NCBI GenBank assembly: GCA_021292105.1
Contig: CM037871.1
Coordinates: 34,426,997 to 34,490,996, forward strand
Source: Anadara kagoshimensis
Taxonomy: Eukaryota > Mollusca > Bivalvia > Arcoida > Arcidae
Length of the DNA stretch: 64,000 nt
Reading direction: 5' to 3'
Shown here: one piece after another, positions 1 through 64,000 of the stretch
Position numbering within the stretch: position 1 is the first letter of the stretch
How the letters are laid out: every line of letters begins with the position of its first letter
Position numbers and translations under genes: made by a program
The notes under the pieces: generated by a model
Databases searched by the model: none
The model's input: only the letters and a program-made list of their open reading frames with translations
What the model was told of the DNA's origin: nothing

Positions 1-90
1 GAAGTGAGACATTGAACAATTAGATACTACTAGTGTTATACAGGTATATTGAGAATTCATGATTTTAATTATTTCTTCCACTGTACAATA

Positions 91-304
91 CAGACCTGTC
101 GAACGTTTAAAACTAAGCTAACCATTCGACAGCTCATGAATGCTGACCCGTTGTAAGCTTTATCTTGACAGCTTAACAGTTGTTGACAGATGCTGTTTAT
201 CTCTTGACAGCTTTTTGAGTCACTAGGTATCCATATCCCGGTCACTCTGCAGCATGGTTTCGACTCCTTTTCTTTGGCTCAGTGTAATACTTTAGACAGG
301 CCTA
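91..304. mobile_element. Family T TIR element, copy 1 (degenerate)
   Basis: The left end is CAGACCTGTCGAACGTTTAA and the right end is a decayed inverted copy (AGTGTAATACTTTAGACAGG). A TA precedes the left end. The ends match other copies in this window whose consensus end is CAGACCTGTCGAAAGTTTAA. About 200 bp with no coding capacity, TA flanks and roughly 30-bp inverted ends fit a non-autonomous Tc1/mariner-like MITE. The superfamily is inferred from the TA flank only. Confidence 0.75.
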
Positions 305-1689
305 CACTGTATTAGGCGTTTTTATTTCGCGTCTTCATTTACTAAGACCTTTAGGTTTTTGCCTTCATCTTAGGTTTTCAAAACACACTGGATTTTTTTT
401 CGAGTGACTTTGAATTTGATCTGGAAATGAACACCTAGTGTATATTAATCAAAATATGTCTGATGTTTTCAGACACACCCATAACAAGTATGTAGGTATC
501 GATCCAAGGCGATAAGACATTTAAAATATTATTGTAGCTTGTAGGGGATTCCACCTTGAATATTTTAATGTTTTATCACGTTCCTGAAGAAAAAGCGTGT
601 CATATAAAATGCGTTTTGTTGTGTTAGGTATGTTCTTGATTGCGTTGTATGTTTCTATGTAAGTGTTTTGCAGTTATTTAACCATTGGACTGTCTAGAAA
701 TGTCGATTAATGTGCTATGATTTCCATTGCCGAGCTAAGCAAACTGAATAACGCGAGCTAGCGTCATGATTTGTTTGCTTTGCAAGGCGTTGGAAGTTAT
801 AGTAATATAAACGCCATTTCAAGGCAGTTCAATGGCTATATTTACAATTTTTTAATCTTGTTTTTGTTTTTGAATCCTGATATAAATTTAAAACTGTCGT
901 GTACAACATGCAATTCCAGTTGCTAGAACAGCCAATCAATGACGTCACGGCTATAGGCGAAAGCAAGATATAAGTGACGTCACATAAGAAAATGCAATTA
1001 AAGTCCCATAACTTCATTTAGTCTCAAACAGAGTTTAATACAATCAAACATCACAAATGTATATATAGATTGTTTTCTTCCATTATAAATGATTTTTCCC
1101 TTAAGACACAATGATAAAATATAACGTAATTAATATCATAATACGTACATAACACATTTCAGGACTTCAGATGGCCACTATATACAATGACACAATTATG
1201 ATGAAACCGTGTACGATTTAAACGTTATATTGCAGTGCATTGTAGATATGAACGACCTGCGTGAAAACCATATTGAGTTGCCACGGTAGATTTCCTTCAT
1301 AATCAAAGCTTTTGTTTTTATAATGCGATGTAGCATTATTAATGTTTATAATGAAATAAAAAATAAGACGTTTCGTCGGGAGCCGACATTTTTTTTTACA
1401 AAACTAGACAAGTATATATACTTTCCGTACAAATATGATGGTTACTAGACCTATATATCTGGATAGAAGGGAAATTCGGTTCTGTTGTATTGTTCCATAG
1501 GGTATATGAAAAAGGTACTGAATGTAAAATCTACTATATGGAATTTTTCGATAGCTGTGTAAGGATAAAGGAAATATTCGTGATAAAATTGCCAAATTTA
1601 AGGTTTAAATGTCAGTTGTATTACAATAAAAACATTAGCGAGTCGCAAGAGTATTGAAGAAGAAAATGTGCACGTAATGTGTATAAATC
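305..1689. other. Non-coding stretch with a CCAAT plus paired CRE motifs
   Basis: No gene or clear repeat is seen. Two perfect palindromic cAMP-response motifs TGACGTCA lie at 940-947 and 975-982, with CCAAT at 932-936. They may be regulatory, but no transcript is visible next to them. Confidence 0.3.
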
Positions 1690-1803
1690 AAAAACAAACA
1701 TACTTATTCATGTCCGAATCACAAGTAAAAATGACCAGTTAGGTTAGACACGTGAACTTCCACCGGGAAAGTGAGGACGGGTGCTCCAGAAGGGTAAGCA
1801 CAT
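1690..1803 (+). repeat. Dispersed repeat family B, fragment (+)
   Basis: It begins CAAACATACTTATTCATGTC and carries the family's core GGGAAAGTGAGGACGGGTGC plus GGGTAAGCAC. The same order of blocks recurs at 4226, 22864, 27785 and 49560 (+) and at 4903, 7610, 23452, 45690 and 58555 (-). No coding potential or terminal inverted repeat is evident in a single copy. The class is unknown. Confidence 0.75.
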
Positions 1804-3934
1804 TTCTGTGTTTTGATTTTTTAATAGGAAAGGCTTTCCCGCATAGTCCATTCCTTTAAAATGAGAGTATGGTGCTGAAGTTCTGACACTTAAATTTAAA
1901 GTTTATTTAATAGCCTGATTTGACAATTGTAACATGAATGTGAATTTATGCATAGGAAATAAGTATGGATTATAATTTTGCTATCAACGCTGAATATCCA
2001 AACATCTATTAGAGAGATTAATAATAATCCAGCTGAGTCATCGGCTTGATATCGGGTCTTAACATATCAAACACCGGGTTTTTGCCAAGCCTAACAATAC
2101 CTAGACTGATTGAAGTTGTTCAGTACCACGCCTCAATGACAAACCTGTACTGGGAGTCCCTTATTTCCTGCTAATGTTATTAGTAAAATTAAAATAATCA
2201 TTTGCCTCTTATCAAATTCAAGTGAAGAACGGATGTAAATGCATATTCCGTCCTCGCAAACACAATAGATCAATTGTTAAAACACATTATGAATGTTTTG
2301 CGAAAAAAATTAAAATGCAAACCGTTTTACTAATTTCCGTGATATCTTGCTACGCTAATACATGCGATTTATACCTTTTCGGCTTTTTAAAATGATATTC
2401 TTTATCAAAAAGGGACATCGCGTGATGCAGTAAAAGATGATCTTGATGATTCTCAAATTGAATGTGATAATAAACAAATTAAACCAGTACACATATTATT
2501 TTCCACCTTAATACTTACATAGATATCTTAAGCTCTTCAGCTATTTCTTTGTTTTATGGAAAATAATTTTCTAATGGCGACTAGTAGATTTTAAATCCTC
2601 AAGTTCAAAACAGTCATGGCTTTTAAGTCATATTACATTGTATGTAGAAAATCGTTAAAAACAAAAAATACATCCAAACAAAAAGACTATAAGAATAAAA
2701 TTTGAACATCTTTAGAAAAAGATAACAGACAGAAAACAATGGAATAGAAAAATAAGGACAAATATTGAGCAGTCAGTGAAACTTAATCCGACAAGAGTAA
2801 AGATATAAGAGCAGTAAGATTCGTGCTTAATCTGGTCTTTTGTTGTTAATTTCTCTGTGTAGTCAATGGTTATATACAAATCAACGTCATCAGATATAGA
2901 TTATCATCAACATCATCATCAACACTTATCAACAGCTGGTGATAAAACGCTCTAATTCTGATCAATACACTGATTAATTTATCAACGAATCAGGTAATTC
3001 TCTGTATTATTTATTAATACAAGCCTTTTTATGGCCCACTTGTTAGTCTTTTTCGCATTAAAGAAATTCCCATGTGTATTTTGATGGCGATTGTGGTTTC
3101 CATCGTGTTAAATAAAGTACAAAGGGGTAATTTATTAGATTGTTTGTAACACCACCGTGTTTGTTGGTTATAAATTCATTTTGCATGTACATGGCTACGT
3201 TGCATGACAAAACATTGAAGTTTGTTTGTTAACGAATTGATTTGCTTTTTGCGTGTATTTGTTTTTTAAGCATGTGTGGTTTTAGCTTACTGTTTCCCTG
3301 CATGGCAATAGTTTTTTTTAAAGTTGTATTACGCCGAACTTTCACATTAACAAAACGTCATTTGAATCACGCATTGTTTTAATAACTGTAACAATGCATA
3401 TCAAAGCATGAAAATGCTACCTTTGTTATGTTCAATTGCTTAACTTCGTACTATTGTTGTTATATGTCAGCCCACAAATTGGCATCTTAATTACTTTATT
3501 ATTCTATCAAACGGGTTAATTATTTTAAAGTAAACGCTGATATTTATTGCTTGAGATCCATTTGTTTACATTTTGTACAAAGACCAAGTGCCATTACAAA
3601 CGTCTACACCCTATTTAGGTCCCAGTTCTGCAATCATATTCTTACTTTAATCTGGCAAAGTTGAAACTTAAATAATGTTCTTAGTTTTGAAGATATTCAA
3701 TAATCAAATATGCCATATCGAAGGTCACAAAATGCATATTGCATGCGTCGATATTTTAATTTGTTGAGACCCTCTATTTGCACCAAAAAATATTGCCTAA
3801 CTTGCCAAATTTAAGTTAAGGAAATCCCAGTTAAGAATTAACAAAAAAAACTGGCACCAGAATCAAGTATATCACGAAAGTATGCTGAAATACACATGCA
3901 TAAATGTTAAACACAAGACTTCATAAAAAATATG
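1804..3934. other. Featureless AT-rich intergenic sequence
   Basis: No gene, RNA gene or confident repeat is seen. There is a short ATC/CAT simple run near 2903-2930. Confidence 0.5.
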
Positions 3935-4225
3935 TTACCATCTGTATAACAATGTTCAATATCTTATCCCTATGAAGTATTTATCACCTGTGCAACAATA
4001 TTAAACCCCAGACTTTATTCTTGTACAACAATATTTAAGACCAGAACCAACCAACTTTATCTCTGACTCGTGTTTTACTATCTGTACAACAATGTCATAG
4101 ACCAGAATGTACTTTATCTCTGAAATGTGCAAAAACATTTCAAAATTAACCTAAAATATGTCTGAATAATTTTACCACTTGTACAGCAATGCTGAACATC
4201 AGAATCATTTCATATCTGATGAAAA

Positions 4226-4520
4226 TCAAACATACTAATCCATTTCCAAATCACAATCCAAAAGCAAAGTAAATAAAAAAATTGAAACTGACAAGTCAGG
4301 ATACACACGTTTCACCAGGGAAGTGAGGCCGGGTGCTCCGGAAGGGCAAGCACCACCTGTTAAGCATAGCTACATGTGTCGTCAAAATTGTGTGAAAGGG
4401 ACATGGAACTATGGGACGTCAATTATATCCAGTGTAATCCTAGACATAGAGACGTCAAACATATCAACAATACTGTGATGACGGCCATAAAACGTTTTGA
4501 GGGCTTTGATAAGCCTAGGC
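4226..4520 (+). repeat. Dispersed repeat family B (+)
   Basis: A long copy starting ATCAAACATACTAATCCATT, with the core AAGTGAGGCCGGGTGCTCCG and a distal half that contains GTGATGACGGCCATAAAACG. It faces the copy at 4903-5190 in inverted orientation. Confidence 0.75.
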
Positions 4521-4902
4521 TTGCAATATCCAAGAGTCACTAATTTGTTTGTAAGCAGCCTGCTTTGTTGTAGATAAATTCCTACTGTCTGTATAATAAT
4601 CAGGATCATAACAAACTTTATCTCTGAAGAATTTTACCACATGTACGACAATGTCGGAAGCTACATTGTCTCTGAAGAATAACTAACCATTTGTACAAAG
4701 ATGTTGAGCATAAGAACCTGCGTGATGTGTGAAGAATTTCACTACTTGAACAAAGTGTGAAACACCAGCATCATCGTATCTCTGGAGAATAATTTACCAT
4801 CTGTACAACATTGTTAAAAATCGACCAAAACAATTTTACTTCGTCTGAAAAATGTTAAACACAGAAAAATAATAATCGGAATCAACTTTACCTCTAAAAG
4901 TT

Positions 4903-5190
4903 TTATGGCCGTCATCACAGTATTGTTGATAAATTTGATGTCTCTGTGTCCAGGATTGCCCTGGATATATTTGACGTCCCGTAGTTTCATGTTACTTTTT
5001 ACTCATTTTTCTTTATACACGTGGCGGGTGAAGCTAGCTAAACAGAGGGGTGTTTACCCTTCCGTAGCACTTGACCTCACTGCCCTGGTAGAAGTTCACG
5101 TGTTTCACCAAACTTGTTAGTTTTAAAGTTTTCACTGTACTTTTGGATTGTGATTCGGACATTGGTTAGTATGTTTGTTTTTGATTACCA
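4903..5190 (-). repeat. Dispersed repeat family B (-)
   Basis: Reverse-complement copy of the 4226 element, from TTTTATGGCCGTCATCACAG to GTTAGTATGTTTGTTTTTGA. The 71-codon open frame inside it is repeat sequence, not a gene. Confidence 0.75.
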
Positions 5191-5384
5191 TCTGTACAAC
5201 ATTATCAAAGATCAACCAAAACTAATTTTTAAAATTAAATAGCGCAGAAAAATCCGAATGAAATTGACCTCTAAAGGAGTTTTTACTATCTGTAACTTGA
5301 CCTCTAAAGGATTCTTTACTATCTGTATAACACGGCTAGAGATAAGAATTAAAGAACTATAAAACGTCCAATTTATCCAAGAAA

Positions 5385-5490
5385 ATTGTGGATACAGAGA
5401 CATTGTACTTGTCACCAATATTTTGATGTGGTGTCATACAGTTTGAGGGTCTTGACTCGCCTAGGTTTGCAATATAATCACGTAAAGATC
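5385..5490 (+). repeat. Family B distal fragment (+)
   Basis: It matches the distal half of the 4226 copy: GAGACATTG..., then GTTTGAGGGTCTTGACTCGC and CTAGGTTTGCAATAT. Only the distal part is present. Confidence 0.55.
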
Positions 5491-5829
5491 AGCATCTAAT
5501 TTATCATTAATATTTGTACACCAATTTAAAAACAAGAACATACTTTATTCCAAAGATTTTTACCGGTAACAATTACAAGGTTTAGAAATAACCGAAGGAC
5601 TCATTTACAATCCATCGGGGATACATTAGGCGTAAATTGGTTTTTGTTACGGAATTCCCGTTAAATCAAAACATGAAAATATATATATAGTACAGCTTTT
5701 CCTTGGGAGTCTATACACTACTGGTTTATTTGGATAGAATACATTTACTAGTGTATTTATTCCAAGAAAATACCAGCGAATGTATTGCTTTTGGAAAGAA
5801 TTCCCTGGCGGAATAAATTTACTGTTACA

Positions 5830-6780
5830 ATAAGATTTGACGAGCAAAATCAATGAATAAGGATACCCTGTCAGCAGGTTCTTTTATGTGATTTGCATTC
5901 ATGTTCAAAGAACAATAACTCATAGAAAAATGGACTCGGTAACTCGGATTAATGATATGCAAATTCCCTGTCAATTTTAAAGTTTCATGAAATAGTGATA
6001 CATAGGTTTGAAGAATTACTCTGGACAAGAAGTGTTTAGGCATAACAATTTGAAGGCATTTTTCAACAATTTTAAAAATGTAACGCAAAAAATACTTAAC
6101 CCATTTTTTAACTAAAATTTCATGAAATGAACGAATTATAAACACAGAAAGGTCAAATATCACATCAGAGTTTGGTTCCAGTCTAGTGTTAAAGACAATT
6201 CTACCAGTTTAAATTATTCAGTTCAGTCAAAGGGTCATATATCCCAGGAAAAGGAGTAAACCAACTCGGGTTAACGATATGCTCATCTCTTATTCATGTC
6301 CATGCTGATTTGCACCAAGTTTCGTAAACAGTGTTTCATAGTTTTGAAGTATTACTTCAGACAAGAATTTTGTCTTCACTTTACATTATGAAGCCATTTT
6401 CTTTAATTATATCGAAATTTAGCGCAAAAACGCGTTACCCATTTTGCGAGCAAATTTCACAAAATGAGTAAGTTATTAGTCTAAGACTACAGAGAAGAAA
6501 ACTATAAAAGCAGATTGTGGCTCCAGTTACGCGTTTTAGAAAATTAACCTATTTTAGGTTTTCCAGTCAAAGGGGTCATAACTTCTAAGAAAACGAGCAA
6601 ACGAACTCGGGTTAGTGACAGGTGCGACTCCTATCAATGTTTATGCTTTGCACTTAGTTTCGTAAAAAAGTGTTTCATAGTTTTGGAGTATTAGCGCTAA
6701 CAAGAATTTTGGACGGACGGAAACTTGAATTTCATATCCCCCTGTTTCTTCGAAAGACGGAGGATAAGAATCGGTAGAAG
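5830..6780 (-). repeat. Dispersed repeat family C, about three tandem partial units (-)
   Basis: On the minus strand the right end reads CTCCGTCTTTCGAAGAAACA, then CCGTCCGTCC, ACTATGAAACACTTTTTTAC, CGAGTTCGTTTGCTC and TTATGACCCCTTTGACTG. The same ordered blocks form the array at 14.3-23.6 kb and the copy at 40860. About three successive degenerate units are visible (about 5850-6180, 6190-6480 and 6490-6780). The 112-codon minus-strand open frame here is repeat sequence. Confidence 0.65.
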
Positions 6781-7609
6781 AATAGTATGAGTAATGAAAA
6801 GTACAACAATTGTACTTTTATTTATTGTATAGCTAACTCTAATATTGTGAACGTTTAAACATGTATTATCATTATCATATATCATTAGTGTAATATCACT
6901 CGTATTTCAACTCATTGTTGTAACAAATTATGATGTCATATTGTAGTCGGTGTTACTTATTGTTTGCAGTCATTTTGGTTGTTCTGTTATAGATAAATAA
7001 AATCTTTACAGAACAAAAATGAATTTTCTTAGATAATATTATCAACAGAATCTAACATTGTGTTTATGTAATATTGAATTTGTTAAACTCGTTGACTAAA
7101 TGTTTATGTTACTCGTGCAACGCTCTTTGCGTGACATTTTACTAGTATTCAACTCGTTTATAAGCTACAGTTTCGTATAATCACTTATGCAAGAATCTCT
7201 ATATATTGACTAGTATACGACCTAAGGGTCCTTATGGTATTTACGTCATAGTAAAACAAAATTATGTCAGTTAAGTTTTTGTTTTTGTGGCAAGTTCTTT
7301 ATTTGCTTTGACTGTTAAATGCAGAAAATTTTGTAATATTTTTTCAATACACTGTGGATCTATTTTTAGAAATCGGTTTATGTTTGAAAGTTGTTTTCAA
7401 TATTGGTATGAAATTATCTCTGTTGTACATTAAATAATTGTGTTTATAAAAATTTGGTCTCTTATTGTTTAGAAGGTTAACTTTTAAATGCGTATTTTAA
7501 CAAAAATGGTTTTAAAATAACAATGGCTATTTGGAGGTCTCCAATAACACTGTGGGTCACTTAACACTTTCCAATGCTAGCTATTCGTGAGCTTTAAAAT
7601 AATCTATCC
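6781..7609. other. Featureless AT-rich intergenic sequence
   Basis: No gene or confident repeat is recognised. Confidence 0.45.
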
Positions 7610-7753
7610 AAATATGCGTTTACACATATAGCTGGTGTAGCTAGCTTAACAAAGGGTACTTATCTTTCCAAAACATCGACATTGTTCCTTTGTTGAAGCT
7701 CACGTGTTTAAGTTTTTTTCAATGGGATTTTGATTCGGACAGGGATTGGTATG

Positions 7754-7757
<4 letters not shown>
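7610..7757 (-). repeat. Family B copy (-) ending in a T-rich/ATT tract
   Basis: It contains TAGCTGGTGTAGCTAGCTTA, GAAGCTCACGTGTTTAAG and TTTGATTCGGACAGGGATTG, the family B order read on the minus strand. It runs straight into the ATT microsatellite. Confidence 0.65.
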
Positions 7758-7796
<39 letters not shown>

Positions 7797-7820
7797 GTGT
7801 GTTGTTGTTGTTGTTGTTGT
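7758..7820 (+). repeat. (ATT)n then (GTT)n microsatellite
   Basis: About 13 ATT units are followed by about 6 GTT units. The poly-Leu/poly-Val open frame across it is an artefact of the repeat. Confidence 0.95.
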
Positions 7821-8282
7821 TAACTTTCACCATTTTGCGTTCTTGGTTACGTTGGTTGTTGCTAAGCACGAATTAATTTAGTTATTTGTGTTCTTTTCTA
7901 TCATCTAAGCTATAATTGCTTTTTGTTTACATGGAAATCATATATGCTGTTAATTTGTAAACAAATAAACATGAATGAAGAATGCATTGTTTCTTTGGCT
8001 TCATATTTTGAAAACATCATTATCTTGGATGTAGATTTTACATTATGTTTTACAGTTGGTAGCGTGCTGGTAACAGGTTGTATACTAAAACGTTCACTCG
8101 ATCAAAGTGCATAATTAATATTATAAATGATTAACTTTTATAATGGCCTACATCATTTAACTTTTATTATTAAATACAACATAATGGCAATATTGATTGT
8201 CCTAGCGACATGTTGATAAACTACAGTATGATGTTATTTACATTGTTTAGGTCTCATCTGAAAAACGCAAGGCAACTGCCGT

Positions 8283-8560
8283 TCCCTGTGTTGTCGTCAT
8301 CATTATTTGTGTTGTCGTCATCGTTGTCCATCTTGTCCCTGTTGTTATCTGTGTTGTCGTTATTGTTGTCTATGATGTCGCTATCGTTGTCCATGTTGTC
8401 GGTATCGTTGTCTGTGTTGTCGCTATCTTTGTCCATGATGTCGCTATCGTTGTCTGTGTTGTCGCTTTCGTTGTCTGTGTTATCGCTTTTATTGACTATG
8501 TTGTCGCTATCGTTGTCTGTATTAAAGTCGTCATTGTCTGTGTTGTCATCGTTTCGTTTG
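8283..8560 (+). repeat. Minisatellite of TTGTC-type units, about 21-bp higher period
   Basis: Imperfect units such as CTATCGTTGTCTGTGTTGTC repeat across about 280 bp. It is open in both directions: Leu/Ser/Val-rich on plus (8210-8581) and Asp/Asn/Ser-rich on minus. A run of period three without stops explains both frames, so neither is called a gene. Confidence 0.85.
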
Positions 8561-8589
8561 CGACTTCTCTTTTTGTGTTAGTTAAATCA

Positions 8590-9282
8590 AACCTTCAAAG
8601 CTTATTTTACCAAAATTGCTAAACTTAACTTGCGTAACTATAAAATAAGATCAAATGACCTTTAATCAACAACATTAAATCTTATTGACAGCACATTTCA
8701 AACGATGCGTCTTATCCACGGGTTTAACCGTAGACTGACCCTGTAAGACACTACATGCTTGTTAAGATTCATACCGTATAACTTACTTATAAACAGGTGT
8801 GATTTTCAAAACAATAGAGGTTTTGCCAGACAATAACAAAATGGAAAATAGATTTTAGCACTCTTTATATCATACTAAAACTGTTGTTTACAACCAGTGA
8901 AAGCATAATTTATGTGAATATTCTGACATGTTCTGGCAAGATCCTCTATAAAGATTCCCTCAAAGGAATAGTCATGTAAACAAGCAAAAGAGGTAAATGG
9001 ATTCAATTTTCTGATTTATCCTGTTTTATATAGAGGTTTACATTAATATATGTTCGACTTTATAACAATAAAGTTGATCAGTATGTTTGTGTTCGATTAC
9101 AAATTTTGAAAGCTTTGGAAATATTAACATTGTTAAATGGCAATCAGCAATTTGGTTGAAGCACCTTATACAGCCCTTACAGCCCAGCCTTACAACTTGT
9201 TACGGGCAAGAAACAACCTTAAACAACAATATGCCATGTGGATAAATTCTCCAATATACTTGAATAACAATATAGTAAACAA
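8590..9282. other. Featureless AT-rich intergenic sequence
   Basis: No gene, RNA gene or clear repeat is seen between the two repeat arrays. Confidence 0.45.
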
Positions 9283-10090
9283 TTTCAATATTCTTTAACA
9301 GCAACGGGGTACAGACAAGAAGACCAATAACTAAGCCACCAACTTGCCGAACCATTTGGTGTATTCAGTATTCTTTAACAGCAACGGGGTAAAGGCAAGA
9401 AGACCAGAAACCAATTACTAAGCCACCATTATACCGAACCATATGAGAAATTCAGTATTCCAATTAACAGCAACGGGATAAAGGCAAGAAGACCAGAAAC
9501 CAATTACTAAGCCACCATTATACCGAACCATATGATGCAGTCATTATTCCAATTAATTAATAGCAACGGGATAAAGACAAGAAGACGACAAACCAATTAC
9601 TAAGCCACCAACATGCCGAACCATCTGGTGCATTCAGTATTTTTTAACAGCAACGGGGTACAGACAAGAAGACCAATAACTAAGCCGCCAACATGCCGAA
9701 CCATTTGGTGCATTCAGTATTCTTTAACAGCAACGGGGTAAAGGCAAGAAGACCACAAACCAATTACTAAGCCACCATTATACCGAACCATATGATGCAT
9801 TTAGTATTCCAATTAACAGCAACGGGATAAAGGCAAGAAGACCAGAAACCAATTACTAAGCCACCATTATACCGAACCATATGATGCAGTCATTATTCCA
9901 ATTAATTAATAGCAACGGGATAAAGACAAGAAGACGACAAACCAATTACTAAGCCACCAACATGCCGAACCATTTGGTGCATTCAGTATGCTTTAACAAC
10001 AACGGGGTACAGACAAGAAGACCAGAAACCAATTACTAGTACATGTATTAAGCCAGCAACATGTCGAACCATATGTTGCATTCAACCGGT
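9283..10090 (+). repeat. Tandem array, about 9 copies of about 85-95 bp
   Basis: Each unit carries ATTCAGTATTCTTTAACAGC, AACGGGGTA..., CAAGAAGACC, AATTACTAAGCCACC and CCGAACCATATG. Starts are near 9283, 9361, 9450, 9535, 9628, 9710, 9797, 9885 and 9978. Two sub-types alternate (ATTCTTTAACAGC versus ATTCCAATTAACAGC), which suggests a higher-order repeat. Confidence 0.9.
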
Positions 10091-10319
10091 ATATTTACAT
10101 ACTAGACTATAAATGGTAGATTACAAACTTACATAGTGAACTATATGAAGAGCATTTTATCGAAATGTAACATAGTTTAACGTTGTTAAATCTAGAGAGA
10201 AGACTGTCGGCTAATCATTCAACATACGAGATTGTTGTTTAGACGTGGATTGTTGTTTGTATTCTATTAAACACTGAAAAATGACGTTTCATTAAACCAT
10301 CAGATTGAGCATTTACACA

Positions 10320-10456
10320 TCCAGGACGGGTCTCTCACACTAACATACTGAATTTAACCAACATGTTCTGTTCCATACTTCAACTACGGCAGGTCACACA
10401 TTAACATTTTGAACTCAACCAACATATTCTGCCCCATACTTTCATTTTGACTGGTC

Positions 10457-10509
<53 letters not shown>

Positions 10510-10555
10510 GAACTCAACCAACATATTCTGTCCCATATTTTCATTTTGACAGGTC

Positions 10556-10596
<41 letters not shown>

Positions 10597-10770
10597 ATGA
10601 ACTCAAACAACACTTCTACCACGTCAGGTCTCACACTAAGATATTGAACCATAATGAGCATTCAACCAACAGATTACAAGCTTATACACAAAACCATAAA
10701 ATATGCATTCAAGTGCAACGGGACGGGTCTCCCACACTAACATACGGAACTACAAAAAACATATTCTGTT
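10320..10770 (+). repeat. Short tandem units with two (CA)n expansions
   Basis: Units resembling GAACTCAACCAACATATTCT...CATTTTGACTGGTCTAAC recur. In two of them the CA run after GGTCT has expanded to long (CA)n tracts at 10459-10507 and 10558-10594. The TH/CV-repeat open frames here are repeat artefacts. Confidence 0.85.
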
Positions 10771-11092
10771 CTGTAATTGCACACTGAACAAAGCTGTAAG
10801 CATCTGTTACTCCAATACAACATACTATGCTCCATGGATCATACAAGTATAAAATGTAATATTGAATGATGATTAAACACATGTGACAAATTTTGCTGTT
10901 GTATATGTAACATACATATGAGATGTGAGCTAGCTCGGCCAGAAGGTTGTATTTCTGTAAGCTTTTGTTCTCGCATTACATTGTAATAGTAACGCATTTC
11001 AACATACATTACGCGGACATTCTCTCCCGCGTTAAATCCAATACTGAGATTTTGTCAGCTCGATTGCGGAAGGTCGATGGTGTTTACTTAGG

Positions 11093-11104
11093 ATCTCTCT
11101 CTCA

Positions 11105-11136
<32 letters not shown>
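11093..11136 (+). repeat. (CT)n microsatellite
   Basis: CT dinucleotide run with one interruption (CTCACTATCT). Confidence 0.95.
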
Positions 11137-11140
<4 letters not shown>

Positions 11141-11199
11141 CCACAACTGGTCACCTTTAACACAAGTCAAAGAACCTTAATTGGCGCATAAAACATTTC

Positions 11200-14100
11200 A
11201 GCATTTATTTATTTGGAACGAGCCGAATAGCATTGTTCCTAACATGGAATTCAAATAAAAAAAATTAACTTATCTTTTCTATTATTGTGTTTACAAATAT
11301 GTTTCATCCCGTATGCTATGTAAATATATTTACAATACCTATTGAATACTATAATGAACTCATTGTAGAAACTATGGGACATTCGACAATGACCCACGCT
11401 TTTTCACATACATTGTGCGTATTAATACACCTATGCACTACCCCGTCCAACAAAACTTCGCGCATTGATGTTTCGAATAACCTGTCATCTATACAATCGG
11501 GATTTTTAACAAATTCAACATTTAACAGTTTTAATTTGACAATCAATATGAATTTGTAACTTTGTTTGTCAATTCGAATAAAATTTTCTGAAATGTTCCT
11601 TTGTTTTCAGCGTACTATTTTTTAAGCCGCCTATTACGTCACATCATCAATGAGTTGGCGGGAATTATCTTGATTGACATATTGGCTATTCCCAGAATGT
11701 TTACATTGTCGTCAGATTCGATATTTACCGGTTTTTTCTTAATTGTATGTTTCATTAGAGAAGTTTGTGAAAAGAATACTAGGAAAAATATTGTAAATAT
11801 AAGAATTGACTTTCTTTTTATTCAGGATATCAAGTGATGACCCTGAATAAAAAGAAAGTCAATTTATAAATGAACAGAACTATAATTTTGCATCAATACG
11901 TGATGGTATTAAGTAGTTGTTTTGCAAGAGGTGTCCTTACAAACACCTTGTTTAGCGTCTCACCAATGCAAAAGCATTTCCAGTAAAACTAATGGTGTGT
12001 GTTTCTTTACGAAGGCTGTTTACCAAGGCTAATTTGTTTGTATATTTACCTTATCACTTTGGATAGGTTCCAGACACAATATTAATGATGATTTACCTTT
12101 TGGACAAATTCACAGCAGGTAAACAAACATCATGAAACAAAGCTAATCAACAAGAGTTAATCAAATAATAGTTCATAATGTATCTAATAGAGCCTTGTCT
12201 GACTCCTCCGAAATCAGCTACAATAATGGCAATATTCAAACAGGTACATGTAATATTTATATTTAATACTGTCAAATTACTATAAAACAGCGTTACATGT
12301 CCCTGTGTTAGGAATTCCAATGGCAGATTTTTTATATGCTTACATATTAGGATTAATTTTAGACAGTTAATAAACATTTTTTAGCCAGACAGTTCGAATA
12401 CACACTATAACAAAATACGGGGAAATGTTTAAACAGTGTATAACGTCCAGATAGTAGTTGATACATCACAACAACTTTAAGGAACCAATGTTGCTCTAAG
12501 GAATAAAACAATACCTATTTATCCAATGCATCACATCCTTAACAGTGTATATTAATCATTTAATCGCATATATCAAGCTGTCAGCAGACAAATGGTGAAT
12601 AAATGTTTTTAAGTTTTCCGAACATATAATGAACCATTTTGAAAACTAAACTTTTATGATTTCTCAAAAACACCCCCAGTTATTAATATATTATTTCAAT
12701 TTACATATACGCTGTTTCACAATCCGCTATGCAAAAAGTCTACAACGACATCTTTAAAAAAATGTTCATAGTAAAAATACATATTCTTACCGATATATGA
12801 AACAGGTGGTTGTGTATCTGACAGCTGAAATTACAATAATTTAAACTAAACAAACTAAAAGCTATAGATCAGCTGTTCTTACAAAAATAATTCAAACAAA
12901 GCAAGTTAAGATGAACTGTACTTACATGTTACGGTACTTATATCTCTTCCGTGATAATATAGACTTCCTATGTTTTGTTTTTGTCAATATTTTTGTTAGA
13001 TCAAACACACATAGACACTATAGTTTATGTATTATAACGCTCTTTATTATCCACATAGGTACTGACTATATAATCGGGTTTCCATCTGTTTCTAGTCACG
13101 TGACTTTCTGATGTAAAATGATTGCATGACAGTTATTATCGATATTAACTCTTTAATTTAGAAGATACAGAAGTGTGCAAACAATATGTTGATGATAGCG
13201 GGAAAATGTATCACGGTAGTTTTTGTTTATTTGTTACTATACGTTTACGTTGCGGAGGTACACACAGACAAGACGGAGTTATCAAACGTTTAGGCAAAGG
13301 TTATTTGTTTATTTGTTGATCATGTTGTTATCTGTTCATAGATTTTTCACACTTATCAAGCGATGTGATTTTATGATAGTTAATTAGTTGCGATGGTAAC
13401 CAAGATGATTACAATAAATAACAGTTATGTCTAGTTTGACCTAGTATGTATTCAGTTTAATCAACGCTGATTCAATTTTAAGTGCAATTAATATTCCCGA
13501 ATTCCGAAATTTTCAATTTTCACTATTATAATGACTGGCAAATAAAATGAATTAAAGATGAAAACCATTTAGTTTACATAATTAAATACAAGATTTCCGT
13601 TCATTGAATATCACGGTTATCATTATATAATAATTTTCTTGCAATATTACAACAACATTTCAAAAATTATATGATTACCAGTAAAAGCGCTATCGTTATT
13701 TTATCAAATCCTTTACATTTAATGTGAAATTAGGAACCACAACTTCAAAGGGAGTGAATTTTGATATCTGAATTAAAAAAAACAAATTACAAGTCTGAAC
13801 AGCGATCTAAGTGAATAAAATTAAAAACATTTTTATACAAATGTTAATGTCTATCCCTTCTTTTGGCTCTTATTTTACAGTAATACAAAAATGAAAATAA
13901 CTCAAGTCATTTGTCTGTGACATCATAAACGATGTCATTACCATGCTACTCATGCAATTAGGACTGAAAATTACTGTAATTTCATGTTGTATGAAATCAA
14001 AAAAACAATGTAATTTCCTAAATTTGGAATATTATCAGTATTATAAAGCATCGTCACATACTAGTATACAATTAACAGCTACGTCATTTCATCACTATTA

Positions 14101-14345
14101 GGTAAAGCCTGAAAACGATTGTCCTTCTACGGTCTGAAGAATTGTCAAAATAATGGTTTATTATCATCTTTTTAATTCAACCAATGACGTCGGAAACAGT
14201 TATCCTGTTTTCCAATTTGTATATTATAATCGTAGACGTCATCAAATACAACCCCACCCCACACTCACCTCTCCCCACCCTCAAAAGAGTCATCGGATAA
14301 CCATTTTTTGACAACTGTATCTAATACATCACCACCGTCTCTTCC
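11200..14345. other. Intergenic stretch without genes; one notable hairpin
   Basis: AT-rich sequence. The short open frames show no family resemblance I recognise. The only structure found is the inverted repeat at 11805-11863, listed separately. Confidence 0.5.
11805..11863. repeat. Perfect 22-bp-arm hairpin
   Basis: ATTGACTTTCTTTTTATTCA plus GG (11805-11826) is the exact reverse complement of 11842-11863, with a 15-base loop. One further A-T pair and one G-T pair extend the stem. It is not part of any repeat family seen in the window. Confidence 0.9.
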
Positions 14346-16230
14346 TTAAGTGCCGCATCACAAAAAGTACCTAATGGTGGGGGATTCTAATTCAATAAAT
14401 TTGTTTGTTGGTTAACTCTGTAATGAAGTTCGTCAGTGTATCACATTTTACACTCAAACGTGTTCAAAAGCGAAACTCGCACTTTCCAAATTTGCATCGT
14501 AACCGTTTTCCATTTTCGTACAAACGCGTACGTTTGCGCAATTGATCACGTGAGTACTTAAAACATTATAATAAGTAATAAAGCTGGGATTTGGAATGAA
14601 CTGAGATGGATATTAGTTTTAATTTATCAGTAAATTGTTACATAGAAAGTTAAATCCGTTGCGATCCGTTTACCAAATATTTACAGCTTCGTACAGGTTA
14701 TATAATGCTGAGTGTTAAATCCTCTGGAGTATAGCAATGGTTGTATTCATATCAATGTCATCCCTTGATAGTGTTTTTGATAAATATAGCAAAATTATTG
14801 ATTGAAGTGAATACAAACTTATTTAATACGATAAAGAACTGTTAAAATAATATTTGAAAAATTGTTTAGCTGCCGTATGCTTGCCAGAATTAATTTTACA
14901 GTGCAACACCAGTTATGTTTGCGACATATCCAAATTTCAATATTGTAAGTACAAGAGTTGTTTATCCCCAGGCTTTCGAAGAAAGAGGGATATTTTTTAA
15001 CTTCTGTCCTTTACTCAATCTTTATTTTTTTGCCCACACTAATTCTCCTAAACAATGAAGCTCTTTTTACGAAACTTGGTGCATTTCTGTTTTCCATTCT
15101 TTGCCGAACGTGTAGAGGAATTGATCACGTGGTACTGAAATAAACAACAGTATAATATGTACTAGAGATGGGATTTGGAATGAACCGAGATGGAGATTAA
15201 TATTAATTCATCAGTAAATTATTACATAAAAGTTAAATCCATTGCGATCTGTTTTCCAAATATTTACAGCTATGTGCAGGTTATATAATACTGAAAGTTA
15301 AATGCTCTGCAGTATAGCAATGATTGCATTCATGTCTGTGTTATCCCTTGATGGTGTTTTTGGTAAATACATGTATAGCGACATTATTGAATGAAGTGAA
15401 TACAAACTTATTTAATACGATAAAGGACTGTTAAAATAATATTTGAAAATTGTTTAACTGTTATATGTTCGCTAGAATCAATTGCAACAATGTTACATGA
15501 GTTCTATTTGCGACTGTTCCAAATTTCAATATTGTGAGTACAAGTGTAGTTTTATCCCCAGACTTTCGAAGAAAGAGGAAGTATTAAATTTAACACTTCT
15601 GTCCTTCCGTCGGTCCAGATTATTCTTGTCCTCAATAGTTTTCCAAAACCATGAAGCATTAATATTTTACGGAACTTGATGCAAAGCATCAGTATTGATA
15701 GGAGTTGTGCATAATATTAACCCGAGATGGTTGATTATTTTCCTGAGAGTTAGGGCCCTTTGAACATAAGTGTTAATCACAAAAAGTACCTACGGTTGGG
15801 GGATCATAATTCGCTAAATTGGCTTGTTGGTTCACTATGTAATGGAGTTCGTTAATGTATCACGTTTTACTTTGTAACGTGTAAGTAAAACTCTTTCTCT
15901 CTATATGGAATCGCGTAAGTTGTTCCCTGTTAAAATGACGTACTTTCCGTATTTGCATCGTAACCGTTTTCCATTATCGCACAATTGTTCAGAGAAATTG
16001 ATCACGTGGTACTTAAAAACATCATAGTATGTACTAAAGCTAAGATTTGGAATGAACTGAAATGAGCATTAGTTTTAATTTATCAGTAAATTATTACATA
16101 GAAAGTTAAATCCATTGCATTTCGTTTTCCAAATATTTACAGCTTCGTTCAGATTATATAATGATAGTGAAATCCTATGAAGTATATCAATGATTGCATT
16201 CATATCAAAGTCATCCCTTGACAGTGTTTT

Positions 16231-16548
16231 AGCTCACCTGGGTCAAAAGCTATAAACTTTTTTGTATAGGCATGTACATGGTAGGTATTTGCCTTACAAT
16301 AATTTTGATGTAATGATGAAGGTCATTAGTTCAATCTTTAGTTTGTTTATTAATAATATATTGCAGTTAGGCTTTAGATATTTTATATGTAGCATGTTTA
16401 GGACAAGTTATAGTTAATTTGCAAATAGCCTTGCATATAATTGGTCCTTACTGCTGACTTTTTTTTAAATTAATGTCAGTGCTCATTAAATCTCTGCATA
16501 AAACATGTATACACCCTCAGGTGAGCGTTAAGGTCCATAGGCCTCTTG
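16231..16548 (-). mobile_element. Family G dispersed element (-) inserted in the array
   Basis: It interrupts a unit between CAGTGTTTT and GATAAATATAGCG, which are near-adjacent in other units. The ends AGCTCACCTGGGTCAAAAGC and CAGGTGAGCG...GGCCTCTTGTT are the reverse complement of the ends of the copy at 52792-53137. It is 318 bp and non-coding. Confidence 0.8.
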
Positions 16549-17006
16549 TTGATAAATATAGCGAAATTATTGATTGAAGTGAATAAAAACTTATCTAAAC
16601 GATAAATGACTGTTAAAAAATTATTTGAAAATATTTGGAGATCATAATTCGCTGAATTGACTTGTTGGTTCACTTTGTAATGGAGTTAATCAGTTTTCAC
16701 ATTTACGTTTGAGCAAAACTATTTCTCTCTGTATGTAGTCGCGTGAGTTGTTTCCCGTTAAAATGACGCAATTTCCGGTCACATCGTAACCGTTTTCCAT
16801 GTTGGTACATTGATCACGTGATACTGAAATAAACAACAGTATATTATGAACTAAGTTAAGATTTAGAATGGACTAAGATGGAGATTAATTTTAATTCATC
16901 AGTTGATTATTACATAGAAAGTTAAATCCATTGCGATCCCTTTTTTAAAATATTTACAGCTTCGTGCAGATCATATAATACTGAGAGTTAAATGCTCTGG
17001 AGTATA

Positions 17007-18988
17007 CACCCTTCCGATAAATCGCGACACCTGGCGGGAGTGCTATGATTGATAGTAGAATGTGACGTCATACAAGGAGTTTTCATATGTTGAAATTATG
17101 AAAAGGAAATACTAGCATTTCGTATTTTCCCTCAATATAATATTGTTTTATAATTAAATATTTATTTTCAACTTTAATTACATATATCACTGGTATTTTA
17201 TTCCATGACTTCTTGAAAAATAATTTTAAATTAAAATATTTTTTCAATAAAAACTTTTAAAAATTCATTTTAATTGTTACATAATAATAACATTGGATAT
17301 TGTAATACCAAGTCATGGGCAGTCAATCGGAACTAATTAGGGCACTGATTCTTATTACCTGATTTACAGGAGAGAAAATGCTTCGGTCCAACCTAAGGAC
17401 AATTTGCTTATGCATGAATGAATCCAGGTGTGTCAGAAGTAGCCTAAGCTTTTCGTTAATCTCGGAAGATTCTCAGTCGGTAGAATTATTTAAACGAGAG
17501 AGAGAGAGAGAGAGAGCTACAAACATTGCATTTTAAGTATTCTGTAACTCAGTGAATAATTATATAAACGAACAAATTATAACGAGTCATGGGATAATTA
17601 TTTATCCGACATTTTGAAACTTAACATATTTGTGTTACAATTTAAAAATGATAAATAATAATAAACATCACATAATTAGTATTAAAAGTTATTTATTTAT
17701 TTATTTACTTTCATTTTTATACTTTTTGATTTTTTCACAAATAAGTATAATATAGTCAAAGCAGTGATACGACACTACATGAGAATAAATCAGATATTTA
17801 TCACTGTGTATTATAATCAGGTGTTGACTTGTTCGTCTGTTCATCTCGTAATCAGATAATCTAGAGGTAAGCGTACTTGTATTTTCCTGTTAATTGCAAA
17901 TTGGATTAATGAAACCAATTAAAAGTCCTATTTTTTTAAAGTCAACAAAGGTAAGGATGCCATCATTTCTGCTTAGAATCAGTTGTTATTTATAATATGT
18001 ATGTTAATATGTTTTAAATGACGAAAGTGTCTCATAAGTCAGTAATGACTGAGCATTAATACTTTTAGTAAGAAAACTTTTCCATTTTTATGTATGTACA
18101 TATTAGATGTGTATTAATGTTTGACACTATAATAAAATAATTTATTATTATTATTATTATATAAATTTGACCGAAATTTTAACCATACAACCAAATTTTC
18201 AATTTTTTTTATTAATATTTTTATTAATAATTTTGAAAATAAATTTTCAGAACCTTTAACATTTTTAGCAATAACGGATCTTTCTTTAATTAAAGTTTAA
18301 TCCGTTGAACAATGATTTTTAAATACAACTTTAAGAAGTCGCTAATTTGGAATCAAATGAAAATTTAAGTTTTCAAATTATTTTGACTATCAATTATGTA
18401 TCTGAATTGTTTAATTTATATCAATATTTTGTAAATAAGTTTTATGAAAATTCCGATTTTATAAAATAAATAAAAATAAATAATAAAAAAGTGGAAGGTG
18501 AACGTTTGTAGTAATTTGATTAAAAAATTAAAATATTTCCAGTCGGATAAAAATATGAATTTCAAATGTCTTTGAGGGTAATTAAATGGTCCAAGATATT
18601 AATAAATATACGTACATGTATTTTAAATTTTTCAAATTTCAACATTTACAAATTGCAATTTTCTAGTAAAAATAAAACTTGTCATTTTGTTGAAGAAATT
18701 ACAACAAATTCTACACAATCCTTTACAATGTTAAGTGTCTTTTTGGATGATCATCTATGTGTTTAAAATTTGTTTAATTAGCCCATTCATAATTTGTAAT
18801 TTGTAATTTATTTAAAGTAATATTCGCTTTGTCGGTTTATCATCTCACCTGTGGCTTACATATGACACCTAACAGATACTCGAAATGAGTGAATATACTG
18901 TACATGCTGATGGGATCGATAGATATCCTTCCCGGTGTGACGTCATATCAAGAGCGATAACCAGTTTCCGGCTATTTCTGGAAGGGTG
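17007..18988. mobile_element. 1,982-bp non-autonomous TIR element with TATA target duplication
   Basis: It splits the array phrase GGAG-TATA-GCAATGATTG, which is continuous in other units. The ends are CACCCTTCC and its inverse GGAAGGGTG, flanked by TATA at 17003-17006 and 18989-18992. Sub-terminal GTGACGTCATA-type motifs occur at both ends (near 17062 and 18938). The interior is very AT-rich, holds a (GA)n run and no transposase. The 9-bp TIR and 4-bp duplication do not let me assign a superfamily. Confidence 0.85.
17494..17516 (+). repeat. (GA)n microsatellite
   Basis: About 11 GA units inside the 1,982-bp element. Confidence 0.95.
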
Positions 18989-20191
18989 TATAGCAATGAT
19001 TGAATTGATGTCAAAGTCATCCCTTGATGGTATTTTTGATAAATATAGCGAAATTATTGATTGAATTAAATAAAAAATTAAAGGATTGTTAAAATAATAT
19101 TTGAAATTTGTCAGTTAGCGTTTATTCGCTAGAATCAATTTTACAGTGTAACATCATTTATGTTTACGACAGATCCAAATTTCAATATGTGGTTTTATTC
19201 CCATACTTTCGAAGAAAGAGGGGATATCTTTTGAACTTCTGTCCTTCCGTCGGTTCAGATTTTTCTTGTCCTCAAAAGTTCTCCAAAACTATGAAGCAAT
19301 ATTTTACGAAACTTGGTGCAAAGTACGTAATTGATAGGAGTGTCGCATATTATTATCCCGAGTTGATTTGCTCATTTGACTGAGAGTTATGGCCCTATGA
19401 ACTTAAGTGCAAATCACAAAAAGTACCTGCTGGTGAGAATCCTGATTTAATGAATCGCTTGTTGGTTAACTTTGTAATGGAGTTTGTCAGTGTGTCGCAT
19501 TCTACACTGTTACGTTTGAGTGAAACTATTTCTCTCTGTATGGATTCGCGTAACAACTTGTTTCCTTTTAAAATGACATACTTTTTGCATTTGCACCGTA
19601 ACCGTTTTCCATTTTCGCACTAGATCACGTGGTACTAAAAACATCATTATAGTATTATTTAAGCTCGGATTGTGGAATGAACTGAGATGGAGATTAATTT
19701 TAATTTATCAGTAAATTGTTACATAGAAAGTTAAATCCATTGCGATCCATTTTTCAAATATTTACAGCTTCGTGCAGATTATATACTGAGAGTTAAATGC
19801 TCTGAAGTATAGAATGATTGCATTTATGTCAAAGTAATCCCTTGGTGATGTTTTTGATAAATATAGCGAAATTATTAATTGAAATGAATAAAAACGTATT
19901 TAATATGATAAAGGACTGTTAAAATAATATCTGAAAATTGTTGTATGTTCGCTAGAATCAGTTTCACAGCGTAACATCAGTTATGTTTGCGACAGATCCT
20001 GATTTCAATATTGTGAGTACAAGTGTGTTTTATCCCCAGACTTTCGAAGGAAAAGGGCGTATTAAATTTGATCTTCCGATTTTTACTCCAGAAACTTCTT
20101 GTCCAGTGTAATTCGCCAAAACTATGACGCACTATTTTATAAAACTTGGTGCAAAGCATCAACATTGATAGTAGTGGCGCATATTATTATA

Positions 20192-20248
20192 TAACTCTGA
20201 GGAAAAATGAGCAAATCAACTCGATTTGCTCATTTTTCCTCAGAGTTA
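20192..20248. repeat. Perfect 26-bp-arm hairpin inside an array unit
   Basis: TAACTCTGAGGAAAAATGAG plus CAAATC (20192-20217) pairs perfectly with 20223-20248 around a 5-base loop. Other units carry only one arm (GATTTGCTCATTTTTCTGAG...), so the second arm is a local inverted duplication. Confidence 0.9.
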
Positions 20249-21606
20249 GGACCTTTTGAACATAAGTGCAAATCACAAAAATTACCTACTGGTGAAGAAT
20301 CATAATGCGCTGAATTGGCTTGTTGGTTTACTTTGTAATGGAGTTAGTCAGTGTATCACATTCTACACTATTCCTCTCTGTATGAAATCACGTAAGTTGT
20401 TTCCCGTTAAAATTACGTACTTTCCGTACGTTTGCTCATTTTTTCTGAGAGTAAGGACCCCTTTAACATAAGTGCAAATCGACCCTTTGAACATAAGTTC
20501 AGGTAACAAAAAGTACTTAATGGATGGCGTGGGATTGTAATTCAATAAATCTGCTTGTTGGTACTTTCCGCTTTTGCATTGTAACTGTTTTCCATTTTGG
20601 CACAAACGTTTAGAGGTATTGATCACGTGGTATTAAAATAAACATCACTATAATATGTACTAGAGCTGGGATTTGGAATGAACTGAGATTGGAGATTAGT
20701 TTTTATTCGTCAGTAAATTATTACATAGAAAGTTAAATCCATTGCGACCCGTTTTCCAAATATTTACAGCTTCGTGCAGATCATATAATACTGAGTTAAA
20801 TGCTCTGGAGTATAGCAATGATTGCATTCGTGGAAATGTCATCTCTTGATGATGCTTTTGATAAATATAGCGAAATTATTGATTCGAGTGAATAAGAACG
20901 TTTTTATATGATAAAGGACTGTTGAAATAATATTTGAAAATTGTTTAACTATTCAATGTTCGCTAGAATCAATTGCTACAATGTAACATCAGTTATGTTT
21001 GCGACAGATCCAAATTTCAATATTGTGAGTGCATATTTTATCAGCAGACTTTCGAAAAAAGAGGGAGTATTAAATTTATTCTTCCATGCTTCACTTCATC
21101 CTAAAAAATCTTTTCTAGAGTAATTCTCCAGAACTATAATGCACGATTTTATGAAGTGCAAAGCATCAATATTGATAGTAGAGGCATATATTATTATTCC
21201 GAGTTGATCTGCTCATTTTTCTGAGAGAAAGGGACCTTTAAACTTAAGTGCAAATCACAAACAGTACCTAATGGTGGGGGTCCTAATTCAATAAATTGGC
21301 TTGTTGATTAACTTTAATGGAGTTCACATTCTACACTGTAACGTTTGAGCGAAAAGTTTTCTCTCTGTATGGAATCGCGTGATTTGTTTTCCGTTAAAAT
21401 GACGTATCTTTAATGTATTTGCAACGTACCCGTTTTCCATTTTCGCACACACTTTTAGAGATTTTGATCACGTAGTACTGAAATGAACACCATTATATTA
21501 AGTACTAGAGCTTGGATTTGGAATGAACTGAAATGTAGATTAATTTTAATCCATCAGTAAATTATTACATAGAAAGTTAAATCCATTGCGATCCCTTTTC
21601 CAAATA

Positions 21607-21785
21607 CAGCGAAACCTGTCTATAAAGGCCACCCAAGGGAATTGGTAAAAGTGGCCTTGGTGGACAGGTGGCCTTTATATACAGGTTCAAATAATATGAA
21701 TAAAGAACAATAGGGATACAATTCTTCTGGCTTTTATAAGCAGGTGGCATTTATATAGAGGTGGCCTTTAAGGCAGGTTGAACTG
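21607..21785. mobile_element. Family P TIR element (179 bp) with TA duplication
   Basis: The array phrase CAAA-TA-TTTACAGC is split exactly, with TA at 21605-21606 and 21786-21787. The ends are CAGCGAAACCTGTCTATAAA and GGCAGGTTGAACTG. Other copies are at 33325, 34955 and 60550. The TA target and CAGT-type ends fit the Tc1/mariner/pogo group (inference). Confidence 0.88.
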
Positions 21786-22369
21786 TATTTACAGCTTCGT
21801 GCAGATCATATAATACTGGGTGTTAAATGCTCTGGAGTATAGCAATGATTGCATTCATGGCAATGTCATCCCGTGCTGGTGTTATTGATAAATATAGCGA
21901 AATTATTGATTGAAGTGAATACAAACTTATTTAATACGATAAAAGACTGTTAAAATAATATTTGAAAATTGTCAGTTAGCGTTTATTCGCTAGAATCAAT
22001 TTTACATCATTTATGTTTGCGACAGATCCAAATTTCAATATGTGGTTTTATCCCCATACTTTCAAAGAAAGAGGGGATATCTTTTGAACTTCTGTCCTCC
22101 GTCGGTCCAGATGTTTCTTGTCCTCAAACGTTCTCCAGAAATATGAAGCTATATTTTACGAAACTTGATGCAAAGCATCAGTTATGATAGGAGTGGCGCA
22201 TATTATTATCCCGAGTTGATTTTCTTATTTGACTGAGAGTTATGGCCCTATGAACTTAAGTGTTAATCACAAAAGGTACCTACTGGTGAGGATCCTTATT
22301 CACTGAATTGGCTTGTTTGTTCACTTTCTAATAGAGTTCGTCAATGTATCACATTTTACAGTGCAACTC

Positions 22370-22385
22370 TCTCTCTCTCTCTCTC
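22370..22385 (+). repeat. Short (CT)n tract
   Basis: About 8 CT units replace part of the array unit before CATTTTCGCACAAAC. Confidence 0.9.
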
Positions 22386-22863
22386 ATTTTCGCACAAACT
22401 TTTAGAGTTATTGATCACGTAGTACTGAAATAAACATCATTATATTAAGTACTAGAGCTGGGATATGGAATGAACTGAAATGTAGATTTATTTTAATTCA
22501 TCAGTAAATTATTACATTGCAAGTTAAATCCATTGCAATCCTTTTTTGCAAATATTTACAGCTGTGTGCAGATTATATAATACTGAGAGTTAAATGCTCT
22601 GGAGTATAGCAATGATTGTATTGGTATCAAAGTCATCCTTTGATGGTGTTCTTTATAAATATAGCGAAATTATTGATTGAAGTGAATACAAATTTATTTA
22701 TCACGATAAAGGACTGTTAAAATAATATTTGAAAATTGTTGTACGTTCGCTAGAATAAATTTTACAGCGTTACGTCATTTTTGTTTGCGACAGATCCCAA
22801 TTTTAATATTGTGTGTACAAGTGTTATTTTATCACCAGCCTTTCTAAGAAAGAGGGTGTATTA

Positions 22864-23140
22864 AACAAAAACAAACATACTAATCCATATCCGAATCACA
22901 TTTCAGAAGCAAAGTAAAAACTCTGGAACTGACAAGTTAGGTTATACACGTAAACTTCCACCAGGGAAGTGAGGCCGTGTGCTCGGGAAGAGTAAGCGCC
23001 TCCTGTTTAGCTAACTACACCCTCCACGTGTGTAATCAAAATTGTGTGAAAGGAACATGGAACTATGAGACGTCAAATATATCCAGGGCAATCTTGGACA
23101 CAGAGACATCAAACTTGTCAACAATACTGTGATGACGCTA
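22864..23140 (+). repeat. Family B copy (+) inside the array
   Basis: It starts AACAAAAACAAACATACTAA, carries AAGTGAGGCCGTGTGCTCGG and ends TGTGATGACG. Array sequence resumes out of register (TATTTAATACGATAAATAAC), so this point is also a rearrangement junction. Confidence 0.78.
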
Positions 23141-23451
23141 TTTAATACGATAAATAACTGTTTAAATAATGTTTAAAAATTGTCAGTTGCCCCAGTGGAA
23201 CCAGTTTAAGTTACTTGTATATGTGCCACAGATCTACATTAGAGTATTGTTACAGTGTGGTTTATCCCAAAGACGCACGTTAAAGAGGGGGTATAATTTG
23301 AACTTCTGTCCTTCCATCCGCCTGGAAACTTCTTGTCAGGAGTAATTCTCCAAAACTATGAAGCACTACTAGTATTTTACGAGTCTTGGTGCAAAGCATC
23401 AGCTGTGGTAGGAGATGCTCATGTTATTAAACCGAGTTGTTTTGCTTGTTT

Positions 23452-23580
23452 TCCTGTGAGCACCCGGTCTCAATTCCCTGGTGAAGGTTCTCGTGTTTAA
23501 CCTAACTTGTCAGTTTCAAAGTGTTTTAACTTTGCTTCTGAATTGTGATCTGGACATGAATTAGTATGGTTTTTTTTTAT
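23452..23580 (-). repeat. Family B fragment (-) inside the array
   Basis: It contains GAAGGTTCTCGTGTTTAACC, TAACTTGTCAGTTTCAAAG and GACATGAATTAGTATGG, then a T run. It splits the array phrase between CCTGTGAG and the final AAGTGCAAAT-like block. Confidence 0.7.
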
Positions 23581-23756
23581 TATATCCCTTTGTGTGTGAG
23601 TGCTAATCTACTTGCGGGGATCCTAATTCACTGAATTTTGCTTGTATTTAAAAGAAAGCTATAGACACATATTTGGCAATATTCAATGTAATAAAAATAC
23701 GCAATTAAAAACCAGTAAATTACAGAACAGGTTCAAAACTACAAATCGATAAATTA

Positions 23757-23952
23757 CAGAACATATCAAATGTTTATCACTGGGCTAACAACCAGTTTGA
23801 CTGCCAAATGGCCGATATATGGATGGTTAATGGCCAAAAAGCTCCCCGAAAAAGAGTCAAATAACTGCTCCCGAAATACAAACAATATAACGAGATGGGC
23901 TACCGAATCGATGCTATTTAGTTAGCTTAGTGTTAAACTTTCGACATGTCTA
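23757..23952. mobile_element. Family T TIR element, copy 2 (degenerate left end)
   Basis: The right end TAGTGTTAAACTTTCGACAT is close to consensus. The left end CAGAACATATCAAATGTTTA is mutated. TA flanks lie on both sides, and the interior keeps the family's GGCCAAAAAGCT module. Confidence 0.72.
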
Positions 23953-23959
23953 TACTGTC

Positions 23960-24490
23960 GACATACACTGACTTATATAACTCCAAAGCTTTTCAAGAAA
24001 AACCTTTCTTCAATGTTTTAGAATTTTACTGTAAGCTTTAAGCATAGAATATCGATTACTGGCTTTAGGTATAGCCCATAAATTTTAAGTATCTTTCATG
24101 ATAAAGTTCCTATCCATTTGAATTAACATAACCCCGGATTATATTGTCACATACACAACAGCATCATTAATATTATGTCGTGCACAACAGTTTTGGTTTC
24201 CACTTTTCAGTATATATCACTTTACTTGTTTGACTTGATTTGGTTAATGAAACCACAGCTGGTCTATCCATTGACTCGCTTTAAAATATACTCAGGTTTA
24301 TTGAAAGTTTCATAGTGACCGACTAGATGAACATTTCCAATCAAACCAAAGAAAGTAAGATATTTTGTTTACAGTTATAAAACATTCTTTCTGAATTTGC
24401 AAAAAAAATTAATAATAATGAATAATATGCTAGCATAAATACTACAGTGTTTTGTCGCTTTCTATTTAAATAAAGATCATGGCCTCCAAT
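23960..24490. other. Unannotated intergenic sequence
   Basis: AT-rich sequence with no gene or repeat recognised. Confidence 0.4.
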
Positions 24491-24496
24491 ATGTGT

Positions 24497-24725
24497 TACG
24501 GCCACGGTAGCCAAGTGGTCTAAAGCAAAGAATTGCAAATCTTAGGCCTCACAGACTAGGCTCAACCCCCGGCTGCTAGTGTGAAAAAGCTTTCAGGTTG
24601 CTTGCCGAAGGTAAATGGTACTCTCTGGGTCCTTCGGTTTCCTCCGCCACCCAGAACTGACCGCCTCGATATAAATGACAGAATATTGTTTGGGATATAA
24701 AACACCATTACTCCACTGTACTCCA
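24497..24725 (+). mobile_element. tRNA-headed SINE, type 2
   Basis: The head ACGGTAGCCAAGTGGTCTAA resembles a tRNA 5' half with an A-box (TAGCCAAGTGG). The B-box GGCTCAACCCC is degraded. The body contains GGGTCCTTCGGTTTCCTCCG, a segment also present in inverted form near 62735. The tail ATAAAACACCATTACTCCAC is nearly the tail of the type 1 SINE at 28868, suggesting both use the same LINE machinery. No clean target duplication was found. Confidence 0.75.
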
Positions 24726-24835
24726 TTCTAATATACATTGGATGCTTGCGAAAAAAGTAAGACACCGACAGGTCAACGAAAACAAAAATGAGGTAGCTTG
24801 TCGCTTGGCGTGGCAGCAGTACCGAAAAATCTCAT

Positions 24836-25187
24836 TTCATTCATCCGACCTCAGATCAGACTAGATTACCCGCTGAATGTAAGCATATCACTAATCGGAG
24901 GAAACTATTGTCTTCTCTTTTTGTTTGCTTGTACCTTTCATAAGCTTGTTTTTCTTTGTGTACTTAGTTGCATTGTTTAATTCCAGTTCGTGTTTCAGTA
25001 ACAGATTTTGGAGTTAAGTGGTCAGACGAGATTACCCGCTGAATGTAAGCATATCACTAATCGGAGGAAACTATTGTCTTCTCTTTTTGTTTGCTTGTAC
25101 CTTTCATAAGCTTGTTTTTCTTTGTGTACTTAGTTGCATTGTTTAATTCCAGTTCGTGTTTCAGTAACAGATTTTGGAGTTAAGTGG
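24836..25187 (+). repeat. 28S-rRNA-headed repeat: 166-bp tandem pair
   Basis: CGACCTCAGATCAGACTAGA followed by TTACCCGCTGAATGTAAGCA and TATCACTAATCGGAGGAAA reproduces, with a few substitutions, the conserved first 60-odd nucleotides of eukaryotic 28S rRNA. Similarity stops after GGAGGAAA. An unrelated about 110-bp body follows (CTATTGTCTTCTC... to GGAGTTAAGTGG). The unit from TCAGAC (24856) to 25021 is repeated at 25022-25187 with one difference noticed. This is not a functional rRNA gene. It is either a 28S-derived SINE or a captured rDNA fragment duplicated recently. Confidence 0.82.
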
Positions 25188-25442
25188 GGTAATGCTGTTT
25201 AACGTCCTAGTCAAAATATTTCACTTATATAAAGACGTCGCCAGCTATAGGCGAAGGTGCAGAAAGTTTGCCTGTATGTTGCGCTGATGACATTATACAG
25301 CAGGGTTCTTTATCAAACCTCGCTTTACATGACACAGGTTTCAAGTTCCCATCCGCAAGAACTGTGACTTTCATTTCTTAATGCCGAGTGTTTGGCGACT
25401 GAACAGTCACGTCTTGGGTCAGACTCGGTCGGGGTTCACATA
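25188..25442 (-). mobile_element. tRNA-type SINE type 1 (-), head truncated
   Basis: It is the reverse complement of the body and tail of the 28868 SINE: GTAATGCTGTTTAACGTCCT at the tail side, then TATAGGCGAAGGTGCAGAAA, ATTATACAGCAGGGTTCTTT and TCACGTCTTGGGTCAGACTC. The tRNA head is missing beyond CGGTCGGGGTTCA, where a remnant of the B-box region lies. Confidence 0.82.
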
Positions 25443-25444
25443 TT

Positions 25445-26205
25445 TTGGTAATATACAGTCTTAAAACTGGTTATAAATACATTTAACAGTTAGGAACCTA
25501 CGTAAGTATTTTAACTAAACTCTTCAATATATAAAATATGTGCCTATTCTAAGTAGGAAGTTATTTTGACAGGTTTTTTTTTCTTGTTTAGTGCATCGTG
25601 CTGTGAATGTGTATTTGGTGTCCTTTGTTAAATTTTAAATTAGTAACATTTTATTTAAGCTATTATTGTACGGCTATATTTGATTCAAATTACAATATCT
25701 CCGTGATGCCCAATTATTCAAATTGTAATGGTTCGATCAGATAAAATCATTCCAATAAATGTCCAAACACAGTCGGTGTCAAATTTTATTATTCCAAATC
25801 TCTAAATCAATCTGAAAATGATATTACAGAGCATGTTTCTTCAAATTAGTGATCACTTTGATTGCGCTATAATCTTTTCAATTCCGTTAACATCACACAT
25901 TAAGCAATTTACTGATCGCGCTTAGAAACACGAGCACAATGCTGATTTCAAATCTAAAAGTCAATCATTTCAAATAAGTTGTTTGAGCTTAATAGCCAAG
26001 AAATTCAATTTGTAAAGACCTTCAATGATTTATAATTTGTAAAGAGTAAAACCCAATCTAGAATTGCATGATTGATAAAAAATTTAACTTTGATTTTATA
26101 ATAAAGCCGATTTTTCACAATAATGATGAATGTTGGAGTAGTTTAACGTCTACATGTAGCACGTTGGCCAATGCTGACCTGAAAAAAGACTAGAATTAAG
26201 AGCCA
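25445..26205. other. Unannotated intergenic sequence
   Basis: AT-rich sequence with no gene or repeat recognised. Confidence 0.4.
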
Positions 26206-26209
26206 ACCC

Positions 26210-26212
26210 CCC

Positions 26213-26279
<67 letters not shown>
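26210..26279 (+). repeat. (CA)n(GA)n compound microsatellite
   Basis: A short CA run passes into about 25 GA units. Confidence 0.96.
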
Positions 26280-26281
<2 letters not shown>

Positions 26282-26284
26282 TTA

Positions 26285-26485
26285 ATACATGTACATTCCC
26301 GCGACCTTGACCCTTCCAATATGACCTTGGTTCAAGGTCATGACGCACCCATTGAGCCATGAAGATTATCCATGTGAAGTTTTATGACAGTCATTCAAAG
26401 CAATTACGAGATATGGACCGGACACGATTTTACACGGACGGACAGACAGACAGGCATGGTAATTCCTATATACCCCCTAAAACTG
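26285..26485 (+). repeat. Dispersed repeat with ATGACCTTGG...CACGGACGGACAGACAGACA
   Basis: The ordered phrases CGCGACCTTGACCCTTCC, TGACCTTGGTTCAAGGTCAT, AGATATGGACCGGACACGAT, GACGGACAGACAGACAGGCA and ATTCCTATATACCCCC match, from memory, a widespread bivalve repeat. The TGACCTTGG/TTCAAGGTCA pair is an inverted nuclear-receptor half-site. No coding capacity. Confidence 0.6.
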
Positions 26486-26489
26486 TTGT

Positions 26490-27590
26490 AACGAAGACTC
26501 AGTAAATTACTATGCAATAACAGAGCATGGTTCATGTTTATAGTAACCTTATTACAATATAAGTAAGACTCTTAATCAGCTGGTCTTGTTAAGTGACCTG
26601 ATGACCTTAAACAGATAGTTACTTATGTTTTTGTGTATTGCATGTATCTGCTGCTCAAGACTTTTTAAAAAGTAAACCCTTGGTGGGTTTAAGTCTACAA
26701 ATTGTATTTTAGCTACAAACACTGGGTATCATTATGCTCCTTAACGTTTGGAAAATATTTACGTCGCAAATCCCTAGAATAATGTCATTATACGAGAAAA
26801 TTCAATTTCCAATGAAAGTTGTTGCTTTGCAAAAACGCTAGGGGCATCACGTGGTATGCTGCAGAGTCCTCATCGTTACGATCAGGTAGACATCGCAAAC
26901 ATCATACTTCACCACATTGCCATACATCAGATCAATCCTTATCAAATTATCAATTCACATCCGTTGTTTCAGTACAACTTTGAGTCATATTGCAGGATAT
27001 GATTTTTTAATTTAATAAAACAAATGTTTTGTTTGATAGATTTTTTAAATAATCAATAAATGCATTTCTTCTAGGGTTACCTCACTTTTATCCAAACAGA
27101 AATAAAATTGCAGATTTCTCCTAGGATTTACAGATAAAACACTGTCTGTTAATGAGATTTCTGATAGACCTTTGTAATTCTGTTTGCTCTCACAAAATAC
27201 ATTAACGATCCAGTAAGCCCTCTATGTTTATTATAGACACGTTTTGAATAGGTATATGACCGTGGTAATACAACGTTGCTTTGCCTACGTAAGTCTTGTC
27301 ATACAATTAAAACGTGTGTAACTTCACAACATCTTCAAAACGTGTGTTTGCTAATAATTCAATTCTCATTTGTTTCAAGAATTTTGATTGGTCAGACATT
27401 TTCTGTTATGTTTGCATGAATCGATTGGCTCCCAGTGACGTCATCTTATAGACGACGCATTTGAATTCCTACGCCATACCGATGCTACTTTTTATTTGCT
27501 ACGGCTATATTTTTGTTTAAATTGTTGATTTGTTGTGGAAAAAATTCTATAAATTGAGTTATAAAAAAAATAATAAATTTTTCATTTATG
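26490..27590. other. Unannotated intergenic sequence
   Basis: No gene is seen. One CRE-like GTGACGTCAT lies near 27436. Confidence 0.4.
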
Positions 27591-27597
27591 TTATTGA

Positions 27598-27684
27598 AAT
27601 ATGAAAAAATTGGACAATTTGCACACGTAACATAATTCACTACGGTAACTATTCAGTGTGCAAAATGTCCAATTCTTTCATATA
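27598..27684. repeat. Imperfect hairpin, about 29-bp arms
   Basis: AATATGAAAAAATTGGACAA plus TTTGCACAC pairs with GTGTGCAAAATGTCCAATTC plus TTTCATATA across a 29-base loop. The two arms differ at a few A/T positions. It may be a tiny foldback element. Confidence 0.8.
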
Positions 27685-27784
27685 TTCCACAACAACACTA
27701 ACTATCAGTATATATGCAAAATATATATTTTATTATATTTTTATTATTTTATTAATAACAGAACATTTCAACATCTGCTATTAA

Positions 27785-27935
27785 ACCAAAACAAACATAT
27801 CAATCTATGTCAAAACACAATCCCAAAAAAGTAAAAACTTTAAACCTGGCAATTTTGAAGCTGGCAAGTGAGCTTTCAACAGGGAAGTGATGATGAGACC
27901 GTGTGCTCCGGATGGTAAGCATCTCTTGTTTAGCT
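27785..27935 (+). repeat. Family B fragment (+)
   Basis: AAACAAACATATCAATCTAT, AAACACAATCCCAAAAAAG and GACCGTGTGCTCCGGATGGT follow the family B order, ending before the distal half. Confidence 0.7.
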
Positions 27936-28230
27936 CTTCCAATTTCGCTACCGCAGTGGTAAATATAATACCTATGCTTTTGTTATATTATTATTGCTTT
28001 GTTACCGGCTTATTTTAATCATTTCAGAATAAAAACCAATTATTTTTATATATGTTAGAATAAAGCCTTAAGTAAGATTTTTTAAGTTAGAATTAATGGG
28101 ATCTTGTATTTCTTTAGCATTTGGGACCTTCCTTCAATAAAAATGGAGACAAACGGATAACATTGATATATGAGAGTTGTAAATGGACTGGCGTTTATTG
28201 TACGATTGTACTGTAACTGTCTGTACAGTA

Positions 28231-28426
28231 CAGACCTGTCGAAAGTTTAACACTGGGCTAACGAAATGAAGTCGAAGCTCGGCTACCAAATTGACAAATG
28301 ACCGAGCTATGGGCAGCTAGTGACCAAAAGCTGCAGTAGATAGAAAGCACCTGTCAAAAAAAACTTACGGGGGCTGTTGGTTCGGCAGCAATACGTTAAC
28401 TTAGTGTTAAACTTTCGACAGGTCTG
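28231..28426. mobile_element. Family T TIR element, copy 3 (best-preserved, 196 bp)
   Basis: CAGACCTGTCGAAAGTTTAA (left) and TTAAACTTTCGACAGGTCTG (right) are perfect inverses over 20 bp, and the similarity continues inward (CACTGGGCTAACG versus CGTTAACTTAGTG). TA lies at 28229-28230 and 28427-28428. The interior has CTAGTGACCAAAAGCTGC-like modules and no coding frame. This copy defines the family. Confidence 0.93.
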
Positions 28427-28867
28427 TACTGCGTATTTTCACAGGGGACTTTTTGTCTAGATTCATTCATCATTGTCTTAAATACTGTACAAACGCGTAT
28501 AAATCCCAATGATACTGATGAAGTCCTAAGGGCTCTAGGGAAATGGCAATATTTAGATAAAACGGCGTCAAATCTTAATAGAAAGCGTCACATTTTGTCT
28601 ACATCCGTGGGCTTTTTAAAAATCAGTTTTGCTTAGAATACAACAACAAAATTGATGACATTAGATATACAAACATTGCAAAAAAATATATAAAGGAGTG
28701 GTTCGGATTCTACTCTATATCTAAAATCAAACGTGCTAAATAGTTTTATCTACAAGTCGATTCTCAATGGCTTTGGAAAGTCGGCTTTTAAATACAAAAC
28801 AAATGTTATAAAATACAAAATAAACATTGAAAAATAAAAATTAAAATTGTATATCAAAATACAAATT

Positions 28868-29205
28868 TAAACCACTGCGGTAGCTCAGTTGGTAGAGTGC
28901 TCGCTCCGTAAGTGGGAGGTCGTGGGTTCGATCCCCGGGCGGGTCTGACCAAGACGTGAAAGTGGGTAGTGCCTTTTTGTCGCCAAGCACTCGGCATTAC
29001 GAAATGAAATCACAGTTCTTTCGGATGATAACTTAAAATAAACGAGGTCCTGTGTCACGGTGGGCTTGGCACGAATAAGAACCCTGCTGTATAATGTCAT
29101 CAGCGCAATGCACAGGCACAATTTCTGCACCTTCGCCTATAGCTAGCGACGTCTCGATATAAGTAAATATTCTTGACTGGGACGTTAAACACCATTACTC
29201 AACTC
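28868..29205 (+). mobile_element. tRNA-headed SINE type 1, intact, with 12-bp target duplication
   Basis: The head GCGGTAGCTCAGTTGGTAGA has a full A-box, and GGGTTCGATCCC is a perfect B-box. The intervening loop TCCGTAA would give a Thr-like CGT anticodon. The body includes CAGTTCTTTCGGATGATAAC and GAGGTCCTGTGTCACGGTGG, and the tail is GACGTTAAACACCATTACTC. The flanks AAAATACAAATT at 28856-28867 and 29206-29217 are identical, which proves insertion by retrotransposition. The head is not an active tRNA gene: it lacks a matching acceptor stem 3' half. Confidence 0.93.
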
Positions 29206-29217
29206 AAAATACAAATT

Positions 29218-29800
29218 ATAACGGTTGTAAGAGTTAGATTAGGAATATCCAATTAAACTATAATTATGCTGAAACTTGTAAGTACGTACTACAATAGTTA
29301 CATTGGTTATTTCAAAACATCCCAAACAATTACAGAATGGTAGATAACAAACATTAATTAGGGAACGGTAAGGCTTCGAATTCTACTCGATGTTACAACA
29401 TCGTCAAATCTTGTTATAACATTGCAGATTGTTAGGTTTTTATGTACATAATAATGAGCCATTAGAGAAGTGTCTATTTCCACAAGGAATCATCTTCTTT
29501 ATATTTCAATGAATAATAAGCATTATAATGGGCAAATTTTCTCCTTGTTATAGGTTCTTCTAATTGTGTTTGTAACTAATTGGCTTTTAGCGGGTATTTT
29601 TGTAAATTGACGAGAAGAAAAGAACTAGTTTTGTGCAAATTAATGTCCAATTTTCTAAAACATATTAGTATACGCTTGAATAAGTTGCTAGTTAATCCAG
29701 TCTGTTGTATTCAGTTTTTGTTGTCAATGTTTATGTCATTAAGACTGTTGTAGCCGAGATTTTTTTTATTAATTTAGTATAACCAAAGCAACCAACATGA
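29218..29800. other. Unannotated intergenic sequence
   Basis: No gene or repeat is recognised. Confidence 0.4.
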
Positions 29801-29801
29801 C

Positions 29802-29803
<2 letters not shown>

Positions 29804-29867
<64 letters not shown>

Positions 29868-29877
29868 GAGGAGAGAG
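29804..29877 (+). repeat. (GA)n microsatellite
   Basis: About 30 GA units with a GAGGAGGA interruption near the 3' end. Confidence 0.97.
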
Positions 29878-29879
29878 AT

Positions 29880-30918
29880 TTAATAAAGTACCATTTTCAG
29901 AATACTGACATACTAATTATTTCTTGGATTTACCCAACAAACATGTCACAATCACATAAACGCGACAAACAGTCACTTTCAACAAGCAATGACTAGAGGA
30001 GAGATTCAAAACACTATTCTTTAAACGTAACAACCAATGGGCAACAAAACACGCATATCTACATGCATGGCATTTAATGATAATGAGAGAGAAAGAGCAT
30101 ATTCATTTGAAAATGGCTTTTGGAATATTAGAACCATCAATCTAACGATAATGAATTACTTTACCTAAAATAGACTGTCAAAAACCATTAATTATCAATA
30201 CCAAGTAAGCTTAGATTTACTCCGGATGGCATATAATAGAAAAAGGATAATTGTATGTTATAAGTGAAGGCCAAATAATTCATGATAAAACAGGAAAATT
30301 GTCCTGGAAATATTTATGGAAAATGAAATATTTTATGTCCCACAGTGCTAGTCTTAATGATTGCATGAATAAGAGTATCGCTTTTAATTATAGAACCTTA
30401 ATATAAGCTCTAGTTGATGAGAAATGATTTTATGCTTTTAGAAAGCTGCTGTTTGAATGATATGATTAAAGCAATTAGTTTCTTATTTTCTGATGGAATA
30501 TATTATACGTCGATGGACGATTTATGCCACTTGTTTCTTTCTTCGTGGAATACAAAAGGCAATAATATAAAAACTACAGGTACTGCTTATCAAATCTTTC
30601 AGTAACTCTGCAATTAACAGTAAAATGCTCCAAAACATTGTGTGACGTCGGACAAGAACCAAACATCTTATGTTGGCCTGTTCTGTTGATTGTATATGTG
30701 GATCTAGTCGGTCAATATAAACTCTTCAATGAGGATTAGTACGTATGCCGTAGTTCGATGTCTCTCTTAGCCTCCCATTATGATACGACTTGTAGGGCGC
30801 AAACAATCAAACCAAGGTGATTTGTTCCATAAGATGATCTATTTCTCAGACACTGCTGTAATTAAATCATAGAACAACGAATATAAATCGATATAATGAT
30901 ATAAAATACCAAAACAAC
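29880..30918. other. Unannotated intergenic sequence
   Basis: The 63-codon open frame at 30414-30605 shows no recognisable family and no splice or promoter context. It is not called a gene. Confidence 0.4.
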
Positions 30919-31156
30919 CACTAATGACGGTGTGAGACCAAAGTCAAAATTATCACATGATTTATCTCATTATTTCTATTACTGTTTGGGGAAGAAAAAT
31001 ACAGAATTGTTTTCAAGTTAATGTGGGATTATATATGATAAAATTTGAAAAAAAAACATCTAATGATGGTGTGAGACCAAAATCAAAATTATCATATGAT
31101 TTATCTCATTATTTCTATTAGATTTTGGTGAAGAAAAATACAGAATTGTTTTCAAG
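30919..31156 (+). repeat. Two-copy tandem duplication (about 130 bp)
   Basis: GGTGTGAGACCAAAGTCAAA to GAATTGTTTTCAAGTTAA (30929-31021) is repeated with small changes at 31060-31160. The second copy abuts the truncated family T element. Confidence 0.88.
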
Positions 31157-32630
31157 CTAACGAAAACGTTCGAAACTCTACAGTCGGACGACCGAAACAT
31201 CGACAGCTACTGGCCGAAGCACAACGGAACAATTTTTCATACTCTTTCATACCCAGGAACATCATTGAGCAAACTGTAAAATGGAACTTTAATCTTTACA
31301 TCTGTTTCATTGACTTTGAAAAAGCATTCGACATTGTTCATCAAGAAACACTATGGAAAATCATGAAACAATATGGCATCCCAGACAAGATAATCAAAAT
31401 AGTAAAATGCATATACAGCAACAACGAATGTGATGTAATAACATCAAATGGTTTAAAATCAAATCCGGAGTTAAGCAATGTTGCAACATGTCCGGCTTCC
31501 TGTTTCTCATGGTTATCGACTGGGTCATGAGAAAATGAACTGCCGCAAATAACACAGGAATACGATGGAACTTCACCACCAAACTGAATGAACTAGATTA
31601 TGCAGTTGACATTGCAATAATCTAAAGCACAAAAGATCAGCTACAGAGAAAATTCAGTGACAAAAGCAACAATGCCCACTCCACTGGCCTCAAAAGCAAT
31701 GCGTCAAAAACCAAGGGGATGAGATTCAATGCAAACAACGCTCAACCAATCACAAGCAACGACCAGAAAGTAATTGAAGATGTCAAAACCTTTACATACC
31801 TAGGAGCAATACTAACCAACACAGGAGGGACAAATGAAGATATCAGAAGACGACTCCGTCTCGCCCGATTAACATTCAGCAAAGTAGCTCCTATTTGGAA
31901 CAACAGCCAGATCTCAAAAAGAACAAAATTCCGCCTGCTAAACTCAAAGGTACTAGCAGTCCACCCACCTGTATGGCAGCGAAACATGGAAAATGACAAA
32001 AACCGAAAACGCAATGGTAGACACCTTCCTCCACAAATGTCTAAGAAGAATTTTAAACATCTACTGACCACAGAAAGTATAAATGAAGAAACAAGAGCAA
32101 GAGCTGGGGTAGAAAAGATCAGCACAACAATCAAAAGAAGAAGATGGAAATGGCTGGGTCACGTTTTGAGAATGGAAAACAGCAGGTACGCAAAACTGGC
32201 ACTTACCTGGACACCAGAGGGGAAGAGAAAAAGAGGACAATCCAAAGAGGCTTGGAGAAGGACCACTGGAAGAGAACGAAAGGAACTAGGATACAATTCA
32301 TGGACTGAGGCAACAAAAGTAACAACAGATAGAGAAAAATAGAGAGAACTTGTTAACGGCCCGATTCTCCTCATGGAGAGACGGAAATAAGTCAAGTAAG
32401 TCAAATCACTGGCCAAAAAATTTTACAAGAGATATATATAAAACATGTCGAGATGTAGCTAACGAGGGACCGCCATGATCATGAGCTGTCGATTTGCTGA
32501 GATATTGACAGCTGTTGGCCGAAAAGCTAACAAGAGATAAAAACTGTCGAATTACAGCTAACTAGTGGCCAAAAAAACTGCCAATTCCGCACTCATTCGT
32601 TAGCTCAGTGTTATTAAAACGACGGGTCTG
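31157..32630. mobile_element. Family T TIR element, copy 4, carrying a LINE insertion
   Basis: Left part: GCTAACGAAAACGTTCGAAA followed by CGACAGCTACTGGCCGAA (the outer left TIR is missing). Right part: 32408-32630, ending TAGCTCAGTGTTATTAAAAC then GACGGGTCTG with TA after it. The interior between them is the LINE at 31219-32407. Confidence 0.78.
31219..32407 (+). pseudogene. 5'-truncated LINE reverse transcriptase pseudogene
   Basis: The plus strand encodes the C-terminal half of a non-LTR retrotransposon polyprotein. First comes an RT palm segment (FIDFEKAFD, then ETLWKIMKQYGIPDKIIKI), then after frameshifts a damaged catalytic box that reads YAVD where YADD is expected (near 31600). A 207-codon frame (31719-32342) follows with KTFTYLGAILTNTGG and RRWKWLGHVLRM, and WTPEGKRKRGQ after it. 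It ends in-frame at TAG 32339-32341. The 3' end is a short repeat tail (AAGTCAAGTAAGTCAA). The flanks ACTGGCCGAA (31209-31218) and ACTGGCCAAA (32408-32417) look like a target duplication with one change. There are several frameshifts, so it is dead. These motifs fit an endonuclease-RT LINE common in molluscs and flatworms; the clade is not fixed. Confidence 0.88.
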
Positions 32631-32639
32631 TACTATACT

Positions 32640-33150
32640 CGACAGTAAATTTATATTTCAAATAACATGCATCTATTAATAGATAATCTGTAGGTTCCTT
32701 GTGCATAACAAGTCATTAATATAAATCATAGTTAAATACGTCATGATATAGAATTTGGTTTAAAACCTGGGATTTATATATGAGTGAAATACAGGATTAT
32801 ATCGACATTTCAGTCAGGGATAAAGCTTTAAAAATAAATCATGCGTTAACTGGCTATATAAGTGATGCTATGCCTGATTTTCTTTAGTCATTAGACTCCC
32901 CAGTTTTCGGCCATAAACAAAATAACAAAGGACCTTACCCCTAAAATATGCAAAATATGTGGTTCTTGTACACTCTACTTTATCTTGTAAAGATCTTTCT
33001 ACGCCTTTGAACTTGATGTTGACGTCACTCGTGGCTTCGTACAAAGTTATGACTGACGGTAGAATGGGACGAAACATACAAATGGATGTTCTAAACATTT
33101 CTGTGTGGCGGGCATCGAGTTAGAAAGAAACGCTAGTCCAGTATACGTAT
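32640..33150. other. Unannotated intergenic sequence
   Basis: No gene or repeat is recognised before the segmental duplication. Confidence 0.4.
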
Positions 33151-33324
33151 AATCCATTATACGAGTAGTTATAAATGTATGTGAAGAAGTAACTCTGCAA
33201 TGTGGATTTGAAAAAAGGGAAATGGACCATAAACGGCATGTTTCTGATTCAGAATACTTAAAAGAGCATATTTACACCATAAGATTTACAGAATAAAATC
33301 TGGTTTAACATAAGGTTCGATTTA

Positions 33325-33487
33325 CGTCAACCTGCCTTAAAGACCATCTCTATAAAAGGGCCACGCGCTTATAAAGGCCAGTAGAATTGTATCTTAATTG
33401 TTCTTTATTCATATTATTTAAACCTGTATAACCGTTAAATCTATTTTTACTGGTTCCCTTGGTGGCCTTTATAGACAGGTTTGACTG
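33325..33487. mobile_element. Family P TIR element (in copy A)
   Basis: GTCAACCTGCCTTAAAGACC ... ATAGACAGGTTTGACTG with TA at both outer flanks. The left end has lost its first CA relative to the copy B element. Confidence 0.85.
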
Positions 33488-34247
33488 TATGTAAAAGAGG
33501 CCAGGAGAATATATGATAAAATCAACATTTGTCGTTGATATTCAATTAAAAGAGTTTGTTCGACAAGGCTATCGGTACAGCTGACGGTCGGTATTCTTTA
33601 AAAAAATCACTGAAAACAGCGATGGTCGATATACTCAAGTTTTATGAAACACGGGCCAATCTCTTTCCCTCTCGAATTACTACATTGACTTACATGTGTA
33701 TGTAATATAAGAATATTACATTTATGAGAGGATGGAAATGAAAAGTTGCACTCTAGTGATCAAATGTCACCCTCGTCCAATATTACATTATGTATCGAAT
33801 AGCTATTTGATATTAAATTAACAATACATAGTCGCTAACGTAAAAGCTTTTGAATTCTACTGTTTAAAATTCCCTTTAACAATATCACATTAACCCTGTT
33901 CGCATTTGTATGCCTTGACGGCTATTCATCAACACATTCAGTACATATCGTCGTATTATAGCACTATCTGTACCTGTATGTTGCAGGGAGAGAGAAAGGC
34001 CTGGGCATTCAACATCTTTAACTGTCATGTGTTAATTTTTGAATTTTTTTAGCTAATAAATTATTAAAATTACATAACTCAGTTTGCTAGAATCATGTGT
34101 CCTGTAATTATTGAAGTTAAGCTCGAATCTTTACTGCATAGTTTGTATCTGTATAAGTGGGAAAAAGATAACATCCTGAAAATAATGAAAAATAAACGGT
34201 AATATACTAAGTGAGAAGAAGTTCACAGATTTCTTGATAGTGTTGTC

Positions 34248-34281
<34 letters not shown>
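34248..34281 (+). repeat. (GA)n microsatellite
   Basis: About 15 GA units with one GG interruption. It is the counterpart of the longer tract at 35972-36038. Confidence 0.95.
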
Positions 34282-34954
34282 ATTATTGTTTATCCGTATC
34301 AGCCGTATCAGCATTATCGCAGCGAGACTTTCACTATGATACAAAATTTATTGTACACTCACTGTGGTACAAAATGGAAGCACTACAAATAATGTGGTAA
34401 AAATGGCTTGCATAACCGGTACAAAATGGTCAAAGAAAAGGGTACGGAATAAGTAAGAAAACTTGATTTACAGAATACATAATATGAAATACCCAAGGTA
34501 CAATACCAATACACTTTACGATTAAATGAAATCAGGACATATACAAAAAAACTAAACAAGAAGTTAAACTATATTTACAATTAAAGTGGTCGCTCAAATG
34601 GTGTATAATCATATAGCACCTGCCTAGTGCACAGGGGTCTGGTATCAGGATATTTTTTATTCGGAAATATCCCGATTCCAGACCCTTATGGCCTAGTGTT
34701 GAAATTTTGTCATTTTAGGGGTCTCGAGTTATACTATTATCAGATTTGTTTGCTTAAAATTTACTTACAATTCTTATTAGACTGTCATTATAAATAATCC
34801 ATTGAACGAGTAGTTATAAGTAACTCTGCAATTAAGGATGTTCTTGTGGATTTGAAAAAAGGGAATCGGACCATAAACGACATGTTTCTGATTCAGAATA
34901 CTTAAAAGATAAGATTTACAGAATAAAATCTGGTTTAACATAAGGTTTGATTTA

Positions 34955-35118
34955 CAGTCAACCTGCCTTAAAGACCATCTCTATAAAAGGGCCACGCGCT
35001 TATAAAGGCCAGTAGAATTGTATCTTAATTGTTCTTTATTCATATTATTTAAACCTGTTAAACCATTAAATCAACTTTTACTGGTTCCCTTGATGGCCTC
35101 TATAGACAGGTTTGACTG
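34955..35118. mobile_element. Family P TIR element (in copy B)
   Basis: CAGTCAACCTGCCTTAAAGA ... ATAGACAGGTTTGACTG, TA on both sides. This is the duplicated partner of the copy at 33325. Confidence 0.87.
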
Positions 35119-35505
35119 TATGTAAAAGAGGCCAGGAGAATCTATGATAAAATCAACATTTGTCGTTGATATTCAATTAAAAGTTTGTTCGGCAAGGCTA
35201 TCGGTACAGCTGACGGTCGGTAATCTTTAAAAAAATCACTGAAAACAGCGATGGTCGATATACTCAAGCTTTATGAAACACGGGCCAATCTCTTTCCCTC
35301 TCGAATTACTACATTGACTTACATGTGTATGTAATATAAGAATATTACATTTATGAGAGGATGGAAATGAAAAGTTGCACTCTAGTGACCAAATGTCACC
35401 CTCGTCCAATATTATATTATGTATCGAATAACTATTTGATATTAAATTAACAATACATAGTCGCTAACGTAAAAGCTTTTGAATTCTACTGTTTAAAATT
35501 CCCTT

Positions 35506-35625
35506 TGTCATGTGCTGTTTTTGAATTTCTATTAAAATAATGCATTAAAAAACAGCACATGACAAGTTGTTATGTGCTGTTTGAATGCATTATTTTAATA
35601 GAAATTCAAAAACAGCACATGACAC
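35506..35625. mobile_element. Family M hairpin element: inverted dimer with 4-bp duplication
   Basis: It is absent from copy A, which gives the empty site CCCTTTAAC. Flanks are CCTT at 35502-35505 and 35626-35629. It comprises two about 59-bp units, 35506-35564 and 35568-35625, in opposite orientation, each starting TGTCATGTGCTG or similar and ending CAGCACATGACA. The shared core is TATTAAAATAATGCATT. Each unit can fold alone, and the dimer is itself a long palindrome. Confidence 0.92.
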
Positions 35626-35971
35626 CTTTAACAATATCACATTAACCCTGTTCGCATTTGTATGCCTTGACGGCTATTCATCAACACATTCGGTACATAT
35701 CGTCGTATTATAGCACTATCTGTACCTGTATGTTGCAGGGAGAGAGATAGGCCTGGGCATTCAACATCTTTAACTGTCATATGTTAATTTTGAATTTTTT
35801 TAGCTAATAAATTATTAAAACTACATAACTCAGTTTGCTAGAATTATGTGTCCTGTAATTATTGAAGTTAAGCTCGAATCTTTACTGCATAGTTTGTATC
35901 TGTATAAGTGGGAAAAAGATAACATCCTGAAAATAAGTGAGAAGTAGTTCAAAGATTTTTTGATAGTGTTG

Positions 35972-35973
35972 TC

Positions 35974-36038
<65 letters not shown>
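35972..36038 (+). repeat. (GA)n microsatellite
   Basis: About 30 GA units. The Arg/Glu-repeat open frame across it is an artefact. Confidence 0.96.
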
Positions 36039-36042
<4 letters not shown>

Positions 36043-36239
36043 TTGTTTAAAGCCGTATCGAGACTTTCACTATGATGCAAAATATTTATTGTACCAATTG
36101 GTAACATTCACTATGGTACAAAATGGTGAGATGGTAGCACTACAAATTATGTGGTAAAAATGGCTTGCATAAACGGTACAAAATGGTCAAAGAAAAGGGT
36201 ATATAACAGTAAGAAAACTTGAGAGATTTACAGAAAACA

Positions 36240-36672
36240 TACATATTATATCCACAATGTGTATGTACAACCCTCAGTATCAGGTCGAGTCCTTTTCGTA
36301 GCCGTATCACTACGAGTCTTGCGCGACGAGTAGTGATACAGCTACGAAAAAAGGACGAGACCTGATACGAAGGGTTGTACATACACACTGTGTATACATA
36401 TGATATTTTTATCTAACATTTCCTATTAGGTCATTAAAATAATAAAAAAAACAATACTTTATGTACATTTCACCACAGAAAACCACTGAACGTTTTGTAG
36501 TAATTACGTCATTGTTTATATTTGACAAATCGGAGATTCCCCAATGACGTCACAATGAGAAGTGCACGTGTACTTTACCGCCAATGTTGTATCACCACAC
36601 TGTAAGATTCTGTATCACGCGTGTTCGATAAAACTTGTATTTCATCAAATACAGACAGAAAAACTAGTTAGA
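36240..36672. mobile_element. About 430-bp foldback element in copy B
   Basis: It is missing from copy A, where ACAGAATACATAATATGAAA is continuous. It contains a strong inverted repeat: 36257-36315 pairs with about 36326-36389 (GTATGTACAACCCT versus AGGGTTGTACATAC at the base, TATCACTACGAGTC versus GACGAGTAGTGATA at the top). The right part has CAATGACGTCACAATG. Exact ends are uncertain. Weak inverse ends (CATATTAT...ATC) are visible. Confidence 0.72.
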
Positions 36673-36831
36673 TAAATAATATGAAATACCCAAGGTACAA
36701 CACCAGTACACTTTACCATTAAATGAAATCAGGACATATACAAAAAAAACTAAACAAGAAGTTAAACTATATTTACAATTAAAGTGGTCGCTCAAATGGT
36801 ATATAATTATATAGCACCTGCCTAGTGCACA

Positions 36832-36887
36832 GGGGTCTGGTATCAGGATATTTTTTATTCGGAAATATCCCGATTCCAGACCCTTAT
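36832..36887. repeat. Imperfect hairpin, also at 34627-34682
   Basis: GGTCTGGTATCAGGATATTT pairs with AAATATCCCGATTCCAGACC at 18 of 20 positions. It is present in both duplication copies, so it predates the duplication. Confidence 0.8.
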
Positions 36888-36982
36888 GGCCTAGTGTTGG
36901 AATTTTGTCATTTTAGGGGTCTCTAGTTATACTATTATCAGATTTGTTTGCTTAAAATTTATTTACAATTCTTATTAGACTG

Positions 36983-37509
36983 TTTTTTGGACTTTCGTCA
37001 AAACGAACTGTTCTTTATTTTCGTTTTCCCGGAGTCTTAACGAAAGAAAAACGTCTTCGATATTATCGACTTCTTCCATTCTGCAATTCTGCAAAGCGTG
37101 TGCTTCGTGTGGTGATCAAGAATCCCCCCTCCCTTATTAATCAAGACAAAACTAAGTGATAAATAAGTAACGCTTAAAAGGTGACTTCACTAGATGTAAT
37201 TTAGCGACATTCGTTTTATAAACCTTGTGCCATTGTGGCGCATGCGCAACGAAAGGAAAAGGAGGGAAGGTCTTCACCCAGGGCTTTATCTGTTTATTGT
37301 CTGAAGTCATTGACGCTGTCTTTCTCTTCGAGATGATTGCTGCCTATAACAGTTTCAGTATGTTAACCTGAATAAAACTTTCCTTGATGTGTAATAATTA
37401 TTATTATCTATGAATACTTTTTTGCGAAATTACTAATAACATAGATTGGTTTTATCCACAAAAAAAGATACACATTTATTCTTCATATCGAAATGTTGCA
37501 TTCATTATA
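36983..37509. promoter_or_regulatory. Possible promoter-like segment (TATA-like plus NRF1-like motif)
   Basis: This segment is less AT-rich than its surroundings. TTTTATAAAC lies near 37214 and the palindrome GCGCATGCGC at 37238-37247 (the NRF1 consensus), followed by a purine-rich stretch. No coding exon is identifiable downstream apart from the minisatellite. Speculative. Confidence 0.2.
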
Positions 37510-37570
37510 TTGACATGTGCTGATTTTGATTTTTTGTTAAAATAATGCATTTAAAATCAGCACATGACAA
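37510..37570. mobile_element. Family M hairpin element, single unit
   Basis: TTGACATGTGCTGATTTTGA ... TTAAAATCAGCACATGACAA, with the core GTTAAAATAATGCATT. Same design as the units at 35506 and 42972. Confidence 0.88.
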
Positions 37571-37677
37571 TAATATTCCCCAAATAGCACGATGGTAAAC
37601 AATTTTTAACGAAATTTAAGTACAAAGCATACGTTTTAACATTTATCCAGTCCCTAAAGTGCTTTATTTCATTTTCA

Positions 37678-39545
37678 GTGCAAACTCCAGTTAATATAAA
37701 GTCCAGACGACACAACTGCCCGCAAAGACAAATGATGCCCTACATTCAGTGCAAACACCAGTTAAAGTCCAGACGACACAACTGCCCGCATAGACAAATG
37801 ATGCCCTACATTCAGTGCAAACACCAGTTAAAGTTCAGACGACACAACTGCCCGCAAAGACAAATGATGCCCTACATGTACTTTCAATGCAAACACCAGT
37901 TAAAGTTCAGACGACACAACTGCCCGCAAAGACAAATGATGCCCTACATGTACTTTCAATGCAAACACCAGTTAAAGTTCAGACGACACAACTGCCCGCA
38001 AAGACAAATGATGCCCTACATGTACTTTCAATGCAAACTCCAGTTAAAGTCCAGACGACACAACTGCCCGCATAGACAAATGATGCCCTACATTCAGTGC
38101 AAACACCAGTTAAAGTCCAGACGACACAACTGCCCGCATAGACAAATGATGCCCTACATTCAGTGCAAACACCAGTTAAAGTTCAGACGACACAACTGCC
38201 CGCAAAGACAAATGATGCCCTACATGTACTTTCAATGCAAACACCAGTTAAAGTTCAGACGACACAACTGCCCGCAAAGACAAATGATGCCCTACATGTA
38301 CTTTCAATGCAAACACCAGTTAAAGTTCAGACGACACAACTGCCCGCAAAGACAAATGATGCCCTACATGTACTTTCAATGCAAACACCAGTTAAAGTTC
38401 AGACGACACAACTGCCCGCTTAGACAAATGATGCCCTACATGTACTTTTAATGCAAACTCCAGTTAAAGTCCAGACGACACAACTGCCCGCATAGACAAA
38501 TGATGCCCTACATGTACTTTCAATGCAAACACCAGTTAAAGTCCAGACGACACAACTGCCGCAAAGACAAATGATTCCCTACATGTACTTTCAATGCAAA
38601 CACCAGTTAAAGTCCAGACGACACAAGTGTCCGCATAGACAAATGATGTCCTACTTTCACTGCAAACACCAGTTTAAGTCCAGACGACACAACTGACCGC
38701 ATAGACAAATGATGCCCTACTTTCACTGCAAACACCAGTTAAAGTTCAGACGACACAACTGCCCGCATAGACAAATGATGCCCTCCTTTCAATGCAAACA
38801 CCAGTTAAAGTTCAGACGACACAACTGCCCGCAAAGACAATTAATGCCCTACATGTACTTTCAATGCAATCACCCGTTAAAGTCCAGACGACACATCTGC
38901 CCGCAAAGACAAATGATGCCCTACATGTACTTTCAATGCAAACACCCGTTAAAGTCCAGACGACACATCTGCCCGCAAAGACAAATGATGCCCTACATGT
39001 ACTTTCAATGCAAACACCAGTTAAAGTTCAGACGACACAACTGCCCGCATAGACAAATGATGCCCTACTTTCAATGCAAACACCAGTTAAAGTTCAGACG
39101 ACACAACTGCCCGCATAGACAAATGATGCCCTACTTTCAATGCAAACACCAGTTAAAGTTCAGACGACACAACTGCCCGCATAGACAAATGATGCCCTCC
39201 TTTCAATGCAAACACCAGTTAAAGTTCAGACGACACAACTGCCCGATAGACAAATTATGCCCTATTTTCAATGCAAACACCAGTTAAAGTCCAGACGACA
39301 CAACTGCCCGCATAGACAAATGATGCCCTACTTTCAATGCAAACACCAGTTAAAGTCCAGACGACACAACTGCCCGATAGACAAATTGTGCCCTATTTTC
39401 ATTGCAAACACCAGTTAAAGTTCAGACGACACAACTGCCCGCATAGACAAATGATGCCCTACTTTCACTGCAAACACCAGTTAAAGTCCAGACGACACAA
39501 CAATGATGCCCTACTTTCAATGCAAACACCAGATACAAGGAAGAC
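37678..39545 (+). repeat. 66/72-bp minisatellite, about 27 copies, long repetitive open frames
   Basis: The unit is ATGCAAACACCAGTTAAAGT ... CAGACGACACAACTGCCCGC ... ACAAATGATGCCCTAC, in a 66-bp form and a 72-bp form (with ATGTAC added). Both lengths are multiples of three, so two frames stay open. One runs 257 codons (37678-38451), with a 22/24-residue repeat containing CKHQLKFRRHNCPQRQMMPY. The other runs in blocks with QTPVKVQTTQLPAKTNDALH. Frames break at 38451 and beyond because of single-base indels. The array is preceded by a good 3' splice-site lookalike (TTTATTTCATTTTCAG, ending 37677) and followed by a donor-like GTAAGC at 39598. It could be an exon of an unknown transcript, but a non-coding minisatellite is the simpler reading. 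Confidence 0.9.
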
Positions 39546-39599
39546 GACACCGCTGCCTGCATTGAAAAATGGTGCCCTTTGTCCAGTTTATTCATAAGT

Positions 39600-40390
39600 A
39601 AGCTCTATTTGCATATTGATAAGTTGTAGCCATGACAGAAGAAGATTCAATAGATATGGCATTGTAAAATTCCCGCTGGGAAAACAATATTAGCCATTAT
39701 GATGAAAGAGATATCAAGGATAAATGGACTCGCATGTCTATACACATAACTCAATAAGAGCAATATTTATGCACAAATACTGTGATCGAAGCTGGGCACA
39801 CCATGTGAGTATCCGGGTTAAAACGTGAAGCTAACCATGTCGCTTAAATGAAGACCAACATCATCAAATATCCGATTGTTTAAAGAATTAAGGACAACAA
39901 TTCTGCAACAAGTTTGACAACACTCTTCTAAAGATGTAAGTGTACCCATCAATTTAGTCAATGGTGTATAGTTTGTAACTTATAGTATTTAGATTAGCGG
40001 TTGTCCGCAATGTATGTTTCTTTCAATTTGCATGCATTTGAGGAAAGTATGAGAAAGATGACGCGATGTGTCATGTATTGTTCTAGGGTATACGTAGACA
40101 TATGAAGCGAAAAGCATGTTAGACTAGTAAACACAATGTAGATCTAGATATATGTTTATAAGTGAAGTTAACAACGGATTTATCAAATACCTGCAATGTT
40201 TGGTCAAACATGAATAAGAAAGTACAACATGCTACTAGTATTTATGTTTTCTATTTGTATGTGATGTTCTGTTGTAAACATAAATCATTCGTAACATAAT
40301 ACATAAGCGTTTGGTCTCTATTTATATATTTATGTAAATTCATCCGTATATATTCAAATAAATAAATATATAAAATAAAAATAAATCATG
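39600..40390. other. Unannotated intergenic sequence
   Basis: No gene or repeat is recognised. Confidence 0.4.
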
Positions 40391-40392
40391 TT

Positions 40393-40625
40393 TAGGCAAA
40401 CGAAATTGACCTGTCCGCTTGACCTTTATTAAGAATATTCATATTTTTTTATACAAGGATCCACCAAATACATGGTCAGTGTAAGGGTTTGCATTTAATA
40501 CAAAAACCAAAGCGTGTTCCCCATTATAGACAAAATAAACACCTGTATCCCTTATACATAAATGTACTAGTCTATACTAAATATTCCAATAAAGGTCAAG
40601 CGGGAAAGTCAATGTTGTTTGCCTA
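40393..40625. mobile_element. Family S TIR element, copy 1
   Basis: The left end TAGGCAAACGAAATTGACCT (then GTCCGCTTGACCTTTATT) is the inverse of the right end AATAAAGGTCAAGCGGGAAA...TGTTTGCCTATA. About 235 bp, inverted ends of about 38 bp, non-coding. A MITE by structure. Confidence 0.88.
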
Positions 40626-40859
40626 TATCTTTATAGGTAGCCAACTGTGGCTCTCTCAATGATTATCTGTCAGACCAACCTGTTACTTCTAAATATACAT
40701 GACTATTGACCATTATAACGGTAATCGTTTTTATACTTGAGTAAATTACCATCCCTCACTAAGCAAACTGTAATGCTTGAAACATAGTTTCTTTATTTAG
40801 AATTTATATTCTCTGGTTATAAAAAAGAGAAATCGGATGGTAAGGTACTTGCTCTAGTT

Positions 40860-41145
40860 ATCTACCGCCTTTCGAAAAAAGTGGGGGATATTAAATTCCG
40901 TCCTTCCGGTCATACGAAATTCTTGTCTGTTCTAATTCTCCAAAATTATCAAGCACTATTTCACGAAACATGGTTCAAAGTATTAATATAGATACGACAT
41001 GCGCATTTCGCTAACCCGAGTTGGTTTGCTAACTTCCCTCGGAGTTATTGTAATTTGAACATAAGTGTAAATCACAAAAAAAAGACCTGCTGGTGGGAGG
41101 GTCCTAATTCAATGAAGTTGCTTGTCTCAGAATCATTTATTTACT
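40860..41145 (+). repeat. Family C repeat, partial copy (+)
   Basis: CTACCGCCTTTCGAAAAAAG, CCGTCCTTCCGGTC, TTCTCCAAAATTATCAAGCA, CCCGAGTTGGTTTGCTAAC and TAAGTGTAAATCACAAAAA follow the array unit order. The 5' half of the unit is absent. Confidence 0.75.
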
Positions 41146-41714
41146 GAATATCGCACAGAAATTTGAATTATTTTATTACTTTTGAAGATATTCGTGAATT
41201 TAAGGTGACATTTTGAAGGTCACTCTAAAGTGTTTAACCTATACTCTAATTTTGGGATTTTGTTTTGTTGGTAGTTGTACCATATAATATTTTCAAAATT
41301 TACCATATTTAAGATAAAAGGTACTTGTGGAACTTGAGCCTCACGACAGTACGGGAGCCACACAACGTGCATTTCTAGCGCTGGTCGTCCAAAGTCTGGG
41401 GTTTATATACCTGGAGGTATTTCCTTTTCTGTTCTTAATCCAGTTAGTTTTATCAATTAGTGTGGTTAATCACAAATGTTTGTTATCAATTACATACCTG
41501 TTATACCACTTTTAATTTATCAATTTATAGTTTCTGAAAACATAACGTGTCGATTTGTAATAAATAAATCATTTACTTTTTGTATATATACTATATATAG
41601 ATAGATTAGCTGTGTTTATTTAATTGAAATCAATTCTAAACTGTCAATGACACCTGTTGTAGCCAACATACAAATATTAACCACTGTATCAATAACAACG
41701 CCCCAAGTCGATTA

Positions 41715-42965
41715 CCAATAGTCCATGAGGCAACCACAATATGATTAGTTAGAACAATTGGTCGTAAAAATAATCAGAATGATTATGGTTAGATCGCCGA
41801 TGTATACCCAATGTCTATACAAAGTTCGAAATTGTTACATTGTTTTGTAAAATAGGACTTATTCTTAAGCTTGAATGTGCACATTTATGGGCAACTGCAA
41901 TTTGATCAGTTGGGAAAATTGGTCGGAAAATTTATCAAAATGATTATGGTTAGATCGCATACCATTTTGTCATGATACCCAGTGTCTATACAAAGTTCGA
42001 AATTGTTACGCTGTTTTGGTAAAGTAACACTTATTCTTAAGGTTGAATGTGCATATTTATGGGCAACCGCAATTTGATAAGTTAGAACTATTTGTCGTAA
42101 AATTAATCAGAATTAGTAAAGACTATATCACATACCATTTTAACATTCTACCCCCAAGTGTATATACAAAGTTGTAAATTGTTACATTTTTTGGTAAAAT
42201 AAGACTTGTTTAAGCTTTAATGTGCATATTTATGAGCAATCGCAATTGTATCAATTTGTGACAATTGGTCGTAAAGTGATTCAAAATGATTAATTTAGAT
42301 CGCGTGCCATTTTCTTATAACCAATGTCTTAAGCTTCCCAAAGTTAAGAGTTGTGCATTAGGATTTACACTTTTGATGAAGTAAAATTTATTTGTTAATC
42401 TTGAATGTGCACATAATTATGGGAAACCGCAATTTGATCAATTGGGACAATTGGTCGTAAAGTGATTAAAAATGATTAAGGTTAGATCGCATGCCTTTTT
42501 CTTATAACCAATGTCTTAAGCTTTCCAAAGTTGGGAGTTGTTCTGCATAAGGATTTACACTTTTTGGTGAAGTAAAATTTATTTGTTAATCTTGAATGTG
42601 CACATAATTATGGGAAACCGCAATTTGATCAATTGGGACAATTGGTCGTAAAGTTATTCTAAATGATTAAGGTTAGATCGCATGCCTTTTTCTTATAACC
42701 AATGTCTTTCCAAAGTTGGGAGTTATTTTGCATTAGGATTTACACTTTTTGGTGAAGTAAGGTTCATTTTTAAGCTTGAATGTGAATATTTATGGGCCAC
42801 CGCAATTTGATCAGTTGGGACAATTGGTCGAAAAATTAATCAGAATGAATAAAGAGGAAATCATGTGCCTTTTTTCATTATAACCAGTGTCTGTCCAAAG
42901 TTTGGAGTTGTTGTGCATTAGGACTTACCATTTTTGGTGTAATAAGACAATTTTTATTTCTTGAA
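41715..42965 (+). repeat. Tandem array, 7 copies of about 160-190 bp
   Basis: Each unit carries GGGCAACCGCAATTTGATCA, GACAATTGGTCGTAAAATTA, GGTTAGATCGCAT, AACCAATGTCT and CTTGAATGTGCATATTTATG. Starts of the CAATTTGATCA block are near 41727, 41889, 42061, 42234, 42421, 42612 and 42795. No coding frame. Confidence 0.92.
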
Positions 42966-42971
42966 TACACC

Positions 42972-43028
42972 TGCCATGTGCTGATTTTGAATTTTTATTA
43001 AAATAATGCATTCAAAATCAGCACATTA
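42972..43028. mobile_element. Family M hairpin element, single unit
   Basis: TGCCATGTGCTGATTTTGAA ... TTCAAAATCAGCACATTA, with the core TATTAAAATAATGCATT. It sits at the end of the 7-copy array. Confidence 0.88.
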
Positions 43029-43289
43029 AATAATTGAGATGTTTTAAAGCTTTCTAATATTTAAAAAAAACCAACACCGATGAACATTTTATTATTAAAT
43101 CCGATGTCAGTGTCGGGTGTTTTATAAACAGTTGTCCCAATATAAAGTTTTTAGTTTTTCGTCTTAATTGCGTGTTTCTATATTGTAAAACTGTTATTAT
43201 GTCGTGTTCATGGTTAAGATTGTTTGTTTTGTCTGTTACCAAGTAAATGTTTTAGTTACATATTGTTTTCTTCTATTTAGATCGATATA

Positions 43290-43590
43290 AACTTTGAGTA
43301 TATAAAACACATATTCCATTCTCCGTCCAGTAATATTTTACGGTATCAGTGTCTTTGTATAATCATATAAGATACATCACCTTATATATACAACAACAAA
43401 GAAGTAAGGACTACACTTAAGGCATTGTGCCCCTTAAATGGCATTGACTTGAGTATATAAAACACTCATTCCCTTTTCCGTCCAGTAATATTTTACGGTA
43501 TCTGTTTCTCGATAAATCGTCTTCTATATACAATAACAAAGAAGTAAGGACTACACTCAAGGCATTGTATCCCTTAAGTAGCATGGCGCA
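43290..43590 (+). repeat. Two-copy tandem duplication (about 150 bp)
   Basis: TTGAGTATATAAAACACATA, TCCGTCCAGTAATATTTTAC and AAGTAAGGACTACACTTAAG recur in order in both halves (43294 and 43450). Confidence 0.9.
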
Positions 43591-43611
43591 CAGTATCAAA
43601 GCACAGTGAAG

Positions 43612-43866
43612 TATAGGTAAACAACATTGACCTGTCCGCTTTACCTGTAATTAAAATATTTTTCACGGACCATGTACATCTATGTTTAGGGAGCACTGTG
43701 TTAATTTTGTATATATCCTGAGATGTACCCACCTCATACAGTACACCTGTGCAAATATTTATGTATAAACTTTGGATCTAAACACAATCCATGTATTGGG
43801 TGGAGCCTCCTAAATGAATATTCCTAATGAAAGGTCAAGCGGACAGGGCAATGTTGTTAACCTATA
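43612..43866. mobile_element. Family S TIR element, copy 2
   Basis: TATAGGTAAACAACATTGAC / TGTCCGCTTTACC at the left, with inverse GGTCAAGCGGACAGGGCAAT ... TTAACCTATA at the right. Same interior phrase TCACGGACCATG as the 57461 copy. Confidence 0.88.
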
Positions 43867-43999
43867 CGGAAATATTTTGATTATCCAGCATTACATTTTA
43901 TTTTAGGGTTTTATAAAATTAATTATATCATGACATTTGGTTATTATATAATCAGTTAAGATAACATATACCATGCACGAATGAATACAGTGAGTTACA

Positions 44000-44065
44000 A
44001 TCAACACAAACATTCCGCTCCATGTCAGAAGCACAATCCTAGAATCAAAGTAAAAACCCGAAAAT
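44000..44065 (+). repeat. Family B copy (+), left part, split by the 4-kb foldback
   Basis: ATCAACACAAACATTCCGCT ... AATCAAAGTAAAAACCCG. The other part resumes at 48088 (AAATTGGCAAACTAAGTAAA). Together they match the uninterrupted order at 49560. Confidence 0.72.
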
Positions 44066-45689
44066 AGTCAGGGGGCAGATCTCAAAAAGTAGCCTCTATA
44101 TTGACCCCCTAAACTTTTTTGTTAAAAGCAGGAAACATGGTGAATCTTATTGTCCTATATGTACTTAGTTAGGCTAGGTATGTTTCCACCTTGACTTTTT
44201 CCGTTTAATGGAAATATGGCTGCCAATCAAAGATGGCCGCCAAAAAAGATAATGTAGGTATAAAAATTCAATATCATGAAATGAACCACTCAACCTTTTT
44301 AGTTGAAATTTGGTATTTGATCAATTAAATATTTATACTAATTTTCCATGAAAAAACCTTGGTTGTAAATTCAAAATGGCCGCCATTTTTATGATGGCCG
44401 TCTTGTTATCATCGCGCTGCATTTAAATCAAATGCAACATACGGTGTCATTGTTTTATGACATTAAACCAATGTATTGTATTCATATATATGTATTTAGT
44501 TAGGCTAAGTATGTTTACACCTTGACTTTTTACGTTTACTGAAAATATGGCTGCCAAATCCAAGATGGCCACCAAAAAAGATAATTTTAAAATCAAAATT
44601 CAATAACAAATCAACCGCTTAACCGTTTGAGTTGATTTTTATTATTTGATCAATTAAATATTTATACTAATGTTTCATGAACAAACTGTGGTTGTTAAAT
44701 TCAACATGGCCGCAATTTTCAAGATGACCGACTTATAATCACCACGCTTCATTGTTGTAATACAATATACTGAAATTGTTAATATAGATATACTAGTTAA
44801 CTGCCTCCTTTAAAGCTTTTTACACCAGAATGATTCACATCCACAAACAACTGTACAGTAGAATGTGTTTTTCACAATAATTAAGCTGCACAAACATCAC
44901 AAACATTCAACAATTTCACATTCATAAATATTGAAGGTCAATTTCCCAACTACTAACAAGAGTTAATGGTAGTTTTTACTGAGGAAATAAACATAGATTC
45001 CAAACCATTTACTAATATTTAATGTATTTAATGTGCATAACCGGGACGTATCTCGTAAAGTGGCAATGACGGAACATATGACTGTCAAGTTCATGAAGGT
45101 TTTCGTTAAAGGTTGGTAGTTTGAAATAGATTACAAACAAAAGAATTTACAATTGATAACAACATTGCCGACTTTATCGTATATTCTTTCAGTATAAGCT
45201 TTCAGTTCAGTTTTCAAACTCTGTAATTTGTTTGAAAACTTCCCATGTTGGAAGCTCAATCACCGTCTGTTGATCAAATACCAATATATCTAAATGTTTT
45301 TCTTCTGATATTTGACTCCTGGAAATTTCAACCCAGAGAATAAAAACATCTGATAATTATCCGTTATTCTATCCATCTCACTCACTCGGCATGAGGAACA
45401 AGTCTTGAGTCTGCCTATTTATGGTTTGCACAAAGACTTTATGTATCTCGCCCTGTACTCGAGAATGTAGCATTTGGATTCGCAACCCTTCACTAACCAC
45501 TGACTCCTTGCCTTATACTTCCTTGCAGAACTCATTTGATATAAAACTAGTCAGTTAAGCCTTATTCTCTCCCATATTTATAAAATTGTTCAAATTCTCA
45601 GGCAACATGGAATTCCATCTCTCTTCTGCGTTATTGAAATATGTTTAAACAACGTTGCAAACTGCTAACAAATAAATTGTTGATGTAGG

Positions 45690-45960
45690 GGTAGTGCAAG
45701 CATTGGCTTATGAAGGCCCTCGTAAAGTTTTATGGCTGTCATTACAATATAGTATGGTGACTCTGTATCCGAAAATACCATGGATATGTGGCGTCCCAAA
45801 GTTCCACGTTCCTTTTATTTTCTAAAAAGTGTGGGGTGCTAAATTACCCTTCAAGGTTACTCGTTCTCACTTCCTGGTGGATGTTCCTGTGTTAAACTTA
45901 ATTTGAAAGTTTCAAGATTTTACTGTGATTTTGACATGGATTGGTATGTTTGATTTAAAT
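45690..45960 (-). repeat. Family B copy (-) within the foldback
   Basis: GTTTTATGGCTGTCATTACA, AGTGTGGGGTGCTAAATTAC, CTTCCTGGTGGATGTTCC and GACATGGATTGGTATGTTTG. It is nearly central in the 4-kb element. Confidence 0.72.
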
Positions 45961-47345
45961 TTACATGTATTCTTTTTGTCTGGTTTAAGCCTTTCTAAAA
46001 GCAAACAATCTACTCTAACACTATTCTCCAAAACAATACTTTGTGGTTGCTGCGAAACAATCTACGAAGTGCATATAGTATTTTTTCCAATGCTGTTAAC
46101 CAATGCCGTACCATATATTATCGTACAGGTCTTTATATTTTTCGGTACCATTATGAAGTTTCAAAAATCAAAACAATAATAGCTAAATAATATCATGATG
46201 CTAGTGAAAGCAGGAAGAGGTTATGGAGATAGTGATATACTGGACAAAAAGAAGTAACTGTATTCTAAGTTACATCATCAGGTAGTTTACGACCAATCAA
46301 CAAACATCTGATGTAGCCACAGGTTGATGATGTCATTCAGAAATGTTCTAAAAAGGTATAAAGATTTGTATCATAATAGAGAGTATGATATTGGTTTACA
46401 GCATTCAGAAAGCACCAATGCACACACCTTTGACAAGTTTGTAGATTTGCAGATAGCAAAAAGTGTCCTTTAAGGAATAGTGATAGAGTAGATGTTTTGT
46501 GATGTTTGTTTGATTGATATTTTGAGCATTTTATAAAGTCTGACAAGAAAAAAAAATAAATCAAAAACAATCACAACAATCAATCCTCAAATATCACAAT
46601 CATAGAGCATTAAAACCAGTAAGAACTGGTAAGAATAATTTGATTTAAAGAATAATATATGTATCGCAGAAAAGAGATGGAAAGTTGAAAATTGGAATAA
46701 TTCAATATATATATGGGCGAGATTAAAGAATGGATCTGAATTTTTTAGTTTTATATCAAATGAGATAAACAAAAAGGGTGTATGGCAAGCAGTTGGTGGT
46801 TAGGTTAGGGTATTGGATGCAAATACCACATTCTCGAGTACAGGGCGAGGTTTAAGGTCTTTGAGCAGACTATAAAGAGGCAGGCACAAGAATTGCCAAA
46901 GGAGCCAAAGAAACAGATGGTGGTCAGACGCTTATCCTTTATAGAGATGCAGATGTTTTTTAATGGTCTTGGTGTTTGTTGTACAATTAATGTTTTGGAA
47001 ATAAAAGATTGTTTTCAATCCTATATTTGTAGCTGTAGAATTTTTGAACCGGGGAAATATGTTATATTCTGATCATACTTATATAATAAGTATACGGGAT
47101 ATACGTATAGAATATATTGCTGCAAGGTGCCCGTGGATGTTAATCATGTTGCTGTTGGATCTTTTTGAATGTTTGAATGAGCGAGATAACTATTTTTTTT
47201 ATTGCAGACGTCAAAAGTCATAGCCATTTAATTGATTCAAATGATCTTTATTGAAAACTTGAAAAATGTTTCGGCCTCGTTATTTTAATTATATAAAATA
47301 AGTTTAAAGGGCTGTACTGATAATATTTTCACATAATATGTAATA

Positions 47346-47365
47346 CACACACACACATACACACG
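47346..47365 (+). repeat. Short (AC)n tract
   Basis: ACACACACAC with one ACAT interruption, inside the right arm region of the foldback. Confidence 0.8.
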
Positions 47366-48143
47366 CAGCAATTAAATGCAATCCTTTGTTGTAGTTGATT
47401 TGAAATGCAGCGCGATGTTTATAAGTCGGCCATCTTGAAAATGGCGGCCATATCAAATTTAACAACCACAGTTTGTTCATGAAAAATTAGTATAAATATT
47501 TAATTAATCAAATCCTAAATTTCAACTCAAAAGGTTAAGCGGTTGATTTGTTATTGAATTTTAATTTAAAATTATCTTATTTGGTGGCCATCTTGGATTT
47601 GGCAGCCATATTTTCAGTAAACGTAAAAAGTCAAGGTAGAAACATACTTAGCTTAACTAAATACATATATATTGAATACAATACATTGGTTTAATGTCAT
47701 AAATTAATGACATCGTATGTTGTATTTGAGTTAAAATGCAGCGCGATGATTATAAGACGGCCATCTTAAAAATGGCGGCTATATTTAATGTTACAACCAA
47801 GGTTTATTCATGGAAAATTAGTATAAATATTCAATTGATCAAAAAACTAAATTTCAACTAAAAAGGTTGAGTGGTTCATTTGATAATGGATTTTTAAACA
47901 TAAATTATCATTTTTGGCGGCCATCTTTGATTGGCAGCCATATTTCCATTAAACGGAAAAAGTCAAGGTGGAAACATACCTAGCCTAACCTAACTAAGTA
48001 CATATAGGGCAATAAGATCCACCATGTTTCCTGCTTTTAACAAAAAAGTTTAGGGGGTGTCACATTTTTGGGATCTGCCCCCTGACTAAATTGGCAAACT
48101 AAGTAAAATTAGTTTTAATAACTTACACCAGGGAATTGACGGA

Positions 48144-48216
48144 TGTTCCGACAAAGGCCCGCCATTAGTTGCCGTGACGCTGCTTTGGTATCTTGATGGC
48201 GGCCAGTGTCGGAACA
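48144..48216. repeat. 73-bp inverted repeat
   Basis: TGTTCCGACA ... GCCATT pairs with ATGGCGGCCAGTGTCGGAACA around a loop with TTGCCGTGACGCTGCTTTGG. The loop and right arm recur near 62958-63010. Confidence 0.75.
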
Positions 48217-48454
48217 TTGTGGGCTTGACCGGCGATACGTCAATTGATTCCAGGTGGTTGGGAGAGGTAAGAACCTGTCTAGCTAGATACGTCCGCAGCG
48301 AGTAAAATCGAGGATAAGAATGAAAGGAACTTACAAATAACAAATCCGTGACAATAGCCAGAGAAACCATTTCTTCTATGAAAATGTTAGACAACTTTAG
48401 ATACATTGTAGAATGATACTACGATATGCTCATTCTTAAAGCATAGTCTGTTAT

Positions 48455-48935
48455 ACTTGTTGTGGGAAAGTGAATATTCCTTGTCGTTGGTCTTTACTGG
48501 TTCACCTGGTATAAGTATAATGTGACTGGGTGAGTGGTATGCTTGTCTGTGGCGTACTGACTCTGACCTAGCACTGTAACAACTCCTAATGAAGTCCGAC
48601 GCCTAATGAAGTCCGGACTTCATTAGGCGTCGAAATTGCAACGCCTAATGAAGTCCGGACTTCATTAGGCGTTGACAATTTCGACGTTGCAATTTCGACG
48701 CCTAATGAAGTCCGGACTTCATTAGGCGTCGGACTTCATTAGGAGTTGTTACATAGCACGTTAGAGATGTCCTGAGTGCGCGTTAGTACAAGGCAGACCA
48801 TACAACACACTCGCACTTCACATGCATAAACGAACTTGTTCATAGATTAATCCATTGATATTAATAAAAAAAGTTCTTGTTGTGAATAGCTAAAAATCCC
48901 TAATGCGACGTTAAGCAACATTCAATCAACCAACC
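48455..48935 (+). mobile_element. SINE type 3 (+), head truncated and split by a palindromic element
   Basis: GAAAGTGAATATTCCTTGTC ... TAATGTGACTGGGTGAGTGG ... GGCGTACTGACTCTGACC before the insertion, and CCTGAGTGCGCGTTAGTACA ... ACGAACTTGTTCATAGATTA ... ATGCGACGTTAAGCAACATT after it, match the intact copy at 54992-55346. The tRNA-like head is missing. The insertion is the element at 48575-48753. Confidence 0.87.
48575..48753. mobile_element. 179-bp palindromic MITE containing three palindromes
   Basis: It lies inside the type 3 SINE, flanked by TAGCAC at 48569-48574 and 48754-48759. The ends TGTAACAACTCCTAATGAAG and its exact inverse extend far inward. Within the arms and centre, a perfect palindrome built on CCTAATGAAGTCC|GGACTTCATTAGG occurs three times: 48598-48631 (34 bp), 48639-48674 (36 bp) and 48697-48730 (34 bp). 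No coding frame. The element is almost wholly self-complementary and could form a three-lobed cruciform. Confidence 0.93.
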
Positions 48936-48939
48936 AATC

Positions 48940-49559
48940 AGTTATACATGTTTATCTTTACTTTTAAAGGCATGGTATATGTTACTTTAGAATCAACCCT
49001 CTACAATTATACTGGCTCAGATGATTTAATTAATTGAAATTTCACAAAAAGCCTTCCTATGTTACCCATAAAACAGCAGAAGAGTGATGCAACTTTGAGA
49101 ATAAAAATGTTAACTAGCTCAAAGCACACAATACAGCATTTTATAACGCTATTTATGTTCATGTTAAGATCATTTTTCTTTCACTTCAAGCTTTAGAAGA
49201 TCATTTGATTATCAAACACCATTCTATTAAGAAACGTAATTTTAATCATTTGCAGTTTAACATGCACCTGTCATCTAAATTAAAAGCTCTGTGCCTATTT
49301 TAATTCTTGAAGCAATAAATTTCAATTTAAGTTTAAAACTTTATTGCATCATTAACCCAAAATCGCTATGTGCATTTGCAATTACCACAGAAAGTAAATC
49401 GTCGTCATTATGGTGATAATACATATTGAAAAACAACCGTCGAATGGCGGATCCTGTTTGCGCATACATCATAATACGTTACCAAGGACATCTCTTCCGA
49501 TGTAAACATTGACTTACTTGTAAAATATTGCTGAAAAAGTCGTATAAGCTAAAATGTCA
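48940..49559. other. Unannotated intergenic sequence
   Basis: No gene or repeat is recognised. Confidence 0.4.
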
Positions 49560-49705
49560 TTATGAATATTATTATGAAATCAAAAACAAACACGTCATTC
49601 CATGTCGAAATCACAATCTGAAAGCAAAGTAAATAATTTGAAAACTGGCAAACTAAGTAAAACAAGTAAATTTTTACCAGGAGAGTGAGACCGGGTGCTC
49701 CGGAA
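49560..49705 (+). repeat. Family B fragment (+)
   Basis: AATCAAAAACAAACACGTCA, AATCACAATCTGAAAGCAAA and GAGTGAGACCGGGTGCTCCG. It provides the uninterrupted order used to define the foldback insertion at 44066. Confidence 0.75.
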
Positions 49706-49923
49706 TGGTAAAAAAGTTTAAAACAATGCATTGGCATCGTGTTGAAGGAGATTATGTTCAAAGAACTCTTACAAGTAGTAGTACACTAACATTAGTTGTA
49801 TACATACAAGTTACCACCAATGTAGAGAATGAAGATAGACATGTTCTACATTACACAAGTCAAGAGAAAACAAACATTATGTGTAATTGTGTCTATAATC
49901 ATTATATATAACAACAACCTGTA

Positions 49924-50320
49924 CAGACCTGTCGAAAGTTTAACACTGAGATAACGAAAAGGAGTCGAAGCTCAGCTATTGAATAACCAAGATATTGATA
50001 GCTAGTAACCAAAAAACTCGTGACATGCTAACTTGACTTAATTTACTTATTTCCGTCTCTCCGTGAGGAGAATCGGGCCATTTACAAGTTCTCTCCATTT
50101 TCCTCTATCTGTTGCTACGTTTATTGCCTCAGTCCATGAGTTGTAACCTAGTTCCTTAAGTTCTTTTTCAATGGTCCTTCTCCAAGTCTCTGGGTCTTCC
50201 TCTTTTCCTTTTCCCATGACATGCTAATTAAGCAGCTATCAAAATGCTGACGATATATAATTAATGAGGGGCCGAAATGAGCTACCGATTTGGCACTAGG
50301 TTAAACTTTCGACTAATCTG
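49924..50320. mobile_element. Family T TIR element, copy 5, carrying a LINE tail
   Basis: CAGACCTGTCGAAAGTTTAA at the left, GGTTAAACTTTCGACTAATCTG at the right, TA at both flanks. Without the 185-bp LINE insertion the element would be near 200 bp, like copy 3. Confidence 0.9.
50032..50216 (-). pseudogene. LINE 3' end (-), 11-bp target duplication
   Basis: On the minus strand it carries the 3' coding end and untranslated tail of the same LINE as 31219: CTTGGAGAAGGACCATTG, TGGACTGAGGCAATAAACG, GCCCGATTCTCCTCACGGAG, then a TAAGTCAAG-type tail. TGACATGCTAA at 50021-50031 and 50217-50227 is an exact target duplication inside the family T element. Confidence 0.9.
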
Positions 50321-50329
50321 TACCGTATA

Positions 50330-50870
50330 CTAACGCCAGATGAGATAGAGGTGGTTGTTGTTGTTGTTTATAGGATTAAATATACATAGTTATGTCGTAA
50401 AAATATTATTAGCAATGATCAGAATGCCTTTTGTCTGACGCATTTTGTACGACCTCAAAAAAGTATGGAAGCCTATTAGGAACATTTAAATTTTATTACT
50501 TTCCGATATTTTAGAGATTAATTCTTTAGCTTTCGACAGACCTGTACTATATTTATCAATAATTTATTATGTTTTATGCATTTCTGAATGGTTGCAATAT
50601 CATTTTTTACTTTTAACTGTTTTGCAACAAACAAGTTTTTTGTTATGACTGGTGGCAAATCTGGAAAAAAAAATTGATAATTTTACTTGACGCTAACGAA
50701 GTTCAATAACCGTATTTATAACATTTATTTTTATAGTTTTATAATTAATATTTTTTATTATTTCAATAATTCTCGAATATTTTTTTCATATACTTTTACT
50801 TTGACGTTAATCGGCTTCCATTTTACATATTAACACTATAATCATATCACACAGTTCTCACGGCTAGTTG
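50330..50870. other. Unannotated intergenic sequence
   Basis: No gene is seen. There is a short (GTT)n at about 50352-50368. TTTCGACAGACCTGTACT near 50530 resembles a lone family T end. Confidence 0.4.
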
Positions 50871-50874
50871 TATA

Positions 50875-51310
50875 CAGACCTGTTTTAAGTTTAACACTGT
50901 GTTAACGAAAAGGAGCCAAACCTCGGCTGCCGATCAAGTAGTCGAAATACGGATTGCAAGTGACAGCCGTAAAGCCGCTCAGAGATAGATAACAGCCGTC
51001 AAAAAGCTGTTGAGATACAAGTGACTAGGGGTAGAAATGATTTGTCGTTTCGGCATTAATTCATTGACTTACTTGACTTATGTCCATCTCTCCTTGTTGA
51101 GAATTGGGCCAGATATCTTTCTCCTCCAAGAATCTCTGTTGGCAGTTATTTTAGCAGCTTTACTCCATGTCCTTAGTCCAAGATCCGATCTTTCCCTTTC
51201 AACAGTCCTGCGCCAGGTCTCCTTCGGCCGCCCTCTTCTCTTTCCTTCTACTGGTGTCCATATTGCAGAGCAATATTCGTTAGTTAAGTGTTAAACTTTC
51301 GACAGGTCTT
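50875..51310. mobile_element. Family T TIR element, copy 6, carrying a LINE tail
   Basis: CAGACCTGTTTTAAGTTTAA at the left, TTAAACTTTCGACAGGTCTT at the right, TA at both outer flanks (50873-50874, 51311-51312). It is enlarged by the LINE fragment at 51056-51262. Confidence 0.9.
51056..51262 (-). pseudogene. LINE 3' end (-) with intact C-terminal reading frame
   Basis: The minus strand reads WTPVEGKRRGRPKETWRRTV, continues with RERSDLGLRTWSKAAKIT, and stops after about 60 codons. It is the same C-terminal block as the 31.2-32.4 kb LINE but clearly diverged, so it comes from a different master copy. The tail has TAAGTCAAGTAAGTCAA. Flanking CATTAATTC and CAATATTC may be a decayed target duplication. 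The plus-strand 85-codon frame here is antisense to it. Confidence 0.88.
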
Positions 51311-51624
51311 TACCCTCTATGTAACACCACTGATATAATCGTTCATTTTGGTCATAAAATCAACGTTTTAGGAAGTAACATAATTACAAAGTAATTAACC
51401 TACATAGCTAATTATGTCGATTGTTAATTATATCCCCCTACTTATTAATACTTAATCTACTAAGTATAACACAATTATATCTTGGCATTTTTACTCGTGA
51501 AACTGAGGTACTGAATATGGAGAACCTGCTGCTAGTAGTAACAAAGTGTGTTTATGTTTGTTTACCTTAAAAACAAAACAATATTCATTTTTTAATATTT
51601 CGAAAGCTTTGTTGGTAAAAGGCA

Positions 51625-52265
51625 AATAAAGTTCAATAAAGTCCAATCATATCTACGTTACCAACCAACATTTTCTTCTGAATGCTTTGGGAGCTTGGTT
51701 ACCAAGAGTCAAAAAAAGAAAAGTTCAAGGCCAATCAACTTCAACCATTTCGACGTAACAAACCAAAACTTACTTCTAAACGTTTTGGAAGTTTGGTAAC
51801 CAAGAGTCAAATAAAGTAAAGGTCAAGGTCAATCAACTTCAATCATTTCGACGTAACAAACAAAAACTTTATTCTAAACGTTTCGGGAGCTGTTTGGTTA
51901 CCGAGAATCAAAAAAGGTCAAGGTCAATCAACTTCAATTATTTCGATGTAACAAACAAAAACTTTATTCTAAACGTTTTGGGAGCTGCTTGGTTACCGAG
52001 AATCAAAAAAGGTCAAGGTCAATCAACTTCAACCATTTCGATGTAACAAACAAAACCTTTATTCTAAACGTTTTGGGAGCTAGGTTATCATGAGTCAAAT
52101 AAAGTAAAGTTCAAGGTTGATAAAGTACAAATAAAGTTCAAGGTCAATCAATCGAGGTTATCATATCTATGTAACCAACCAACACTTTCTTCGAAGCTTG
52201 ATGGTAAAGAGGAAAAAAGTTCAAGGTCAACCAACTTCAATTCTTTCTATGAAACCCATCAACAC
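51625..52265 (+). repeat. Tandem array, about 6 copies of about 95-115 bp, rich in TCAAGGTCA
   Basis: Units carry AGTCAAATAAAG, TTCAAGGTCAATCAACTTCA, CATTTCGACGTAACAAACCA, ACTTTATTCTAAACGTTTTG and GGAGCTTGGTTACCAAGAG. The nonamer TCAAGGTCA occurs near 51824, 51915, 52013, 52138 and 52211. Confidence 0.88.
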
Positions 52266-52269
52266 GTTC

Positions 52270-52790
52270 AAAATATTTCAGAAGTTCGGTCAATAAAGTG
52301 CAAATATAAGTTTAAGCAAACTACCCCCTACATTAACTATTAACACCGTTATAAACCGATACTTTCAGCTAAACGGTCGCCGGTGAAGCGTGAATCAAGG
52401 TCGTTCATTTTTCGTATTTATTGAAAGTGTAAGTAGCTATCAAGTCAGGGTATTTTTGCAAATTTGGGTGAGGCCAAAACCAAGATACCCTCTGCCAAAG
52501 TCATAATTTGTTAATTTGGTCATTTCAATTTTGACTTTGCGATTCCCTCAGCAGCTAGAGTTAATGGATGGTTTCGGAAAAAAAACAATCCAATAATTGC
52601 AATATACTGGAAACAAAAAATGTTATAAATTTTGTTCAAACAAGTAACCAATGTTTATCTTAAATGACAACCAATGAGATTTATCTGGATAATTTGAATT
52701 ATTAATTTTAACTTTTTAATGAATTGTGAACATATTAAGTGGGTTATTCTAATTTGTAGAAATTTTGCCACATAGCTTTAGCATTTTTAA
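52270..52790. other. Unannotated intergenic sequence
   Basis: No gene or repeat is recognised. Confidence 0.4.
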
Positions 52791-52791
52791 C

Positions 52792-53010
52792 AAGAGGCCC
52801 AGGGGCCACATCGCTCACCTGAGCAACTTGCTAGGTAGAAGCCGAAATGAGTTCAGTATTGAAGTGAGTGCAGGGGAGGGAGGTTTTGTACAAACTGAAA
52901 TCTATACTTCCTACCGATGCTTTTCACTAAACAATTTGTAAGTATTTCTATGTACCGTAAAAGGTTGATGTTTCGACAAGCCTCGGCTTATTCCGTTACC
53001 TTTTTCTTAC

Positions 53011-53071
<61 letters not shown>

Positions 53072-53083
53072 CAGACAACGGAC

Positions 53084-53115
<32 letters not shown>

Positions 53116-53137
53116 TGGCTCAGGTGAGCTAATAAAA
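52792..53137 (+). mobile_element. Family G dispersed element (+) with (CGA)n
   Basis: It begins CAAGAGGCCCAGGGGCCACA / TCGCTCACCTGAGC and ends GCCTTTGGCTCAGGTGAGCT. The sub-terminal CTCACCTGAG and CTCAGGTGAG are inverses. A (CGA)n tract lies at 53033-53071. The minus copy is at 16231. Confidence 0.82.
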
Positions 53138-53334
53138 ACCTCTATACTCGTTAGCAATTTTACACCAAATTAGTATCAACTTACGTGCATGTTGAAATGA
53201 ATTTTTGAAAAAAAACCTCATAATGACCATGTACCGATTTGTGTTTTATTTATTTATCAACAAATGACATAACCAAAAAAATAGTGTCTTATCATCGAAA
53301 TTTTATTCCATTTTGGGCACTTTATCGTGAAAAT

Positions 53335-53910
53335 GAAAATTTTGACGAGAGACAGCCTAGTGGACATGGACTGGTATGGTATGTTTGTGCTTGATTCCAG
53401 CTGTTGTTTGAGCTTATTCTTCTTGGACCAGGCTATCGGTACATACCGAGTTGTATCTACCCGCATTCTATATTATGTATTTTTATTAAAGTTCATGAGA
53501 AGTAAGCCTCGTAATGGCTAAAGTAGTTTTATATCCATAAAACTCGGGTAACAGTTAGCCTGATGGACGACATGGATTGTAGTTCTTGCAGTGGCGTTGA
53601 TTGGGTTATTGCTCGGTACATACCATTGAGTTTTATCCACCCATATTCTATACTTGTATTTTCATTTATGTTCATTAGAAGTAAGTCTCGTACTTCTTAA
53701 AGTAGTTTTATATCTATAAACTCAGATAACAGTAGGGCTGGTCAACATTGATTCTACTCGAATTCCATGCAGTGTAGTTTTTTGCAGTGACGTTTTCTTG
53801 TTGGACTGGGTTATTGCTCGGTGTATATCATTCAGTTTTATCCACCCGTATTCTATACTTGTATTTTCAGTAAAGTTTATGAGATGTAAGCCTCATAAAT
53901 CTTAATGAAC
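53335..53910 (+). repeat. Three-copy tandem repeat (about 180-200 bp)
   Basis: CAGGCTATCGGTACATACCG-like, TCTACCCGCATTCTATATTA, AAGTTCATGAGAAGTAAGCC and TTTTATATCCATAAAACTCG recur in order at about 53350, 53555 and 53735. The short open frames are repeat artefacts. Confidence 0.85.
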
Positions 53911-54178
53911 ATTTCAATATTACTTAATTTCTGCTCCATTAAGTTTCTATTAGAAAATGTAACCAAATTTTATTATAACAACCCGTATTAAAAGTTTGAT
54001 AAACATTCGACTAATTACATTTTAAATCTACTTATATAAAACCAATAGTGTTGATGTATTGTTGCCATAGTAACCAAACATTAGTATAAATAGTATTAAT
54101 TAGGACTTACTTAAAAAATATAACGTTTATGATCATGAGACCTCTTAATTGATAGCATGTACAAATTTAGTTGCAGTA

Positions 54179-54383
54179 CAGGCCTGTCGAAAGTTTAACA
54201 CTGGGATGTCGAAAACGAGTCGAAGCTCGGCTGCCGAGTAGCCGAAATACGGATATCTAGTGGTCGAAAAGCTACCGAGAGATTTAAGGCAGCTACCGAA
54301 AAGATGGCAAGATATTATTTCCTACGAGGGGTTGAGATTAGCTGTCGTTTCGGTCATAATTCGTTAAATTTTCAAAAGATCTG
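54179..54383. mobile_element. Family T TIR element, copy 7
   Basis: CAGGCCTGTCGAAAGTTTAA at the left, TTCGTTAAATTTTCAAAAGA then TCTG at the right, TA at both flanks. The interior has the CTAGTGGTCGAAAAGCTACC module. No LINE insertion; 205 bp. Confidence 0.88.
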
Positions 54384-54389
54384 TACTGT

Positions 54390-54977
54390 ATTTCTACCAT
54401 GGTCTAATTAAATGATACACGGAATACGTCAATAAAACCGCGGGAAAAGAGTATTTTAGGAACATATATACCAGGTAGTTCCAAAGGGTGAAGTAATGTG
54501 CTTCCTGGTTGGTCAAAATAACCCATATAAGGTATTGATTGGCTGCCATAAAAATCAAGGAATGGCTTTTAATTTAATTCTTGTATATTTTGAGATTTTA
54601 AAGATGGTTAAAATGTGATACAATGACAGTGTTAAAGAGATAATTAACAAGTAAAATTAAATTACAAAGTCGTTTTAAGAAAATTTAATCTTAAAAGTTT
54701 TAAACGACCATGAATGAAATAGAAGCATTGTGTGTTAAATCGCTAATTATTAAAATCTAATTATCAAAGTACAAATGTACGGAGAGTTCCCTATTCAGAG
54801 GCACCGTTTTAGTTTATGCTATGTGTTGGCGACGTTTTTCTTTCTGATTCGTCTTACCTACAGCTTACGATAGATTTGTTTAGTGTATGATTTAAGACAC
54901 TTACATTTTTATTTGGTTATAAAAATGTTCATTTTGCAACGCTAGAAGTGTCTAGTTGCCGCATGTGGAGAAGTTCC
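54390..54977. other. Unannotated intergenic sequence
   Basis: No gene or repeat is recognised. Confidence 0.4.
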
Positions 54978-54991
54978 CGTATGTGTAATGA

Positions 54992-55346
54992 TGGAGGCCG
55001 CGGTGGCCTAATGGATAAGGCGTCAGTCTACAAATCCAGGTTCTCTCACCGCTGTGAATTTAAGCCCCGCTCATACCACATGTGAGGAAGTGAATTTCCG
55101 TTGCCGTTTGCCCTTACTGGTTCGCCTGGTAACAGTATAATGTGACTGTACGAATGTTACGCTTGTCTGCGGCGTACTGACTCTGTGAACTAGCACTTTA
55201 AGTCGCCCTGAGTGCGCGCTAGTACAAGGCCGACGCACTTCACATGCATACACGAACTTGTTCATAGATTAATCCATAGAGATTAATACAATAGTTATCG
55301 TCAAGAATAGCTGAAAATTGCTGATGCGACGTTATCAACCAACCAA
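54992..55346 (+). mobile_element. tRNA-headed SINE type 3, intact, with 14-bp target duplication
   Basis: The head GGCCGCGGTGGCCTAATGGA / TAAGGCGTC is strongly tRNA-Arg-like, with an A-box (TGGCCTAATGG). The B-box GAATTTAAGCC is weak. The body matches 48455-48935. The tail is GCTGATGCGACGTTATCAAC then CAACCAA. CGTATGTGTAATGA at 54978-54991 and 55347-55360 is an exact target duplication. Confidence 0.93.
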
Positions 55347-55559
55347 CGTATGTGTAATGAACAACTCCAATGGATCTAGAGTATATAACTTATTTGGTTG
55401 ATACTCATTTTTTATAATCTTCTTTTTTAAAGTCTCCGATTGTTCTTGAAGGATTATTTGATATATAAAAAAGAAATATTTATTTAAAAAGAAAGAACAA
55501 GAAAAAAAAACACATTTCAACATCATACTGTTAGGCTTGTCCTTGTTGTTATCAGCAAG

Positions 55560-56040
55560 TTCTGTCATTGGTCGATATCCACAAATCTGAGACTTGTCAT
55601 TGGTCAATAACCACAAATATGAGACTTGCCATTGGTCGATATCCAAAAATCTTAGACTTGCCATTGGTCAATTACCACAAATCTGAGACTTGCCATTGGT
55701 CGATGTCCACAAATCTGAGACTTGCCATTGGTCAATAACCACAAATCTGAGACTTGCCATTAGTCGATAACCACAAATCTGAGACTTGCAATTGGTCGAT
55801 ATCCACAAATCTGACACTTGCCATTGGTCGATCTCCACAAATCTGAGACTTGCAATTGGTCAATAACCACAAATCTGAGACTTGCCATTGGTCGATATCC
55901 ACAAATCTGAGACTTGCCATTGGTCGATATCCACAAATCTGAGACTTGCCATTGGCCAATATCCACAAATCTGAGACTTGCCATTGGTCAATATCCACAA
56001 ATCTGAGACTTGACATTGGTCGATATCCATATGTCTTAGA
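55560..56040 (+). repeat. 32-bp minisatellite, about 15 copies
   Basis: Unit GACTTGCCATTGGTCGATAT plus CCACAAATCTGA. The period of 32 is not a multiple of three and the unit has no minus-strand stop, so all three minus frames are open, giving the repeated peptides (QICGYRPMASLRF, VDIDQWQVSDLW). These are not genes. Confidence 0.95.
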
Positions 56041-56059
56041 CGTATCATAAAGTGGCATC

Positions 56060-56865
56060 CTTAGTCCTCAAAATGTTTCCCAATCCTTGTGTTTGAACTC
56101 ATAACCGCAAAGCAAACTCGTTTATGACGTGCAAAAGCTAGTGTTACATAACAGCAATAACATACATTCGGTTCCATATCTCTAAGCATTGTTTGACCAC
56201 CAGCAAAGTCGACTTCAAAAATCCAGGTGTTGCCAAAGCTATAAAGACGTTGTTAAAAGTACAAACTTTAATTAGAAAGAAAAGGCTGTCACCAATAACG
56301 AATGCCTGACAACAACGAAAACATTCAAGAATAAGAAACACGAAGTAAAAGATTTAAACGGCCAAACAAGACAAGAATACACAAACAAATAGAGCCACCG
56401 ATTACAACATTCCAAGGACGGACCTTAGAGGAAATGTCCAGTAATTTGGATAGAGCATTATTAGAGGATCCAGACCATCTACATGCCACAATCAATGGTC
56501 CATTAATTAGATCAAATTCAGAATAAAGACAAAAACCAAAAACTGCTAAAACAAATTATGCAGTATCCTTATGTATACCATTTCTAAATATTTTGGCTTT
56601 TAAATGGTATGATATGCAATCGTAATAATTCCATTTGGAAAACAGTAAAAAATATAAGCAGTTGAAAGATTAGTTGTTTTTTCTCGCCTTCTACTAGACT
56701 AGAAAGGAACATTGAAGTACGTTGATCAATTGAACTTAGGTATTTCAAATACCTCTTGAGATCCGTCATATATGACATGGAATGTCGGAGTTCATGTATC
56801 ACACTATATCCCACGTTTTACTTTTAGTTTTTCTTATTTTCACAATACATAAATGAACTGGTCAA
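56060..56865. other. Unannotated intergenic sequence
   Basis: No gene or repeat is recognised. Confidence 0.4.
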
Positions 56866-56902
56866 AATTAAAGGTCAAGCGGACAGGTCAATGTATTCCT
56901 GT
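56866..56902 (-). mobile_element. Lone end of a family S element
   Basis: AATTAAAGGTCAAGCGGACA then GGTCAATGT equals the right end of family S; no left partner is found nearby. Confidence 0.65.
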
Positions 56903-57115
56903 AGTAGTAGTTGAAGTGGTAGCTTACTAATGACATTTTATAAAACTACCAGTTGGATATATGTGTGGTAAAAATGTGAAAAAGTCTAAATTGAGATGCT
57001 TAATTCACAATAAACCACAACTCGTTAGTAACTAATGTTTGTTTTGCTTACGGTGGTAATGTTCTTGACATGTTTATTAAACACATTATAGTAGATAAAG
57101 AAGCCGGTAATGAAA

Positions 57116-57440
57116 ACTTAAAAAACAGATATTTATTCAAACTTTTGCACACTGTATAAAGGGGGAAATGTTCGTGTTGGTAAAATTTTTGCTTTTTTCG
57201 CGCTGAGCAAATTTTACCCTGGCGAAAAATTTTGTAATCCAGCATTGAAATCCAATACCCTTTACAACACTATACAGCTTATTTTCAACTTTAAAAACAG
57301 ATATTTATTCAAACTTGTGCATACTCTACAAGTGAAAAATATTTGGGTGGGTAAAATGTTGGCTTATTTCGCACTCTAAAATTTTACTCTAGCGAAAATT
57401 TTCTGTAATCCAGTATTGGAATCCCATGCCCTTTGATACT
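57116..57440 (+). repeat. Two-copy tandem duplication (about 170 bp)
   Basis: AAAACAGATATTTATTCAAA, AATTTTACCCTGGCGAAAA and TTGTAATCCAGCATTG recur in order at 57122 and 57294, with about 80-85% identity by eye. Confidence 0.82.
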
Positions 57441-57460
57441 TTATTGGAACTCTGAATAGG

Positions 57461-57702
57461 TATAGGCAAACAACTTTGACCTGTCCGCTTAACCTTTCAT
57501 TTGAATATTTATCACGGACCAGGTACCCTGTGTATAGGGAACACAGGTGTTTATTCTGTATACATCATGAGATATACTCACCTCATAGTGTAAACCTGTA
57601 TTAACTTCGATCTTAACACTACCCATTTATTGGGTGGACCCTCCTATATGACTATTCCTGGTGAAAGGTCAAACGGGCAGGTCAATGCCGTTTATCTTAT
57701 AC
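57461..57702. mobile_element. Family S TIR element, copy 3
   Basis: TATAGGCAAACAACTTTGAC / CTGTCCGCTTAACCTTTCAT at the left, inverse GTGAAAGGTCAAACGGGCAG ... at the right. The interior TATCACGGACCAGG matches copy 2. Confidence 0.87.
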
Positions 57703-58554
57703 TATACCAATAAACGATGTGTTATCGGGCAAGCTTAAAACAGTCAACCGATTACAAATGTTTAAAAAAGATTATATTTTTCTATATGGTGCTTTGCTTT
57801 TTTTAATTCAAGTTAAATTTTTCTGATAATGTGTTTCTAGTGGTGCGCTTACCATTAAGCAGAATCATACAGTCCAACTGTAACCGTAGACAGAAGTTCC
57901 GAGCTGTACATGATATCCACCATTACATTCAGATTAATTTATATTAAGTTGAGTGGCAACGTTTATCTCTGTTTATAAACAAAACGTCAGAATTTTTGTC
58001 AATATATAATTTTCAATCAAAGGATATCCATAACTAAGTGATGAATGGTGAATGGAAATTGAAAAATATGACTAAATGATTGATAATATTTGTCTATGAT
58101 TAGTAAACTATAACTAACTTTTTTATTTGATTGATGGGGATATAAGTATTTATAATTTTATATCTACATAAGTAATGAGGTAAGATCCCTTATGCGATTG
58201 ATTACGGATATCAAAACCCTAAATGTTGTCGACTTGTACTTTAAAATACGGGTTTAAACGGAAATTTCATTTTCATACATAGAATTCTTTTGGTTATGTG
58301 TTCAGAAAAATCTAGATAAAATGATGAACATTAGTGATGAAGGGGGTCCGTGGTACAATTGATTACCGATTTCCAAACACTTAATGTCGTCGATGTGTAC
58401 TTTGCGGTCTTAATGCCTGGATAAAAGAATAACAATTCCGTTTATATACCCCAATGTTTTTTTATGTTTCTGTATCCAAAATTATCCTGGATAATATCAC
58501 ACATCCCATTATTCCGTGTTTCTTTCATTTTCAATTTTGATTACACATATGTCG
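57703..58554 (+). other. Intergenic sequence with a weak two-copy repeat
   Basis: GATTGATTACGGATATCAAA ... AATGTTGTCGACTTGTACTT (near 58200) recurs loosely as GATTACCGATTTCCAAACAC ... GTCGTCGATGTGTACTTT (near 58365). No gene is seen. Confidence 0.45.
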
Positions 58555-58720
58555 GGTGAAGCTAGCTAAACAGGAGGTGTCTTTACGTATCCGGAATACC
58601 TGGCCTCACTTTTATGATGGTAGTTCGCATGTTTAAACTTATTTGCCAGTTTCAAAGATTTTACTCCGGTTTTGCTTAAGGATTGAGATTTGGACATGAG
58701 TTTGTAAACATGAAATGTAT
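58555..58720 (-). repeat. Family B fragment (-)
   Basis: GTGAAGCTAGCTAAACAGGA, CTTTACGTATCCGGAATACC, TGGCCTCACTTTTATGATGG and GATTTGGACATGAGTTTGTA follow the family order. Confidence 0.72.
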
Positions 58721-58998
58721 TTGTCTTTTATTTGGCTCCTTGTTCATACTTAGTTTGGTGTGTATGTATTCTAAATTTCTAATCAATTTGTTTTTGAAAT
58801 TGCAATTATATAGTTTCTCATGAAATATGGATTTGGTAAAAGTGTTTTTATTTCGTTATCCAAGGACAATAAATGTACTTTTGGGACTCGTGTATTGAAA
58901 CAAATGGCTTTAATCAGCTTGATGTGGAAATAAAATAACAATTACATGTACATAATGTGTATGTAGTGTTGTTGTAAACAGATGTAGCCCGTAGTAAG
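58721..58998. other. Unannotated AT-rich sequence
   Basis: No gene or repeat is recognised. Confidence 0.4.
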
Positions 58999-59027
58999 GA
59001 GAGAGAGAGAGAGAGAGAGAGAGAGGG
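58999..59027 (+). repeat. (GA)n microsatellite
   Basis: About 14 GA units. Confidence 0.96.
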
Positions 59028-59036
59028 TCGCTTAAG

Positions 59037-59180
59037 AAATCCCTTTAGAAAGGAAAACCCTACCTTTCCGGAACACCCTACCTCATTTCTATGTATAACT
59101 TAACTTTGCCAGATTAAATTTTTTACTTTACTTTTGGATTTGTGAATTGGACATCGACCGGTGTGTTTGGTCCATGTTAC
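59037..59180 (-). repeat. Family B fragment (-), degenerate
   Basis: ACCCTACCTTTCCGGAACAC, CTACCTCATTTCTATG and GAATTGGACATCGACCGGTG follow the family order. It is the second minus copy within 500 bp. Confidence 0.6.
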
Positions 59181-60549
59181 TTTTAAAGAACATATGCTGC
59201 TGGTACTGAATGGTAATCTATGGTTGTTACGACTATTCACCCTTGTAGATTGCATAATATCTTTATAAACAATCAATATTTGCGATTTTCGAAAAGCACG
59301 ACACATTTACCCCTCGTCATTTTTTCGAAGAATATGCAAGAAATATGGCACTGCAACATAGGCATTGTCTTGTTTGCATTTCAAGAACCGTTGCCATATC
59401 AAATCCAAAGTACAATGTATTTCGAGTGTAATGATAGCTGACAAAGGTCTACAAAGGGCACACACAAACTTACAGAGGACATTATAAATTACCAATAAGT
59501 AGATGATACTTCAGTGCAAAACGCTATTTTGAACATGGATATATAACATTTCATTTTTTTATGATTTAAAGAATAATATTTCAACACCAAAAAGAAAAGA
59601 CCTAATTGGAAAAATATATTTTTGTAAATCGATGTATGTGCATGAAAATTAGTTTTGTTCGCATTTTTTCAAGAAATTCAGAATGTTTAATTACTTGTAC
59701 TTTAATTTCTTTTTAATTATCTTGATAAAATCCCACAGGTAACTTAAAAAGGAGAGCCTCAATAGATACATGTAGTTAGAATACATACGTATTTTCTGTC
59801 AAAAACACGAATTTTCTTTATACTGACCAAAACATGCAATTTTGAACAAAATACTGGACATTTTTACTAAGAAATGATTAGATTAAAGATTATTTATAGT
59901 ATTTAGCCTGTTCAAATTGGCAGGTCATGGAGATGTTGCAAATTAAAAATGAAAATATTTAGCCTGTTGGAAAGTTTGCAATTAACATAGTCTTTGAACT
60001 GGTTCACGACATAATTAAATACATTGCAGTAAAAATGGGATATATATACAACTTCACAAGCATGTGTAACGTATCGTGTAACTAAAATAATTAATTTGGG
60101 ACCATGAAACAGTGTTCAGCAATTCATCAGTTCTGAGAGTCCTTAAATTTTGCAATGACTGTCATGTCAAATTCGGATCATGTAAAGTCCAAGGTTGATT
60201 TATGGCATGATTGTAATAAAAAATTCCCCTTCGGCGAGGAAAACCTGGATTATTTTCTGTTAAACCTATATCCGTCAAAACTGAAAAATCTTAATGTAGA
60301 AGTTAGCGACATTTATTTGAAAATCTGTTGCATCACCTTTAATTATGCATGGGGGAAATATGAATTAAGTACATATGACCTATAAATAACTGTTATAGGT
60401 CAATCATAGGTTATTGAGAGGTTGCAAGTTAAAGATGAAAATCGTTTCTATGAAGAAGCTGCCATCAAATGGGCATTTTCAAAACCAGTGCGACTAGTGT
60501 CGTGTAGTTGAAATATGGAACATGAGAGGAAGCCCAAAATTCATATGTA
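59181..60549. other. Unannotated intergenic sequence
   Basis: It contains a 76-codon open frame at 60155-60385 with no recognised family, no repeat character and ordinary composition. Evidence is too thin to call it a gene. Confidence 0.4.
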
Positions 60550-60728
60550 CAGTCCAAGTTGTCTTAAAGGCTGCATCTATGTAAGGGGCAACTGCTTATA
60601 AAGACAAGTAAAAATATATCTCAATTGTTCTTTATTCATATTATTTGAACCCGTTTATAAAAACCACCTGCCCATAAAAGCCAATTTAACTGGTTCCCTT
60701 GGGTGACCTTTAAAGACAGGTTTGACTG
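60550..60728. mobile_element. Family P TIR element, copy 4
   Basis: CAGTCCAAGTTGTCTTAAAG ... TTAAAGACAGGTTTGACTG, with TA at 60548-60549 and 60729-60730. The interior ATTGTTCTTTATTCATATTA matches the other copies. Confidence 0.87.
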
Positions 60729-60734
60729 TAGTTA

Positions 60735-61616
60735 AAATATGAAACAATATCGCAGGGACCCACAAATGCATAGGTAGTTGAAATATAAAACATCATCACA
60801 GGTATCTATGAACATGCAAGTACATCTAGTTGAATATATGAAAACAACATGCAAGGGAGTCAAGAATCCATGTAAAACAGCTTCCTCGTTTGACCTAGTT
60901 TTGAAAGCCATAGCAACGTCACAAACAAATCAATATTGCACCAACCCACATAGGCTTCTCACCAAGTGTCATATTGCACCAACCCACATATGCTTCTGAC
61001 CAAGTGTCATTTGAATCTGTCTGATACTTTCAGAGTATAAGTCAAAAGTGTAACATTTCACACCACAGACAACAATGATATATGTATACATGTATTTTCC
61101 ATTCATTCACTCCCACAAAATATTGCCCTATACATGTATATCACTCCTACAGAAACTTGCTACAAATAGTGCATCATCAATAGAGTTAGTTATGATTTTA
61201 CTTAAAATAACTATGCCTATTCACCCACACATGTACATCTGGAGTACCCATGAATATACAATAATGAAATACATTTGTATAATTATGAATTAGATATAAT
61301 TAACAAAGTAATTAATGTCACCAACAGTTGATGATGATCAATAACATGGTTTTCATTTCACTGCTGTCATCAGTTCAATTATGAATGTTTATAACACGAC
61401 TTAAACATATGGAAAATTAATTATTAAAATACACTGTAAAAAGAGCATTCCCCACAGGTCATAAATGCCACAAACAAAAATAAAATATATTGCAATAAAG
61501 CTTACTTCTGCAAATTTCCAAAGTCAAGTTCTTTATAAAACCAAGGTCTCAAAAAGTTTTTTGTTTCACCTTGTTTTCTTATTCAACTTTTCCTATCGTT
61601 TTTGTTTTTATTTTTT
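60735..61616. other. Unannotated intergenic sequence
   Basis: No gene is seen. A local 30-bp duplication (ATTGCACCAACCCACATA, twice at about 60933 and 60972). Confidence 0.45.
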
Positions 61617-61947
61617 GACCACTGCGGTAGTGCTGGCTTTGTAAGTGGGAGGTCGCCGGTTTAAATTCCGATCGAATCTGACCCAAGACTTAAAAGTGGG
61701 TAATGACTTCTTTCGCCAAGCACTCTGCAGTACGAAATGAAACGAGTCACGGTTCTTTCGGATGGGAACTCAAAATAAGCGAGGTCCTGTGTCACGGTAG
61801 TCTTGACATGATAAAGAACCCTGCTGCATATAATGCTATCAGCACAACACACAGGCAAAATTTCTACATCTTTGCCTATAGCTGGCTATGTCTCGATATA
61901 AGTGAAATATTCTTGACTGCGACGTTAAACACCATTACTCAACTCAT
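61617..61947 (+). mobile_element. tRNA-headed SINE type 1, degraded
   Basis: GACCACTGCGGTAG then TGGCTTTGTAAGTGGGAGGT: part of the A-box region is deleted relative to 28868. The B-box is mutated (GGTTTAAATTCC). The body GGTTCTTTCGGATGGGAACT and the tail GACGTTAAACACCATTACTC are intact. Short T-rich flanks (ATTTTTT) may be the target duplication. Confidence 0.88.
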
Positions 61948-61949
61948 TT

Positions 61950-62700
61950 TTTTGGGGTCATGTTTTCTATTCTTTCTGTGCGTGTCCTTGATAGATTGAC
62001 AAATACATACTCTAGCCACAAATTCCTACACTAAATGCCAAAGGTCTATGTTTACTATATCTTGTATGTTCAATTTTTAGTAATTTTTGTCATGATCATG
62101 AAATAACTACTTAACTTTGATTGACAATAGTTACAAGATTACCTCTTGTGTAGGTGATCTAAATAATCAATGAAGAGAAAGTCACTGTGCTTCAAAGTAT
62201 ACTAGCAGGTGTTTCAATAAGACTTAGCTGTATCAAAGAAAGACAACTCTTCCTGGTCAGAGATAATTCCTCTATGACTATATGCTATGCAATGTTCTCA
62301 AATAAAATGAACAGCAAATTCTTTTTCTAATTTCCATGTGGATTGATTGGTACTGTGAATGAAACAAGTTTCTAAGGTCTTACTAAATGTCAAGTGCTTG
62401 GCAAACAAGACACTAAAACATTTTCAACATCGGAGTTTGTTGCATACTTTATGAATGACCACTTTAATGAACATACGTGATTGTAATTCACCGGTACTCA
62501 ATCTTTAAAAAAGGTTAACCTATTTGACAAGGAGCTGTTCCTGAAGTAGTTTTTGTCCAGTTGTCCACTTAAGAAAAATATTTATTGGTCAAACAAATAG
62601 ATAAATAGTAAAAAATTTATTTCTGACATAACCACATTATTGTAATTTCATTTGCTACACTTTAATTACATTTCTTTATAAGATTAATGTGGTTTTACAC
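61950..62700. other. Unannotated intergenic sequence
   Basis: No gene or repeat is recognised. Confidence 0.4.
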
Positions 62701-62728
62701 CCTAGTCAGGATATCATGAAGTCAGTCC

Positions 62729-63075
62729 TTGGATGGTAGAGGAAACCAGAATGCCCAGAGAAAACCATCAACTTTCAGCAAGCTGACAGACCTTCTCATA
62801 CTATTATTTTCCCGAGTGGTATTGAAACATAGGCAATTGATGTATTGCCGACCACGCCCACCATGTTCCGACAAAGAGTCGACATGCTTGAATTACATGC
62901 AAAAAGCATGAAAACGTGGCCTGGATTGTGCGGTTTATTGATATCACTGACACTATAACATCATTAGTTGCCATGACGCTGCTTTGGTACCATGATGGCG
63001 GCCAGTGTCAGAAGATTGTGGGCGTGGCCAGCGATATGTCAATTAAGGCAGCGAGAGGTACTCAGATACGCAGGT
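62729..63075 (+). repeat. Composite dispersed repeat
   Basis: GGTAGAGGAAACCAGAATGC / CCAGAGAAAACCATCAACTT is related (inverse) to the body of the type 2 SINE at 24497. ACGCCCACCATGTTCCGACA, CATCATTAGTTGCCATGACG and GATGGCGGCCAGTGTCAGAA then match the hairpin region at 48144-48240. The short open frames here are repeat sequence. Confidence 0.6.
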
Positions 63076-63099
63076 GCTTTACGCTACCTGACCACTTAA

Positions 63100-63431
63100 G
63101 CTTGTAATGATAGTTACAGTGTTAACTTAAAAGAAACAAAAGAGCAAAATTTGATCTCATTTAATATATTTGTTGGTTAACTTAATTATAAATAAACACA
63201 CATACAAAGCAGATCTTGACTTTCTGCATAAGCCCGGGCATTATCAGTTTTGTTCAGATAAAAAAAACCATATAAATTAAGTTCCATTAATACACCTCTT
63301 TATGTATTTCAGTGCAATGACAAAATGTTCTTTATGAAAATGTATAAAGGATTTCTTGATGACAACATGAAATAATCTATGGGTGATTTCACATGTTTCC
63401 ATATTTTAATCACTAATTAATTGCACATTGT
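63100..63431 (-). other. Probable 3' UTR and downstream region of CCT3
   Basis: This is AT-rich sequence after the CCT3 stop. On the minus strand an ATTAAA hexamer occurs about 25 bases after the stop (63404-63409) and another at 63160-63165. No strong AATAAA is seen close by, so the polyadenylation site cannot be fixed from sequence alone. Confidence 0.35.
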
Positions 63432-63554
63432 TCAATCTTGAGGTCCTTCAGGACCTTGTCCCTCTGGTGGTGCACTTGGCTGGGCGGCTCCTGCATCCAT
63501 CTGTTTCTTGGTACCAGACACAATATCATCAATACGTAGCAATAGAATAGCAGT
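63432..63554 (-). CDS. CCT3: Last coding exon of CCT3, chaperonin TCP-1 subunit gamma (partial gene)
   Basis: On the minus strand, after a TTTATTTTAG 3' splice site (AG at 63555-63556), 40 codons run to a TGA at 63432-63434. The peptide opens TAILLLRIDDIVSGTKKQ and ends in a low-complexity Gly/Pro/Gln/Glu tail (...EGPQD). The block LLLRIDDIVSG is the conserved C-terminal end of the gamma subunit of the cytosolic TCP-1 ring complex (TRiC/CCT), the ATP-driven chaperonin that folds actin, tubulin and other proteins. In that family the segment sits in the equatorial domain, followed by a short variable tail. Human CCT3 has the same block followed by a different charged tail. Only this exon lies in the window. 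Upstream exons should lie beyond 64000, and 63555-64000 reads as intron. The other CCT subunits differ at this block, so the gamma assignment is firm. Confidence 0.92.
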   Translation of the reverse strand, partial: TAILLLRIDDIVSGTKKQMDAGAAQPSAPPEGQGPEGPQD

Positions 63555-64000
63555 CTAAAATAAAGGAAAAGATGTAAATGTAGTACAACAAATTCTAACA
63601 AGTTATAACATACGCCATAACATGTAACCATGGCAATATCAATCAATTTCACAACATCAGATTTTTCTCTACTAAATTGTATGCTGTATATATCAAGTTG
63701 TATTGTTCCCAATGCTTTGGTCAATACAAGAGTCATCATAACTATGACAGTTTGGATTAAATTTTGTTAATTTTGAAACTTTTCAAAAATGACAAGGAAA
63801 AACATGTTATCATAAGACATTAACTGAGTAAAACTAATGTTTGCAATCAAATTTTAACATTCTGCTTGTTCAAATTCTGTGTAAAAAATTGAGACATAAT
63901 TTACAATTTTTTTAATGGGACAATGACATGATTCTGCACTGTCAAAAACCTATGCTGAAATTTCAACATGAGGAAATGAAAAATTGACAAAGCAAATAAG
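63555..64000 (-). other. Probable terminal intron of CCT3 (partial)
   Basis: This sequence lies upstream (minus strand) of the last CCT3 exon and ends in an acceptor TTTATTTTAG. No further CCT3 exon is recognisable before the window edge. The open stretch continuing past the exon to 63739 has no chaperonin similarity and is read as intron. Confidence 0.6.

Follow-up and report, generated by a model that had tools for sequence, protein, structure and literature searches.

The 179-bp insert at positions 48575-48753 of the window (the whole stretch of DNA that we analysed, 64,000 nucleotides long) is very likely a non-autonomous element of the cut-and-paste type that derives from element ends alone and arose by contraction within a family of gene-less foldback elements. 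The genome contains a non-coding, transposed family with TG..CA ends, 6-bp GC-centred target site duplications (TSDs), lobed ends and short members made of the ends only, hereafter minis; some of these minis are identical in sequence to the deletion products predicted from the large elements. The palindrome is thereby linked to a simple rule: when the two ends of a foldback element carry direct repeats, the element can collapse into a predictable series of miniature inverted-repeat transposable elements (MITEs). Because one genome contains the large elements, the intermediates and the end products together, it allows direct tests of how MITEs are born and how perfect palindromes survive in a eukaryotic genome.

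Structure of the insert and its target site

The insert is flanked by a clean 6-bp duplication, TAGCAC (48569-48574 on the left and 48754-48759 on the right), and is bounded by the terminal inverted repeats (TIRs) TGTAACAACTCC and GGAGTTGTTACA. It is composed of an exact 164-bp palindrome (82-bp half arm) with 0 substitutions, interrupted by a single asymmetric spacer piece of 15 bp, CGTTGACAATTTCGA (48670-48684), which overlaps a 14-bp tandem repeat of 2.1 copies at 48670-48700. Within the palindrome lie three lobes, each a perfect palindrome centred on TCC|GGA (48597-48632, 48639-48674 and 48696-48731; the insert, its duplications, lobes and spacer are given without strand). An earlier sequence-only reading had recognised the three palindromes and their centres but gave their sizes as 34, 36 and 34 bp, whereas all three measure 36 bp. 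Its broader description, of a 179-bp and nearly wholly self-complementary insert with a TAGCAC duplication inside a SINE, is confirmed in coordinates, TIRs and duplication.

The SINE that was hit lies on the + strand and is divided into a left part (48461-48568) and a right part (48760-48930). Its type may point to a mollusc. A second SINE copy on the + strand (55081-55347) is free of the insert and was used as a stand-in for the empty site, a role already proposed for a second SINE copy from the letters alone. It runs through the insertion site with 225 identities over 264 aligned bases and no insert, and the alignment score was 261 when one TAGCAC was kept and 258 when both were kept, a small difference.

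The insert is not due to chance. Its three lobes are the only perfect palindromes of at least 18 bp in the 64-kb window, and in a chance test a 20-mer of the insert gave 6 strand matches against 0 expected. The predicted DNA fold has an energy of -101 kcal/mol, compared with -20.3 ± 3.3 kcal/mol for shuffles (z = -24.45). When the 64-kb window was scanned for structures with an exact TIR of at least 10, a TSD of 5-9 bp and a length of 40-800 bp, the 179-bp insert alone was recovered, and ten mononucleotide shuffles produced one such structure in total. The first 112 nt of the insert (48575-48686, + strand) are identical to the same positions of the left, two-lobed end in 17 of 17 large elements, which were chosen by that match. 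The insertion is probably recent, because its arms carry no substitution and because of this identity to 17 left ends, weakened as evidence of age by the way in which the copies were picked. The earlier reading was right that a MITE-like element had entered the SINE with a genuine target duplication.

Two other identities were considered and rejected. A parvovirus-like inverted terminal repeat is disfavoured by the energies of a three-lobed cloverleaf (-61.8 kcal/mol, as drawn and not optimised) and a single long hairpin (-99.5 kcal/mol), and the TSD points to transposition. A solo LTR was set aside as well, since a nearly wholly palindromic insert is atypical of LTRs.

Large foldback elements of the family

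The genome searched was the element's own (1.115 Gb in 36 contigs). The exact 29-nt end occurs 416 times genome-wide (203 + 213), compared with 0 for a reversed-pattern control. A similarity search with the 179-bp element returned 1380 candidates, and among the 40 of these that were scored, three match over the full length: the window copy (179 bp), a copy on contig C13 (165 bp) and a copy on contig C6 (186 bp), each with an exact 6-bp TSD. The other 37 of these 40 match over approximately nt 1-112 and then continue into different sequence. Among 100 listed places of the 29-mer, 26 neighbouring pairs delimit complete elements, of which 7 are shorter than 300 bp, 2 measure 300-2000 bp and 17 measure 2.2-4.6 kb. 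A further 117 ends have a base other than G next to the 29-mer; 20 of these, read from 100 listed, include cases of lobe loss, lobe gain, decay and differing interiors.

For the large elements, 20 of the 37 partial-match places were each taken as a 10-kb stretch. A right end (at most one mismatch) was present at 3.1-6.1 kb in 17 of the 20, giving 17 complete large copies. Ten of them have exact 6-bp TSDs, three a 5-bp match, one a match at 5/6 bases, and three (L038, L042 and L045) no matching TSD. In all 17, the left end carries two lobes and the right end a single lobe; the left ends were preselected by exact match, and the right ends are free of that selection. Their inverted-repeat arms pair in main blocks at approximately 86-94% identity (shorter in L028), so that long and internally repetitive inverted arms take up most of the element, as in foldback elements. 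An internal tandem array with a 67-bp unit was found in L027, L028 and L042 (by full reading in L042 and by Tandem Repeats Finder in the other two), and each unit is an inverted pair of the 13-bp motif CCTAATGAAGTCC. This motif is present in 9-24 copies per strand in all 17 large copies. The left-end hairpin of L027 and L028 consists of 42 bp repeated in tandem. The interior of L028 carries a 3-kb insertion (approximately 2698-5691) that has no ORFs longer than 87 aa in the examined stretch and contains tandem repeats of approximately 167 bp.

Between copies, mean identity is 93.6% for left arms (134 of 136 pairs) and 94.4% for right arms (136 of 136), compared with 90.5% between the left and right arms of one copy (17 of 17); this sample is biased toward young copies, chosen by their perfect ends, and more decayed ends exist. 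From these sequences, the large elements are read as having spread from an asymmetric parent. Right ends are 99.8% identical to their majority sequence over the first 50 bp and 95-99% over the next 450.

No stop-to-stop ORF longer than 155 aa was found in the 17 large elements, and three of their longest ORFs had no Pfam match above the cut-off. Three copies with odd interiors contain repetitive ORFs of up to 268 aa; inspected by eye, these held no recognisable transposase, and the copies were rejected as autonomous parents. The transposase with the element's ends for which a search had been proposed was not found in the 17 large elements and the three odd-interior copies.

The target preference was assessed from 36 exact TSDs, one per distinct site (10 from large elements, 13 from the 80-bp form, 5 from the 122-bp form and 8 from other minis, including the window copy). 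A GC centre (NNGCNN) is present in 26 of 36 (binomial P ~2e-32 against the GC dinucleotide frequency of 0.029 in the window), and C occupies position 4 in 33, with G in the other 3, giving a symmetric consensus of approximately RWGCWY. The window TSD, TAGCAC, has the GC centre and fits this target. The combination of a GC-centred 6-bp target with TG..CA ends had no confirmable superfamily match, and it provides a handle for the helper transposase.

Minis and their predicted origin

The left end of the large elements has four exact copies of CCTAATGAAGTCC in direct orientation with a single copy in the right end. If every left copy is joined to that right copy, the 17 large elements yield predicted minis of 63, 80, 122 and 165 bp. 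One observed mini, L047, is identical to the predicted product at 80/80 positions and is an exact 80-bp palindrome, without a matching TSD; L050 is identical at 122/122 and L002 at 163/165. The window copy agrees at 165/165 positions with the predicted 165-bp end-to-end deletion product, with one 14-bp gap, and is thus a three-lobed, foldback-derived MITE with a 14-bp extra piece. Allowing up to three mismatches genome-wide, 24 loci carry the 80-bp form (six of them exactly, the rest with one mismatch in 7, two in 5 and three in 6) and 10 loci the 122-bp form (2 exact), representing 23 and 7 distinct sites, respectively, after merging shared flanks by eye. Over all flanks, an exact 6-bp TSD borders 14/24 copies of the 80-bp form (22/24 with at most one mismatch) and 6/10 of the 122-bp form (7/10 with at most one mismatch). 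With related minis at dozens of loci, these short, non-coding elements with TIRs, TSDs of fixed length and many copies have the features of MITEs. The expectation that copies with one, two and three lobes would exist was borne out elsewhere in the genome by minis of 80, 122 and 165 bp.

Other minis, of 42, 67, 75, 134, 186, 187 and 204 bp, fall outside the simple motif-to-motif ladder. Clear interior pieces are retained in those of 186, 187 and 204 bp (L003, L052 and L053) and a short piece in that of 134 bp (L051); aligned with its best predicted product, L003 has 158 identities, 6 mismatches and 23 gap positions. The 75- and 42-bp minis look like palindromes trimmed at the centre. The 42-bp element (L070, G000:C12:15552349-15552390) consists of two 20-bp ends around a 2-bp centre and has an exact 6-bp duplication, GTGCTG. 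We rejected this form as a mobile unit: it occurs at one locus only within 3 mismatches, and local deletion is likelier. Several minis form pairs with the same flanks at two places (L099/L100, L101/L103, L102/L104 and L097/L107, one pair on the small contigs C34 and C35), which suggests segmental duplication or haplotypes that were left unmerged.

The large elements have inverted-repeat arms, an internal 67-bp array and ends built of a 42-bp hairpin repeat (two lobes on the left and one on the right), with the 13-bp motif occurring in either orientation, both at the ends and in the interior. We propose that the interior is lost by deletion between direct motif copies of the two ends, whether through single-strand annealing, slippage or failed gap repair, so that one, two or three lobes remain as a palindrome; the window copy would be the three-lobed product with its 14-bp extra spacer piece. 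A putative transposase supplied in trans would cut at the TG...CA ends and insert the element into 6-bp sites with a GC centre. This transposase probably binds the repeated motif, an analogy taken from Galileo, in which the TIR repeats contain sites bound by the transposase THAP domain (PMC3688188). We infer a deletion pathway and a transposase that acts in trans and binds the motif; minis may also move on as minis. The window copy itself adds a complication. Its inverted stretch (48685-48753, - strand) matches nt 1-69 of the L042 left end and only nt 1-56 of the L042 right end, and its right end is therefore of the left type. A simple left-plus-right deletion is thus not the whole story there, and the copy needs an element with two left-type ends, an end conversion or a second event.

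It is quite possible, if short of probable, that the minis of 80 and 122 bp constitute genuine MITE subfamilies which spread by transposing as minis, the window copy being a rarer and larger relative. The 23 and 7 distinct sites counted by eye, many with a TSD of their own, agree with such spread. However, deletion between the same repeats would yield identical products repeatedly, and among the ten 122-bp copies there was no variant common to distinct sites. Transposition of minis and contraction in situ are compatible, and both may act.

Growth in the opposite direction appears improbable. The sequence-only reading had suggested a chain-grown MITE, its smallest unit copied into its own arms; the larger lobed forms would then have grown out of the 80-bp palindrome, either through fold-back copying at TCC|GGA or through tandem duplication of 42 bp. 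A size series of 80, 122, 165 and 179 bp does exist, and L062 has an end with three lobes as judged by eye. Furthermore, the 42-bp repeat in the left-end hairpin of L027 and L028 indicates that lobe multiplication within the terminal repeat must have happened at some time. However, the 122- and 165-bp minis keep the left-end spacers in the right order, as deletion from a large element predicts, and the interior of the large elements is retained in several minis. We favour contraction over chain growth because the predicted products match observed minis and other minis hold interior sequence.

Inverted repeats are a classic source of read and assembly errors, and L047 lacks a TSD, but an assembly artefact, or a palindrome formed in situ without a mobile element, is extremely improbable given the TSD, the SINE empty site and the many insertions with TSDs of their own (all in assembly sequence rather than reads), and the objection is weakened because like structures recur at many separate sites. 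Six loci of the assembly carry exact 80-bp palindromes.

Relation to known transposons and other repeats in the window

The closest known systems are Tetris/DAIBAM and Galileo, and by structure the family is a foldback element with its MITE. Tetris/DAIBAM of Drosophila virilis (PMC4079207), likened here by description only, is likewise a foldback element with no conserved ORFs, internally repetitive TIRs, a MITE that shares its ends and no autonomous copy found. However, Tetris has TSDs of 8-10 bp and is placed in Mutator (PMC4079207), whereas those of the present family are 6 bp long and GC-centred; compared by description, the present family also differs in the hairpin lobes that form its extreme ends and in the range of lobe numbers seen in its minis. 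Galileo, a foldback-like element of the P superfamily, also has long, internally repetitive TIRs, variable repeat number, copies made of two TIRs and multiple transposase binding sites in the repeats (PMC3573991, PMC3688188), but its type has a TSD of 7 bp. The 6-bp TSD thus argues against Mutator-type foldbacks (8-10 bp), the Galileo type (7 bp) and Ginger1/Ginger2 (4-5 bp). The last were rejected, as the TSDs given for them are 4 bp (Ginger2/TDD 4-5 bp; PMC2836005).

Membership of GingerRoot/IS3EU is possible. GingerRoot families have 6-bp TSDs and mostly TA..TA but occasionally TG..CA ends (PMC10045372), and the present family has both a 6-bp TSD and TG..CA ends. A helper transposase of this integrase-like type is nevertheless a doubtful candidate: the group is defined by an integrase-like transposase, which was not found in the members of our family that we examined, and complete IS3EU families are described as always ending in TA..TA (PMC10045372). 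It appears improbable that the family belongs to an undescribed transposase lineage that recognises the hairpin or cruciform DNA of the end lobes; lobe number would then tune transposition, and the pure 80-bp palindrome would suffice by itself as the minimal substrate and transpose in that form.

The 6-bp TSD is shared with Polinton/Maverick elements. These carry their own polymerase and capsid-type genes, and no ORF longer than 155 aa occurs in the 17 large copies, which may be non-autonomous. Dada elements have TSDs of 6-7 bp, and TAGCTC, the target of some lamprey families, is also found among the TSDs here (PMC3706591). We rejected Dada: its elements insert into small-RNA genes, and its U6/U1 families are described as having no TIRs (PMC3706591), in contrast to the perfect TIRs and varied, dispersed flanks seen here. 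Satellite-carrying Helentrons of the Pacific oyster are similarly non-autonomous with internal tandem repeats (PMC7492417), but theirs are subterminal inverted repeats with a 3' palindrome, compared with the long TIRs and 6-bp TSDs of the present family.

No description of a foldback family with this signature was found in the literature searched, which has most subscription journals outside its scope. Among the matches listed for six 11-mers of the element, the papers look unrelated, judging from titles and the beginnings of abstracts. Exact 26-, 22- and 23-mers of the element had 0 matches in viral contigs and the 22-mer 0 in genome contigs, blastn against phages gave matches of 22-24 nt only (E ~7), and Rfam had 0 hits at gathering scores and ARAGORN 0 tRNAs; the collections are viral, prokaryotic or phage, so these searches have little bearing on animals.

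Several other repeats lie in the window. A near-palindromic mini-element of 119 bp (35506-35624) has a terminal 13-mer that is repeated inside (two per orientation, at most 2 edits). With what may be a 4-bp duplication, CCTT, it is possibly a head-to-head dimer MITE. A nested inverted repeat of 148 bp (36249-36396) has outer arms of 48 bp and inner arms of 26 bp with no clear duplication, and a 57-bp hairpin (20192-20248), in which a 5-nt loop joins perfect arms of 26 bp, likewise showed no duplication. Two 166-bp tandem copies (24856-25187) are 99% identical, had no Rfam match above gathering and start with a stretch that we take to resemble the start of a 28S rRNA gene. Finally, a tandem array with a 72-bp unit (37697-39501) comprises approximately 26 copies, with a higher-order period of 348 bp and a strong strand skew.
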